48,590 bases of DNA from an uncultured Lachnospiraceae bacterium (GTDB lineage Bacteria > Bacillota > Clostridia > Lachnospirales > Lachnospiraceae): NCBI GenBank assembly GCA_902796355.1, contig CADBOU010000125.1, positions 1 to 48,590 on the forward strand. Reading direction: 5' to 3'. Shown in pieces: positions 1 through 48,590 of the stretch (position 1 is the first letter of the stretch; each line of letters opens with the position of its first letter). The position numbers were made by a program, and so were the translations under genes. The notes below the pieces were generated by a model. The model searched no databases and had not been told where the DNA came from. It saw only the letters and a program-made list of their open reading frames with translations.

Positions 1-51
1 CGCTGATAGCATATAATCATTATGTAGTTTATAAATCAAAGGGACTCATTC

Positions 52-942
52 ATGAATCAGTTTAAGTACTCAATCTTAGTCTTTGCCGGTGCTGCCCTGT
101 GGGGTATTGAGGCACTGTTTATCAATCCGCTGTCAGACGGCGGTCTCTCACCCTTGCAGATCTCTTTTCTGGGTGCCTTTCTGGCCTGCATTGTTGTCGC
201 TTTGTGGACGCTGATCAAAGATCCTGCGTCATTTAAAGCGTCTCCGAAGGATCTGGCACTTTTGGCTCTCAATGCGCTGACTGTTGATGTCGCTTTCAAC
301 ACGCTGTATTACTCGACCATCATTCACAGTCAGGCATCTGTAGCTGCGATGCTCGCCTATACATCGCCGATCTTTGTCATGATTCTGGCGCGTATCATTT
401 TCAAAGAGCGCATGAACGGACGGAAATACCTGTGCCTGATCATGACTGTCATCGGATGCGCATTTGTCACAGGCTTTATTGGACAGGCGGCACCCATCCC
501 GCTTTATGCACTGATGACAGGCATCGGTGCGGGTGCCTCATACGGACTTTTTACAATTCTGACAAAATTCACGTCTCAGCGCTGCAGTGCGCTGACGGTC
601 CTCTTGTATACCCTTCTGTTCGGGACGCTGTTTCTCGCACCGCTTTGCCACCCGTACAGCATCTTGCAGACAATCCGAAGTGATCACACGCTGATTCCCT
701 ATGTCCTCTTGTTCGGACCGGTCTGCAACGCGCTTGCCAACGGGTTTTACACATGGGGTGTCTCCCGGATTACAGCAAATAAGGCGGCCATTCTGGCCGC
801 CTCAGAGCCCCTTGTCGGAGCTGTTGTCGGTATGACTGTCTACTCGGAAAGTCATGAACCGATCAAATTATTCGGTATTGTTCTGGTCCTTGGCGCCATC
901 ATCTTACAGGGGCTAGGGCCGGTGGAAGATAAATCCGTTTGA
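52..942 (+). CDS. EamA/DMT-superfamily permease
   Basis: This 296-residue protein is almost entirely hydrophobic, with about ten predicted membrane helices arranged as two EamA repeats. The family exports or imports small metabolites through the cytoplasmic membrane, and the substrate cannot be read from the sequence. The N-terminus starts with a helix containing an ALWGIEALF stretch, typical of EamA repeat 1, and a loop rich in glycine (TGIGAGASYGLF) opens the second repeat. The ATG has an AAGGGA-like ribosome site about 10 nt upstream, and a TATAAT hexamer lies at 12-17. The gene is a single plus-strand unit, and its last 30 bp overlap the end of the convergent PqqD-like gene. The length is normal for the family. 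Confidence 0.9.
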   Translation: MNQFKYSILVFAGAALWGIEALFINPLSDGGLSPLQISFLGAFLACIVVALWTLIKDPASFKASPKDLALLALNALTVDVAFNTLYYSTIIHSQASVAAMLAYTSPIFVMILARIIFKERMNGRKYLCLIMTVIGCAFVTGFIGQAAPIPLYALMTGIGAGASYGLFTILTKFTSQRCSALTVLLYTLLFGTLFLAPLCHPYSILQTIRSDHTLIPYVLLFGPVCNALANGFYTWGVSRITANKAAILAASEPLVGAVVGMTVYSESHEPIKLFGIVLVLGAIILQGLGPVEDKSV

Positions 943-1272
943 CTCCAGCGTCCTGAAAAATGTGACGACACGTTTAAGCATATCCTTTTTTTCATCCGGA
1001 AAAGCCTCTTCCATCACGCGGACCGCATCCCAGACGGTGTTCTTTCCGTCAATTGCCTCCCAGAGTGTGCTGCCGTACTCATCGAGGACAATGTGACTGA
1101 TGCGCGGCTTGCCAAATCCCTTCTGGGCGACAAATGAAAAGAATCCTTTGTGTTCCATATCCACGACAATCGTTCCGTCCTTTTTCTTTTCAAACGGACA
1201 GTCAAGATTGTGCACGTAGATTCGATCCATAAAATTGGCGGATACTTTATCCTCTCTTCTCTTGCCAAACAT
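913..1272 (-). CDS. PqqD-family small protein (RiPP recognition element-like fold)
   Basis: A 119-residue soluble protein with the PqqD-family pattern: an N-terminal strand region, a VLDEYGSTLWEAIDGKNTV core that matches the usual 'LN..g..iW.lldG..tv' motif (about residues 62-81), a helix, and a final FFRTLESNGFIF segment. PqqD proteins usually bind a precursor peptide and present it to a modifying enzyme, but many stand-alone members have no known partner. Here there is no precursor peptide or radical SAM enzyme nearby. The gene lies 21 nt downstream of the OPT transporter on the same strand and is probably co-transcribed with it. The family call is good; the role is unknown. Confidence 0.75.
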   Translation of the reverse strand: MFGKRREDKVSANFMDRIYVHNLDCPFEKKKDGTIVVDMEHKGFFSFVAQKGFGKPRISHIVLDEYGSTLWEAIDGKNTVWDAVRVMEEAFPDEKKDMLKRVVTFFRTLESNGFIFHRP

Positions 1273-1293
1273 ACTGTAAAAACTCCATTCTGA

Positions 1294-3183
1294 TCATTGA
1301 GCTTTTTTATTCTTTCTGACAGTAAAAACAATCAATGAGGCGACAAGCAGGATAAAAAAGATCATTCCGCCGGTATTGCCGAGAATACCTCCCACGTTGA
1401 TCACGTCACCAAGTGTTCTTCCGCCGACCGGAATAATGGCGAAAACAGCCAGGAGAATACCGACAATTCCCTCGCCGGCGATCAGCCCTGAACTGTACAG
1501 GGTACCCCTCTCAATTGTCTCCTTGCTCGCCTTGCGCTTTTCCAGATACCATTTGATCAGGCCGCCGATCCAAATCGGAACCGACAGATGAATCGGAAGG
1601 TAGAGTCCGATTGCAATCGGAAGAACCGAAAGGCCGAGCACACGGATCATGATGGCGACAGCGACACCGATCAGAACCAGCGCCCATGGGAGTGTGCCTC
1701 CCATGACACCCTCGACAACCAGCTTCATGAGCGTTGCCTGCGGAGCAGGAAGCTGCGCTGAGCCGTAGCCCCATGCGCTGTTGAGCAGATACATCACGCC
1801 GCCGATGGTAATGGCCGCAGCCACGCTGCCGATCACCTCGCCCATCTGCTGTTTGATCGGAGTTGCTCCGACGATATATCCGGTCTTAAGGTCCTGAGAC
1901 ATGTCGCCGGCCATTGCCGCCACGATACAGATAACTGTCCCAATGCAGATGGCCGATACCATTCCGCCGACACCTGTGTGTCCGGTTGCCTTAAGCAGCG
2001 CTGTTGAGATTAGCAGCGTTGCGATCGACATACCTGATACCGGATTGTTTGAGGCACCGATCAGCCCCACCATGCGGCTGGCAACCGTCGCAAAGAAAAA
2101 TCCGAAGATGACTATCAGCAGCGCTCCGAAAAGAGAGACAGGCACTGCCGGCACAATCCACATGATCAAAGCCAGCGCTGCAGCCATGATCACAACGAAT
2201 GAAAATGACAGATCGTGGTTCGTCCGGACTATTGTCTGTTCTTTGTGGCCAAAGCCTTTGATCGACTGTCTGAATGTCTTGACGATCGTCGGCATTGATT
2301 TGATCAGACTGATGATGCCGCCTGCCGCAACGGCCCCGGCACCGATATAGCGCAGATAACTGCTCCAGATCCCGAACGAATCGAGCGTGCTGATCGGATC
2401 AGATCCCGGGGCAAGCACACCGTCTGCACCAAAAAGAGAAATCAGAGGAATGATGACGAACCATCCGAGGATACCGCCGGCAAAAAGATAGCTTGAAATC
2501 TCAAGTCCGCAGATATACCCGACACCTGTCAGTGCCGGCAGCACATCCAGACCGAAGCCGGTCCGAAGAGCCGGTATCTCCCAGTGGATCTCAGAGGGGA
2601 ACAGGCACAGACCGTCTGCGATAAACTTATAGACAGAGGCAATCCCCAGACCTGAAAAAACAACCTTTGACTTATCGCCGCCCTCTTCTCCGGCCAGCAG
2701 CACCTCGGCGCAAGCTGTTCCTTCAGGAAATGGCAGCACGCCATGCTCTTCCACAATCAGCGCGGTACGCAGAGGCACCATAAAACAGACTCCGAGAAGG
2801 CTGCCCACCAGGGCAATCAGAGAGATCGTCAAAAATGAAGGTGCTTTGATTTCATCGCTCTCCTGTGCCCACATGAAGATTGCAGGCAGCGTAAAAATCG
2901 CTCCTGCAGCCAGCGACTCACCTGCTGATCCGATGGTTTGCACCATATTGTTTTCGAGGATGGAATCCCGCTTCATGATCTTGCGGATAATTCCCATTGA
3001 GATAACAGCTGCCGGTATCGACGCTGAAATCGTCATCCCGACACGCAGCCCCAGATAAGCATTTGCTGCGCCGAACACAATCGCCAGTATAATGCCCAGT
3101 GTCACAGATGTCACGGTAATTTCGGGCAGCACTTTGTCCGCAGGCACAAACGGCTTGAATGCCCCCTGCTTTTGATCCTCCAT
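1294..3183 (-). CDS. OPT-family oligopeptide/metal-chelate transporter
   Basis: A 629-residue polytopic membrane protein with roughly 14-16 hydrophobic segments, typical of bacterial OPT transporters that move small peptides or metal-siderophore-like complexes across the cytoplasmic membrane. Visible family signatures include LGLRVGMTISASIPAAV near residue 45 and NNMVQTIGSAGESLAAG near residue 80. I place the start at the ATG at 3183 because GAAGGGAG sits 8 nt upstream; an in-frame TTG at 3201 would lie upstream of that ribosome site. The PqqD-like gene follows after 21 nt. The 5' end faces the divergent membrane-protein gene at 3360, so the 176-bp gap must hold promoters for both. Confidence 0.92.
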   Translation of the reverse strand: MEDQKQGAFKPFVPADKVLPEITVTSVTLGIILAIVFGAANAYLGLRVGMTISASIPAAVISMGIIRKIMKRDSILENNMVQTIGSAGESLAAGAIFTLPAIFMWAQESDEIKAPSFLTISLIALVGSLLGVCFMVPLRTALIVEEHGVLPFPEGTACAEVLLAGEEGGDKSKVVFSGLGIASVYKFIADGLCLFPSEIHWEIPALRTGFGLDVLPALTGVGYICGLEISSYLFAGGILGWFVIIPLISLFGADGVLAPGSDPISTLDSFGIWSSYLRYIGAGAVAAGGIISLIKSMPTIVKTFRQSIKGFGHKEQTIVRTNHDLSFSFVVIMAAALALIMWIVPAVPVSLFGALLIVIFGFFFATVASRMVGLIGASNNPVSGMSIATLLISTALLKATGHTGVGGMVSAICIGTVICIVAAMAGDMSQDLKTGYIVGATPIKQQMGEVIGSVAAAITIGGVMYLLNSAWGYGSAQLPAPQATLMKLVVEGVMGGTLPWALVLIGVAVAIMIRVLGLSVLPIAIGLYLPIHLSVPIWIGGLIKWYLEKRKASKETIERGTLYSSGLIAGEGIVGILLAVFAIIPVGGRTLGDVINVGGILGNTGGMIFFILLVASLIVFTVRKNKKAQ

Positions 3184-3359
3184 TTTACGTTCTCCCTTCA
3201 AAAAACAGATTTAGTATTACCACTCTATATTTTCAGCACATAAAAGTCAAGGATAACTGTCTCCATTTCTCCCGATCAGCTGATATTTATCAACCTTTCA
3301 TCTCATTTCTGCTATACTATAGATACCATCAGACAAACAACAGAGAAAGGAGATCCGAT

Positions 3360-5225
3360 ATGGTCATCAACTCTGATAAATTTAAGGATGTTTTCGGCAA
3401 TGCATCTAACCGCGCCGGGGGCACAAATCCCTTTGGCGGAGGATGGCGCCGCGCTGCGGGAGGGTCATGGGGTGAAGCGGAACACGAACCGCGCTTTAAA
3501 AGACCTGCGGCCTCGCCGAAAAAGAGTATGATTTACATCATTGTCATCACGGTCATTGCAGCCGCTGTCATTTTCTACAACACCCTGCCGGCTGTCAACC
3601 TGATGAGCCAGGGATTCTGGAGTTACCTCTTCACCGTCTCGCTGATTTTCGCTGTGCTGCATACTATCCGTGCAGGGATGGTCGGAAGGAACGTCTTTTC
3701 GAAAAAGCCGGAGGAGGGACGCAGAAAACTTCATATAAAAGGGATACTAAAGCCGATCCCCATCACTGTCCTGCTCTTTATTCTGCCGGCCGTCATCTCT
3801 TTTTTCGGCAGCTCTAAGATCTTTCACGCCAAAGCGTACAGCAGGATTCTGGCGGTTGAAGAAGGAACCGTTGACAATATTCCAACCGTGGAAGGTACTG
3901 ACTCTATCGCCTTGATGGACACGGCTTCAGCGGAAAAACTCGGCGACCGTGAAATCGGCTCCCTTTCCAACGTCATCAGCCAGTACAATGTGAGCGAATA
4001 CACACAGATCAACTATCAGGAAGCACCGATCAAAACAGCGCCGTTAGCCTATGCCGGGTTTATCAAATGGTTTAAAAACAGGAGCAACGGCATCCCTGGA
4101 TATGTCAATGTCAATCCGGTCTCGATGACCGCAGATTATATCCCGATTGAAAAAGGTATGAAATATGTGCCCTCCGCTTATTTCAACAAAAATGTAACAC
4201 GCCATATCCGCTTCCATTATCCGACTGCCATGTTTGACAATCTTCACTTTGAAATCGATGAAGAAGGTAATCCATGGTATGTCGCGTCCGTATACACACA
4301 CAAAATCGGTCTTTTTGGCGGCAAGCAGGTCAAGGGCATCATCCTGTGCGATCCTGTCAGCGGTGACACGGCCTACCACAGTGTCAAAGATATCCCGACC
4401 TGGGTGGACGACGCCTTCTCCGGCAATCTGATCTGTGAACAGTACAACAATTACGGGCGTCTTTCCGGCGGGTATATCAACTCTGTCTTCGGGCAGACAG
4501 GCTGCCGCAAAGTCACCGAATACAGTGCTGACGATGACGGTGCCTACTCTGATTTCGGATACATTGCCAAAGACGGTGATATCTGGATCTATACTGGTGT
4601 CACTTCTGTCAACTCCGACAGCTCCAACATTGGCTTTATCCTGTCCAATGAGCGCACCGAAAAGACATACTTCATCACCTGTGCCGGAGCCGATGAGTTC
4701 TCCGCGATGGCATCAGCGGAAGGCGAAGTGCAGGAGAAAGGCTATAAAGCCTCCTTCCCGTCACTGATCCTGATGAATGAAAAGCCGACGTATATCATGG
4801 TTCTCAAGGATAACAGCGGACTGGTCAAAATGTACGCCGCTGTCGATGTCGAGCAGTACAATAAAGTTGCGACTGCCTACACGCAGGATGAATGCCTGGA
4901 AAAATATGAGGCGCTCATGAAGGGGGCCATCACCCAGGAACAGGCCACGGCTGAGACAGGCAGCGAACCTGCAAATGCTGAAACTTCCTCGGATTCAGGC
5001 AGCAAGACGGAGGAAAAAGCTGATACTGCAGATTATCAGGAACAGACAATCACCGTCAAAAAAATGCAAACCATCGATGTCAACGGCAATACCTGGATCT
5101 ATGTGGTGGACGGAGAGGATCACATTTACCGGGCACCGTATACCGATGTCATTGATATGATGCTGGTTGAGCCGGGCGATGAGATCACGATCAAGACTGA
5201 CGGCGACAGATTTGTCCTACCCTAG
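3360..5225 (+). CDS. Membrane protein of unknown function with large extracytoplasmic domain
   Basis: A 621-residue protein. The first 60 residues are Gly/Arg/Pro-rich (NPFGGGWRRAAGGSWGEA), followed by three hydrophobic segments near residues 58-80, 85-105 and 130-150, then about 400 mostly polar residues that should lie outside the membrane. A Glu/Thr/Ala-rich linker (about 520-555) leads to a final beta-rich module of about 60 residues (IDVNGNTWIYVVDGEDHIYR) that could be OB- or SH3-like. I recall similar proteins as conserved hypotheticals in Lachnospiraceae, but no function is known to me. The ATG at 3360 has an ideal AAAGGAG site, and TATACT at 3313-3318 is a possible -10. It is a single gene closed by a strong terminator. 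Confidence 0.8.
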   Translation: MVINSDKFKDVFGNASNRAGGTNPFGGGWRRAAGGSWGEAEHEPRFKRPAASPKKSMIYIIVITVIAAAVIFYNTLPAVNLMSQGFWSYLFTVSLIFAVLHTIRAGMVGRNVFSKKPEEGRRKLHIKGILKPIPITVLLFILPAVISFFGSSKIFHAKAYSRILAVEEGTVDNIPTVEGTDSIALMDTASAEKLGDREIGSLSNVISQYNVSEYTQINYQEAPIKTAPLAYAGFIKWFKNRSNGIPGYVNVNPVSMTADYIPIEKGMKYVPSAYFNKNVTRHIRFHYPTAMFDNLHFEIDEEGNPWYVASVYTHKIGLFGGKQVKGIILCDPVSGDTAYHSVKDIPTWVDDAFSGNLICEQYNNYGRLSGGYINSVFGQTGCRKVTEYSADDDGAYSDFGYIAKDGDIWIYTGVTSVNSDSSNIGFILSNERTEKTYFITCAGADEFSAMASAEGEVQEKGYKASFPSLILMNEKPTYIMVLKDNSGLVKMYAAVDVEQYNKVATAYTQDECLEKYEALMKGAITQEQATAETGSEPANAETSSDSGSKTEEKADTADYQEQTITVKKMQTIDVNGNTWIYVVDGEDHIYRAPYTDVIDMMLVEPGDEITIKTDGDRFVLP

Positions 5226-5247
5226 GGCCAATCATCAGAATAGGCAT

Positions 5248-5280
5248 AAAAAGGGAACCGCTGTATACGGTTCCCTTTTT
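5248..5280. terminator. Bidirectional rho-independent terminator
   Basis: Stem of 13 bp (AAAAAGGGAACCG at 5248-5260 against CGGTTCCCTTTTT at 5268-5280) with a 7-nt loop. It has T-rich flanks on both strands, so it can end both the plus-strand membrane-protein gene (stop 5225) and the minus-strand transposase-fragment operon (stop 5301). Confidence 0.9.
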
Positions 5281-5300
5281 TAATGTTATATCATACATGC

Positions 5301-5765
5301 TTATGCTTTGCGGCTGCGCGTTTTAACGAGGGCTGCATCTGTCAGCTCCTTCGTGCGTATACTATAGCCTGCTTCCTTAAGCCGGTGGTCGATATCGGCC
5401 AGAAACTGCTCCTCGATGCCGTGCTTTTTAAGCAGCCGGTGAAAGCGGCGCAGTGTCGCAGCGGAAGGGACCTGCTCGTTCAGAAAATCAATATGCATAA
5501 ACCCCCGCATTGCATAGCTGTCATAGATGGCGTCCTCAAGCCCAGCCTCTGAGAGTGAAAACCAACGCTTGAGCAAAAGCATGCGCAGCATCGTCTCAAT
5601 GCCTCTCGGCGGCCGCCCTCTTCTTCCGGCTGCATAATGCGGTCTGATCACGTCCACCCAGTGTTCCCAGAGGACGAGCTCATCCATGATACCAAGGAAT
5701 TCTTCTCTCTTTGTTTTTCTCTTGCGGTGGGAATACTCTACATCGGCAAATGTCTGTTGATTCAT
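5301..5765 (-). CDS. IS5-family transposase N-terminal domain only (truncated or domesticated)
   Basis: A 154-residue protein that matches the N-terminal DUF772-type DNA-binding part of IS5-family transposases: an early KRKTKREEFL segment, a central RRGRPPRGIETMLRMLLLKR motif (about residues 46-65) and a helix with ATLRRFHRLLKKHGIEEQ. The frame stops right after TDAALVKT, where a full transposase would present its first catalytic Asp; the rest of the DDE domain is absent and no continuation is present downstream, where a terminator follows. The ATG at 5765 has GAGGGCGAGGAG just upstream and begins 13 nt after the flavoprotein gene, so it is probably translated from that operon. I see no terminal inverted repeats. 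It may be an IS remnant or a retained DNA-binding protein. Confidence 0.75.
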   Translation of the reverse strand: MNQQTFADVEYSHRKRKTKREEFLGIMDELVLWEHWVDVIRPHYAAGRRGRPPRGIETMLRMLLLKRWFSLSEAGLEDAIYDSYAMRGFMHIDFLNEQVPSAATLRRFHRLLKKHGIEEQFLADIDHRLKEAGYSIRTKELTDAALVKTRSRKA

Positions 5766-5778
5766 CTCCTCGCCCTCG

Positions 5779-6249
5779 CTACGATTCGTTGACAAGCTTT
5801 CCTGTCATGTGATCAATGGTCAGTTCCAGCATCTGTACATGGGATGCTTCGCGGCGGATCTCATCCTCCACATAATCCGTCGTTGGCGCATATTTAAGGC
5901 CCAGCGCCCGAACGGTCCTGACTGTCTCATCGGGGTCTTCGATGAAACGAATATGCCCGAATATGACTACGCTGGTAATATTCAATGCCCACTCACCGGG
6001 CTTTTTATATCCTTCATTATAAACGCAGAAAGATACTCGCTGGTCGGCTTTAAGGGCATCAATCTTGTGCCCTTCCCTGGCACAATGAAAATAGATCTTC
6101 CCATCCAGATACACATAATTCATGGGAAATGCATAAGGATAGCCATCCTCTCCGTGCACAGCCAGCACACCGCGCGGTTGTTCTTTGAGGATGCGGATGC
6201 ACTCCTGTTCACTTTGCTGCTGTTTAAACCGTCTCATTTTCCGAAACAT
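5779..6249 (-). CDS. Pyridoxamine 5'-phosphate oxidase-family flavoprotein (NimA-like)
   Basis: A 156-residue FMN-binding split-barrel protein of the pyridoxamine-oxidase-like group that includes nitroimidazole reductases (Nim). Family marks are the N-terminal MFRKMRRFKQQ start, RGVLAVHGEDGYPYAFPMNY strand pair, the FHCAREGHKIDAL motif near residues 67-79, and RVSFCVYNE. These proteins reduce small substrates with flavin; which substrate is not clear, and resistance to nitroimidazoles should not be assumed. I chose the ATG at 6249, with GAGGG 8 nt upstream; an ATG at 6264 or a GTG at 6270 would add 5 or 7 residues. The truncated transposase gene follows after 13 nt. Confidence 0.82.
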   Translation of the reverse strand: MFRKMRRFKQQQSEQECIRILKEQPRGVLAVHGEDGYPYAFPMNYVYLDGKIYFHCAREGHKIDALKADQRVSFCVYNEGYKKPGEWALNITSVVIFGHIRFIEDPDETVRTVRALGLKYAPTTDYVEDEIRREASHVQMLELTIDHMTGKLVNES

Positions 6250-6288
6250 GATCTGTGCCCTCATTGCCACTCTTTACAGTTCATCTGT

Positions 6289-6294
6289 ATTATA
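6289..6294 (-). promoter_or_regulatory. Extended -10 element of the flavoprotein operon
   Basis: Read on the minus strand, TGATATAAT forms an extended -10 box about 40 nt upstream of the flavoprotein start. I see no good -35 box, which fits an extended -10 promoter. Confidence 0.5.
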
Positions 6295-6359
6295 TCATAG
6301 CTTGGTCTTCTTAAGGTTCCTATCCGGCAAGAAAAAGGCATTGTAAAGCAGTTTTTTCA

Positions 6360-6388
6360 TTGAGCAACAGGCATAAATGTGTTAAAAT
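6360..6388 (+). promoter_or_regulatory. Sigma-A promoter of typA
   Basis: TTGAGC (6360-6365) and TAAAAT (6383-6388) are separated by 17 bp and lie 43 bp upstream of the typA start codon. Confidence 0.65.
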
Positions 6389-6431
6389 AGTGCAGTTCTA
6401 TGAAAATCGATTCGAAAAGGATACCAATCAT

Positions 6432-8258
6432 ATGATTCAAAAGAGAGAAGACATTCGTAATGTTGCCATTATCGCACACGTTGATCACGGTAAAACCACC
6501 CTGGTTGACGATCTGCTCAAACAGAGCGGCATCTTCCGCGAAAACCAGCAGATCACCGAACGTGTCATGGACTCCAACGCCATTGAGCGCGAACGCGGTA
6601 TCACCATTCTGTCGAAGAATACCGCTGTCCATTACAAGGGCATCAAAATCAATATCGTGGACACACCCGGCCATGCTGATTTCGGCGGCGAAGTGGAGCG
6701 TGTTTTGAAAATGGTCAACGGCGTCATCCTGGTGGTGGACGCCTTTGAAGGTGTCATGCCGCAGACCAAATTTGTGCTGAGAAAAGCGCTTGCGCTTGAC
6801 CTGGCTGTGGTTGTGTGCATCAACAAGATTGACCGGCCTCAGGCGCGTCCCCTTGAAGTGGTAGATGAAGTTTTAGAACTTCTTCTTGATCTGGGCGCCA
6901 GCGATGAGCAGCTCGACTGCCCGTTTGTCTTTGCCTCTGCCAAAAACGGCACGGCAGTTCTCGACTTTCTTGATGAGCCCAAGGATATGAAGCCGCTCTT
7001 CGATAAGATTGTTGAATGGATTCCTGCGCCGGAAGGCGATCCTGACGCGCCGACACAGGCACTGATCTCCACGATCGACTACAATGAATACGTCGGCCGT
7101 ATCGGCGTTGGAAAGGTTGACAACGGAAGTGTGCAGATCGGCCAGGAGCTGGTCATCTGCAATTACCATGATCCTGAGAAGATGCAGAAGGTCAAGATCA
7201 CCAACCTTTTTGAATTTGAGGGCTTAAAGAAGATTGAAGTCGAGCGGGCAGATGTCGGCGCCATCGTCGCAATCTCCGGTGTGACAGGGATCTCGATCGG
7301 TGATACCCTCTGCTCTCCCGATCATCCGGAGCCCATCGAATTCCAGAAAATTTCCGAACCGACCATCGCCATGCAGTTTATGGTTAACGACAGTCCGTTC
7401 GCCGGCCAGGAGGGTAAATATGTCACCTCCCGCCATATCCGCGACAGACTGTTTCGTGAGCTCAACACGGACGTCTCTCTGCGTGTTGAAGATATGGGCA
7501 ATGACAATTCATACAAAGTCTCCGGCCGCGGGGAGCTTCATTTATCTGTATTAATTGAGAACATGCGCCGTGAGGGCTATGAATTCGCTGTCAGCAAGGC
7601 AGAGGTTCTCTACCGCACAGATGAGAACGGCAAGAAACTGGAGCCGATGGAGACTGCCTATGTCGACGTCCCCAACGACTGTACCGGTGTTGTGATTGAA
7701 AAGCTCTCCAAGCGTAAAGGGCTTCTTCAAAACATGACCGCCATCGGTGAGTCTTCCACGCGTCTCGAGTTTTTGATCCCATCGCGCGGACTGATCGGAT
7801 ACCGCGGCGAGTTCCTGACCGATACCCGCGGCGAGGGCATCATCAACACCTCCTTTGAGGGATATGAACCGTATAAAGGCGATATGGACTATCGCTCTCG
7901 CGGGTCACTTGTCTCCTTTGTCAACGGCGAGTCCGTAACCTATGGACTCTTTAATGCCCAGGACCGCGGAGATTTGTTTATCGGACCGGGCGAGAAAGTC
8001 TATGAGGGCATGGTCATCGGTGAAAACGCCAAATATGAGGATATCGAGCTGAACGTATGCAAGACTAAACATCTGACAAACACACGTTCCTCCAGTGCTG
8101 ATGAGGCGCTGCGCTTAACGCCGCCTGTGCGCCTGTCTCTGGAAGAGTCGCTTGATTTTCTGGAAACGGATGAGCTCCTGGAGGTAACGCCCGAATCACT
8201 GCGCATCCGCAAAAAGATTCTCGACACGAAACTGCGGAAAAAGGCGATGCGCTCATAA
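6432..8258 (+). CDS. typA: Translational GTPase TypA/BipA
   Basis: A 608-residue ribosome-associated GTPase of the EF-G/LepA class, needed for efficient 50S assembly and growth under stress such as cold. All GTP-binding motifs are visible: [10 protein letters not shown] (P-loop, about residues 15-24), switch [22 protein letters not shown] (G3) and NKIDRP (G4). They are followed by EF-Tu-like beta-barrel, EF-G domain III/V-like parts and the BipA-specific C-terminus ([20 protein letters not shown]). The ATG at 6432 is chosen because AAAAGGA sits 11 nt upstream and the family normally begins a few residues before the P-loop; the length matches the usual 605-615. It is a single gene with its own promoter and terminator. 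Confidence 0.97.
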
Positions 8259-8281
8259 ACGATTCAAAAAATCAAGGCACA

Positions 8282-8315
8282 AAAAAGACAAGCTGTTTTT
8301 ACAGCTTGTCTTTTT
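8282..8315 (+). terminator. Terminator after typA
   Basis: Near-perfect stem AAAAAGACAAGCTGT / ACAGCTTGTCTTTTT with a TTTT loop, 23 nt after the typA stop. Its T-rich flanks would allow it to work from the penicillin-binding-protein side as well. Confidence 0.9.
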
Positions 8316-8340
8316 AAATACACGATCAGTCTCTGAGGCT

Positions 8341-10896
8341 TTATGTGCCTCCGCCTCCTCCGGTATCGGCGCCTCCTCCGCCGCCTCCGGTGTCAGCACC
8401 GCCGCCTCCGGTTCCGCCGCCGGCATCCCCGCCGGTGCCACCGCCTGCAGCCCCTGCATCAGGCTGCGCGGTGTTCTGCTGTTGCTGCTCTTCTTCCTGT
8501 TTCTTCTGCTGCTGCTGATAATACAGATATTTCTGATAAGCCCCCCGGCACTGTTCTGAAGTGCATTTTTCAGTCGGGATATTTTCTTTTGCGATCCACT
8601 CAGTCTGAGAGGCACATCCAACGCTCGGCAGCTTGCCGGAACGGGCGCAGACTGTCATCTTCTCGACCTGATCAGACTCGGGGAATCCCGGATCGTCAAG
8701 ACCTTCATGGATTCTCGACATGATCGATCTCCACAGAACCAGGTGGAATGATGTATTGGACAGCTCCGCGTTATCATCATATCCGGCCCATACACCGCAA
8801 GTGTAATACGGGGTGTATGCACAGAACCAGATATCTTTATTGTCTGTCGTACTACCGGTCTTGCCTGATACGGTCATGTTTCTAAGCCGTGCCTGACCGC
8901 CGGTACCGGATGTGACAACGCCGATCATGGCATCTGTCAGAAGCCACGCGGTTGACTCTTTCAGAACACGCTTGGAATTGCCCTCTGTATTATCGAGAAG
9001 GACATTGCCGTCATGATCCTTGATCTCTGTATAGAAAATCGGTTTGTTGTACACACCGCCGTTGGCGATGGTCGCATAAGCACCTGTCAGCTCGATATTC
9101 TTTACGCCATAGGTGATACCGCCCAGAGCCAGAGGCTGCTGCACATCTGTGTAGACACCGTCAGAGCGCTTCTCATTGTCGACCAGTGTCGTGATGCCAA
9201 ACTTCTGGCAGTACTCAAATCCGAGCCGCGGTGTGATCTCTGTAATCATCTTGACGGCGCAGACGTTCATAGACTGTTCAATGGCCTTCCGCACCGTCTG
9301 GTCTCCGCGGTAGGAATTGCCCCACCAGTTATGCACATCCGTTCCGTCCGCATATTTGAATGGTTCATCCTTGATGTACGTACACAGATTCTTGCCCTTT
9401 GCGTCAAGTGCCGGCGCGTACACTGCCAGGATCTTAAAGCAGGAACCTGGCTGGCGCATCGCGTTGATTGCGCGGTTGTAACTGCGGTTTGTCGTCTTAT
9501 CGCCGCGGCCGCCGACGATCGCCTTGACCTCGCCTGTCTTCTGATCCATCACGACAACAGAGGACTGCGGCTGCGGTGTGATGGCCATATTTTCCCCATT
9601 GACCGTCACATCTTCGGTGATACCGAGTGTATCCTTGAAGGCTGCAATTCTGCCCTGCGCTTCTTCCGGGGATCCGAAGAGGAGCCCCTGACTGTCTCCC
9701 AGACTGTTAGCCCCAAAGGCCTTCACGGAGTTCTGATCGTAGTTTTCGACCGTTCCGTCTGCCCTGGTAATCGTCAGATTGTAGGAAGTAATGCCCCATT
9801 TTATCCCGGCGGGATAATTGGCGTTGTTGTTGGCCTCCTCATCACAGATCTGCTGGAGTCTCTCATCGATCGTGGCCGTGACTGTCAGGCCGCCTCTGTA
9901 GACCGCATTATATGCCTGCGTCTCAGAATATCCCAACTCCGTCTGCAGATCGTCCATCAACTGATCTGCGAGTGCGTCCATAAAATAGGAGTCCGTCGTC
10001 GTGTCATTGGTCACCTGTGCATTGACGTTCTGAATACGGGAGTACACATCATCCTGCAGCGCCTCATCGTACTGCTCTTTGGTGATGTAATCCTGTTCCA
10101 GCATTTTCTTTAAGACTCTCTTGCGGCGGGTCGCATTATCCTCCGGAGAGCTGATCGGATTATAATGCCCCGGGTTCTTCGTGATGGCTGCGATAACCGC
10201 ACTCTCAGAGAGTGTCAGCTCAGATACATCTTTATTGAAATACCTTGTCGCCGCAGCCTGAATACCCAGAGAGTTCTGTCCCAGGTTGATCGTGTTGAGG
10301 TAATCCTCCAGGATCTCATCCTTGGTCATCTGCTTCTCAAGTCTGACCGCCAGATACTGCTCCTGAATCTTGCGGTGCAGCCTGTCGCTAAACGTCTTCT
10401 CTTCCGTGAAATTGGAGAAGACATTGTTCTTGATCAGCTGCTGCGTAATCGTACTGGCACCGCCCTGTGAGCTGTTGCGTGTAATGATACCGTATGCCGC
10501 ACGCATAATACCTTTGACATCGACACCATTGTGCTCATAGAAGCGCTCATCCTCGATCGCTACAAACGCATGCTGTGTGTCCTCCGGAATCTCTTCAAGA
10601 CTCTTAAAAATACGGTTTGATCCGGACGCGACAAATTCACCGAGCTTCTTTCCGTCCTTTGTGTAGACAAATGAAGTGAACCCCACCGGGGAGACATCCT
10701 CCGGTGTGACATTGGGCGAGTCAGCAAGCACACTTCTGTACAGGCCGATGCCATAGAGCGCGCCGGCTGCAATCCCCACCAGAATCACCAGCAGAAACAG
10801 CCGGAACAGATGCGTTCCGATCTTGTGGCGCACCATGCCTGATTTGGATGACAGACGCTTTTTAGTTGCATCCGTTGAAAGTTTTCCGTAATTCAT
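8341..10896 (-). CDS. Class A penicillin-binding protein (PBP1A type)
   Basis: An 851-residue bifunctional peptidoglycan synthase with a cytoplasmic N-terminus, a membrane anchor (about residues 31-53) and two extracytoplasmic enzyme domains. The glycosyltransferase domain carries EDERFYEHNGVD (115-126) and GGASTITQQLIKN (145-157). The transpeptidase domain has the acyl-enzyme serine in SCFK (485-488), SMN (542-544) and KTG (679-681), so both activities should be intact. The C-terminal 90 residues are low complexity: a Gln-rich stretch and then Gly-rich repeats of the GGGGADT type, likely a flexible cell-wall-spanning tail. The start ATG has AAGGAGT upstream. It is a single gene, divergent from yigZ. 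Confidence 0.96.
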   Translation of the reverse strand: MNYGKLSTDATKKRLSSKSGMVRHKIGTHLFRLFLLVILVGIAAGALYGIGLYRSVLADSPNVTPEDVSPVGFTSFVYTKDGKKLGEFVASGSNRIFKSLEEIPEDTQHAFVAIEDERFYEHNGVDVKGIMRAAYGIITRNSSQGGASTITQQLIKNNVFSNFTEEKTFSDRLHRKIQEQYLAVRLEKQMTKDEILEDYLNTINLGQNSLGIQAAATRYFNKDVSELTLSESAVIAAITKNPGHYNPISSPEDNATRRKRVLKKMLEQDYITKEQYDEALQDDVYSRIQNVNAQVTNDTTTDSYFMDALADQLMDDLQTELGYSETQAYNAVYRGGLTVTATIDERLQQICDEEANNNANYPAGIKWGITSYNLTITRADGTVENYDQNSVKAFGANSLGDSQGLLFGSPEEAQGRIAAFKDTLGITEDVTVNGENMAITPQPQSSVVVMDQKTGEVKAIVGGRGDKTTNRSYNRAINAMRQPGSCFKILAVYAPALDAKGKNLCTYIKDEPFKYADGTDVHNWWGNSYRGDQTVRKAIEQSMNVCAVKMITEITPRLGFEYCQKFGITTLVDNEKRSDGVYTDVQQPLALGGITYGVKNIELTGAYATIANGGVYNKPIFYTEIKDHDGNVLLDNTEGNSKRVLKESTAWLLTDAMIGVVTSGTGGQARLRNMTVSGKTGSTTDNKDIWFCAYTPYYTCGVWAGYDDNAELSNTSFHLVLWRSIMSRIHEGLDDPGFPESDQVEKMTVCARSGKLPSVGCASQTEWIAKENIPTEKCTSEQCRGAYQKYLYYQQQQKKQEEEQQQQNTAQPDAGAAGGGTGGDAGGGTGGGGADTGGGGGGADTGGGGGT

Positions 10897-10959
10897 CGTA
10901 TATACTCCTTAGCTATGGGATAAACCCATGACCCTTATCATCGACTCCCTCAACTTGAA

Positions 10960-10988
10960 ATTATACCAAAAAAAAAGCAGAAATGGAA
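10960..10988 (-). promoter_or_regulatory. Probable promoter of the penicillin-binding protein gene
   Basis: On the minus strand TTCCAT (10983-10988) and a perfect TATAAT (10960-10965) are 17 bp apart, with a run of nine T in the spacer. A small ATGGG/CCCAT hairpin lies in the leader at 10915-10929. Confidence 0.5.
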
Positions 10989-11024
10989 GATATCCGTGTT
11001 ATAGTACATATAAAGGAGAATGCT

Positions 11025-11711
11025 ATGGCATCCATGTCTTATGTCCTCACAGGGGGAACCGGTGAGTATACTGAAAAGAAATCCCGCTTTATCGGCGAAC
11101 TGCGCCCCGTCGAAAGTCAGGATGAGGCTGCCGCCTTCCTGCAGGAAACACGGAAAGTACACCACGATGCACGACACCACTGTATGGCGTGGATCATCGG
11201 CGAAAACGGTCAGACAAAGCACAGCAGCGATGACGGCGAGCCGTCCGGTACAGCCGGCCGGCCCATCCTCTCTGTCCTGGAAGGAGCTTCCCTGACAAAT
11301 GCCGCTCTGATCGTCACACGCTATTTCGGCGGCACGCTGCTGGGTACCGGCGGATTGGTCCGCTCTTATACGGCCGCTGCACAGGCTACGCTAAGCGATG
11401 CCGAGATTGTCTCGCCGCGCCCTGCCCTGTGCGGGCGTCTCACTGTCTCATACAGCCAATGGCAGATCGTGCAGGCACTGTTTAAAAAACAAGGGGTTTT
11501 TGTCACAGGCGCAGACTACGGTGCAGATGTCACCGTCTCAATCTGTGCTTATATAGAACAGGAACCGCTTCTTCTTTCCGGACTGGAATCCGTCCTGAAG
11601 ACAGCCGCTCCTGTGCGGGACCGCAGGCTCTGCCAGATGGCTGAATCAAACGAAACCCTCCTCCTTTTTAATGATGAAGGCTTACAGCGCTTCCCTGTTA
11701 CCAGTCTATAA
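11025..11711 (+). CDS. yigZ: YigZ/IMPACT-family protein
   Basis: A 228-residue cytoplasmic protein of the UPF0029 (YigZ/IMPACT) family, whose molecular role is not settled. The N-terminal domain shows the highly conserved block HHDARHHCMAWIIG followed by SSDDGEPSGTAGRPIL and RYFGGTLLGTGGLVRSY (about residues 45-120). The C-terminal 80 residues fit the DUF1949-type ferredoxin-like fold. The ATG at 11025 is preceded by AAAGGAG with good spacing; upstream in-frame codons lack a ribosome site. Its 3' end overlaps the convergent hprK gene by 14 bp. Confidence 0.93.
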   Translation: MASMSYVLTGGTGEYTEKKSRFIGELRPVESQDEAAAFLQETRKVHHDARHHCMAWIIGENGQTKHSSDDGEPSGTAGRPILSVLEGASLTNAALIVTRYFGGTLLGTGGLVRSYTAAAQATLSDAEIVSPRPALCGRLTVSYSQWQIVQALFKKQGVFVTGADYGADVTVSICAYIEQEPLLLSGLESVLKTAAPVRDRRLCQMAESNETLLLFNDEGLQRFPVTSL

Positions 11712-12657
11712 GCCGGCTGTGCCGGGTCTTTTTGTGCTGAAGATTTTCCTGTACGCGCTTATACAGCTCCTGTGCTGCATTATACCCCATTTTCTTCTGA
11801 CGGAAGTTGACTGCCGCCGCCTCCACGATAATGGCCAGGTTCCTGCCCGGTCTGATAGGAATGGAGTGGCAGACCACTTTGTTGCCCAGAATCTCCATAT
11901 GCTCTTCATTGAGGCCAAGCCGGTCATAGTCTTCTTCCTGATTCCACTCTTCCAGTTTGATCACCAGATCGATACAGGATGTCTCGATGACGCTCTGTAC
12001 GCCGAACAGTGTTTTGATATCAACCACGCCGATACCGCGCAGCTCAATAAAATGCCGCGTGATCTCAGGCGCCGTCCCCACAAGCGTCACCTCGCTGACT
12101 TTATGAATTTCCACCACATCATCCGTAACCAGCCTGTGCCCTCTCTTGATCAGCTCCAAGGCCGCTTCGCTCTTGCCGATGCCGCTCTCTCCCATCAGAA
12201 GCACGCCGACACCGTAACAGTCGACCAGAACACCGTGGATTGAAGTGCAGGGAGCCAGCTGAACATTGAGCCATCGGATAATCTCCGCAATCAGGCTGCC
12301 GGTAAGGCGTGTGCTCGATAACACCGGCACCTCATGTTTATTGGCAATCTCCAAAAAGATATCATCCGGCAGCAGCCCCCGCGAAAAAATCACCCCGGGC
12401 TCTTTGTACGCCAGCAGCTGATCATAGACCACCCGCTTTCTCTCCGGACTCATCTGTGCCATGTAGGTGTTTTCCTGCAGTCCCATGATGAGAATCCGAT
12501 CCCCGCTGAAATTCTCAAAATATCCGGTCAGCTGCAGTGACGGGCGCAGGATATCCGGCTCGGTCACAATGATATCATCCATCGGTATATTCGGAGTCAG
12601 ATTGGTCAGGTCCATTTTTTCCATGACTTCAATCAATTTGATTTCAGGCTTTTCCAT
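11698..12657 (-). CDS. hprK: HPr kinase/phosphorylase
   Basis: A 319-residue bifunctional enzyme that phosphorylates HPr on Ser46 with ATP or PPi and also removes this phosphate; it sets carbon catabolite control in Firmicutes. The C-terminal catalytic domain shows the conserved HG (His141), Walker A GESGIGKS (156-163) and the family signature LRGIGVVDIKTLFG (about 205-218). Its substrate, HPr with Ser46, is encoded about 4 kb away (16917-17183). The ATG lies 2 nt beyond the uvrC stop, and the ribosome site AAAGGTGA is inside the uvrC end, so hprK is the last gene of carD-uvrC-hprK. Confidence 0.97.
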   Translation of the reverse strand: MEKPEIKLIEVMEKMDLTNLTPNIPMDDIIVTEPDILRPSLQLTGYFENFSGDRILIMGLQENTYMAQMSPERKRVVYDQLLAYKEPGVIFSRGLLPDDIFLEIANKHEVPVLSSTRLTGSLIAEIIRWLNVQLAPCTSIHGVLVDCYGVGVLLMGESGIGKSEAALELIKRGHRLVTDDVVEIHKVSEVTLVGTAPEITRHFIELRGIGVVDIKTLFGVQSVIETSCIDLVIKLEEWNQEEDYDRLGLNEEHMEILGNKVVCHSIPIRPGRNLAIIVEAAAVNFRQKKMGYNAAQELYKRVQENLQHKKTRHSRLIDW

Positions 12658-12659
12658 AC

Positions 12660-14531
12660 TCAGTCACCTTTCTGTGATTGTTCAGAATGAAAGAAACGAT
12701 ACACTTCCCGGGCGGAGGCCGCATTCATGGACGGAATGGACTTCAGTTCCTCCTCGCTCGCATTTTTCACAGCATCAAGACTGCTGTAATAGCTCATCAA
12801 CGCTTTGCGTCTTCCGGGTCCGATCTGTGGAATATCATCAAGCACCGAGTGCACCTGCGCTTTGCCGCGCAGAGAACGGTGATATGTAATAGCAAACCGA
12901 TGCGCTTCATCCTGAATGCGTGTGATCAGCTTAAACCCCTCGCTCTCTGTCTTAATCGGAATAAGCGCCCCTCCAAAATAGAGGCCTCTGGTGCGGTGCC
13001 GGTCATCCTTAACCATGCCGGAGACCGGAATTGACAGCCCCAGCTCATCGATCACTTTAAGAGCCACATTGACCTGCCCCTTGCCGCCGTCCATCATGAT
13101 AAGATCCGGCATAACGGAAAAACCGCTGTCGTGCCCCTCTTCTTCAAGACGGCGCATCCCGTGTGTCAGACGTCTCCGCAGCACCTCCTCAAGGGAAGCA
13201 TAATCGTCAGCCCCCTTGACTCCCTTGATGCTGAACTTCCTGTAATCACTGTTCTTCGGCTTGCCGTCCTCAAAGACGACCATCGATCCCACCGAGGCAA
13301 AGCCGCTGATATTGGATATGTCATATGCCTCTACACGGCTTAAGTACTCCAGTCCGAGGAGCTGCCGGATCTCCTCAAGCGCCCCGCTGGTGCGGGCCTT
13401 CTCGCGTGCAAGCCGCTGGGCATCTTTTTCCAGTATCATCCGTGCATTATCCGCAGCCAGTTTTACCAGGCGTGCCTTCTCCCCTTTCTGAGGAACAGTA
13501 AATGTTACCTTATGACCGCGTTTTTCAGTAAGCCAGGCCTCAATCGTCTCCTGATCCTGCACCGGCTCGCCCACCAGCAGCATCGGAGGAATATAGGGTG
13601 TCCCTCCATAAAACTGTTTGATAAAATCAGCCAGGATTCCGGCGGTATCCGCCTCCTGTCCGACCTGCAGATAATGATGATCCCGCCCGATCAGCCGGCC
13701 GCCGCGGATAAAGAAGATCTGAACAACCGCATCTTTCTCATTTTTTGCAGCGGCCAGTATATCCCGGTCCTCATCCCGGCCGCTGATCACCCGCTGCGTC
13801 TGTGCAATCGAGTCAATATGATCCAGGATGTTTTTGTATCCGGCCGCTTTTTCGTACTCCAGTTTTTCGGCAGCATCTTCCATCTGCTGACGGATCTCTT
13901 TCTGAATATCTTCGTAATGTCCCGACAAAAAGCGCAGAACCTGATCGACATGGGCACCGTACTCTTCCTGACTGATCCATCCCTGACACGGCGCATCGCA
14001 CTGCTTGATATGATACTGCAGGCAGGGTCTTTCCTTTCCGATATCCTTCGGCAGGATGCGCTTACAATGCCTGATCTTATACAGCTTCATGATCAGATCA
14101 AGCGCATCGCGGGCCGCTGTCACATCTGTGTAGGGTCCGAAATACCGGTTCTTATCTTTCTTTAGCTGCCTGGTCATAAAGACACGCGGAAAAGCTTCCT
14201 GCACCGTGACCTTAATGTACGGATACGATTTGTCATCCATCAGCATCGTGTTGTACTTAGGATGATACTCCTTAATCAGATTGCACTCAAGTGCCAGGGC
14301 CTCCAGCTCCGATCCGGTGACAATATATTCGAAGCGCCTGATATGGCGGACCATCTGATCAATTTTAGGGCCTTTACTGGTGCTCTGAAAATACTGGCGC
14401 ACGCGGTTGCGCAGTTTGATTGCCTTGCCGACATATATAACATGGTCCTGCTCGTCGTGCATCAGATAGACGCCGGGCAGGGCCGGTAATTTCTTCAGTT
14501 CTTCCTGTATGTTGAAGGATTTTTCATTCAT
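12660..14531 (-). CDS. uvrC: Excinuclease ABC subunit C
   Basis: A 623-residue nucleotide-excision-repair nuclease that cuts on both sides of a lesion after UvrA-UvrB recognition. The order of domains is normal: GIY-YIG nuclease at residues 14-95 (GVYLMHDEQDHVIYVGKA), Cys-rich segment with CLQYHIKQCDAPC, UVR motif near 205-240 (UvrB contact), the RNase H-like second nuclease (MDGGKGQVNVAL) and a C-terminal helix-hairpin-helix (IPQIGPGRRKALM). Its ATG overlaps the stop of the upstream carD-like gene by 4 nt (ATGA) with no good ribosome site of its own, which indicates translational coupling. Confidence 0.97.
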   Translation of the reverse strand: MNEKSFNIQEELKKLPALPGVYLMHDEQDHVIYVGKAIKLRNRVRQYFQSTSKGPKIDQMVRHIRRFEYIVTGSELEALALECNLIKEYHPKYNTMLMDDKSYPYIKVTVQEAFPRVFMTRQLKKDKNRYFGPYTDVTAARDALDLIMKLYKIRHCKRILPKDIGKERPCLQYHIKQCDAPCQGWISQEEYGAHVDQVLRFLSGHYEDIQKEIRQQMEDAAEKLEYEKAAGYKNILDHIDSIAQTQRVISGRDEDRDILAAAKNEKDAVVQIFFIRGGRLIGRDHHYLQVGQEADTAGILADFIKQFYGGTPYIPPMLLVGEPVQDQETIEAWLTEKRGHKVTFTVPQKGEKARLVKLAADNARMILEKDAQRLAREKARTSGALEEIRQLLGLEYLSRVEAYDISNISGFASVGSMVVFEDGKPKNSDYRKFSIKGVKGADDYASLEEVLRRRLTHGMRRLEEEGHDSGFSVMPDLIMMDGGKGQVNVALKVIDELGLSIPVSGMVKDDRHRTRGLYFGGALIPIKTESEGFKLITRIQDEAHRFAITYHRSLRGKAQVHSVLDDIPQIGPGRRKALMSYYSSLDAVKNASEEELKSIPSMNAASAREVYRFFHSEQSQKGD

Positions 14532-15025
14532 GAGATAAAATCAAGATAAGATGCCAGCATCTTTGTGACTTCGGCACTGTCCTGATGGAACACAACTTCC
14601 ATCTCATTGATTAGATTGGATTTGGCTGCCTTAAAATACTTCTCGTCGGCAGCTGTTGCTTTTTTGCCTTCCTCCATGCGCTGCACACGTCTGTTGTAAG
14701 CTGTCTTCATGACGCACACCCATTTGCGGCAGTCACAGGTTCGCATCGCATCCTTGTACTGCTGTTCGCGCTTCTTGTAAGCGACATCCTCCATCGCTTC
14801 GATATCGGAAATGTTTTCAAGGAAGTTACGTGCCTCGTCCTTGCTGAGAACCAGACGGATCGGCACTTTTTTGTTGTCGATCGGTGTGTAAATGACATTA
14901 TTTGACGCATGCACCGGCGTCAGATGGTAGTACAACCGCTCATTTCCTGTCTGAAGCGGTGCTACATCCTGAACACGGCACACTCCGTTGATGCCATATA
15001 CAACATAATCACCTGTCTTGTACAC
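14528..15025 (-). CDS. CarD-family transcriptional regulator
   Basis: A 165-residue protein with an N-terminal CarD/TRCF-RID Tudor-like domain (GDYVVYGINGVCRVQDV, about residues 5-21, to about residue 60), followed by an all-helical C-terminal part with many basic and acidic residues. CarD proteins bind the RNA polymerase beta subunit and stabilise open promoter complexes; the RID module is shared with the repair-coupling factor Mfd. The start is GTG at 15025 with GAGGAAG just upstream; no ATG is available. Its stop overlaps the uvrC start, so the two are made together. Confidence 0.9.
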   Translation of the reverse strand: MYKTGDYVVYGINGVCRVQDVAPLQTGNERLYYHLTPVHASNNVIYTPIDNKKVPIRLVLSKDEARNFLENISDIEAMEDVAYKKREQQYKDAMRTCDCRKWVCVMKTAYNRRVQRMEEGKKATAADEKYFKAAKSNLINEMEVVFHQDSAEVTKMLASYLDFIS

Positions 15026-15132
15026 TTTTCTTCCTCTTTTGTCATTTCAGTACAACGTAATTATAGCACTTTTCGGGCCTTTTGGCCATTGTTTTTTACA
15101 TATAAAATGCCAAAAAAGCCCGAAAATAAGCC

Positions 15133-15180
15133 AAAAAATGATCTCTCACACATGGAAAGCACCATATATGGGAGATCATT
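15133..15180 (-). terminator. Terminator after ptsI
   Basis: On the minus strand AATGATCTC (15172-15180) pairs with GAGATCATT (15137-15145), an inner ATGG/CCAT pair closes the loop region, and the stem is followed by TTTTT. It starts about 20 nt after the ptsI stop codon. Confidence 0.75.
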
Positions 15181-15199
15181 CACAGCAATATGTAGTTTT

Positions 15200-16897
15200 T
15201 TATCCTCTGACGTGTGATTCAAGGCAGGCAAACGCCTCATCGGCTGTTTCCAGTGCAAGCACCTCTTGTGCAACCTTGTCAGCTTCCGCCTTGCTCCAGC
15301 GCGCTATCTCAGCGCGGGTTTTCAGAACTGATGTTGGAGAGACTGAGAACTCTGTCATCCCGAAACTGATCAACAGCGGAATGAGCAGCGGATCAGCAGC
15401 CGCCTCACCGCACATGCCCACCGGGATACCGGCATTCACGCCTGTCTCAATAATCTGCTTGATGGCGCGCAGCACGGCCGGATCGTATGTGTTGTACAGG
15501 TATGCCACCTGACTGTTGCCGCGGTCGGCCACCATGATGTACTGCGTCAGATCATTCGTTCCGATACTGAAGAAATCACAGTACTTCGCCAGCTTGTCTG
15601 CCATGATGAAAGCAGCCGGTGTCTCCACCATCGTCCCCACCTTCGGAACCGGCATCTCAAGCTCTGCCGCCAGATCTTCAATCAGTGCCTTCACCTCTTT
15701 AAACTCTGCAACCGTAGCAATCATCGGCACCATAATCCAGAGATTGCCCGTCGTATCGGCATTGGCCCGGATCAGAGCACGCAGCTGCAGGCTGTACTGT
15801 TCCTTATTCTTCAGACAGTAACGGACTGCTCTAAAACCAAGAAACGGATTCTCTTCCTTCGCCAGATTCATATACGGGATTTCTTTATCGCCGCCGACAT
15901 CAAGCGTACGGATGATGACTGTCTTATTCTCCAGCGTGTCACAGACTTTCTTGTAGGCTTCGTACTGCTCCTGCTCATCCGGCATGCTTTCGCGATCCAT
16001 AAACAAAAACTCAGTTCTGAACAGGCCGACGCCTTCGCCGTCTTTCTCCTTGGCTTTGATACCGTCTTTAGGATTGCCGATATTGCAGAACACCTCTTTT
16101 TTGATGCCGTCTGCGGTCAGCGTTTCTTTCCCGATATAGGCGCGCAGGCGTTCTTTTTCCGCCATGTAATCCGCCTGCTTCTTTTCATACTCTTCCAGCT
16201 GAGCAACCGTCGGATCATTGATGACAGTCCCGCTCATCCCGTCCACAATGACAGTCGCACTGTCTTTGAGTGTCACTGTCGCATTGAGGACACTTAAGAC
16301 CGCCGGAATCTCCAGTGCACGGGAGAGAATGGCTGAGTGTGATGTCATACCGCCGCTCTCAGTGACAATCGCTGCAATATTATCCCTGTTAAGCTCTGCC
16401 GTCATCGAAGGGGTCAGGTCTCCGACAACCAGGACAGTCCCGGCAGGAAGCGTCTTCAGATCGGCATCCTTGATACCGAGAAGGAGCTTTAACAGACGTG
16501 TTTTGATATCCTCCACATCCGTAGCCCTCTGCTGTGTCAGCTCATCTTCTGCCCCCTGGAACATGGCTTTAAACATATCCAGCACTGTCTGAGCCGCTGC
16601 CTCAGCGCAAATGCTGTCGTTTTTGATCATGTCATCCATCTGACTGACCATGAAGGGGTCGGAGAGCATGGCCATATGGCCGCGGATAATCTGTGCTTCC
16701 TTAGGATTGACAGACTTTTCCATCTCCTCAGCAAGCTTTTCTGTGTTGGCCATAAACTGATCAACCGCCGCATGCAGCCTGTCAATCTCCTGATGGACAT
16801 TGGCCACTGTCTTCTGCTCAAACGTGATATCCTGCTGCCTGATGACAACGACCTTTCCGATACCGATGCCCTCAGAAGCCGCAATTCCTTTTAACAT
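15200..16897 (-). CDS. ptsI: PTS enzyme I (phosphoenolpyruvate-protein phosphotransferase)
   Basis: A 565-residue cytoplasmic enzyme that takes phosphate from PEP on a histidine and passes it to His15 of HPr. The N-terminal and swivelling domains carry GGMTSHSAILSRALEIPAV with the active His near residue 187. The C-terminal PEP-binding barrel shows LFRTEFLFMDR, the DVGGDKEIPY motif and GMCGEAA with the conserved Cys near residue 500. The ATG at 16897 is preceded by GGGAGGAG at ideal spacing. It lies 19 nt after ptsH and shares its transcript. Length is normal. Confidence 0.97.
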   Translation of the reverse strand: MLKGIAASEGIGIGKVVVIRQQDITFEQKTVANVHQEIDRLHAAVDQFMANTEKLAEEMEKSVNPKEAQIIRGHMAMLSDPFMVSQMDDMIKNDSICAEAAAQTVLDMFKAMFQGAEDELTQQRATDVEDIKTRLLKLLLGIKDADLKTLPAGTVLVVGDLTPSMTAELNRDNIAAIVTESGGMTSHSAILSRALEIPAVLSVLNATVTLKDSATVIVDGMSGTVINDPTVAQLEEYEKKQADYMAEKERLRAYIGKETLTADGIKKEVFCNIGNPKDGIKAKEKDGEGVGLFRTEFLFMDRESMPDEQEQYEAYKKVCDTLENKTVIIRTLDVGGDKEIPYMNLAKEENPFLGFRAVRYCLKNKEQYSLQLRALIRANADTTGNLWIMVPMIATVAEFKEVKALIEDLAAELEMPVPKVGTMVETPAAFIMADKLAKYCDFFSIGTNDLTQYIMVADRGNSQVAYLYNTYDPAVLRAIKQIIETGVNAGIPVGMCGEAAADPLLIPLLISFGMTEFSVSPTSVLKTRAEIARWSKAEADKVAQEVLALETADEAFACLESHVRG

Positions 16898-16916
16898 AAT
16901 GGACTCCTCCCGGACA

Positions 16917-17183
16917 TCAGTCCTCGCCGAAGCCGGATTCGATGATCTCAGCCGCTTTAGCCAGCGCTGCCTCTTCATCGGCTCCGTCAGCCTGAATCTC
17001 CACTTCCATTCCGCACTTCATGCCGTTAGCCATAATCATCATCAGGCTCTTGGCGCTGGCTGTCTTGCCGTTGCAGACCAGATTGACATCACTGGAAAAC
17101 TTCATCATCTCAGCGACAAAAACCTGTGCCGGTCTCATGTGAAAACCCTGTGAGTTTACGATTTTAACTGTCTTTGTTACCAT
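16917..17183 (-). CDS. ptsH: HPr phosphocarrier protein
   Basis: An 88-residue PTS carrier. His15 in GFHMRPA is the enzyme-I site, and Ser46 in SAKSLMM is the HPr-kinase site used for catabolite control; hprK is nearby. The residue after His15 is Met rather than the common Ala. The ATG at 17183 has an AAGGAGG ribosome site. ptsI follows after 19 nt; the fructose PTS genes lie upstream on the same strand behind a hairpin. Confidence 0.97.
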   Translation of the reverse strand: MVTKTVKIVNSQGFHMRPAQVFVAEMMKFSSDVNLVCNGKTASAKSLMMIMANGMKCGMEVEIQADGADEEAALAKAAEIIESGFGED

Positions 17184-17214
17184 AGTCTTTCCTCCTTGCT
17201 GTGAGCACTTGAAA

Positions 17215-17241
17215 GGCGGCAGCACATCTTGCTCTGCCGCC
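17215..17241 (-). terminator. Hairpin between fruA and ptsH (terminator or attenuator)
   Basis: An 8-bp GC stem, GGCGGCAG at 17215-17222 with CTGCCGCC at 17234-17241, lies 24 nt after the fruA stop. On the minus strand the T tract is short (TTTC), so termination is probably partial and some fru transcripts may continue into ptsHI. Confidence 0.65.
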
Positions 17242-17265
17242 TCATCGTGCGGTCATTATATCACA

Positions 17266-19194
17266 TTAACCGGCCGGCTGCTTTTTCTTAAGCAGCGCAA
17301 GCATAATCATACCGACTGCCGAGCCGACAAGCAGGGCAATAATGTATCCCAGCACATTCTGGACAACCGGGAAGACGAAGATGCCGCCGTGCGGCGCCAT
17401 CAGCTGGCAGCCAAAAGCCATTGAAAGCGCTCCGCCTACTGCCGAGCCGACGATACAGGACGGGATGACACGCAGCGGATCTGCTGCTGCATACGGAATT
17501 GCACCCTCTGTAATAAAGCACAGACCCATGATGTAATTGACAGGACCTGACTTTAACTCAGTGTCAGTCCAACGGTTTTTAAAGAATGTTGTGGCAAGCG
17601 CAATCGCGATCGGCGGGATCATGCCACCCACCATGACAGCTGCCATTATGCTGTAGTTGCCGGATGCCAGCATGCCGACGCCAAATACGTAGGCCGCTTT
17701 GTTGAACGGGCCGCCCATGTCAATGGCCATCATACCGGCCACAATGCATCCAAGCAGGATGGCGGAAGAGTTGCCCATCGACTCAAGCGCATGGGAGAGG
17801 CCATTGTTGAGCATGCCGATAACCGGATTGATTGCACACATGATCAGTCCCATCAGGGTGATGCCTAAAAGCGGAATGATCAGTACCGGCATCATACGCT
17901 GTACAAAATCCGGAGCCTTTGCAAAAATCTTGTTTAACAATTTGACGATCAGTCCGCCGACAAAACCTGCAAACAGAGCCCCGAGGAAGCCGGAAACAGC
18001 AGCGCCGTCTCCTCCCGGAGCAGCAAATGTAGCGCCGATGGCTGCCAGTGAGCCTCCTGTAAATCCGACAGCAAGGCCCGGACGGTCTGCAATACTTTCC
18101 GCGATAAATCCGGCCAGAACCGGCAGCATGAAGCCAAATGCCACACCGCCGACACCTTTAAAGAACGCTGCCGCAGCTGTATACGTACCGAAATCTCCGT
18201 CTCTGGGTGCTCCGGCAATCGTATCAATCAAAAATGCGAGAGCAATCATAATACCGCCGCCGATGACAAACGGAAGCATGTAGGAAACGCCGTTCATCAG
18301 CGACTTGTAAATCTTGCGTCCCAGGCTCTCATCATCTACGCTGACTGCAGCCTCTTCAACAGCTGCATCTGCCTCATAGACCGGGCAGTCATCGGACAGC
18401 GCCGCATTGATGAGTTCTTCCGGCTTATTGATGCCGTCTGCCACTTTTGTCTTATACACTTTCTTTCCTGCAAAACGGTTCATGGCAACCTGCTTGTCCG
18501 CCGCCACAATGATTGCCTCTGCCGCTGCAATTTCTTCTGCAGTCAATTCATTCTTTGCACCGCCGGATCCATTCGTCTCGACTTTGATCGGAATGCCCAT
18601 CTCTTCTGCTTTTAAATTGAGAGCCTCAGCTGCCATATAGGTATGAGCAATGCCGGTCGGGCAGGCAGTCACTGCCAGTATCCTGTATGCACCGGCTTTT
18701 GCTGCCGTATCTTCCTGCGCGTCAGCTTCCTCCGGAAACTTCTCTGCCTCCGCCTTGTTCAGGACATCGAGGAATTCCTCTCCTGACTGTGATGCCAGAA
18801 GGCTCTTGCGCAGATCCATGTCCATAAGCAGTGTCATCATCTTAGCCAGCACATCAATGTGAACATCCCCGTCCATCGGCGCCGCAATCATAAAGAGCAG
18901 ATCAGATGCTTTTCCGTCCGGTGCGCCATAGTCAACACCCTCCGGAACAGTCATAGCAACCAGCCCCGGCGCCTTAACTGCATCACTCTTGCAGTGAGGA
19001 ATCGCAACGCCCTCACCGATCGCTGTCGTCCCTTCACTCTCGCGCTTTAAGATTCCTTCCAGATACACTTGTTTATCTGTAAGGTTGCCCGCCGCCTCGT
19101 GCAGGTCAATCATCTTGCTGATTGCTTCGTCCTTGGATGCAACATGTGCATTGATCACAATGGACTGCGCTTTAAGCAGATCTCTGATTTTCAT
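17266..19194 (-). CDS. fruA: PTS fructose transporter subunit IIABC
   Basis: A 642-residue fusion of three PTS modules that imports fructose and releases it as fructose-1-phosphate. Domain IIA (residues 1-150) has the phospho-His in EGVAIPHCKS (His67). Domain IIB (about 168-265) has the phospho-Cys in TACPTGIAHTYMAAE (Cys178). Domain IIC (about 290-642) is the membrane channel with about eight to nine helices (MLPFVIGGGIMIALAFLID). The ATG overlaps the fruK stop by 4 nt and has AAAGGAG upstream. Together with fruK and fruR it forms a complete fructose operon. Confidence 0.96.
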   Translation of the reverse strand: MKIRDLLKAQSIVINAHVASKDEAISKMIDLHEAAGNLTDKQVYLEGILKRESEGTTAIGEGVAIPHCKSDAVKAPGLVAMTVPEGVDYGAPDGKASDLLFMIAAPMDGDVHIDVLAKMMTLLMDMDLRKSLLASQSGEEFLDVLNKAEAEKFPEEADAQEDTAAKAGAYRILAVTACPTGIAHTYMAAEALNLKAEEMGIPIKVETNGSGGAKNELTAEEIAAAEAIIVAADKQVAMNRFAGKKVYKTKVADGINKPEELINAALSDDCPVYEADAAVEEAAVSVDDESLGRKIYKSLMNGVSYMLPFVIGGGIMIALAFLIDTIAGAPRDGDFGTYTAAAAFFKGVGGVAFGFMLPVLAGFIAESIADRPGLAVGFTGGSLAAIGATFAAPGGDGAAVSGFLGALFAGFVGGLIVKLLNKIFAKAPDFVQRMMPVLIIPLLGITLMGLIMCAINPVIGMLNNGLSHALESMGNSSAILLGCIVAGMMAIDMGGPFNKAAYVFGVGMLASGNYSIMAAVMVGGMIPPIAIALATTFFKNRWTDTELKSGPVNYIMGLCFITEGAIPYAAADPLRVIPSCIVGSAVGGALSMAFGCQLMAPHGGIFVFPVVQNVLGYIIALLVGSAVGMIMLALLKKKQPAG

Positions 19195-20120
19195 AGTGAC
19201 ATTCTCCTTTCAACCTCTTCCTTGGTTCCCAGTCCCGGCGAACAGGCCGTTGCAGACCCTGCTGCCGCTCCCAGTTTCAGTGCATAACCGTAATCATGTT
19301 TATGGATATATCCGGTGATAAAACCGGCCACCATCGAATCTCCTGCCCCCACTGTATTAATCACTTTACCGGGCATCGTCCCTTCTACAAACACCTCGTC
19401 ATCCTCAGTCACCATGACTGATCCGTCTCCTCCCCTTGAGACAATGACATTGCGGGCTCCGCGTGCGCGCAGCTCCCTGGCTCCCTCGATGATCTGTTCC
19501 GTCGTCTCCATCGGCCGTCCGAGCAAGTCTTCCAGCTCGCCGTTGTTCGGCTTAATCAAAAACGGTTTGTACTCAAGAGAGTTAAGCAGCAGGTCCTTGA
19601 TTGCGTCCACAACCACAGGGATCCGTGTCCCGTTTTCTCCGGATAGCCTGGCCAGAATCTGCTCGTACGTATCTGCCGGCATCGATGAAGGCACCGAACC
19701 GGAGATGACTAACATGTCATCATCCCCAAGCATATCAATCCTGCCGAGCAGCTGCTCTAAAGCCGCCTCCGTAATCTTCGGCCCCTGCCCGTTGATCTCA
19801 GTCTCCTTCATGCCGTCCCCGCCGTTCGACTTGACTTTCATATTGATGCGGGTAATCCCTTCGCTCTCATCAAGCTCGATAAACGCTGTCCTGATACCCT
19901 GCCTGTGCAGACCATCCTCCAGCGCTCTGCCGGTAAATCCGCTGATAAAACCCATGGCAGTCGTGTCAACTCCCAGCTCGTTGAGCATCCACGATACATT
20001 GATCCCTTTCCCGCCGAAATAGTATTCCTCGCGAACGGTCCGGTTTGTCTCTCCGATCTCCAACCCGTCCATATAGACAACATAGTCAATGGCCGGATTA
20101 AATGTCACGGTATAGATCAT
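19191..20120 (-). CDS. fruK: 1-phosphofructokinase
   Basis: A 309-residue PfkB-family sugar kinase that converts the fructose-1-phosphate made by FruA to fructose-1,6-bisphosphate with ATP. It shows the N-terminal substrate region NPAIDYVVYMDGLEIGETNR, the GGKGINVSWML motif (about 37-47), and the C-terminal PfkB signature VGAGDSMVAGFITGY with the catalytic Asp. The ATG has an excellent GGAGGTGAAGGC leader and overlaps the fruR stop by 4 nt; fruA follows with the same overlap. Confidence 0.95.
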   Translation of the reverse strand: MIYTVTFNPAIDYVVYMDGLEIGETNRTVREEYYFGGKGINVSWMLNELGVDTTAMGFISGFTGRALEDGLHRQGIRTAFIELDESEGITRINMKVKSNGGDGMKETEINGQGPKITEAALEQLLGRIDMLGDDDMLVISGSVPSSMPADTYEQILARLSGENGTRIPVVVDAIKDLLLNSLEYKPFLIKPNNGELEDLLGRPMETTEQIIEGARELRARGARNVIVSRGGDGSVMVTEDDEVFVEGTMPGKVINTVGAGDSMVAGFITGYIHKHDYGYALKLGAAAGSATACSPGLGTKEEVERRMSL

Positions 20121-20878
20121 GCCTTCACCTCCTCAATGGTTGTCAGTTTTTGATAAGCTGCATCCGGACAACGGTCCGTGATAATGGTCACATCCCCAAC
20201 CGGTGCAATCAACACCGGCGAGACGCTGCCGAACTTGCTGTGATCAGCCAGCACATAAGGTCTGGATGCCCTTCTGATTCCTGTCGCCTTAACCATCGCC
20301 TCCTCGATATCCGGCGTGGTGAGCCCCTTCTCTTTATCGATACCATTGGTTCCGATAAAAGACTTGGTAAACTCATAGTGGCTCATACTTTCGACAGTGA
20401 GTGCCCCGTATATGACCTCTGTCAGTGACTTTGCCTGGCCCGGAAGGACGTAGACCTTAAAACCTCTTTCAGACAGCCTAAGCGCATGGCGGATCCCGTT
20501 AGTCACGTAAGCCGCCCGGGTGTTAGTCAGGTACTCGATCAGCATTGATGTCGTCGATCCTGCATCGATAAAAACAAAATCATCGTCCTCAATCAGGGAA
20601 GCGGCATACTGCGCAATCGCGCGTTTCTCATCAACGTTCATCACGTTTTTCTCTGCCATTCCCTGCTCTCGGGCGATGATTGTTCTCTTGGCCGCCGGCT
20701 GAACTGATACAGCGCCGCCAAAAACTCTCCTGAGCTGTCCTCTCTCATCCAAAAGATCTATGTCACGTCGGACAGTCGACTCGCTGACATCCAGAATCCC
20801 AGCCAACTCACTGATCTGAACCGCTGATTCGCGGCTCACCATATCCAGAATAATCTGCAGCCGTTCCTGTTGTAACAT
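20117..20878 (-). CDS. fruR: DeoR-family regulator of the fructose operon
   Basis: A 253-residue repressor with an N-terminal DeoR helix-turn-helix (VQISELAGILDVSESTVRRD, about residues 20-39) and a C-terminal sugar-phosphate-sensing DeoRC domain (FIDAGSTTSMLIEYL near 115). Family members of this operon type usually respond to fructose-1-phosphate. It is the first gene of fruR-fruK-fruA, so it probably controls itself. The promoter and repeated candidate operators lie just upstream. The ATG has AAAGGAGA about 8 nt before it. Confidence 0.93.
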   Translation of the reverse strand: MLQQERLQIILDMVSRESAVQISELAGILDVSESTVRRDIDLLDERGQLRRVFGGAVSVQPAAKRTIIAREQGMAEKNVMNVDEKRAIAQYAASLIEDDDFVFIDAGSTTSMLIEYLTNTRAAYVTNGIRHALRLSERGFKVYVLPGQAKSLTEVIYGALTVESMSHYEFTKSFIGTNGIDKEKGLTTPDIEEAMVKATGIRRASRPYVLADHSKFGSVSPVLIAPVGDVTIITDRCPDAAYQKLTTIEEVKA

Positions 20879-20933
20879 CTCCAGTCTCCTTTGAATACAG
20901 AGCGTATAAATGGATGTTTGTTGTTATGGTAAA

Positions 20934-20962
20934 ATCCTATCATTCCGCCTTCCATTAGTCAA
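20934..20962 (-). promoter_or_regulatory. Promoter of the fruRKA operon
   Basis: On the minus strand TTGACT (20957-20962) and TAGGAT (20934-20939) are separated by exactly 17 bp, about 56 bp upstream of the fruR start codon. Confidence 0.7.
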
Positions 20963-20963
20963 G

Positions 20964-21005
20964 CAAATTCTTCTAAATTCTATCAATTTATTTCAAACTC
21001 TTCTA
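20964..21005 (-). promoter_or_regulatory. Direct repeats next to the fru promoter (candidate operators)
   Basis: CAAATTCTTCTA (20964-20975) and CAAACTCTTCTA (20994-21005) are 11/12 identical and start exactly 30 bp apart, about three helical turns. A partial third copy (AAATTCTA) begins at 20975. They abut the -35 box, which suggests a protein-binding array, possibly for FruR. Confidence 0.5.
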
Positions 21006-21030
21006 TTTTCGTTCATCTTTTAACATAAAA

Positions 21031-21074
21031 AATAAGCCCGGATGAAAGAATTGCCTTCTCATACATCTCGGGCT
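21031..21074 (-). terminator. Terminator after the aldo/keto reductase
   Basis: On the minus strand AGCCCG (21069-21074) and GATG (21064-21067) pair with CATC (21041-21044) and CGGGCT (21035-21040), followed by TATTTTTT. It begins 12 nt after the reductase stop. Confidence 0.75.
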
Positions 21075-21086
21075 CTACAGTCTTCA

Positions 21087-22277
21087 TTACCTGTTTAAAT
21101 GCTGACGGCGCATCACCCTTCTGGCGATGCCAATGCCCAGCTTATAGAGCGGCGGCCGCAGCGCCTTATCTGCCTCCTTCAGCTTCTCTCTGATTCTGAT
21201 CTGCTGCGGACAGTGTTTCTCGCATTTACCGCATTCGATGCACCGTGAGGCCACACCAGGCTTTAACTGCAGGCAGACATTACGGGCAAATTCGACGCGT
21301 CCCTGAAACTTTCCGTTAAGTGCCATCTGATTGTAATAATGGAAATTCCCGGGTATATCAACGCCGGCCGGACAGGGCATGCAATACCGGCAGCCGGTAC
21401 ATCCTACTTTTTCTTTCTCTCTGATGCAGGTCTTCAGCTCCTCAACAAGTGCAAAGTCTGATTCTGTCAGCGATCCGGGATGAGCATCCGATGCGATCCG
21501 GATGTTCTCATCGATCATCTCGATTGAATTCATCCCTGAGAGAACGCATGTGACCCCCGTCTGATCCCAAAGCCAGCGCAGCCCGACTTCAGCGGCAGTC
21601 ATGCCGGTTTTGCTTTGTTTAAGCGCCTCAAGCGCGTTGCCCGGCAGATTGACAAGCTTTCCCCCGCGCAGCGGTTCCATAATGATCACAGGAATATGCT
21701 TTTTCTCTGCAGCTTCCAGTCCGATCCGGCCTGCCTGCGTCTGCTCATCCATATAATTGTACTGGATTTGACAAAAATCCCAGTCATAAGCATCCAGGAT
21801 TTTCAGGAACATATCCGCATCACCGTGATAGGAAAAGCCGATCTGGCGGATACTGCCGTCCGCCTTGCGCTTTTTGATCCACTCTTCGATACCAAACGAA
21901 CGGAGTCCTTTCCATTCAGCTACATCGGTAAACATATGCATCAGATAATAATCGATATAATCTGTCCTGAGGCGGGCAAGTTCCTGTCTGAATGTCTTAT
22001 CGATATCCTTCATGGATTTCATGACATACTGCGGAAGCTTTGTCGCAATGTAGATCTTCTCCCGACACCCGTTTTCCTCCAGTATGCGTCCCAGGCATTC
22101 CTCATTTCCCGCATAGAGATACGCTGTATCAAAATAATTGATGCCGCTGCGCATGGCGTGAAGCACTTCTTTCTCTGCTTTTTGATAGTCAATGCCGCCG
22201 CCTTTTTTAGTGAAACGCATGCATCCATAGCCCAGCTGTGATATCTGATTGCCATATTTGTCCCGTCTGTAGATCAT
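21087..22277 (-). CDS. Aldo/keto reductase with C-terminal 4Fe-4S ferredoxin domain
   Basis: A 396-residue oxidoreductase. The N-terminal TIM barrel has the aldo/keto reductase catalytic set: FDTAYLYAGNEE (Asp and Tyr), ATKLP (Lys) and YLMHMF (His). The C-terminal 100 residues add two iron-sulfur cluster motifs, CTGCRYCMPCP near residue 295 and CIECGKCEKHCP near residue 350. Such fusions in anaerobes are predicted redox enzymes of unknown substrate. The ATG overlaps the rhomboid gene by 4 nt and has GAGGAGGA upstream, so it is the last gene of the radA-rhomboid-reductase unit. Confidence 0.92.
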   Translation of the reverse strand: MIYRRDKYGNQISQLGYGCMRFTKKGGGIDYQKAEKEVLHAMRSGINYFDTAYLYAGNEECLGRILEENGCREKIYIATKLPQYVMKSMKDIDKTFRQELARLRTDYIDYYLMHMFTDVAEWKGLRSFGIEEWIKKRKADGSIRQIGFSYHGDADMFLKILDAYDWDFCQIQYNYMDEQTQAGRIGLEAAEKKHIPVIIMEPLRGGKLVNLPGNALEALKQSKTGMTAAEVGLRWLWDQTGVTCVLSGMNSIEMIDENIRIASDAHPGSLTESDFALVEELKTCIREKEKVGCTGCRYCMPCPAGVDIPGNFHYYNQMALNGKFQGRVEFARNVCLQLKPGVASRCIECGKCEKHCPQQIRIREKLKEADKALRPPLYKLGIGIARRVMRRQHLNR

Positions 22278-22870
22278 ACCGTCCTCCTCTGCTTCGGATG
22301 ATAGAGCAAGACTGCCATCGCAAAGCCACAGATCAGGCCTCCTACATGTGCCGCATTATTGATACCGGATGTGGAAAACCCCATATACAATGTCAAAGCA
22401 ACTGAGAGAATGACACGCCGCAGGCTTAACCCCCCAACGTACCCTCTGTGCCTGATCATACAGTAAATTACCGCGCCCATGAGGCCGAGAACCGCCCCTG
22501 ACGCACCGGCGGATACAGCAAACAATCCTGTCCTTAACTCCAGTGCCATCGACAGGACATTTCCCGCCAGCCCGCTCACCAAATAGATAATCCCGAACCG
22601 CACGGGACCGATCAGCTTCTCGAGAGGCAGTCCGACAGCAATCAATACAATCATATTGCTGGCCAAATGATCGATGCCGAAATGCAGGAACATAGAAGTG
22701 AAAAGTTCCTGCCATTTGCCTGCGATCACATCCTGTGTAAGCAGCGCACCGTGTGTGGCCATAAAGGCTGCATCATTCGTTGACCCGATCATCGACAGCC
22801 ACAGGAAAACAGCCGCATTGGCAATCAAAATGACATACGTTAATACCGGGTTGTATCTTCGCTCTCTCAT
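22274..22870 (-). CDS. Rhomboid-family intramembrane serine protease
   Basis: A 198-residue membrane protein with six predicted helices. The catalytic dyad is visible: Ser124 in GASGAVLG and His175 in NNAAHVGG; the FLHFGIDHLASNM segment (about residues 61-73) carries the conserved His and Asn that form the oxyanion region. It should cleave transmembrane segments of unknown client proteins. It overlaps radA upstream and the reductase downstream by 4 nt each, which implies tight coupling. Confidence 0.93.
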   Translation of the reverse strand: MRERRYNPVLTYVILIANAAVFLWLSMIGSTNDAAFMATHGALLTQDVIAGKWQELFTSMFLHFGIDHLASNMIVLIAVGLPLEKLIGPVRFGIIYLVSGLAGNVLSMALELRTGLFAVSAGASGAVLGLMGAVIYCMIRHRGYVGGLSLRRVILSVALTLYMGFSTSGINNAAHVGGLICGFAMAVLLYHPKQRRTV

Positions 22871-24246
22871 GACAGCTTTGCAACAGCCTCCCCGATATGA
22901 CGGACACCGATCAGTTCAATTCCGGTCACGCCCTTTACTGCCCGCATCGAAGCCTGCGGCAGGATACATGTCGTATATCCCATCTTTCTGGCCTCCAGCA
23001 CGCGCTGTTCAGGCATGGTCACGCCGCGCACCTCGCCAGACAGGCCGACCTCTCCGAAAACCATCATGTTTTCATCAATCACTTTGTTACGGTAGCTGGA
23101 TACCAATGCCAAAACAATTCCCAGATCAATTGCCGGCTCATTTAACCGGATACCGCCGGCGATATTGACATAGGCATCCTCATCCGACATATCAATTCCA
23201 AGGCGCTTGGAAAGCACCGCAATCAACAGATTGATCCGGTTAAAATCACATCCTGAGGCTGTTCTGCGGGGAAACCCGAAGCTTGTCCTGGTGGCGAGTG
23301 CCTGCACCTCCACCAGCATCGGCCTGGTTCCTTCCATACAGCAGACAACGACCGAGCCAGGTGCTGCATCGGGCTTTCCTTCCAACATGAACTCTGAGGG
23401 ATTGGCCACCTCGCGCAAGCCGTCTGAACTCATCTCAAACACACCGATCTCATGTGTCGGGCCAAACCGGTTTTTGACGCTGCGCAGCAGCCTGTATGTC
23501 GCATAGCGGTCGCCCTCAAAATACAGCACTGTATCGACCATGTGCTCAAGCACCCGCGGGCCTGCCACCTGCCCTTCTTTTGTCACATGACCCACAATAA
23601 AGATCGTAATGCCCAGTCCCTTGGCAATCTGCAGAAGGACATTCGTCGACTCGCGGACCTGGGAGACACTTCCCGGCGCGCTCGATACCAGCTCGCTGTA
23701 CATCGTCTGGATAGAATCAATCACGACAACCTGTGGTTTTTCCCGCTCAATCGTTGCGCGCACCGTATCCAGACTGGTTTCACACATCAGTTTTAAATGA
23801 TCTGTAAATGAACCGATCCTCATCGCCCGCATTTTGATCTGCTGCAGGGACTCCTCTCCGGATATATAGAGCACGTCACGCTCATCCCCCGCCAGCTTCT
23901 GGCACAACTGCAGAAGAAGTGTCGACTTGCCGATCCCCGGGTCGCCGCCGACCAGGACCAGAGATCCAGGAACGATCCCGCCGCCCAGCACCCGGTCAAG
24001 TTCTGCAATATGAGATGTGTAGCGTTCCTCCCGCTCCTTTTCAATCTGCGCAAGTGTCACAGCCCGCGCCTGCCCGCTGCTCTGTCCTGTACCGGAACGC
24101 CCTTTACCGGCTGATCCGGCCGATGCAACGACCTCTTCCTCGACAAAGGTATTCCACTGTTTACAGGCAGGGCACTGACCGAGCCACTTATTCTCCTCGT
24201 GCCCGCAGTTTTGGCAGAAATATACTGTTTTTTTCCCTTTCGCCAT
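22867..24246 (-). CDS. radA: DNA repair protein RadA
   Basis: A 459-residue RecA-like helicase that assists branch migration in recombination. It has the N-terminal zinc finger (CQNCGHEENKWLGQCPAC, residues 10-27), Walker A GDPGIGKST near 103, the RadA-specific KNRFGPTHE motif near 255, and a C-terminal Lon-protease-like domain. The ATG has AGGAAG upstream. It lies downstream of clpC on the same strand, separated by the long inverted-repeat element. Confidence 0.96.
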   Translation of the reverse strand: MAKGKKTVYFCQNCGHEENKWLGQCPACKQWNTFVEEEVVASAGSAGKGRSGTGQSSGQARAVTLAQIEKEREERYTSHIAELDRVLGGGIVPGSLVLVGGDPGIGKSTLLLQLCQKLAGDERDVLYISGEESLQQIKMRAMRIGSFTDHLKLMCETSLDTVRATIEREKPQVVVIDSIQTMYSELVSSAPGSVSQVRESTNVLLQIAKGLGITIFIVGHVTKEGQVAGPRVLEHMVDTVLYFEGDRYATYRLLRSVKNRFGPTHEIGVFEMSSDGLREVANPSEFMLEGKPDAAPGSVVVCCMEGTRPMLVEVQALATRTSFGFPRRTASGCDFNRINLLIAVLSKRLGIDMSDEDAYVNIAGGIRLNEPAIDLGIVLALVSSYRNKVIDENMMVFGEVGLSGEVRGVTMPEQRVLEARKMGYTTCILPQASMRAVKGVTGIELIGVRHIGEAVAKLS

Positions 24247-24302
24247 AATGTCTTCCTGTCATATCTTTTCTGTTTATAGTTACAGAAACATATTACGAAC
24301 CA

Positions 24303-24500
24303 GATCAGTGCTGATATCCTATGGTTCTATAAGCAAACATACCGCCGGAGCAAGTCAAAATCCACTGATTACGAAGACCGGGCATCCGGGATATGAGCAA
24401 TGCCTTCGCGCGTATTCCGGATGCCCTGGTCGAAGTTATCAGATAGTTTGACGCAGCGCAGGCGGGTTTGTGTTAAAGCCATAGGATATCAGCGCAGATC
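24303..24500. repeat. 198-bp long inverted-repeat element (MITE-like or structured RNA)
   Basis: The outer arms 24303-24324 and 24479-24500 are complementary at 20 of 22 positions, including a perfect 15-bp core (GCTGATATCCTATGG / CCATAGGATATCAGC). Inside, further arms pair: AAACATACCGCC with GGCGGGTTTGTGTT, GTCAAAATCCACTGATTACG with the region 24434-24452, and a GGGCATCCGG / CCGGATGCCC pair at the centre. The whole sequence can thus fold into one long imperfect hairpin. AGATCAGT occurs at both ends in the same orientation (24302-24309 and 24496-24503), like a target-site duplication. It fills the clpC-radA gap and holds no credible gene. Confidence 0.8.
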
Positions 24501-24512
24501 AGTACTAACAGT

Positions 24513-26963
24513 TTACTGTTCTACAAAGACAATCTGACCGTTTTTAACGCCGACCGCGATATTCATGCCTTCGCGCACCTGGCCTGAGAGAATGGCATCA
24601 GCCAGCGGATCTTCGATCTCGTTCTGGATTGTGCGCCGCAGCGGTCTCGCCCCGTATTTGGCATTGGATCCGTCTTTTACAATCTTCTTCTTAACCGAAT
24701 CGCGGAACTTCAGATTGACTCCCATCTGGGATTTCAGACGATCCGCAACTTTGCGCAGTAAAAGTCCTGTGATCCTGACCAGTTGCGCCTCGCCGAGCGA
24801 ATGGAAGACAATGATGTCGTCAATCCGGTTTAGAAATTCCGGTCTGAACATCTGTCTGACTTCGCCCATGACCGCATCTTTCATCTTTGCATAATCAGCC
24901 TCAGCATTTTCCTCAGGCGCAAATCCCAGCCTCTTGGGATCAACAATCTGCCGTGCCCCGGCATTGGATGTCATGATGATGACAGCATTTGAAAAGTCCG
25001 CCTTGCGTCCCTGTCCGTCTGTAATCTGCCCGTCATCAAGCACCTGCAGCAGGATATTGAAGACATCCGGATGCGCCTTTTCAATCTCATCAAAGAGGAC
25101 CACGCTGTACGGATGGCGGCGCATCTGCTCGACGAGCTGCCCGCCCTCTTCATGTCCGACATATCCGGGAGGTGACCCGATAAACCGTGATACCGCATAT
25201 TTTTCCATGTACTCTGACATGTCAATACGCACCATCGCCTCTTCTGTCCCGAAAAGCGCTTCAGCCAAAGCTTTGGAAAGCTCTGTCTTTCCTACGCCTG
25301 TCGGTCCGAGCATCAAAAATGACCCAACCGGTCTGCCCGGATCTTTCAGACCTGTGCGCCCGCGCCGTACCGCTTTCGCAATGGCGCTGACGGCTTCATC
25401 CTGTCCGACGATTCTCCTGTGAAGAATCTTCTCAAGATTGCCAAGTCTGGCTGCCTCGGACTGCGTCATCATATTAACCGGAATGCCGGTCCACTTCGAG
25501 ACAACATCTGCAATCATCTGATCGGTAATCTGCGGCCGTGCTGCCTTTCTGTTTTGCATTCTTCTGTACCGCTGATTGATCTTCTTATGAGCCTTTTGAA
25601 TATCCGCGTGGATCTCCCGGGCGCCTTCCAGATCTCCCTGCATGAGCGCTTCTTCCTCGTCTTCTTCGAGCTTTTGTAAAAGCGCCAGATCCGCCGGTTT
25701 CCCAATGCGTTTTGTCAGTCCGAGCGCCGCCTTGGAGCAGGCTTCATCCATCACGTCAATAGCCTTGTCAGGAAGAAATCTGTCCTGCACATATCGCTTG
25801 GAAAGGTTCACGCAGGCCTCGATCGCTTCATCCGTGATTGTCACATCATGATGATCTTCATAGCGCTCACGCAGACCGTTCAGAATCCTGACACACTCCT
25901 CGGGTGTCGGTTCTTCCACCATAATCTTCTGAAAACGGCGTTCTAAGGCCGCATCTTTTTCAATATACTTGCGGTACTCAGAGATGGTTGTCGCGCCTAT
26001 CAGCTGAATCTCTCCCCGGGCAAGCGACGGCTTTAAAATATTAGATGCATCAACTGATCCCTCCGATGACCCGGCACCGATGACCGTGTGAACTTCATCA
26101 AGAAAAAGGATGGTGTTTCCGCTCTGCCGCACTTCTTCAATCAAGGACTTTAAACGCTCCTCGAATTCACCGCGGTATTTGGCCCCTGCCAGCATGCCGG
26201 CCAGATCCAGGGTCAACAGTCTGGCTCCGGCCATTCTTGGAGGCACATCCCCCGCGATAATCTTCTGCGCGAGGCCTTCGACGATTGCCGTCTTTCCGAC
26301 ACCCGGCTCACCGATCAGGCACGGATTATTCTTGGTGCGGCGTCCGAGAATCTGCATGATCCTCTCAATCTCATCCTCACGCCCGATCACCGGATCAATC
26401 CGCCCCTCAGCGGCACGCTGTGTCATATCCGTGCTGTATTTAGCCAGTGATTCGCCGAGCTGTCCCTGTGCATTTTTATTCTCCTCGCCAAGCGAATTTT
26501 GATAATACTGAAAATCTGCGCCTGTAACGCGGAAAATATCACGTACAATCTTTTTTAAGCTGACGTCGAGTGTGATAAGAATCTTCGTCGCCACACAGTC
26601 CACATCGCGCACCAGCGCCAGCAGAAAATGCTCTGTGCCAACTACCGGCATCTGCATCCGGTTGGCTTCATAGACTGCCTCCTCCAGAATAAACTGAAGA
26701 CGCGGGCTGTAAGGACGCTTTTTGGATGACCGGCGCGCCTCTGTATGAACTGAAGCCAGTTCGCCGATCAAATCATGCACTTTCCCCGGCAACACTTTGT
26801 TTTCCTGTAAAATCTGTCTGGCCACACAGGGGTTAACTGTCGCAAGAGCCAGCAGCAAATACTCCGTCCCGACACATGGCTGCCGGTCGGCTGCTGCCTC
26901 CCGCTCCATCTGTGCGAGCACCTCATCTGCCTGATTTGTAAATTCCTGTTCTCGAATGATCAT
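24513..26963 (-). CDS. clpC: ATP-dependent Clp protease ATP-binding subunit ClpC
   Basis: An 816-residue AAA+ unfoldase that feeds proteins to ClpP. It contains two N-terminal Clp_N repeats (about 1-150), AAA-1 with Walker A GEPGVGKT (218-225), a UVR-containing middle domain near 415-460, and AAA-2 with GPTGVGKTELSKA near 545 and the sensor region TSNAGA. The ATG has CGGAGAAAG upstream. The usual partners ctsR, mcsA and mcsB are not next to it; instead it follows a small membrane-protein gene after 12 nt. Confidence 0.96.
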   Translation of the reverse strand: MIIREQEFTNQADEVLAQMEREAAADRQPCVGTEYLLLALATVNPCVARQILQENKVLPGKVHDLIGELASVHTEARRSSKKRPYSPRLQFILEEAVYEANRMQMPVVGTEHFLLALVRDVDCVATKILITLDVSLKKIVRDIFRVTGADFQYYQNSLGEENKNAQGQLGESLAKYSTDMTQRAAEGRIDPVIGREDEIERIMQILGRRTKNNPCLIGEPGVGKTAIVEGLAQKIIAGDVPPRMAGARLLTLDLAGMLAGAKYRGEFEERLKSLIEEVRQSGNTILFLDEVHTVIGAGSSEGSVDASNILKPSLARGEIQLIGATTISEYRKYIEKDAALERRFQKIMVEEPTPEECVRILNGLRERYEDHHDVTITDEAIEACVNLSKRYVQDRFLPDKAIDVMDEACSKAALGLTKRIGKPADLALLQKLEEDEEEALMQGDLEGAREIHADIQKAHKKINQRYRRMQNRKAARPQITDQMIADVVSKWTGIPVNMMTQSEAARLGNLEKILHRRIVGQDEAVSAIAKAVRRGRTGLKDPGRPVGSFLMLGPTGVGKTELSKALAEALFGTEEAMVRIDMSEYMEKYAVSRFIGSPPGYVGHEEGGQLVEQMRRHPYSVVLFDEIEKAHPDVFNILLQVLDDGQITDGQGRKADFSNAVIIMTSNAGARQIVDPKRLGFAPEENAEADYAKMKDAVMGEVRQMFRPEFLNRIDDIIVFHSLGEAQLVRITGLLLRKVADRLKSQMGVNLKFRDSVKKKIVKDGSNAKYGARPLRRTIQNEIEDPLADAILSGQVREGMNIAVGVKNGQIVFVEQ

Positions 26964-26975
26964 ATACTTTCTCCG

Positions 26976-27374
26976 TTAAAGTCCGCTGAAAAACAGCAGA
27001 ATCAATGCAATCAGCAATAATACATTGAGTATCACACCGCGTCTGGCAGGTCCCGGATCTCTTTTTTTCTCTCCGTACCCGATTAAAGCCTGGAAGATAC
27101 CGATGCAGCATAAAATAATCGCAATCATACCCAATGCACCGATAAATGCACCGGCCTCTCCGTGTGTCAGATAAGCGATCAGAAGCGTCAGAATGATAAG
27201 GACGAGACTGATCAGGCCGATCTGCACAGACAGACGTCCGTGCACAGAGGGCGGAATTTTCACATCACCATGCAAATAGGCCTGCATCTTCTTTTTCCGT
27301 CTGTGCTCCAGGCGCCAGGCGGAAAACGGATGCCGGCCTTTTTTTGCTTTTTTTGTCTTTTTTGATCCTGCCAT
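26976..27374 (-). CDS. Small membrane protein of unknown function
   Basis: A 132-residue protein with a very basic N-terminus (KKTKKAKKGRHPFSAWRLEHRRKKK) split here as a Lys/Arg cluster at residues 4-30, followed by three hydrophobic helices (about 50-70, 78-100 and 113-131). I recall similar short proteins in Lachnospiraceae (DUF6142-like), but I cannot confirm the family. The ATG at 27374 has AAGAGG 7 nt upstream and begins 4 nt after the VanZ stop. It lies between VanZ and clpC in the same run. Confidence 0.75.
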   Translation of the reverse strand: MAGSKKTKKAKKGRHPFSAWRLEHRRKKKMQAYLHGDVKIPPSVHGRLSVQIGLISLVLIILTLLIAYLTHGEAGAFIGALGMIAIILCCIGIFQALIGYGEKKRDPGPARRGVILNVLLLIALILLFFSGL

Positions 27375-27378
27375 GAGG

Positions 27379-27861
27379 TTACCTCTTACTCCTCCGGCGC
27401 CTGCGCCGGCGCACGCTCGCACGGTGGAAACATGCGTACAGCACGTATCCGATCAATCCGCCGAGTGTGTTGAGCAGCAGATCATCGATGTCAAAACATC
27501 CGACCTGCGTGACAAACTGTCCCATTTCAACTGTAAGCGAGAGCAAAAAACTCAGAAACACAGCGATGGCTGCATTGCGGAACCGACTGGCCATCGGCAG
27601 GAAAAACCCGAACGGTACAAAGATCAGAATGTTGCCTGCCAGATTGGCAAAGGACGGCCAGAAGCCCAGCTGCTCCCGGTAATACCAGAAACGCTTGATC
27701 TCCTGAAAAGGAGTCAGGTTGTATTCATATGACGCCGCACCTGGCTCGCGCCCATACCTCTCCGAGAAAATCAGAAAGTAAATCAGAAACGCGATATAGA
27801 GTATAAAGAGAACCTTTCCCAAAAATCTGAATCTTTTCTCCTGGCTGTTCCTTCCCGTCAT
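27379..27861 (-). CDS. VanZ-family membrane protein
   Basis: A 160-residue protein with four hydrophobic helices and the VanZ-family pattern NLAGNILIFVPFGFFLP (about residues 72-88), LTVEMGQFV and DIDDLLLNTLGGLIGY. VanZ proteins can affect teicoplanin tolerance, but most members have no tested role, and there are no van resistance genes here. The C-terminus ends in a run of Arg/Lys. Its start overlaps the upstream protease gene by 4 nt. Confidence 0.88.
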   Translation of the reverse strand: MTGRNSQEKRFRFLGKVLFILYIAFLIYFLIFSERYGREPGAASYEYNLTPFQEIKRFWYYREQLGFWPSFANLAGNILIFVPFGFFLPMASRFRNAAIAVFLSFLLSLTVEMGQFVTQVGCFDIDDLLLNTLGGLIGYVLYACFHRASVRRRRRRRSKR

Positions 27862-29084
27862 TGCAGTTCTTCTATCGCTTTCCGTAATTGTGTATCTTTC
27901 TCAGGAGTACCGAACTCATCGCTTTGTTCAGGCTTCACTTCCACATCCGGCGTAATGCCTTTCTTGTGAATATTGCGCCCGCTTGGCGTATAGTACTCAG
28001 ATACAGTCAGCTTTAAGCTGGTCCCGTCTTTTAGATCGATAATCTGCTGGACGATTCCTTTTCCGAAGGTCGTCTCCCCGACAATCTTGCCCGCCTTAAA
28101 ATCCTGCATGGCACCCGCGAAGATCTCAGAAGCGCTGGCACTGTTTCCGTTAACCAGCACACAAACGGGATTGCTGTACTTATGGGCCTCGTCGGACGTG
28201 TAATCATCCCTCTTGCCGTTCTTATCTTTGGTATAAACGACAGTTCCCTCCGGAAGCATCAGATCGAGCATCTCGCAGACAGTATCAAGATTGCCTCCCG
28301 GATTATCGCGCAGATCGACGATCATCCCCGTCGCACCCGCCTCTTCCAGTGAGTGCAGCGCATTCTTGTACTGCTCGTAGGTGACCTCATCAAACTCCGT
28401 GACCGCAATGTATCCGACATGGCCCTCAAGCATTTTCGACTCGACAGTCTGCACTTCAACAATCGAGCGGGTAATCTTGATGTCGATCTCATCAAAGTTG
28501 CTGCCGTTATCTCTGAGCCGCTCAACTGTCAGGGTGACTTCCGTTCCCTTTTCTCCGCGGATCCATGTAACGACTTCATCCAGTTCAACGCCCACGACAG
28601 ACTTTCCGTCGACTTCGCTGATCAGGTCATCTTTTTTGAGTCCGCCCTTCTCTGCCGGTGAACCTTCATACACGTTGAGTACCTGCACCAGTTCTCCGTT
28701 GGCATACTGCTGAAGGACAGCTCCGATTCCGCCGTATTCTCCCGAAGAGCGTTCTTTGAGATCAGCAGTTGCCTCTTCATCATAATAACATGAATACTGG
28801 TCCCCCAGGGCAGCGATAAATCCGGCGTAAATGCCGTTTTCCCGTGCCGCTTCATCAATCTCATCATCATAGAGATAATACCGATCCACCAACTCGTTGA
28901 GAACGCCCAGCTTATCTTTTGTATTCTGATCAAGCGTCTCTCCGGCCTCAGCGGCATGCTCAATTCCATGAGAGCGAGCATAAAACCGGTTGACCAGTTT
29001 CATGCCCCCATAGATCAGTCCTATAACACAACACATAGCGAGGACGCCCACGAGCGTCCCCTTCATAAATGATTTTCTATCCAT
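27858..29084 (-). CDS. S41-family C-terminal processing protease (CtpA type)
   Basis: A 408-residue secreted or membrane-anchored serine protease. It has an N-terminal signal anchor (about residues 10-31), a PDZ domain (about 110-190) and the S41 catalytic core with the Ser/Lys pair in NGNSASASEIFAGA and TTFGKGIVQ. Such enzymes often regulate cell-wall hydrolases. It follows the M23 peptidase gene with a 1-nt TAATG overlap, so coupled synthesis is likely and a functional link to that hydrolase is a fair inference. Confidence 0.94.
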   Translation of the reverse strand: MDRKSFMKGTLVGVLAMCCVIGLIYGGMKLVNRFYARSHGIEHAAEAGETLDQNTKDKLGVLNELVDRYYLYDDEIDEAARENGIYAGFIAALGDQYSCYYDEEATADLKERSSGEYGGIGAVLQQYANGELVQVLNVYEGSPAEKGGLKKDDLISEVDGKSVVGVELDEVVTWIRGEKGTEVTLTVERLRDNGSNFDEIDIKITRSIVEVQTVESKMLEGHVGYIAVTEFDEVTYEQYKNALHSLEEAGATGMIVDLRDNPGGNLDTVCEMLDLMLPEGTVVYTKDKNGKRDDYTSDEAHKYSNPVCVLVNGNSASASEIFAGAMQDFKAGKIVGETTFGKGIVQQIIDLKDGTSLKLTVSEYYTPSGRNIHKKGITPDVEVKPEQSDEFGTPEKDTQLRKAIEELQ

Positions 29085-30229
29085 TATAAAAAGCTCCCCG
29101 GATCAACGGCTGTCCCGTTGACCTCGACCTGAAAATGCAGGTGCACGCCGGATGAATATCCTGTCGTGCCTGACATCCCGATATTCTGTCCTTTCTTAAC
29201 CTGTTCCCCGGCATGGACATAGATTGCCGAGTGGTGCATATACTTGGTTACCAGCCCGTTACCGTGATTAATGACAATCCAGTTTCCGGCCGAATTGCTC
29301 CAGCCGGCGATAATAACCGTTCCGTCAGCAGCTGCATATGTGGGCATCGGCTTGCCGTGGCTGGCGAGATCATATCCCTTATGGAATGACGAGTCAAAGC
29401 TTCTGTATCCGAATCCGCTCGACAGATACGTGCCCGGACAAGGATGGGTAAACTGACCGTGTCCTGTAATCTTCGGTGCGCCGGCTGCACTTGAAGCAGC
29501 AGTACCTGCTGCCGCTGCCGCTTTGGCTCTCGCCGCCGCTGCAGCTGCCTCCTCGCGGGCCTTCTTGGCCGCCTCTGCTTCCTTGATCAGCTTCTCAAGC
29601 TGAGCAGCGTTATCACCGATCTTCGCTTCCAGATCTGCCAGCTGCATCTCTTTTTCAGCAAGCAGCGCCTGCACCTGATCTTTCTGGTCGCTCAGCTGCT
29701 GCTGAAGAACCTCCAGACTGGCATACTGTTCCTTAAGCTTGGCTTCCTGATCAGCAATCTGCCGCGTAACCTCTTTATAGCTTTCCAGCATCTGCCTGTC
29801 ATAGCCGGACATCTCGCTGGCATATTCCACCTGATTCAGAAGGTCTGTGATGCTCTGCGCCTCAAAAAGTGCAGACATCAATGAGAAATCTCCCTCTTCA
29901 TACATATATCTGATACGCAGTTTCATGCTGTTGTACTGATCGTTTTCTTTGACTTTTGCAGCGACAAGATCTTCTTCTGCCTGTTGGATCTCCTCCTGCT
30001 TGACGTTCAGCTTTTCCTGCGTCTCGGACATCTGGCTGATCAGTGTATTTAATTGTCCGCTCAGCGCATCTTTGTCGGCCTGTGTCTGCTTTTTCTGCTC
30101 TTTCAGCTCCTTGTCTTTTTGCTGCGCCTCCTCTATCGTTGTGGCCAATGCAGCCGTTGAAGACGCGAAGACAAGTGAGACTGCCAGCAACGCACACAGT
30201 AAAGAGCGCTGTAGTCTGTCCCTTATCAC
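29084..30229 (-). CDS. Secreted coiled-coil M23 peptidase (EnvC/PcsB-like murein hydrolase)
   Basis: A 381-residue exported protein with a signal peptide (cleavage likely after ALA near residue 30), long coiled-coil region to about residue 235, an Ala-rich linker and a C-terminal M23 zinc metallopeptidase domain. The zinc ligands are present: HKGYDLA and HLHFQV, plus the MHHSAIYV loop, so it is predicted to be active rather than a degenerate activator. I prefer a GTG start at 30229 because GGGGAG lies exactly 7 nt upstream; a TTG at 30235 would be too close to it. It follows ftsX, matching the known FtsEX-controlled hydrolase arrangement. Confidence 0.92.
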   Translation of the reverse strand: MIRDRLQRSLLCALLAVSLVFASSTAALATTIEEAQQKDKELKEQKKQTQADKDALSGQLNTLISQMSETQEKLNVKQEEIQQAEEDLVAAKVKENDQYNSMKLRIRYMYEEGDFSLMSALFEAQSITDLLNQVEYASEMSGYDRQMLESYKEVTRQIADQEAKLKEQYASLEVLQQQLSDQKDQVQALLAEKEMQLADLEAKIGDNAAQLEKLIKEAEAAKKAREEAAAAAARAKAAAAAGTAASSAAGAPKITGHGQFTHPCPGTYLSSGFGYRSFDSSFHKGYDLASHGKPMPTYAAADGTVIIAGWSNSAGNWIVINHGNGLVTKYMHHSAIYVHAGEQVKKGQNIGMSGTTGYSSGVHLHFQVEVNGTAVDPGSFL

Positions 30230-30256
30230 AATCAAACTCCCCTGTCTGATGATTAC

Positions 30257-31165
30257 TTATGCTCTTAAATGCTTTCTGATGGTAATGAAACTGCCGAGGA
30301 AACCGATGCCGACACCAAGCAGCAGTCCGACCGGAAGCAGTACTTTGTATACCTCTGTCACCGGCAGGAAATCAACCAGATTGTTGAGCAGACTGAATTT
30401 TGTCATGACATAGGCTACCGCCTTGTTGTACAGGAAATAGAATGCAACCAGAGGAATCAATGCACCGATCAGTCCGATCAGGATACCTTCTATGACGAAC
30501 GGCAGCCTGACAAACCCGTCTTTTGCACCGATATATTTCATAATCGCAATTTCTTCTGATCTGACATTGACACCGACTGTAATGGTGCTGCTGATCAGGA
30601 AGATTGACACGCCGAGCAGAATGATAATGATGCCCAAAGAACCATACCACAGAAGCACGTTCACGCTGGAGAGCGTCTTTGCCACTGCATCAGATTTGCG
30701 GACCTTGCGGACTGCCGGCAGGTTTTCCGTGTAAGAGACAAGCTCATCCTGACTCTCGACATTTTTCATGTACACTTCATAGTTTGCAGATTTGGCCAGC
30801 GGGTTGTCATCTTTGAACCCCTCTGCCAATTCCTTATTGTCCCCAAAATACTCTTCCTGGAAGTTTTCCCATGCTTCCTCGGCGGAAACGTATTTGACTT
30901 CGAGAACATCATCCCTTTTGCGCAGGTTCGCACCGATCTCATTGATCTCATCCTGCGTCGCATCCTCGTTGAAGAACACCGTGATAGCGACACCCTCCTC
31001 TGCGCTCTTGACGATATGATTGAAGTTGGCGACAATCGAATAGAACAGGCCGAACAAGAAAATCAGAGCAGCCATGGTCGCAATCGAAGCCAGTGAGAAC
31101 ATCTTGTTTCTGCCTATGTTTTTAAATCCCTGTCCGATTGAGTAGGTAAAGGTGTTAAATCTCAT
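30257..31165 (-). CDS. ftsX: Cell division protein FtsX
   Basis: A 302-residue permease-like membrane protein. It has one N-terminal helix (about 24-45), an extracellular domain of about 120 residues that in relatives contacts the wall hydrolase, and three C-terminal helices typical of the FtsX/MacB fold. It overlaps ftsE by 4 nt and is followed after 27 nt by the coiled-coil M23 peptidase, its probable partner. Confidence 0.95.
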   Translation of the reverse strand: MRFNTFTYSIGQGFKNIGRNKMFSLASIATMAALIFLFGLFYSIVANFNHIVKSAEEGVAITVFFNEDATQDEINEIGANLRKRDDVLEVKYVSAEEAWENFQEEYFGDNKELAEGFKDDNPLAKSANYEVYMKNVESQDELVSYTENLPAVRKVRKSDAVAKTLSSVNVLLWYGSLGIIIILLGVSIFLISSTITVGVNVRSEEIAIMKYIGAKDGFVRLPFVIEGILIGLIGALIPLVAFYFLYNKAVAYVMTKFSLLNNLVDFLPVTEVYKVLLPVGLLLGVGIGFLGSFITIRKHLRA

Positions 31166-31848
31166 AAATACTCACCTCCCTTAACATCACTGACAATGAC
31201 TCCTTTGTTGAGCGTGATCACGCGCTTGTGCATCTCATTGACGATCTCCTGATTGTGTGTGACAACCACGACCGTCGTGCCGCGTTCATTGGCCTCCTCC
31301 AGAAGATGCATAATCTCCCAGGAGTTGCTCGGATCCAGGTTACCGGTCGGCTCGTCAGCAAGGAGCAGTGCCGGCTCATTGATCAGTGCTCGGGCAATCG
31401 CAACACGCTGCTGCTCTCCTCCGGAGAGCTCGTTCGGATAAGATTTGTATTTCTGCGCCAATCCGACCAGCGAAAGGGCGGCAGGAACCTTTTTCTTGAT
31501 AATCTTCGGCTTGACTTCCGTGACACGCTGTGCGAAAGCTACATTATCGTAAATATTGCGATCCTCAAGCAGACGGAATTCCTGGAAAACAACGCCTACT
31601 TTACGGCGGTACATCGGGATCTTGCGGTGCTTCATCTTCCCCAGATCCATGCCGGCGACAGTAATGGTTCCCTTAGTCGGGACCAGTTCGCGCAGCAAAA
31701 GCTTGATGATCGTGGATTTACCGGATCCGCTGTCTCCCGTTATGAATACGAATTCTCCATTATCGATCTCAAACGATACGTTATCGATCGCAGGAGTTGA
31801 TCCTTTGATATATCGTTCAGATACATCGCGGAATTCAATCAGACTCAT
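31162..31848 (-). CDS. ftsE: Cell division ATP-binding protein FtsE
   Basis: A 228-residue ABC ATPase with Walker [10 protein letters not shown] (about 36-44), signature [14 protein letters not shown] and Walker [13 protein letters not shown]. With FtsX it transmits ATP-driven conformational change to a cell-wall hydrolase outside. The ATG has AAGGAGG upstream and lies 2 nt after the stop of the PucR-type regulator gene. Confidence 0.96.
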
Positions 31849-31850
31849 AT

Positions 31851-32978
31851 TTAAAACCTCCTTAAATTATACTCAGAATCTTGATCAGAGCCTTTTTTAT
31901 CATTAGTATGCAGGTAGCGGTATAACAGCCACCCTATTTTAAAGATGAAAGCATCTCTAAAGTTTCTCAGATCCAGTTTTGCAACACGTCTGATACGGTT
32001 TAACCGGTAATTAACCGAGTTGCGGTGAAAGAACAGTTCTCTCGCGGTTTTAGCGGCATTCATTGAATGATCAAGAAAGGAAAACGCTATCCTTAAATCC
32101 TCGCCGCTCATCTGTTCATAAAACGTATCTCCAGCCATAATATCCAACAGTCTGTGACAGACCCGTTTGGGCAGATACACAATGATCTGTTCAAGCAAAA
32201 GATCGAGGTATCGCTGAAGCTGTCCTTCATATCCGAAGATCTTACTGATCCTGACCGCTTCCCGTGCTTCCCGGTAGGCAACTTCCAGATAGTCAAGGCT
32301 GCTGATCTGTGCACTTTTACCGATGATGGCGCCTTCCCCTGCCACAGAGCGGGTCTGTTCAATCAGCTTTTGTTCAAGTTCATCGATACCGCTGTTTTCT
32401 TCTTCGCGGTTTTCTTCCAGTTTATGAACGATAACGGGTACCGTACGGTCGTACAGAAACACGTCATCCGCAATGCGCATCCGCAATCTCTCAAGGAGCC
32501 TTTCTGCCGTCACCATCCCGTATCCTTCAGGAATGTCTACTGTGTAGACAACATACGGCATATCAATTTCAATATCGAATTCGGAGGCGCAGCCACACAT
32601 ATCAAGCCGCGTCATACGGCCTGCTGTCAACCTGCAGTAAAAATCATCCCGGTTAAGGTCACCGCGCTCTGCCTGCAGCAACGCCGGAAAAACAACTTCA
32701 AACTCCTCGCCGACGGCGGGTGCCTGAGATGTGCCGAAAGCAGCAATGATATACACAGGTTCAGTCTGGTCTGTGATTCTGGAAATATATCGATCCGCTG
32801 TGATGTCTCTCGGTCTTTCAGATGCCGCAAACTCCTGCAGCGTACTTGCCAGAACCCCCTTAGGTGCCGAACCGGCTGTAATGATAACTCTCCCCTCTTG
32901 ATCCGCCACCACCAAAAACGTTTTTGTCCGTCGGTATATGGCATCAGCGGTCTGTTGAATCACTTGCTTTGATACCAT
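31851..32978 (-). CDS. PucR/CdaR-type transcriptional regulator
   Basis: A 375-residue regulator with an N-terminal sugar-diacid-recognition-like domain (TADAIYRRTKTFLVVADQEG) and a C-terminal PucR helix-turn-helix (NAAKTARELFFHRNSVNYRL, about residues 315-335). CdaR relatives respond to sugar acids; the ligand here is unknown. The start is uncertain. The ATG at 32978 lacks a clear ribosome site, while a TTG at 32993, with GGCGAG 6 nt upstream, would add five residues. The gene is 2 nt before ftsE, an unusual neighbour for this regulator type. Promoter and repeated sequences upstream suggest self-control. Confidence 0.87.
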   Translation of the reverse strand: MVSKQVIQQTADAIYRRTKTFLVVADQEGRVIITAGSAPKGVLASTLQEFAASERPRDITADRYISRITDQTEPVYIIAAFGTSQAPAVGEEFEVVFPALLQAERGDLNRDDFYCRLTAGRMTRLDMCGCASEFDIEIDMPYVVYTVDIPEGYGMVTAERLLERLRMRIADDVFLYDRTVPVIVHKLEENREEENSGIDELEQKLIEQTRSVAGEGAIIGKSAQISSLDYLEVAYREAREAVRISKIFGYEGQLQRYLDLLLEQIIVYLPKRVCHRLLDIMAGDTFYEQMSGEDLRIAFSFLDHSMNAAKTARELFFHRNSVNYRLNRIRRVAKLDLRNFRDAFIFKIGWLLYRYLHTNDKKGSDQDSEYNLRRF

Positions 32979-32987
32979 AACAATACC

Positions 32988-33044
32988 ATGCAAGCTTGAC
33001 TCGCCACATATTGTAACATATTTGTAACAAAATGCAAGCTTGAC
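32988..33044. repeat. Paired 13-bp repeats upstream of the pucR-type gene
   Basis: ATGCAAGCTTGAC occurs identically at 32988-33000 and 33032-33044, 44 bp apart. Between them TTGTAACA occurs twice, 11 bp apart (33011-33018 and 33022-33029). The array covers the leader and a second possible promoter, so it is a candidate operator region. Confidence 0.6.
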
Positions 33045-33076
33045 CTTCATCCTTATTTTTACAAATACTCCGATTT

Positions 33077-33105
33077 ATTATAACCTATACGAGAGCATAT
33101 GTCTA
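33077..33105 (-). promoter_or_regulatory. Promoter of the pucR-ftsEX run
   Basis: On the minus strand TAGACA (33100-33105) and a perfect TATAAT (33077-33082) are 17 bp apart, about 100 bp upstream of the regulator start. Confidence 0.65.
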
Positions 33106-33134
33106 TATCTTGTGTATGTATGCTGCTCTGATCA

Positions 33135-33938
33135 CTAGTCAACCAAGCTTCGAAGCTCTTCCTGTTCAACCTGGAGCTGCTCAATCTGCGCTTCCAGCCG
33201 GGCAACCTGGTGTTCGATTTCCTCCTGTTCTTCCGGTAATGCCTGCTCAGACAGATGCGGATCATATACCATTTTCTTAAACAACAGCACTGCCGCCAGG
33301 ATAAAAGCCGCAGCATACAAAACTTTGCGCGCAGCTCCGGCCGCATGGCGTCTGCTCCTTGCACTGCTCCTCTCTGAAAAATCCCGTATCTGGGCAAATG
33401 CGGCCTCCGCCTTATCATACTGTCCGATTGGACGCATACCTGCTCCCATACACCGGTCAATAAAATGCTCTGCCCGCCGTCTGAGCGCAGTGTCCATCAC
33501 TTCTCCTGCTTCTTCGTTGACCGCAAACATATACTGGCACAACCTTGCAAAGCCATAGATCTCTGACTGCTCTGCGTCCATTGCGGCATAATCCGCAGGT
33601 GCAAAATAGCGCATGACAGACCTGCTCTGGACCTTGCGGGCCGCAGCATAATTACTTTCATCATTAAAATCCAAAAGCTTAACCCGATCCTGCCGGTCGA
33701 TCAAAAGCATATGGGGGCTGACGATTCCGCGAAGCCGCTGCGTATCACAGTCGCTTCTGAGGCGCATCAGCACGAGCGCCTGAGCCAGTATCCCCATCAG
33801 GCGGGTTGTCTCGACCGGTGCACAAGAGCTGATCCAGTCATTGAATCGCATACCCTCCACGTGCTCCCTGACTTCATGGCTTTTTTCGTCGCGAAACAAA
33901 AATGTGACGGTTGTGTACTTTTTTATTTCTCTTTGCAT
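33135..33938 (-). CDS. Membrane-anchored pseudokinase-like protein
   Basis: A 267-residue protein whose first 190 residues follow the C-lobe of Ser/Thr kinases but without catalytic parts. REHVEGM resembles the hinge, VKLLDFNDES (86-95) aligns with the DFG strand but has DFN, MRYFAPADY (109-117) aligns with the APE motif, and SEIYGFARL (125-133) with the SDIYSLG helix. The HRD catalytic loop is replaced by VSPHM, and the ATP-binding N-lobe (P-loop and Lys) is missing. A single membrane helix (205-223) and a Glu/Gln-rich coiled coil (234-264) follow. The ATG has GAGGAGG upstream. I cannot name the family; a signalling or scaffold role is inference. Confidence 0.75.
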   Translation of the reverse strand: MQREIKKYTTVTFLFRDEKSHEVREHVEGMRFNDWISSCAPVETTRLMGILAQALVLMRLRSDCDTQRLRGIVSPHMLLIDRQDRVKLLDFNDESNYAAARKVQSRSVMRYFAPADYAAMDAEQSEIYGFARLCQYMFAVNEEAGEVMDTALRRRAEHFIDRCMGAGMRPIGQYDKAEAAFAQIRDFSERSSARSRRHAAGAARKVLYAAAFILAAVLLFKKMVYDPHLSEQALPEEQEEIEHQVARLEAQIEQLQVEQEELRSLVD

Positions 33939-33986
33939 GTTCGTTCCTCCTCTGCCATTGCGTATTGTTCAGGACGAACGAAACAA

Positions 33987-34025
33987 TAGCGGATTTCGCA
34001 GGAAAAGTCCATGCGAAATCCGCTA
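33987..34025. terminator. Hairpin with 14-bp perfect arms after the phosphofructokinase gene
   Basis: TAGCGGATTTCGCA (33987-34000) and TGCGAAATCCGCTA (34012-34025) are exact complements with an 11-nt loop. On the minus strand it is followed by TTGTTTCG, a weak T tract. It may terminate the phosphofructokinase transcript, or act as a regulatory structure in the leader of the pseudokinase gene. Confidence 0.6.
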
Positions 34026-34030
34026 TAATT

Positions 34031-34080
34031 GATCGACACTTTTCGACAGTTTTCGACAGTCTTCGACGGTTTTCGACAGT
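34031..34080. repeat. Tandem 10-bp repeat array
   Basis: Five copies of a 10-bp unit, consensus TTTCGACAGT, run in perfect register: three exact copies (34041-34050, 34051-34060, 34071-34080) and two variants (34031-34040 and 34061-34070). A degenerate 9-bp copy follows at 34081-34089. The period equals one helical turn. It lies between the phosphofructokinase stop and the pseudokinase start. Confidence 0.85.
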
Positions 34081-34107
34081 CTGTACAGTCTTCGTGCTTA
34101 TATTCTA

Positions 34108-35337
34108 TCAATCGATGAACAGATGTCTCGGAATACCGCCCACCATGATGGGTGAAAGGTCTCCCTGAATAAGCGGCTCAACATATGTGCGGAATTCATC
34201 CGTCACATAGGTGCCTTCTTTGTTGATCCATTTCCGCGGTACCAGGCGTTCTTCATTGGCAATCTTATGCACATCCTTAACGGCGGTGTGGCACTGATAC
34301 GGATCATCCGACTCGCGCTCAAAGACGACCATCACGCCGCTGGATCCCTCGTCAGCTGCTTTGACAGAAGCGCCGCCGATCTGAGCCGCCTCCAGGATAT
34401 CAATACGGGAGGCCAGATGAGAAGCTGCTCTCTGCAGGGTGCTCAACTCAATTGAGCGGGTCTTGCAGCCGATCTTCTCCGCCAGATACTGGCACAGATA
34501 GTTGGCTGTGCCGGTCAGCTGTTTATGGCCAAATGCATCGATAAATCCTGTTCCTGCGCCGCCTTCGCAGACATATTTGCCGTCCGCGGTCCGAACACCC
34601 TCAGACACCGCCACGACAGTATACCCCTTCTGATCCAAAGCCTTCTTAGCTTTCTTAAGGAACAGATCCATATCAAACGGAAGCTCCGGAAGATAAATCG
34701 CATCGACACCTTTGCAGTCCTCTCCTTCGGCCAGACAAGCCGCCCCTGTCAGCCAACCGGCGTCGCGTCCCATGACTTCAACGACAGTGGCAATACCGTG
34801 AGCATATTCCTGGCTTGCCGCATCGCGGATGATTTCTTTGATCGATGTACCGATATACTTGGCTGCGCTGCCGTATCCCGGTGTGTGATCTGTCAGTGCC
34901 AGATCATTATCGATTGTCTTGGGGCATCCGACAAAATTAATCTGACTGCCGGTGAGCAAAGCATAATCTGACAGCTTCTTGATCGTATCCATCGAATCAT
35001 TGCCGCCAATATAGATAAAGGCTTCAATATCAAGATCATCAAGCAATTTGAAAATCTCATCATACACAGCCTTGTCCTCATGAATCTCAGGCAGTTTATA
35101 GCGGCAGGAACCAAGAAAAGCCGCCGGTGTTCTCTTAAGGATCTCACTGTCCAGATCATTTCTGATATACTTGGACAGATCGACATAATCGCCTTTCATC
35201 AAACCCTGGATACCGTGGCGCATGCCATACACCTTCTTGGCTCCACGCTCGATAGCAGTCTGATAAACACCTGCCAGACTGGAGTTGATCGCTGCTGTCG
35301 GTCCGCCGGACTGTCCGACAATCACATTTCTCTTCAT
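34108..35337 (-). CDS. pfp: 6-phosphofructokinase, predicted PPi-dependent
   Basis: A 409-residue glycolytic enzyme that phosphorylates fructose-6-phosphate. Family motifs include GGPTAAINSSL near the N-terminus (about residues 11-21), YIGGNDSMDT near 108-117, and PKTIDNDLALTDHTPG near 139. The Asp in GGNDS and the Lys in PKTIDND correspond to residues that favour PPi over ATP, so I predict PPi as phosphoryl donor; the first Asp of the usual GGDD is Asn. The ATG has AAGGAGG upstream. It is probably a single gene, ending close to the 10-bp repeat array. Confidence 0.92.
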   Translation of the reverse strand: MKRNVIVGQSGGPTAAINSSLAGVYQTAIERGAKKVYGMRHGIQGLMKGDYVDLSKYIRNDLDSEILKRTPAAFLGSCRYKLPEIHEDKAVYDEIFKLLDDLDIEAFIYIGGNDSMDTIKKLSDYALLTGSQINFVGCPKTIDNDLALTDHTPGYGSAAKYIGTSIKEIIRDAASQEYAHGIATVVEVMGRDAGWLTGAACLAEGEDCKGVDAIYLPELPFDMDLFLKKAKKALDQKGYTVVAVSEGVRTADGKYVCEGGAGTGFIDAFGHKQLTGTANYLCQYLAEKIGCKTRSIELSTLQRAASHLASRIDILEAAQIGGASVKAADEGSSGVMVVFERESDDPYQCHTAVKDVHKIANEERLVPRKWINKEGTYVTDEFRTYVEPLIQGDLSPIMVGGIPRHLFID

Positions 35338-35419
35338 AAGATAGCCTCCTTCAAAAACACTGTGTGTTCTGTGTTGCGCTGAACATCATTCTTTGAACTA
35401 TAATTTAATATAAAAAGAA

Positions 35420-35448
35420 GGCCTTGTAAACATCTCATTTACAAGGCC
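35420..35448 (-). terminator. Terminator after tRNA-Arg
   Basis: An 11-bp perfect stem, GGCCTTGTAAA (35420-35430) with TTTACAAGGCC (35438-35448), is followed on the minus strand by TTCTTTTTA. It starts 5 nt after the tRNA. Confidence 0.88.
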
Positions 35449-35453
35449 GTGAG

Positions 35454-35527
35454 CGTGCGCGAGAAGATTCGAACTCCCGACCTTCTGGTCCGTAGCCAGA
35501 CGCTCTATCCAGCTGAGCTACGCGCAC
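35454..35527 (-). tRNA. tRNA-Arg (anticodon ACG)
   Basis: A 74-nt cloverleaf on the minus strand with a perfect acceptor stem GTGCGCG/CGCGCAC, D-arm TAGCTCAGCTGGATAGAGC, anticodon stem-loop TCTGG-CTACGGA-CCAGA giving ACG, a normal TTCGAAT T-loop and discriminator G. The CCA end is not encoded. Confidence 0.95.
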
Positions 35528-35692
35528 CTGTGCCGTCAAATCAGCAACGATGTCATTCTACGCTGTTAATTCGCATTTGTCAAGGAGAAATCAAACAGAT
35601 TGTTGAAGACGTAACTTTTCGATATCTGTGATGATTAAATAATATGATAAAATCCAGTCAGATACTCACATGCGGATGGAAGGAGAATGACA

Positions 35693-36742
35693 ATGAAGTA
35701 TTTAAAAGGGATTATTGCCGGACTACTGATCATCCTGGCAGTTTGTCTGTTTGCAGCCGGACTCAAAGGGAAAACAGCCGGCGATCAAACAGATCAGAAA
35801 CCGGAAAAAATCAACGTCTTAATTTTGCCTAAGTTTGAAGATTCAGAACTGGCCGGAGACTTTCCCGAAGAGGCTCAGTTCTACTAAGAAGGCTTTGTCG
35901 ACGGCGGCAAAGCATACGACATCAAAGGTGGCTTTGAGGATAATAAACTATACGTAAAAGACGGCATAGCCCTGTACGAGACAGGCATGGGCAAGGTCAA
36001 TGCCGCCGCCAGCACACAGGCCATTCTGCAGGATGAACGCTTTGATTTCTCAGATGCATATATCATCTCCACCGGTTGCGGCGGAGGTTCCCGAGACTAT
36101 GCTGTCATGGGCGATGTCATCATCTGCACAGCAGCAGTCGACTATGATCTGGGTCATCACGCCGATCCGCGCGATTTAACCGAAACCCGAGATACCACCT
36201 GGTTTCACGATGAGGCATATGACTCCTCCAGCTGTAAGATTCTGGATACAGATCTGATGGAGAAAGTCTACCAGCTTACTAAAGATACACCGTTAGAAAC
36301 CACAGAGCGCACGAAAACATTTATGAGCGCTGCCTTTGGCGGCGCCGACTGGGCTGTCCGCGATCCTAAAGTGCTGCGCGGCACCACGGCTTCCGGAGAC
36401 AATTACTGGAAGGGTGAATACAATCATGCCAATGCCCTTGCGATGAACGAAGCCTATCACTGTCCTGATCCGCTTGCTGTTGCTGAGATGGAAGATGTTG
36501 CCATCGCCAACGTTGCAGACCGCTTTGGTCTGCTGGATCACCTGATCATCATCCGCGACTGTGTCAACTGCGATGTCTTTATGAACGGAGCTACGCCTGA
36601 AAGTCTGTGGGATCCGGATTCTGATCATACACTGGCTTCTGAAAGCAGCGTCGAAGCCGCAGACATTTTCCCGATTGCCATGGAAAACAATTACAAGGTC
36701 GGGAAAGTCGTTATTGATGCCATCTTAAAAGGCGAATTGTAG
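35693..36742 (+). pseudogene. Purine nucleoside permease (NUP)-family protein, broken by one in-frame stop
   Basis: The reading frame encodes a signal anchor (LLIILAVCLFAAG), then NUP-family sequence: KINVLILPKFEDSELAGDFP, a stop (TAA at 35885-35887), and directly in the same frame EGFVDGGKAYDIKGGF, ALYETGMGKVNAAAS, IISTGCGGGSRDYAVMGDV and CVNCDVFMNGATPESLW to the natural end. The stop falls where relatives have a second Tyr in a FYYEGYV-like stretch, so a single TAC or TAT to TAA change explains it. The total would be 349 codons. The ATG at 35693 has GGAG 7 nt upstream. A recent pseudogene is most likely; a sequencing error is possible. Confidence 0.85.
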
Positions 36743-36770
36743 AAACTATTGTCATCTGCATTCATATTCA

Positions 36771-36805
36771 GGGTTGATCAACCCGGCGCACGATCATGCG
36801 CCGGG
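36771..36805. repeat. Two adjoining palindromes after the nucleoside permease pseudogene
   Basis: GGGTTGATCAACCC (36771-36784) is a perfect 14-bp palindrome, immediately followed by a hairpin with 9-bp arms CCCGGCGCA / TGCGCCGGG (36782-36790 and 36797-36805). No T tract follows, so it does not look like a normal terminator. Confidence 0.7.
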
Positions 36806-37109
36806 CAATGGACAGAAGCCGGAAGGCGGACAAATGCCCGCCGAAGGACAGGCCCCCGAAAGCGGACAGTTGCCAAGCAAAGGACAGGCCCCCAAAAGCG
36901 GACTGCCGCAGGGTAACAACTCTGCGATGAATGAAGAGAAACCGAACGCTGAACAAACAGAGAATACATCGGAAGGCAAAGATGAGACAGCCGAAAAAGA
37001 AAACCAATCTCTTACATCTTACGGCTCAGATACATGGATTCTGCTTGGCTTCTCTGGTGTGACTCTAATTGCAGGAATGTTCTTTGCCATCCTGTACCGC
37101 CGGCACTGA
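36774..37109 (+). pseudogene. C-terminal tail fragment of a surface protein (CotH-like tail)
   Basis: An open frame of 111 codons with no ATG or ribosome site at its 5' end; the only start is a TTG inside the palindrome. It encodes a disordered Gly/Gln/Pro repeat (GQMPAEGQAPESGQLPSKGQ), then a Glu/Asn/Thr-rich linker and one membrane helix (WILLGFSGVTLIAGMFFAIL) ending in YRRH. Tails of this kind end large CotH-kinase or carbohydrate-binding surface proteins in Lachnospiraceae, so I read it as the remnant of such a gene whose front part is lost. Confidence 0.6.
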
Positions 37110-37277
37110 ATATGCTCGATAAAATGAGGTTTTGTGAAGCGCTGAGCTAGCTCGGCAAATTGAAGTTTGTCGGACTGTTCGGCCAGCTTGCCCGCCAAGC
37201 CCGAATGTGCAGCGCAAACCGCGCACTGGCTTTCCCCATTTGGTGATCTGCTCAGACCCTGCATTGGCTCTTAATCT
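37110..37277. other. Gene-free stretch with imperfect inverted repeats
   Basis: No open frame, ribosome site or clean terminator is visible. The palindrome GAGCTAGCTC (37143-37152) and an imperfect TCGGCAAA/TTTGTCGG pair just after it are present. Together with the two broken genes to the left this looks like a decayed zone. Confidence 0.4.
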
Positions 37278-38528
37278 TTATTTTTCCTTCCCGCCCAGCA
37301 GTTCAAGCAGTTCCTGCACCGCTGTTTCTGAAAAAGCCGGGTCATTGATGTTCATGGGGAGCTCTATAACATGGACCAGCGGATTCGTAATGCCGTTCTT
37401 AATGGCCTTATAGCATGCTGCCCTCTCCTGCGGACCGTCAAAAGGTTTCTCCGCGGCGTCGAGCATCGACATGCCTTCAAGCGGCAGCAGCACTGTCATC
37501 TCTGCCTGCGCCTCATTCCATTTTTCAGCCAGGCGTCTCCCGACAGCCTCGCTCTCTTCAATGGTTAACCGCACCAGTGTATTGGCCGGATTGTGCTGAT
37601 GAATATTGCGGCCGGCATATTTCTCCGGGAGCGTACTGATATGACCAAAATTCATCATCTCGCAGGCGCCCACTGAAACCACCTGAGGCATGCGGTTTCT
37701 GACAGCCGCCTCACAGCGCTTCGGTCCTGCTGAAAGCACGCCGCCAAACAAATCATCACACACCTCTGTGGTCGTCAGATCAAGAACCCCGGCAAACATC
37801 CCGTGGTCAATCATCTTCTCCATCATTTTGCCGCCGGCTCCGTTGGCGTGAAACACAATCACCTCATAGCCTGCCTTTTCAAGGAGGTTCTTTGCGTGAG
37901 AGACACAGGGCGTTGTAACGCCAAACATCGTTGCCGCAATGGCAGGTCTATCTGTGACAGGTTCTTGATCTGGGGTTTCGGACGTTTCATTTGCACATTG
38001 GTCGACGTACCCCACCATCCCGGCTACAGCCATTACAGCATTCCTGAAAACTGTGCGCGAAATCTTGTTAATTCCGGCCACATCAACAAGGGAAGGCATC
38101 ATAATGATATCGCTTGTCCCCACATAGACTGAGACATTGCCCGAGGCCATCGTTGAGACCATCACCTTGGGCACGCCAAAGGGAAGTTCCCTCATTCCGG
38201 ATGTAGCCAGCGTTGTGCCGCCTGATCCTCCAAAAGACAAAATCCCGTCAAAATGCCCTTCTGCATACAATCTGGGAACCAATGCGGCAAGACCTTTGCA
38301 CATCACATCAGCCGCAAATCCCCTGTCTGCAGTCTCCACAATCTCCTGCAGCGAGGAGCCCCCTGCTGCCGCCACCTCTTCATTTGAGATATCCGGCTCA
38401 AAGAGCGGCGTAAATGTCCCTGCATGAATGGTGAAAATACCGAAACCCAACTGCTCAATCAGTCCCTTTGCATAGAGGAACTCTTCCCCTTTGGAATCAA
38501 ACGTTCCGACAAGTGCTATGGTTTTCAT
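37278..38528 (-). CDS. Tm-1-like ATP-binding domain protein (UPF0261)
   Basis: A 416-residue cytoplasmic protein of the UPF0261 family, named after the plant virus-resistance protein Tm-1; the bacterial role is unknown. Conserved stretches are IALVGTFDSKGEEF at the start, SFGGSGGTTLATSGMRELPFGVPK (glycine-rich nucleotide-binding region, about residues 82-105, quoted only in part: GGSGGTTLATSGM), TMASGNVSVYVG, FGVTTPC, VFHANGAGGKMME and PLEGMSMLD. The ATG at 38528 has GGAGG 7 nt upstream and lies 1 nt after the amylosucrase stop, so it is the last gene of the sucrose-use operon. Confidence 0.9.
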   Translation of the reverse strand: MKTIALVGTFDSKGEEFLYAKGLIEQLGFGIFTIHAGTFTPLFEPDISNEEVAAAGGSSLQEIVETADRGFAADVMCKGLAALVPRLYAEGHFDGILSFGGSGGTTLATSGMRELPFGVPKVMVSTMASGNVSVYVGTSDIIMMPSLVDVAGINKISRTVFRNAVMAVAGMVGYVDQCANETSETPDQEPVTDRPAIAATMFGVTTPCVSHAKNLLEKAGYEVIVFHANGAGGKMMEKMIDHGMFAGVLDLTTTEVCDDLFGGVLSAGPKRCEAAVRNRMPQVVSVGACEMMNFGHISTLPEKYAGRNIHQHNPANTLVRLTIEESEAVGRRLAEKWNEAQAEMTVLLPLEGMSMLDAAEKPFDGPQERAACYKAIKNGITNPLVHVIELPMNINDPAFSETAVQELLELLGGKEK

Positions 38529-38529
38529 G

Positions 38530-40401
38530 TCATGCCTCCTCATGCTGCACGTTTTTTCTGATCAGCCACCGGAATCCGTAGGGCTCCAGCCAGTATTCCA
38601 TACGCGTCTGTTCACCGGCAACAAATACTCTGTCCGGATCTGTGAGCTCTTCCCACGCAGCCGTTTCTATCACAGCCCTGCTGTGCTCCGGAGATACATT
38701 AAACAGACCCAAAAGAGTCCGGTCCCCATATGTGCGTCCGATGCCTAGAATGCGCTCGTTTTCCACGTCTACCGCATACATGGGCGCATCAGATCGGAAC
38801 ACATCATTTTTCTTTCTGATACAGATCAGATCAGACAATCCCTCAAACAAGGCCGATGCCGTTGTCCCCGGTGTATGCCGTTGCTCTGACAAAACCCAGT
38901 CAAACTGACCCCGGTGAATATTCCGGCTGTCCGAAAAGCGCTTCGGATCCTCATGATAACTGTAATTATTGAGCATGCCTATCTCATCTCCGCTGTACAA
39001 AACCGGAACGCCCTTCAGGGTCAGCATCAGCGCATGCAGCATCAGATCCGCCGCCAGAGCGGTGCGCAGCGCCTCTTCATTCTGTTCAAATTCAGCGGCT
39101 TCTATCCCGCAGAGCGAGGCTGTCGTCCCGCAAAGGCGGGCATCCTGCAGCATTTCAATGTCATTGTACAACTCACCGCGGGATGGACTCCCAAACCACT
39201 TGCCTGTAAACCAGTCGTTGAGATACTTTTTATGAGGTGCTTCGCTCATCCCAAAACCGCCGAGGAACCCGTAATCCAGACCCCAGCCGATGTCATCATG
39301 ACACCGGAGATAGTTTTGGAACAAATATGCTGCCGGGAGATTCTCGATCTGTTCTATCTGGTGCCTGAGAAGCCTGACATCCCGCGTTGCGAGTGTGTGC
39401 CAGATCGTGCACATGGCCGTCACGTTGTAGAGCATATCGCACTCAGGCCGCTCGGGAGACCCGAAATACGGTACCACTTCTTTCGGCTCCATGACAACTT
39501 CTCCCAGAAGCATCACGCTGGGGCAGACGATCTCACACGCCAGTTTCATGATCCTGACCACCGTATGAACCTCCGGAAGATTCCGGCAGTTGGTCCCGCA
39601 AGTCTTCCAGATATACGGAACCGCATCCAAACGGATTACATCGACGCCTCTGTTGGCCAGATAGAGCAGATTGTCTGTCATATCATTGAGCACCATCGGA
39701 TTGGCGTAGTTCAGATCCCACTGGAACGGGAAGAACGATGTCATCACGATCTTGCCGCAATCCTCCAGATAGGTATAGTTGCCGGGAGCCGTCACCGGAA
39801 AGACCTCAGGCAGATCCTTCTGGAACTGATCCGGTATATCCCAGTTATCGTAAAAGAAATATCTGGCCTGCGCTACCGGATCCCCTTGCCGCGCATCCTT
39901 AGCCCATGCATGCTCATCGCTGGTATGATTCATAACAAAGTCCAGACACACCATGATATCCCTGCGGTGACAGGCGCTGATCAGCTTTTCAAGATCATCC
40001 ATGGTGCCCAGGTCCGGTCTGACCCTTCTGAAATCAGATACCGCATAACCGCCGTCACTTTTTCCTTCAGGAGAATCAAGAAGCGGCATCAGATGCAGGT
40101 AATTGACCCCGCACTCCTTGATATAAGGAAGTTTTTTTTGAACACCCGCCAGATCTCCCGCAAAGTTTTCCGCATACAGCATCATCCCCAGCATTCTCTG
40201 AGACATTCTGTAGTCCGGATGCTCTTTTCTGCTCAGATCCCTTTGGCGCAGAGATGCTTTTCTTGCCCGGTACGCTTCCCCAAGCATAGCCAGAAAGAAA
40301 GCAAATGCATGTTCATCGTGATAAAGGCCCAGATAGAGACTTTTCAGTTCTTCTATGTTTTCCTGCAGCCTTATTTGAAAAAAGCTCTCTCTCTTTGCCA
40401 T
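38530..40401 (-). CDS. Amylosucrase (GH13 family)
   Basis: A 623-residue GH13 enzyme close in length to known amylosucrases (about 636). It uses sucrose as glucosyl donor to extend alpha-1,4-glucan and frees fructose. The catalytic set is visible: Asp259 (nucleophile) in VIRLDAVPYIW, Glu301 in LLGEVV and the HDD at 368-370. The family-typical LMPLLDSPEGKSDGGYAVSD (about 104-123) and the N-terminal helical domain are present. No signal peptide is seen, so it acts on imported sucrose. A sucrose hydrolase activity is the alternative. It sits 12 nt after the fructokinase gene. Confidence 0.87.
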   Translation of the reverse strand: MAKRESFFQIRLQENIEELKSLYLGLYHDEHAFAFFLAMLGEAYRARKASLRQRDLSRKEHPDYRMSQRMLGMMLYAENFAGDLAGVQKKLPYIKECGVNYLHLMPLLDSPEGKSDGGYAVSDFRRVRPDLGTMDDLEKLISACHRRDIMVCLDFVMNHTSDEHAWAKDARQGDPVAQARYFFYDNWDIPDQFQKDLPEVFPVTAPGNYTYLEDCGKIVMTSFFPFQWDLNYANPMVLNDMTDNLLYLANRGVDVIRLDAVPYIWKTCGTNCRNLPEVHTVVRIMKLACEIVCPSVMLLGEVVMEPKEVVPYFGSPERPECDMLYNVTAMCTIWHTLATRDVRLLRHQIEQIENLPAAYLFQNYLRCHDDIGWGLDYGFLGGFGMSEAPHKKYLNDWFTGKWFGSPSRGELYNDIEMLQDARLCGTTASLCGIEAAEFEQNEEALRTALAADLMLHALMLTLKGVPVLYSGDEIGMLNNYSYHEDPKRFSDSRNIHRGQFDWVLSEQRHTPGTTASALFEGLSDLICIRKKNDVFRSDAPMYAVDVENERILGIGRTYGDRTLLGLFNVSPEHSRAVIETAAWEELTDPDRVFVAGEQTRMEYWLEPYGFRWLIRKNVQHEEA

Positions 40402-40413
40402 AAAACCCCTGTC

Positions 40414-41358
40414 TTATCTCATTTCACTCGCATAGGGCATCGCCGGAATCGCACCGTGTCTGGTGCATGTCAATGCCGCCGCCTTGTTGGCATAGATCAC
40501 AATCTCTTTGAGCACTTCGGGCGCGAGCTCCTCGGGGCGGCATCCTTCTTTGGTGATTCGTCCTAACACTGCTCCCAAGAAGGTATCCCCTGCACCGTTG
40601 GTATCTGCAACCGTCACCTGTATCCCCGGAACCGCCTCCGTGTGCTCGCCGCATCTGGCAAACACCCCCTGTGATCCGAGTGTCACAAGAACCAGAGCCG
40701 GTCCATATTGGCTCAGCAGGCGGCTGCCTTCTTCCGGGTCATCTGTCCCGGTCAGCATCACCATCTCCTCATCTGATACCTTGAGAATGTCTGCGTAGGG
40801 AAGGAGCGATTTCATCATATTGACCGCGCGCTCCTCACTGTCCCACAGCGCAGCGCGGTAGTTCGGATCGTAGCTGACCATCATCCCTTTTTCTCTGGCG
40901 TATTTCACAGCCGTCTCACAGGCTTCGCGGGAGGGCTCATCTGTCATAGACAGAGACCCGACATGAATAATCTTCGCATCGGGATTGTCTACCAGCACAG
41001 CCCGTGCCTCATCAGCTGTCAACTGGGTATCTGCTCCAGGATTTCTGTAAAATGAAAAATCCCGCTCTCCGTCCGGCGCCACCGATACCAGGGCCATCGT
41101 TGTCGGCACATCTTCACAGGCAAACAGACCGGATACATCGACATTCTCTTTTTTCAGCGTGTCAGCCAGAAAACGTCCAAACGCGTCATCCCCGACTTTT
41201 CCGATAAATCCTGCTTTCGCTCCGAGTCTTGCTGCCGCGACAGCCACATTTGCCGGCGCCCCGCCCGGGTAAGCCGTAAACTCTCCGTTCCCGTTCTCGT
41301 CGCTCCCGCTCTGTGTCATATCAATCAACACCTCGCCCAGAGTCCAAATATCTGTCAT
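40414..41358 (-). CDS. Fructokinase (PfkB/ribokinase family)
   Basis: A 314-residue sugar kinase with the N-terminal motif GGAPANVAVAAARLGAKAGF (about residues 32-51), GKVGDDAFG, and the C-terminal PfkB signature DTNGAGDTFLGAVLG with the catalytic Asp. It likely phosphorylates fructose freed by the neighbouring sucrose hydrolase and amylosucrase to fructose-6-phosphate. The ATG has AAAGGAGA upstream and lies 14 nt after the GH32 stop. Confidence 0.93.
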   Translation of the reverse strand: MTDIWTLGEVLIDMTQSGSDENGNGEFTAYPGGAPANVAVAAARLGAKAGFIGKVGDDAFGRFLADTLKKENVDVSGLFACEDVPTTMALVSVAPDGERDFSFYRNPGADTQLTADEARAVLVDNPDAKIIHVGSLSMTDEPSREACETAVKYAREKGMMVSYDPNYRAALWDSEERAVNMMKSLLPYADILKVSDEEMVMLTGTDDPEEGSRLLSQYGPALVLVTLGSQGVFARCGEHTEAVPGIQVTVADTNGAGDTFLGAVLGRITKEGCRPEELAPEVLKEIVIYANKAAALTCTRHGAIPAMPYASEMR

Positions 41359-41372
41359 AGCCGCTGTCTCCT

Positions 41373-42908
41373 TTATTCTAGTGAAATCGTATACTGAGTG
41401 ATATCAAAAACCGCTTTCCCTTTTGCGCTAAATGAAATGCCCTGCGCGCTCAGATCTGTATAATAGGTGAGCGACATGACCTTCTCGCCGCCGTTGACAA
41501 AGATCTCTGCGCTCCACTGATCGATCAGAATCCTCAAGGCCATGCTTTCACCGTGCTGAAGGATGGTGACAGTCCTCTCTCCTGTCATCTCTTTCTGCTG
41601 CCCTGACCGGGAACGGTCGATCGTCATGACGGAACGCTCCGGTTCATACCTCAGCTCCACCGCATGCGTCTGGTCCTCTGCAAATCTGATGCTGAGCTGC
41701 CGGCAGGCATCCATCTGTGTGATATTGACCAGCAAATCAACCGATCTGCCCATGATATCAGGAATACGGATTGTCTCATCTTCTGCCTTTATCTGCTGAT
41801 GGTGCACCTCATCTTTTCTGAGTCTGTCAAACTCCCGCACAGGCCATTGATACAGCCTGCCGTCTTTAACCTCCAGCTTGCGGGGGACTGTCATCTGCCC
41901 GAATATACGGATATCCTGTTCATGCAGATTCGCCGTATGAGGATCCTGCATCCATCCGATCATAACACGTCTGTGATCAGGTGTCTCCATAACCTGCGGA
42001 GCATAAAAATCAAGGCCACAGTCAACTGGCTCATACCGCTTTGTCGGAATAAATTCTTCTGTATCCTCGTCGAACTGCCCCGTGATATAGCAGACATTAT
42101 TGCCCTTTGGAAAACGGATGGTACCGACCGCCTCTTCTTCCTCTGCCTGCATGTCCATCGGGCTGGCGATCAGAATGTACTGTTCTCCCAGCGGGAAAAA
42201 GTTCGGGCATTCCCACATGACACCGATCCTGCGGCTGTCTTCAAACAGTGTCTTTCCGCAGCTCCAGTGCAGTCCGTCATCACTGCGGTACATGATCAGC
42301 CGTGTGCCGGCTGTTTCATCAGACATCCCCAGGGCAACCAGCGTCCGGTATGTCCCGTCACTCATCCGCCACAGATACGGATCTCTGAACTCATAGGGGT
42401 CAGCGCCCTCTGGTAAATCTTCAAAAGTGATCACCGGGTTCGCGCTGTACTTATGGTACTCGCTGTCATCTGCTGTTTTGATAGCCACATTCTGTGACTG
42501 CAGCCACCGGCCCCGTCCAGTGGGATCTTCAAAATCATCCGTGCAGCCTGTATACATCAACAGATGGCTTCCGTCATCCATCGGCAGCGCCGTACCGGAA
42601 AAACATCCGCAATGATCATAGGGGCTGTCAGGCGCAAGCGCTGCGGGCAGATATGTCCATTGAATCATATCCTCGCTGACGGCATGTCCCCAGTGCATCG
42701 GCCCCCAGTAGGAACTGTACGGATGATACTGATAAAACAAATGGTACTGCCCGTCATAATAAGACAGCCCGTTCGGATCATTGAGCCACCCGATCCGGGG
42801 TGTAAAATGATATACTGGCCGCTCATCCTCTGCAACAAGTGCCGACTGTTTTGTCTCGTATTCCCTTGCCGCAGCAAGTTCTTTGCTGATTAAATCCCGT
42901 TCCTTCAT
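41373..42908 (-). CDS. GH32 sucrose (sucrose-6-phosphate) hydrolase
   Basis: A 511-residue GH32 beta-fructosidase without signal peptide, so intracellular. The catalytic triad motifs are WLNDPNG with nucleophile Asp44, FRDP with Asp176, and ECPNFF with acid/base Glu233; a C-terminal beta-sandwich follows. Since the adjacent uptake system is an ABC transporter, the substrate is probably unphosphorylated sucrose or a short fructan rather than sucrose-6-phosphate. The start lacks a strong ribosome site; AAGGAT lies too far upstream (18 nt). It is the first gene of a four-gene operon. Confidence 0.92.
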   Translation of the reverse strand: MKERDLISKELAAAREYETKQSALVAEDERPVYHFTPRIGWLNDPNGLSYYDGQYHLFYQYHPYSSYWGPMHWGHAVSEDMIQWTYLPAALAPDSPYDHCGCFSGTALPMDDGSHLLMYTGCTDDFEDPTGRGRWLQSQNVAIKTADDSEYHKYSANPVITFEDLPEGADPYEFRDPYLWRMSDGTYRTLVALGMSDETAGTRLIMYRSDDGLHWSCGKTLFEDSRRIGVMWECPNFFPLGEQYILIASPMDMQAEEEEAVGTIRFPKGNNVCYITGQFDEDTEEFIPTKRYEPVDCGLDFYAPQVMETPDHRRVMIGWMQDPHTANLHEQDIRIFGQMTVPRKLEVKDGRLYQWPVREFDRLRKDEVHHQQIKAEDETIRIPDIMGRSVDLLVNITQMDACRQLSIRFAEDQTHAVELRYEPERSVMTIDRSRSGQQKEMTGERTVTILQHGESMALRILIDQWSAEIFVNGGEKVMSLTYYTDLSAQGISFSAKGKAVFDITQYTISLE

Positions 42909-42941
42909 TATTGTTCAGTTTATCATATCCTTATGAATAGG

Positions 42942-42976
42942 AAAATAAGGGAGACCGTCAGAGCCTCCCTTATTTT
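42942..42976 (-). terminator. Terminator between the uptake and catabolic operons
   Basis: A 12-bp perfect stem, AAAATAAGGGAG (42942-42953) with CTCCCTTATTTT (42965-42976), 11-nt loop. On the minus strand the T-rich arm ends the transporter transcript. Confidence 0.88.
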
Positions 42977-43015
42977 ACAAACACATATTTGCTTATTACC
43001 CAAAGCAGCTCTGTA

Positions 43016-44134
43016 TTATTCTTTGTACAGAAGATTCAGCTCAGTCTCTTTATCGAAGAGATGAATCTTGCTCATATCAAGGGCAAAGACCGCTTCATCA
43101 CCATTCTTATACGGTGTGTCCGGCTCAACGCGTGCGATCGTCTGCTGGCCGTTGACATCGAAGTACAGGAACACTTCTGCACCCAGCATCTCTCTGACAT
43201 TGATCGTGGACTTGATCTGACTATCTGCATTGGCAGCAAGGAAAGCCTCGTCAGCCTTAATGTTCTCCGGACGGATGCCCAGAACAACTGTCTTGCCGTC
43301 ATATCCCCCGTCAATCAATGCATTCTTTCTGTCATCCGGCACTTTGAGTGTGTTCTCGCCGATGTGCAGATAAGCATCGCCGTCCTTAAGCTCAACAAGC
43401 GCATCCATGAAGTTCATCTGCGGTGAGCCGATGAAGCCGGCCACGAAAAGATTGATCGGCATGCTGTACAGGAACTCAGGTGTATTGATCTGCTGAACGA
43501 TACCGTCTTTCATGACAACGATTCTGGTTCCCAGAGTCATCGCCTCTGTCTGGTCATGTGTGACATAGATGATGGTGGTGCCGAGTTTTTCGTGCAGCTT
43601 GGAAATCTCTGCTCTCATCTGTACCCTCAGCTTGGCATCCAGGTTGGACAGCGGCTCATCCATCAAAAAGACTTTTGGATTTCTGACGATCGCACGGCCC
43701 ATGGCCACACGCTGTCTCTGCCCGCCGGAGAGAGCCTTCGGCTTTCTGTCAAGATACTTTTCAAGATCAAGGATCTTCGCCGCCTCATTGACCTTCTCAT
43801 CGATCTCTGCCTGCGGGACTTTTCTGAGCTTTAAGGCGAAACCCATGTTGTCTCTGACGGTCAGATGCGGATAGAGCGCATAACTCTGGAACACCATCGC
43901 GATATCTCTGTCCTTCGGCTCCACATCGTTCATCTTCACACCGTCGATCAACAGTTCGCCGGAGGAAATATCTTCCAGACCCGCAATCATGCGCAGCGTG
44001 GTTGACTTGCCGCAGCCTGAGGGGCCGACGAAAATAATAAACTCTTTGTCTTCTACTTCAAGATTAAAATCCGTCACGGCCTGATATCCGTCCGGATAAA
44101 CCTTTTCAATATGCTTTAATGATAAACTTGCCAT
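43016..44134 (-). CDS. msmK: Sugar ABC transporter ATP-binding protein (MsmK/UgpC type)
   Basis: A 372-residue ATPase for CUT1 sugar importers. It has Walker A GPSGCGKSTT (about 37-46), the Q-loop FQSYALYPH, signature LSGGQRQRVAMGRAI and Walker B VFLMDEPLSNLDA, followed by the C-terminal OB-fold regulatory domain (LGIRPENIKADE). Such ATPases often serve several sugar importers, but this one is in the same operon as its binding protein and permeases. The ATG has AAAGGAG upstream. It is the last gene of the uptake operon. Confidence 0.95.
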   Translation of the reverse strand: MASLSLKHIEKVYPDGYQAVTDFNLEVEDKEFIIFVGPSGCGKSTTLRMIAGLEDISSGELLIDGVKMNDVEPKDRDIAMVFQSYALYPHLTVRDNMGFALKLRKVPQAEIDEKVNEAAKILDLEKYLDRKPKALSGGQRQRVAMGRAIVRNPKVFLMDEPLSNLDAKLRVQMRAEISKLHEKLGTTIIYVTHDQTEAMTLGTRIVVMKDGIVQQINTPEFLYSMPINLFVAGFIGSPQMNFMDALVELKDGDAYLHIGENTLKVPDDRKNALIDGGYDGKTVVLGIRPENIKADEAFLAANADSQIKSTINVREMLGAEVFLYFDVNGQQTIARVEPDTPYKNGDEAVFALDMSKIHLFDKETELNLLYKE

Positions 44135-44167
44135 ATTTTTTCTCCTTTATTCCAATATCTTACGAAA

Positions 44168-44785
44168 CTATTCTTCTTCAAGTCTGGCAAACACCGGATT
44201 GTAAAGCATCGTGCACAGATACCCCGGGAGTGAAAATCCATACAACAGGATGGCTAACGGTGCGGCGCGGTGCAGATAAACCATAAACAGGATCCAGATG
44301 ATCCAGATCACCATCATCAGAGCTGTTCTCGGCAGATTGCCGAGCGCCAGTCTCAGGGCATTGGTAATGGTCTTTTTCACCGGGTTTTCATAGCGGGACT
44401 GCAGTGCAAACACGTACACAAATGTCACAAACAGAAAACCTGCCACAACCGTGATCATAATCATCATCATGGTGCCGAGCTTTGAGTTCCCTGCATGCAG
44501 TGCCCACAGATCCACTGCGGTAACAACTGCGATGCCGACCGCGATCAGGCCCTCCGGAATTCCCTGTCTGAGATTGTCTTTAAATGACTTCCTGAACATC
44601 TTGGTCACATAGGTCTCATCTTTTCTGCACAGATGAAACAGCACGTAATTCATGGCTGTCAGTGAAGCGCCCGCCGTGACGATCGGGACAGCAAATACCA
44701 CTGTCATCACATTCAGGATCGCCAGGTCGACCATCCTTGTCAGAAACCGCATCACCGGATTGTTTGCATTAAAAAATCTATCCAT
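44168..44785 (-). CDS. DUF624 (YesL-like) membrane protein
   Basis: A 205-residue protein with about five hydrophobic helices and the DUF624 pattern: an N-terminal FFNANNPVMRFLTRMVDLAI segment, VFAVPIVTAGASLTAMNYVL (about 31-50) and a conserved FRKSFKDNLRQG loop. DUF624 proteins are almost always encoded next to CUT1 sugar transporters, but their role is not known. It lies between the permeases and the ATPase in the operon. The ribosome site is weak. Confidence 0.88.
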   Translation of the reverse strand: MDRFFNANNPVMRFLTRMVDLAILNVMTVVFAVPIVTAGASLTAMNYVLFHLCRKDETYVTKMFRKSFKDNLRQGIPEGLIAVGIAVVTAVDLWALHAGNSKLGTMMMIMITVVAGFLFVTFVYVFALQSRYENPVKKTITNALRLALGNLPRTALMMVIWIIWILFMVYLHRAAPLAILLYGFSLPGYLCTMLYNPVFARLEEE

Positions 44786-44810
44786 GATTTGCCAGCTTTA
44801 TCTTTGTTCT

Positions 44811-45674
44811 TTAACCCTTAACAGCTCCTGCCGTAACACCTGCAACGATATATTTCTGCAGGAAGAGATACAGGATGAGGATAGGCAGCATGGCCAGCAG
44901 CAGAGCGGCCATGACCAGACCGATATCTGTTGAATATGTGCCGTAAAATGCCTGTGTAGCGATCGGAATGGTGTAAATTGCTTTGTCTGTCAGGACGAGA
45001 CTGGGCAAAAGGTAATCGTTCCAGAACGCCATCGCGTCGATAATCGCTACAGTTGCAATCGTGGGCTTAAGCAGCGGGAAGACAATCTTCCAGAATGTCT
45101 GCCATCTGTTGCAGCCGTCAATCAGGGCTGCTTCCTCAAGCTCCAGCGGTATATTGGAATGAATCGCTCCATGGAACATAAACGTCGCCATGGAAACTGA
45201 GAATCCTACGTGCATCAAGATCAATGTGATCCGGCTGTTGAGGATGCCGAAAAGACCTCCGTACACAGAAACCAACGGAACCATCAGGACCTGGAACGGG
45301 ATAACCATCGAAGCGATCATCAGTGCAAAAAGGATGGCGCATGCCTTCCACTTTCCGTTTCTGACAATGACAAAGGATGCCATGGCCGAGACGATGATCG
45401 TCAGAATCGTCGAGCAGGTCGTGATAATCAGAGAATTCTTGAACACATTGAAGAAGTCCATCTTCTTCATGGCTTCAGGGAAGTTCTTCGTCGTAAACCC
45501 GTGCGCGCCAATGAGGGCGAGCGGATTGGCTGTGATATCTGCCTGATCCTTAAACACATTGATAATGACCAATAAAAACGGAATGATAAACAGGATGAAA
45601 ACTATGATCAGGAGGGCGATCATAATGGCATGTTTTCTTTTTCTGGCTATAGCAGCTTTTTCATTTTTCGTCAT
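44811..45674 (-). CDS. Carbohydrate ABC transporter permease (MalG type)
   Basis: A 287-residue inner-membrane subunit with six helices and the EAA loop EEAALIDGCNRWQTFWKIVFPL (about residues 180-201, core EAALIDGCNRWQTFWKIV) that contacts the ATPase. It forms the channel together with the upstream permease. The start overlaps that gene by 1 nt (TAATG) and has GGGGAGGTG upstream. Confidence 0.95.
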   Translation of the reverse strand: MTKNEKAAIARKRKHAIMIALLIIVFILFIIPFLLVIINVFKDQADITANPLALIGAHGFTTKNFPEAMKKMDFFNVFKNSLIITTCSTILTIIVSAMASFVIVRNGKWKACAILFALMIASMVIPFQVLMVPLVSVYGGLFGILNSRITLILMHVGFSVSMATFMFHGAIHSNIPLELEEAALIDGCNRWQTFWKIVFPLLKPTIATVAIIDAMAFWNDYLLPSLVLTDKAIYTIPIATQAFYGTYSTDIGLVMAALLLAMLPILILYLFLQKYIVAGVTAGAVKG

Positions 45675-46552
45675 TATGCTTCCACCTCCCCTTTCTTACT
45701 GAAGTACACCTGAAGGATACCGATAATCGCACAGATGATAAACAGAATGAGCGCTTCTGCCTGACCTGTGCCGTAATCCTTGTAGGTAAACGCCTTGTTG
45801 TACACATGCATAGCCGCCATGACAGAACTGAAGAACGGCTCGCCTCTTGTCAATGACAAGTTGACATCGTACACGACGAAGCATCTCGTGATGCTTAAGA
45901 AAATGCATGTTGTAAATGATGTACGCATCAACGGGATCGTCACATTGCGCATCGCCTGCGAGGCTGTACAGCCATCGATCATCGCTGCTTCCTTGAGTGT
46001 GTCAGACACACTCATAAAGCCCGCCACATAGATGAGCATCATATAACCCGCATACTGCCATACTGATACTAGGATCAGGCAGAACATCGCACCGCCTGTC
46101 GTTGACAGAAGCGAGGGCGTCGATCCCCCGGTCAGCTTATCTCCGATCGCCACAAACGCGCGGTTAAACACAAACTTCCAGACATAACCGAGAACGATGC
46201 CGCCGATCAGGTTCGGGATAAAGAATCCGGCACGGAAGAAGTTCTGTCCTTTGACGCCGCTTGTCACCATGTAGGCAAGCAGGAAAGCAACCACGTTCAC
46301 CAGAACAACCGCAAAGGCGGAGTAGAGAATGGTTCTTGCGACGGCTGACCAGAAGTAGGCATCTTTAAAGGCGGATACATAATTGGCAAATCCGACAAAC
46401 GGCTTGTCGGCGCTGACGCCGTCCCAGCTTGTGAATGTCAGGAATAATCCGTAAATGAATGGCACAATGATGACCATGCAGAACAGGATCAGCGCGGGAC
46501 CGGCAAACATCAGAAACTGTTTTGACTTATAAGCTGTCGTATTTCTTTTCAT
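45674..46552 (-). CDS. Carbohydrate ABC transporter permease (MalF/UgpA type)
   Basis: A 292-residue inner-membrane subunit with six helices. The EAA loop is LKEAAMIDGCTASQAMRNVT (about 186-205). It pairs with the MalG-type permease encoded immediately downstream. The ATG has AAGGAGG upstream and lies 16 nt after the binding-protein stop. Confidence 0.95.
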   Translation of the reverse strand: MKRNTTAYKSKQFLMFAGPALILFCMVIIVPFIYGLFLTFTSWDGVSADKPFVGFANYVSAFKDAYFWSAVARTILYSAFAVVLVNVVAFLLAYMVTSGVKGQNFFRAGFFIPNLIGGIVLGYVWKFVFNRAFVAIGDKLTGGSTPSLLSTTGGAMFCLILVSVWQYAGYMMLIYVAGFMSVSDTLKEAAMIDGCTASQAMRNVTIPLMRTSFTTCIFLSITRCFVVYDVNLSLTRGEPFFSSVMAAMHVYNKAFTYKDYGTGQAEALILFIICAIIGILQVYFSKKGEVEA

Positions 46553-46568
46553 ATCCAGTCCTCCTTTC

Positions 46569-47867
46569 TTATTCTGAATGACTCGTCAGAGTCTTTGTCT
46601 TCCAGTAAGTCTCAACATCTTTCGCAAATCCTTTGCGGTCACTCATGCCTGCGAGATACTTCTGGAACATCGCTCCGAGAATCGCATAATGATCATCAGG
46701 CAGATAGTTATAGTTGGGAACCAGCTTGCCGGCATTGGTGTAAACACTGACCGATGCGCCCAGCGGATCGCTGATCGGAAGATCAATATTGGAGAATGCC
46801 GGGACGAGTGCACAGTCGTTAACGAGGAATGACTGTCCGTCCTCATTGTAAATGAGCCAGTTCAGGAAATCCTTCGCCTGCTGTCTCTGTTCATCAGAGG
46901 TGCTGGATGAATTGTCGATAAAGAAATACTTTGAGCCGCCGCCGACCAGCATCTCGTTCATGCCGTCATCCAGATCCTGCGGAACCGGCATCATACCCAT
47001 GTTTTCCGTGTAATCAAACTGATTGATCTGTGACCAGTCCCAGTTGCCGCCGAACATGAAAGCGATCTCTCCCTCAGCAAGTTTCTTTTCTGAGACCTCA
47101 CGCTCGGCTGAGATAGCGCTCTTCTTAGCGTAGCTGTTGTTCATGAGGACATCAAAAGTATCCATCATCGCATTGAATTTGTCGTTTTTCATCAATTTGA
47201 CCGATCCCTTGGAAAGATCCATCAGGAATGAATCCGGATCTTCCTGCTCTTCATAAATCTGAGCCAGGTAGTGCGCTCCCAGTGACCAGTCTTCCTTCAT
47301 GACAGCCGTCGGAGACTTCATACCACCGTCGATCAATTCATCGATCAGCTTCTGAAAATCCTTGGTTGTCTTGTAGTCTTCCGGTACAAATTCATGACCG
47401 GTCGTCTTCTCGATCGCATCCTTGTTGTAGATGATGCCCCTGGCTTCTACACAGACCGGGAACCCATACACCTTGTCATTGATGCTGATCGCATACTCTG
47501 TGTCTTTGACCCAGTCTTCACCGGAAAGATCTTCTGCATGCTCCTCTGCCAGAGCGTAAATATCCTTGGCATCGACCATCGACAGTGTATAGGGATTGTT
47601 CGATGCATATCTGGTGGCCAGATGAGCGGAAACCGTATCACTTGAATAGTAAACCTCGATGTGAACACCGGTCTCAGCCTCATACTTCTCTGCCATCTGG
47701 AGCAGCTGATCCTGGATCTCCATCTTAGAATTGAAGATGGTAATACCATTAGCGCTCCCGGATGAGCCTCCCTCATCTCCGGATGAGGCACCACATCCCG
47801 TCAGCAGACAGACAGCCATCGAAAGCACTGCCAGAAGAGCAATCATTTTTCTGTAAATTGCCTTCAA
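46569..47867 (-). CDS. Sugar ABC transporter substrate-binding lipoprotein
   Basis: A 432-residue family-1 extracellular solute-binding protein. The N-terminus is a lipoprotein signal peptide ending in LTGC, with the lipid-anchored Cys at residue 25. The middle has the usual WSLGAHYLAQIYEEQ and FGGNWDWSQI stretches of CUT1 binding proteins. The start is TTG at 47867 with a perfect AGGAGG 7 nt upstream. The sugar is inferred to be sucrose or a related fructoside because the next operon codes for sucrose-degrading enzymes. It is the first gene of the uptake operon. Confidence 0.94.
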   Translation of the reverse strand: MKAIYRKMIALLAVLSMAVCLLTGCGASSGDEGGSSGSANGITIFNSKMEIQDQLLQMAEKYEAETGVHIEVYYSSDTVSAHLATRYASNNPYTLSMVDAKDIYALAEEHAEDLSGEDWVKDTEYAISINDKVYGFPVCVEARGIIYNKDAIEKTTGHEFVPEDYKTTKDFQKLIDELIDGGMKSPTAVMKEDWSLGAHYLAQIYEEQEDPDSFLMDLSKGSVKLMKNDKFNAMMDTFDVLMNNSYAKKSAISAEREVSEKKLAEGEIAFMFGGNWDWSQINQFDYTENMGMMPVPQDLDDGMNEMLVGGGSKYFFIDNSSSTSDEQRQQAKDFLNWLIYNEDGQSFLVNDCALVPAFSNIDLPISDPLGASVSVYTNAGKLVPNYNYLPDDHYAILGAMFQKYLAGMSDRKGFAKDVETYWKTKTLTSHSE

Positions 47868-47935
47868 TACGTCACCTCCTTGTTCTCCTTTCTCATAAGT
47901 TACGGGTACTTGTTAGAAATGCTTGGGTAAAATCT

Positions 47936-47958
47936 TTACATCAACTTTCATGATGTAA
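47936..47958. promoter_or_regulatory. Inverted repeat in the uptake-operon leader (candidate operator)
   Basis: TTACATCA (47936-47943) and TGATGTAA (47951-47958) are perfect 8-bp arms with a 7-nt spacer. The site lies just downstream of the promoter's expected start point, a common position for repressor binding. No matching regulator gene is in the window. Confidence 0.5.
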
Positions 47959-47972
47959 GCAGTTATAGTAGG

Positions 47973-48002
47973 ATTCTATCAATCAGAGAGGCTAAGCGTC
48001 AA
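47973..48002 (-). promoter_or_regulatory. Promoter of the sugar-uptake operon
   Basis: On the minus strand TTGACG (47997-48002) and TAGAAT (47973-47978) are 18 bp apart, about 105 bp upstream of the lipoprotein start. Confidence 0.65.
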
Positions 48003-48363
48003 TAAAAAAGGCTGAAAAGGCCGCCGAAAACGACTTCGACTTTACAAAAAATTTACACAGAACGAATGCTTGTATTGTTGGTATAGCAAAACTTATCTTT
48101 CTCCGCCTGCCTATTACAATTTCGTATAAATATATTGTTATATTCAATGTTTTCTTGTGGTACCATTTGCCGTGACACCCTTGGAGAATCATGGATTACA
48201 AGAGGTGTGTAAATGTCAAATTGGTATTATATTTAGGAGGAATTGTAAATGAAGTGGAAAACAAAATAAGTAGTTATCACTATAGTATCTGAATTAAGAA
48301 AAAGGCATACCTGTCTTAAACACTGAATAAAGAAGCTATCGCCAGTAACAACAAAAACAACTG
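48003..48363. other. AT-rich gene-free stretch with two tiny plus-strand open frames
   Basis: No normal gene is visible. Two very short frames with ribosome-site-like sequences follow each other on the plus strand: MSNWYYI (48213-48236, after AGAGGTG) and MKWKTK (48249-48269, after AGGAGG that overlaps the first stop). AT-rich sequence at 48105-48150 could hold a promoter. They may be chance, a leader peptide pair, or the remnant of a lost gene. Confidence 0.3.
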
Positions 48364-48402
48364 AAAAACGGATGATCTATCCATTATAGATAAACCATCC
48401 GC
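48364..48402 (-). terminator. Terminator after the tRNA pair
   Basis: On the minus strand GCGGATGGTTTATCTA pairs imperfectly with TAGATCATCCGTT around a short loop and is followed by TTTTT. It begins 5 nt after the tRNA-Leu. Confidence 0.8.
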
Positions 48403-48407
48403 TTCAA

Positions 48408-48493
48408 TGCCGCAGGCCGGAATCGAACCGGCACGGGTATCACTACCCACGGGATTTTAAGTCCCGGGCGTCTACCAGTTCCGCCACTGCGGC
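48408..48493 (-). tRNA. tRNA-Leu (anticodon TAA)
   Basis: An 86-nt class II tRNA on the minus strand: acceptor GCCGCAG/CTGCGGC, anticodon stem-loop CGGGA-CTTAAAA-TCCCG giving TAA, a long variable arm (TGGGTAGTGATACCC), T-loop TTCGATT and discriminator A. The CCA end is not encoded. Confidence 0.95.
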
Positions 48494-48497
48494 TTAG

Positions 48498-48571
48498 TGG
48501 ACCCTCGGGGACTCGAACCCAGGACCGATCGGTTATGAGCCGACTGCTCTGACCAACTGAGCTAAAGATCC
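48498..48571 (-). tRNA. tRNA with CAT anticodon (elongator Met or Ile2)
   Basis: A 74-nt tRNA on the minus strand, 4 nt upstream of tRNA-Leu. The acceptor is GGATCTT/AGGGTCC with two G-T pairs, the anticodon loop is CTCATAA, the T-loop is TTCGAGT and the discriminator is A. The T-stem has one T-C mismatch. It is not an initiator tRNA, because the acceptor starts with a normal G-C pair and the D-arm is of the standard type. The GGAT.TTTAGCTCAGTTGGTC body resembles the Ile2 type, whose C34 is changed to lysidine. Confidence 0.88.
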
Positions 48572-48590
48572 ATGGATCAAACGGCCGCTC

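Follow-up and report, generated by a model that had tools for sequence, protein, structure and literature searches.

The window analysed here, 48,590 nucleotides of contig CADBOU010000125.1 from an uncultured Lachnospiraceae bacterium (GenBank assembly GCA_902796355.1), encodes a 267-amino-acid protein that is, by sequence comparison, a shortened member of a pfp-linked clade of Lachnospiraceae pseudokinases without an N-lobe. Pseudokinases usually are whole kinase folds with dead active sites. The clade described here is a bacterial pseudokinase family that has dispensed with the N-lobe, and it was previously unlabelled. The window protein is probably a membrane-anchored, kinase-derived adaptor that exposes its C-lobe as a protein-docking surface.

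The gene and its surroundings

A first-pass annotation, made from the DNA letters, described a membrane pseudokinase lacking an N-lobe, and this description is supported by fold, profile and phylogeny. The landmarks it pointed out, DFN (residues 90–92), FAPADY (112–117) and SEIYGF (125–130), are confirmed in the translation of the open reading frame, as are the hydrophobic membrane helix and the Leu/Ile-zipper C-terminus that follow the C-lobe (Table 1).

Table 1. Features of the pseudokinase locus, in window coordinates
Feature	Position	Strand	Basis
N-lobe-less membrane pseudokinase gene, 267 aa	33135..33938	-	ORF and homologs in genus and family
Predicted beta4-beta5 hairpin, residues 6-31, sole N-lobe remnant	33846..33923	-	AF2 strands E6-16, E19-31
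Predicted kinase C-lobe, residues 32-190	33369..33845	-	AF2 helices, fold matches, profile match
Degenerate catalytic loop, residues 69-81, LRGIVSPHMLLID	33696..33734	-	H, R, D, K, N all replaced
DFNDESN, residues 90-96, DFG-derived motif	33651..33671	-	Family alignment
Predicted single transmembrane helix, residues 202-220	33279..33335	-	Hydropathy and charge bias
Predicted extracytoplasmic coiled coil, residues 235-266	33141..33236	-	Heptad d positions L/I/L/L/L; AF2 H235-266, pLDDT ~90
pfp (phosphofructokinase family), upstream gene	34108..35337	-	Family-wide neighbour
PucR/CdaR-like regulator, next gene in the window's genus	31851..33050	-	
Strong hairpin in pfp-pseudokinase gap	33987..34026	-	-31.1 kcal/mol, z=-7.5; alignment

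The pseudokinase gene lies downstream of pfp on the same strand, after a gap of 169 bp, and is followed in the window by the PucR/CdaR-like regulator and then by ftsE-ftsX-pcsB-ctpA (ftsE, ftsX, ctpA and pfp are what we take these neighbours to be). Homologs are found syntenically after pfp in all four genomes of the genus, with identities of 50, 37 and 32%. One of these genomes (G003) keeps the order pfp, pseudokinase, regulator, and in another (G001) the contig stops within the apparent start of the regulator gene. Within the genus pfp is 86–92% identical, as against 32–50% for the pseudokinase. Thus the gene is retained, yet it changes fast.

The tail that follows the membrane helix has 43–48 residues throughout the genus, and the tails of G001 and G003 are similar in length to the coiled-coil region of the window protein, where the zipper pattern is seen. 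Hydropathy and charge bias around the membrane helix are the same in nearly all relatives. Since the positive charge is N-terminal of the helix, the C-lobe is predicted to be cytoplasmic and the tail to lie outside.

Conservation of the hairpin in the gap between pfp and the pseudokinase gene extends through the genus; in G001 its base changes are paired. The hairpin is followed by a T-rich stretch. No Rfam family matches the gap. Perhaps the hairpin is a terminator or attenuator between the two genes. Ahead of it, at 34033–34079 on the minus strand, are five tandem TGTCGA-like repeats with 10-bp spacing, which resemble the Spo0A box (TGTCGAA). The array is unique within the window, and its counterparts in the congeners retain about three copies. 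Three of the four genus genomes, that of the window included, encode a Spo0A C-terminal domain. Upstream of pfp there is a tRNA gene (35454–35527, minus strand).

Evidence for a kinase fold

Scanned singly against Pfam and NCBIfam, the window protein gives coiled-coil matches only and no significant Pfam kinase match, and its best hit in a PDB sequence search is the structure of an S. aureus PASTA kinase at E=0.016. As these single-protein matches are insignificant or weak, it is the family profile and the structural model that support the kinase assignment. The profile matches the C-lobes of StkP, PknB and PknA (best E=1.8e-9) from chain residue 81–103 onward, which is the beta4-beta5 region. 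The Pfam Pkinase model is matched at some level in 30 of 31 family members; on one relative the match covers model positions 66–231 of 263 only (E=5.5e-6).

The AlphaFold2 model of the window protein, from an alignment of 31 sequences from which congener sequences obtained by genome search were left out, has a pLDDT of 84. It predicts the beta hairpin, the C-lobe helices and beta7-beta8, followed by a long membrane-crossing helix and the coiled coil. When the model was re-aligned to PDB chains, 1000 of 1000 gave a Z of at least 5; among the matches listed, all are protein kinases, with Z up to 11.8 over about 150 residues. The structural alignments start at model residue 15–25, which corresponds to kinase beta4 (e.g. 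RIPK1 residue 63 onward), and the C-lobe topology after the hinge (alpha-E, beta7-beta8, alpha-F onward) is present. Structure prediction and comparison with kinases, which the earlier annotation had proposed as a check, thus give a kinase C-lobe and not a fold unrelated to kinases, and the kinase reading stands. The predicted model and the profile together establish the fold.

Loss of the N-lobe and of the catalytic residues

The window protein lacks beta1, beta2, beta3 and helix C and keeps the beta4-beta5 hairpin. The initial claim that the ATP-binding lobe is absent therefore needs to be narrowed to beta1-beta3 and helix C, as the hairpin survives. The open frame of the window gene has 277 codons compared with 267 for the reading frame as called, i.e. 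only 10 extra codons at the 5′ end, and in many relatives a stop codon is found 0–10 codons upstream of the domain, in several of them at a distance of 0–5 codons. The loss is therefore real, as there is no room for an N-lobe. It should be pointed out that a wrong start codon, by which the lobe might have been missed, is ruled out by the upstream stops.

The HRD loop had also been called absent. This was not borne out: the loop exists in degenerate form, and LRGIVSPHMLLID aligns with HRDLKPxNIL. The counterpart of HRDxKPxN is RGIVSPHM in the window protein and YQYVNPYS in most relatives. The positions of the HRD Asp, the catalytic Lys and the HRDxxxxN Asn are thus I72, S74 and M77 in the former and Y, N and S in the latter. 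Essentially none of the 40 family members has kept the H, D, K or N of this catalytic loop. Other positions are well kept: G29, P75 and F112 are invariant across the family (n=40), with Q135 and C163 nearly so. D90, the DFG Asp, is retained in 37 of the 40 and N96 in 35, and a family-specific S-N comes after the Asp.

The missing N-lobe and the dead catalytic motifs are evident in the conceptual translations themselves. The Gly loop and the beta3 Lys, N-lobe features of active kinases, are not found in the window protein. With no ATP-binding Lys, Gly loop, HRD Asp, catalytic Lys or metal-binding Asn, phosphorylation is impossible, so that catalysis is excluded, judging from the residues present. 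Binding of ATP is very unlikely. The conserved D90 and N96 could provide residual ligand binding.

A clade of N-lobe-less proteins in Lachnospiraceae

A direct scan of genome contigs with the window protein alone found no relative. The link to the family was reached through the gene next to pfp in another genome, G008, where the protein encoded after pfp, 549 aa long, combines the same truncated kinase with a membrane helix and TPR-like helices. At E<=1e-22 the family is found in 38 of 397 sampled Lachnospiraceae genomes, or roughly one in ten. Among the named members are Dorea, Faecalicatena, Mordavella, Merdimonas, Extibacter and Claveliimonas, all of them Lachnospiraceae. The N-lobe-less clade spans dozens of genera, and its motifs are strongly conserved.

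In the phylogenetic tree the 40 N-lobe-less proteins form one clade with 100/100 support, apart from a small outgroup of full kinases. The branch leading to the window's genus is long and is joined to others that are long as well. A profile built without this genus recovers its four proteins at 1e-23 to 1e-26. In the reverse direction, a profile of the four genus proteins scores the long family at best at 9.5e-25, compared with 1.7e-8 for the best full kinase. The genus profile ranks nearly all members above every full kinase, with the exception of the divergent G175, which falls among the kinases. The full kinase L157 matches the family profile as well as the genus does, and it too has an Ig-like gene downstream, which suggests the ancestral arrangement. 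Other full Ser/Thr kinases (L005, L006, L007 and L089) are fused to or followed by a P-loop ATPase that is CpaE/TadZ-like; at L089 this kinase-ATPase locus adjoins apparent Tad-pilus genes.

Both pfp and ftsEX had been proposed as conserved neighbours. The former is a family-wide neighbour: for 19 of 30 long forms it lies upstream on the same strand, no more than 1.5 kb away. The latter is adjacent in the window's own genus only.

Long forms, an Ig-like partner and repeated shortening

Most relatives are longer and consist of C-lobe, membrane helix and TPR domain. A full model of one long relative predicts these parts, with the TPR domain as a superhelix (pLDDT 86); its best fold matches are TPR proteins and PknG, the latter the top Foldseek match. 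The product of the gene downstream of most long forms is membrane-anchored, having bacterial Ig-like domains and, at its C-terminus, a membrane segment; this gene usually overlaps the pseudokinase stop codon by 16 nt. Beyond the Ig-like gene, L083, L087, L125, L130 and other loci have a second pfp paralog, which is divergent (~45% identity) and oppositely oriented, and a GT2 glycosyltransferase and an S8-type protease recur there as well.

The Ig-like gene is directly downstream in 24 of 30 long forms as against none of seven short forms (Fisher p=1.7e-4, with loci treated as independent, a value that is optimistic as the loci are related by descent). Thus, besides forming a single clade, the family displays a linkage between the Ig-like gene and the TPR domain. 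The window protein is a short form, with a coiled coil in place of the TPR outer domain; no Ig partner was found in the four genus genomes, which are 70–88% complete.

Short forms are found in three places of the tree: the window's genus, a group of five (G182, G138, G247, G065 and G387), and G400. The tree implies three or more shortening events, one of them in the window's genus. The sister of G400, G091, is long yet already has no Ig gene, and this suggests that the Ig partner is lost first. In the G400/G091 lineage two genes for PcsB-like coiled-coil NlpC/P60 hydrolases lie directly 3′ of the pseudokinase (L131:7720–10528 and L142:6605–9413).

Comparison with known kinases and pseudokinases

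By profile, the closest solved sequence relatives are the transmembrane PASTA/Hanks-type Ser/Thr kinases StkP, PknB and PrkC. They share with the window protein the C-lobe fold, a cytoplasmic kinase part and one membrane helix. They differ in that the window protein has no beta1-beta3, helix C, catalytic residues or PASTA repeats. PknG is catalytically active and has an N-lobe. Its kinase fold is followed by TPR, as in the long relatives, except that in the latter a membrane helix sits between the two.

A kinase C-lobe by itself is known as a protein-docking module from the KIND domain of Spir (PMC3415841). By analogy, the KIND domain (Spir, PTPN13, KNDC1) shares with the window protein a C-lobe without ATP lobe. 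Unlike the eukaryotic KIND, the window protein keeps the beta4-beta5 hairpin and is membrane-anchored, and the likeness is presumably convergent. The Pfam KIND model matches neither the window protein nor any of the 31 members scanned, and Spir KIND is not among the 50 fold matches listed for the model.

No Pfam or NCBIfam model describes the family. In open-licence papers no account of a bacterial kinase domain without an N-lobe was found. A 2025 review of bacterial pseudokinases treats ActPs, GLW, CP1, DYD, DLHK and EssB, which have degraded catalytic motifs and in many cases a C-terminal membrane helix; a term search of the review gives no Lachnospiraceae, no TPR and nothing on N-lobe-less families (PMC12599244).

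Alternative explanations

The position of the window gene ahead of PucR-ftsE-ftsX-pcsB-ctpA raises the question of whether the protein regulates peptidoglycan hydrolysis at division, with C-lobe and coiled coil acting on the neighbouring FtsEX-PcsB. A separate lineage (G400, G091), which has also lost the Ig partner, carries the two PcsB-type NlpC/P60 genes directly 3′ of its pseudokinase, and this fits such a role. However, the PucR-ftsEX arrangement is conserved across the order without the pseudokinase gene, most family members adjoin neither ftsEX nor pcsB, and neighbourhood alone is weak evidence. This regulatory role is unlikely, if the best placed of the alternatives.

Somewhat less probable still is that the gene is a decaying, functionless remnant of a kinase gene. 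The rapid divergence, the loss of TPR domain and Ig partner, and the small genomes of the genus (assemblies of 1.4–1.6 Mb) are what decay could produce, and the fast divergence of the genus on its long branch may reflect relaxed constraint. Opposed to this are the open frame, which is intact in all four genus genomes (in one it is ended by the contig edge), the 42 invariant positions of their alignment, and the wide distribution of the clade with its conserved motifs.

The first-pass annotation drew a likeness to EssB/YukC of type VII secretion, and the protein might accordingly be the hub of such a system or of a TraF-like type IV system. The order of parts is alike, i.e. a cytoplasmic pseudokinase, one membrane helix and a helical outer domain (PMC9600267; PMC13037476), and YukC is a precedent for a membrane pseudokinase as an interaction hub (PMC9600267). 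The likeness holds, by analogy, for this order and for a likely scaffold role; the N-lobe and membership in a secretion system belong to EssB/YukC and TraF alone. EssB, YukC and TraF retain the N-terminal beta lobe (PMC13037476 for EssB and TraF; PMC9600267), which the window protein does not have. Neither YukC nor EssB is found in any of the four genus genomes, and Pfam YukC (PF10140) is listed for none of 31 members at E<=5 in scans where HMMER filters drop most weak matches. The annotation's remark that no secretion genes are near holds for the window gene, and none were recognised in the neighbourhoods of the relatives inspected. The absence of EssB from the 50 fold-search matches listed counts neither way. 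Altogether, a secretion hub is very improbable.

Finally, that the protein is half of a split kinase, onto which an N-lobe made elsewhere docks, is nearly refuted: the beta4-beta5 edge and hinge are retained, but no N-lobe gene is adjacent, and with catalytic Asp, Lys and Asn all replaced the assembly would still be inactive.

A proposed docking function and its significance

The preferred reading is that of a membrane-anchored adaptor. Since the C-lobe positions are conserved and catalysis is lost, the protein is likely to dock other proteins at the membrane, and the family most likely serves as a docking platform and not as an enzyme. A scaffold function is the most plausible one. The ancestor may have been a Lachnospiraceae transmembrane Ser/Thr kinase that carried an extracytoplasmic TPR domain and was encoded together with an Ig-like surface protein. 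Beta1-beta3 and helix C would have been lost once, and the beta4-beta5 hairpin and C-lobe retained as a cytoplasmic docking surface, which the single membrane helix would connect to the cell exterior. The TPR domain of the long forms is the probable attachment site of the Ig-like protein. As the gene with the TPR domain overlaps the Ig-like gene, the pair is probably a transmembrane link from an envelope fibre to a cytoplasmic partner. In the window's genus, without Ig partner and TPR domain, a short coiled coil is left, and the protein probably anchors this same partner to the membrane as a dimer. Topology, dimerisation and docking function are the inferred parts of this picture.

As candidate cytoplasmic partners we consider the active kinases of the genome and the neighbouring FtsEX-PcsB machinery. 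The latter gains slight support from the PcsB-type hydrolases in G400/G091; the ftsEX adjacency is genus-specific.

In a bolder form, the family may be a bacterial counterpart of KIND: a membrane-anchored C-lobe that lost its ATP lobe once, became a pure docking module coupled to a TPR domain and an Ig-like protein, and was repeatedly reduced to a minimal anchored form. This we put forward tentatively, as somewhat short of probable. If true, the bacterial kinase C-lobe would be an independently selected interaction module, and a family without N-lobe a clean system for finding what C-lobes bind without catalysis. The joint loss of TPR domain and Ig partner leads to a testable prediction, namely that common gut bacteria possess a pair of proteins for signalling or anchoring across the membrane.
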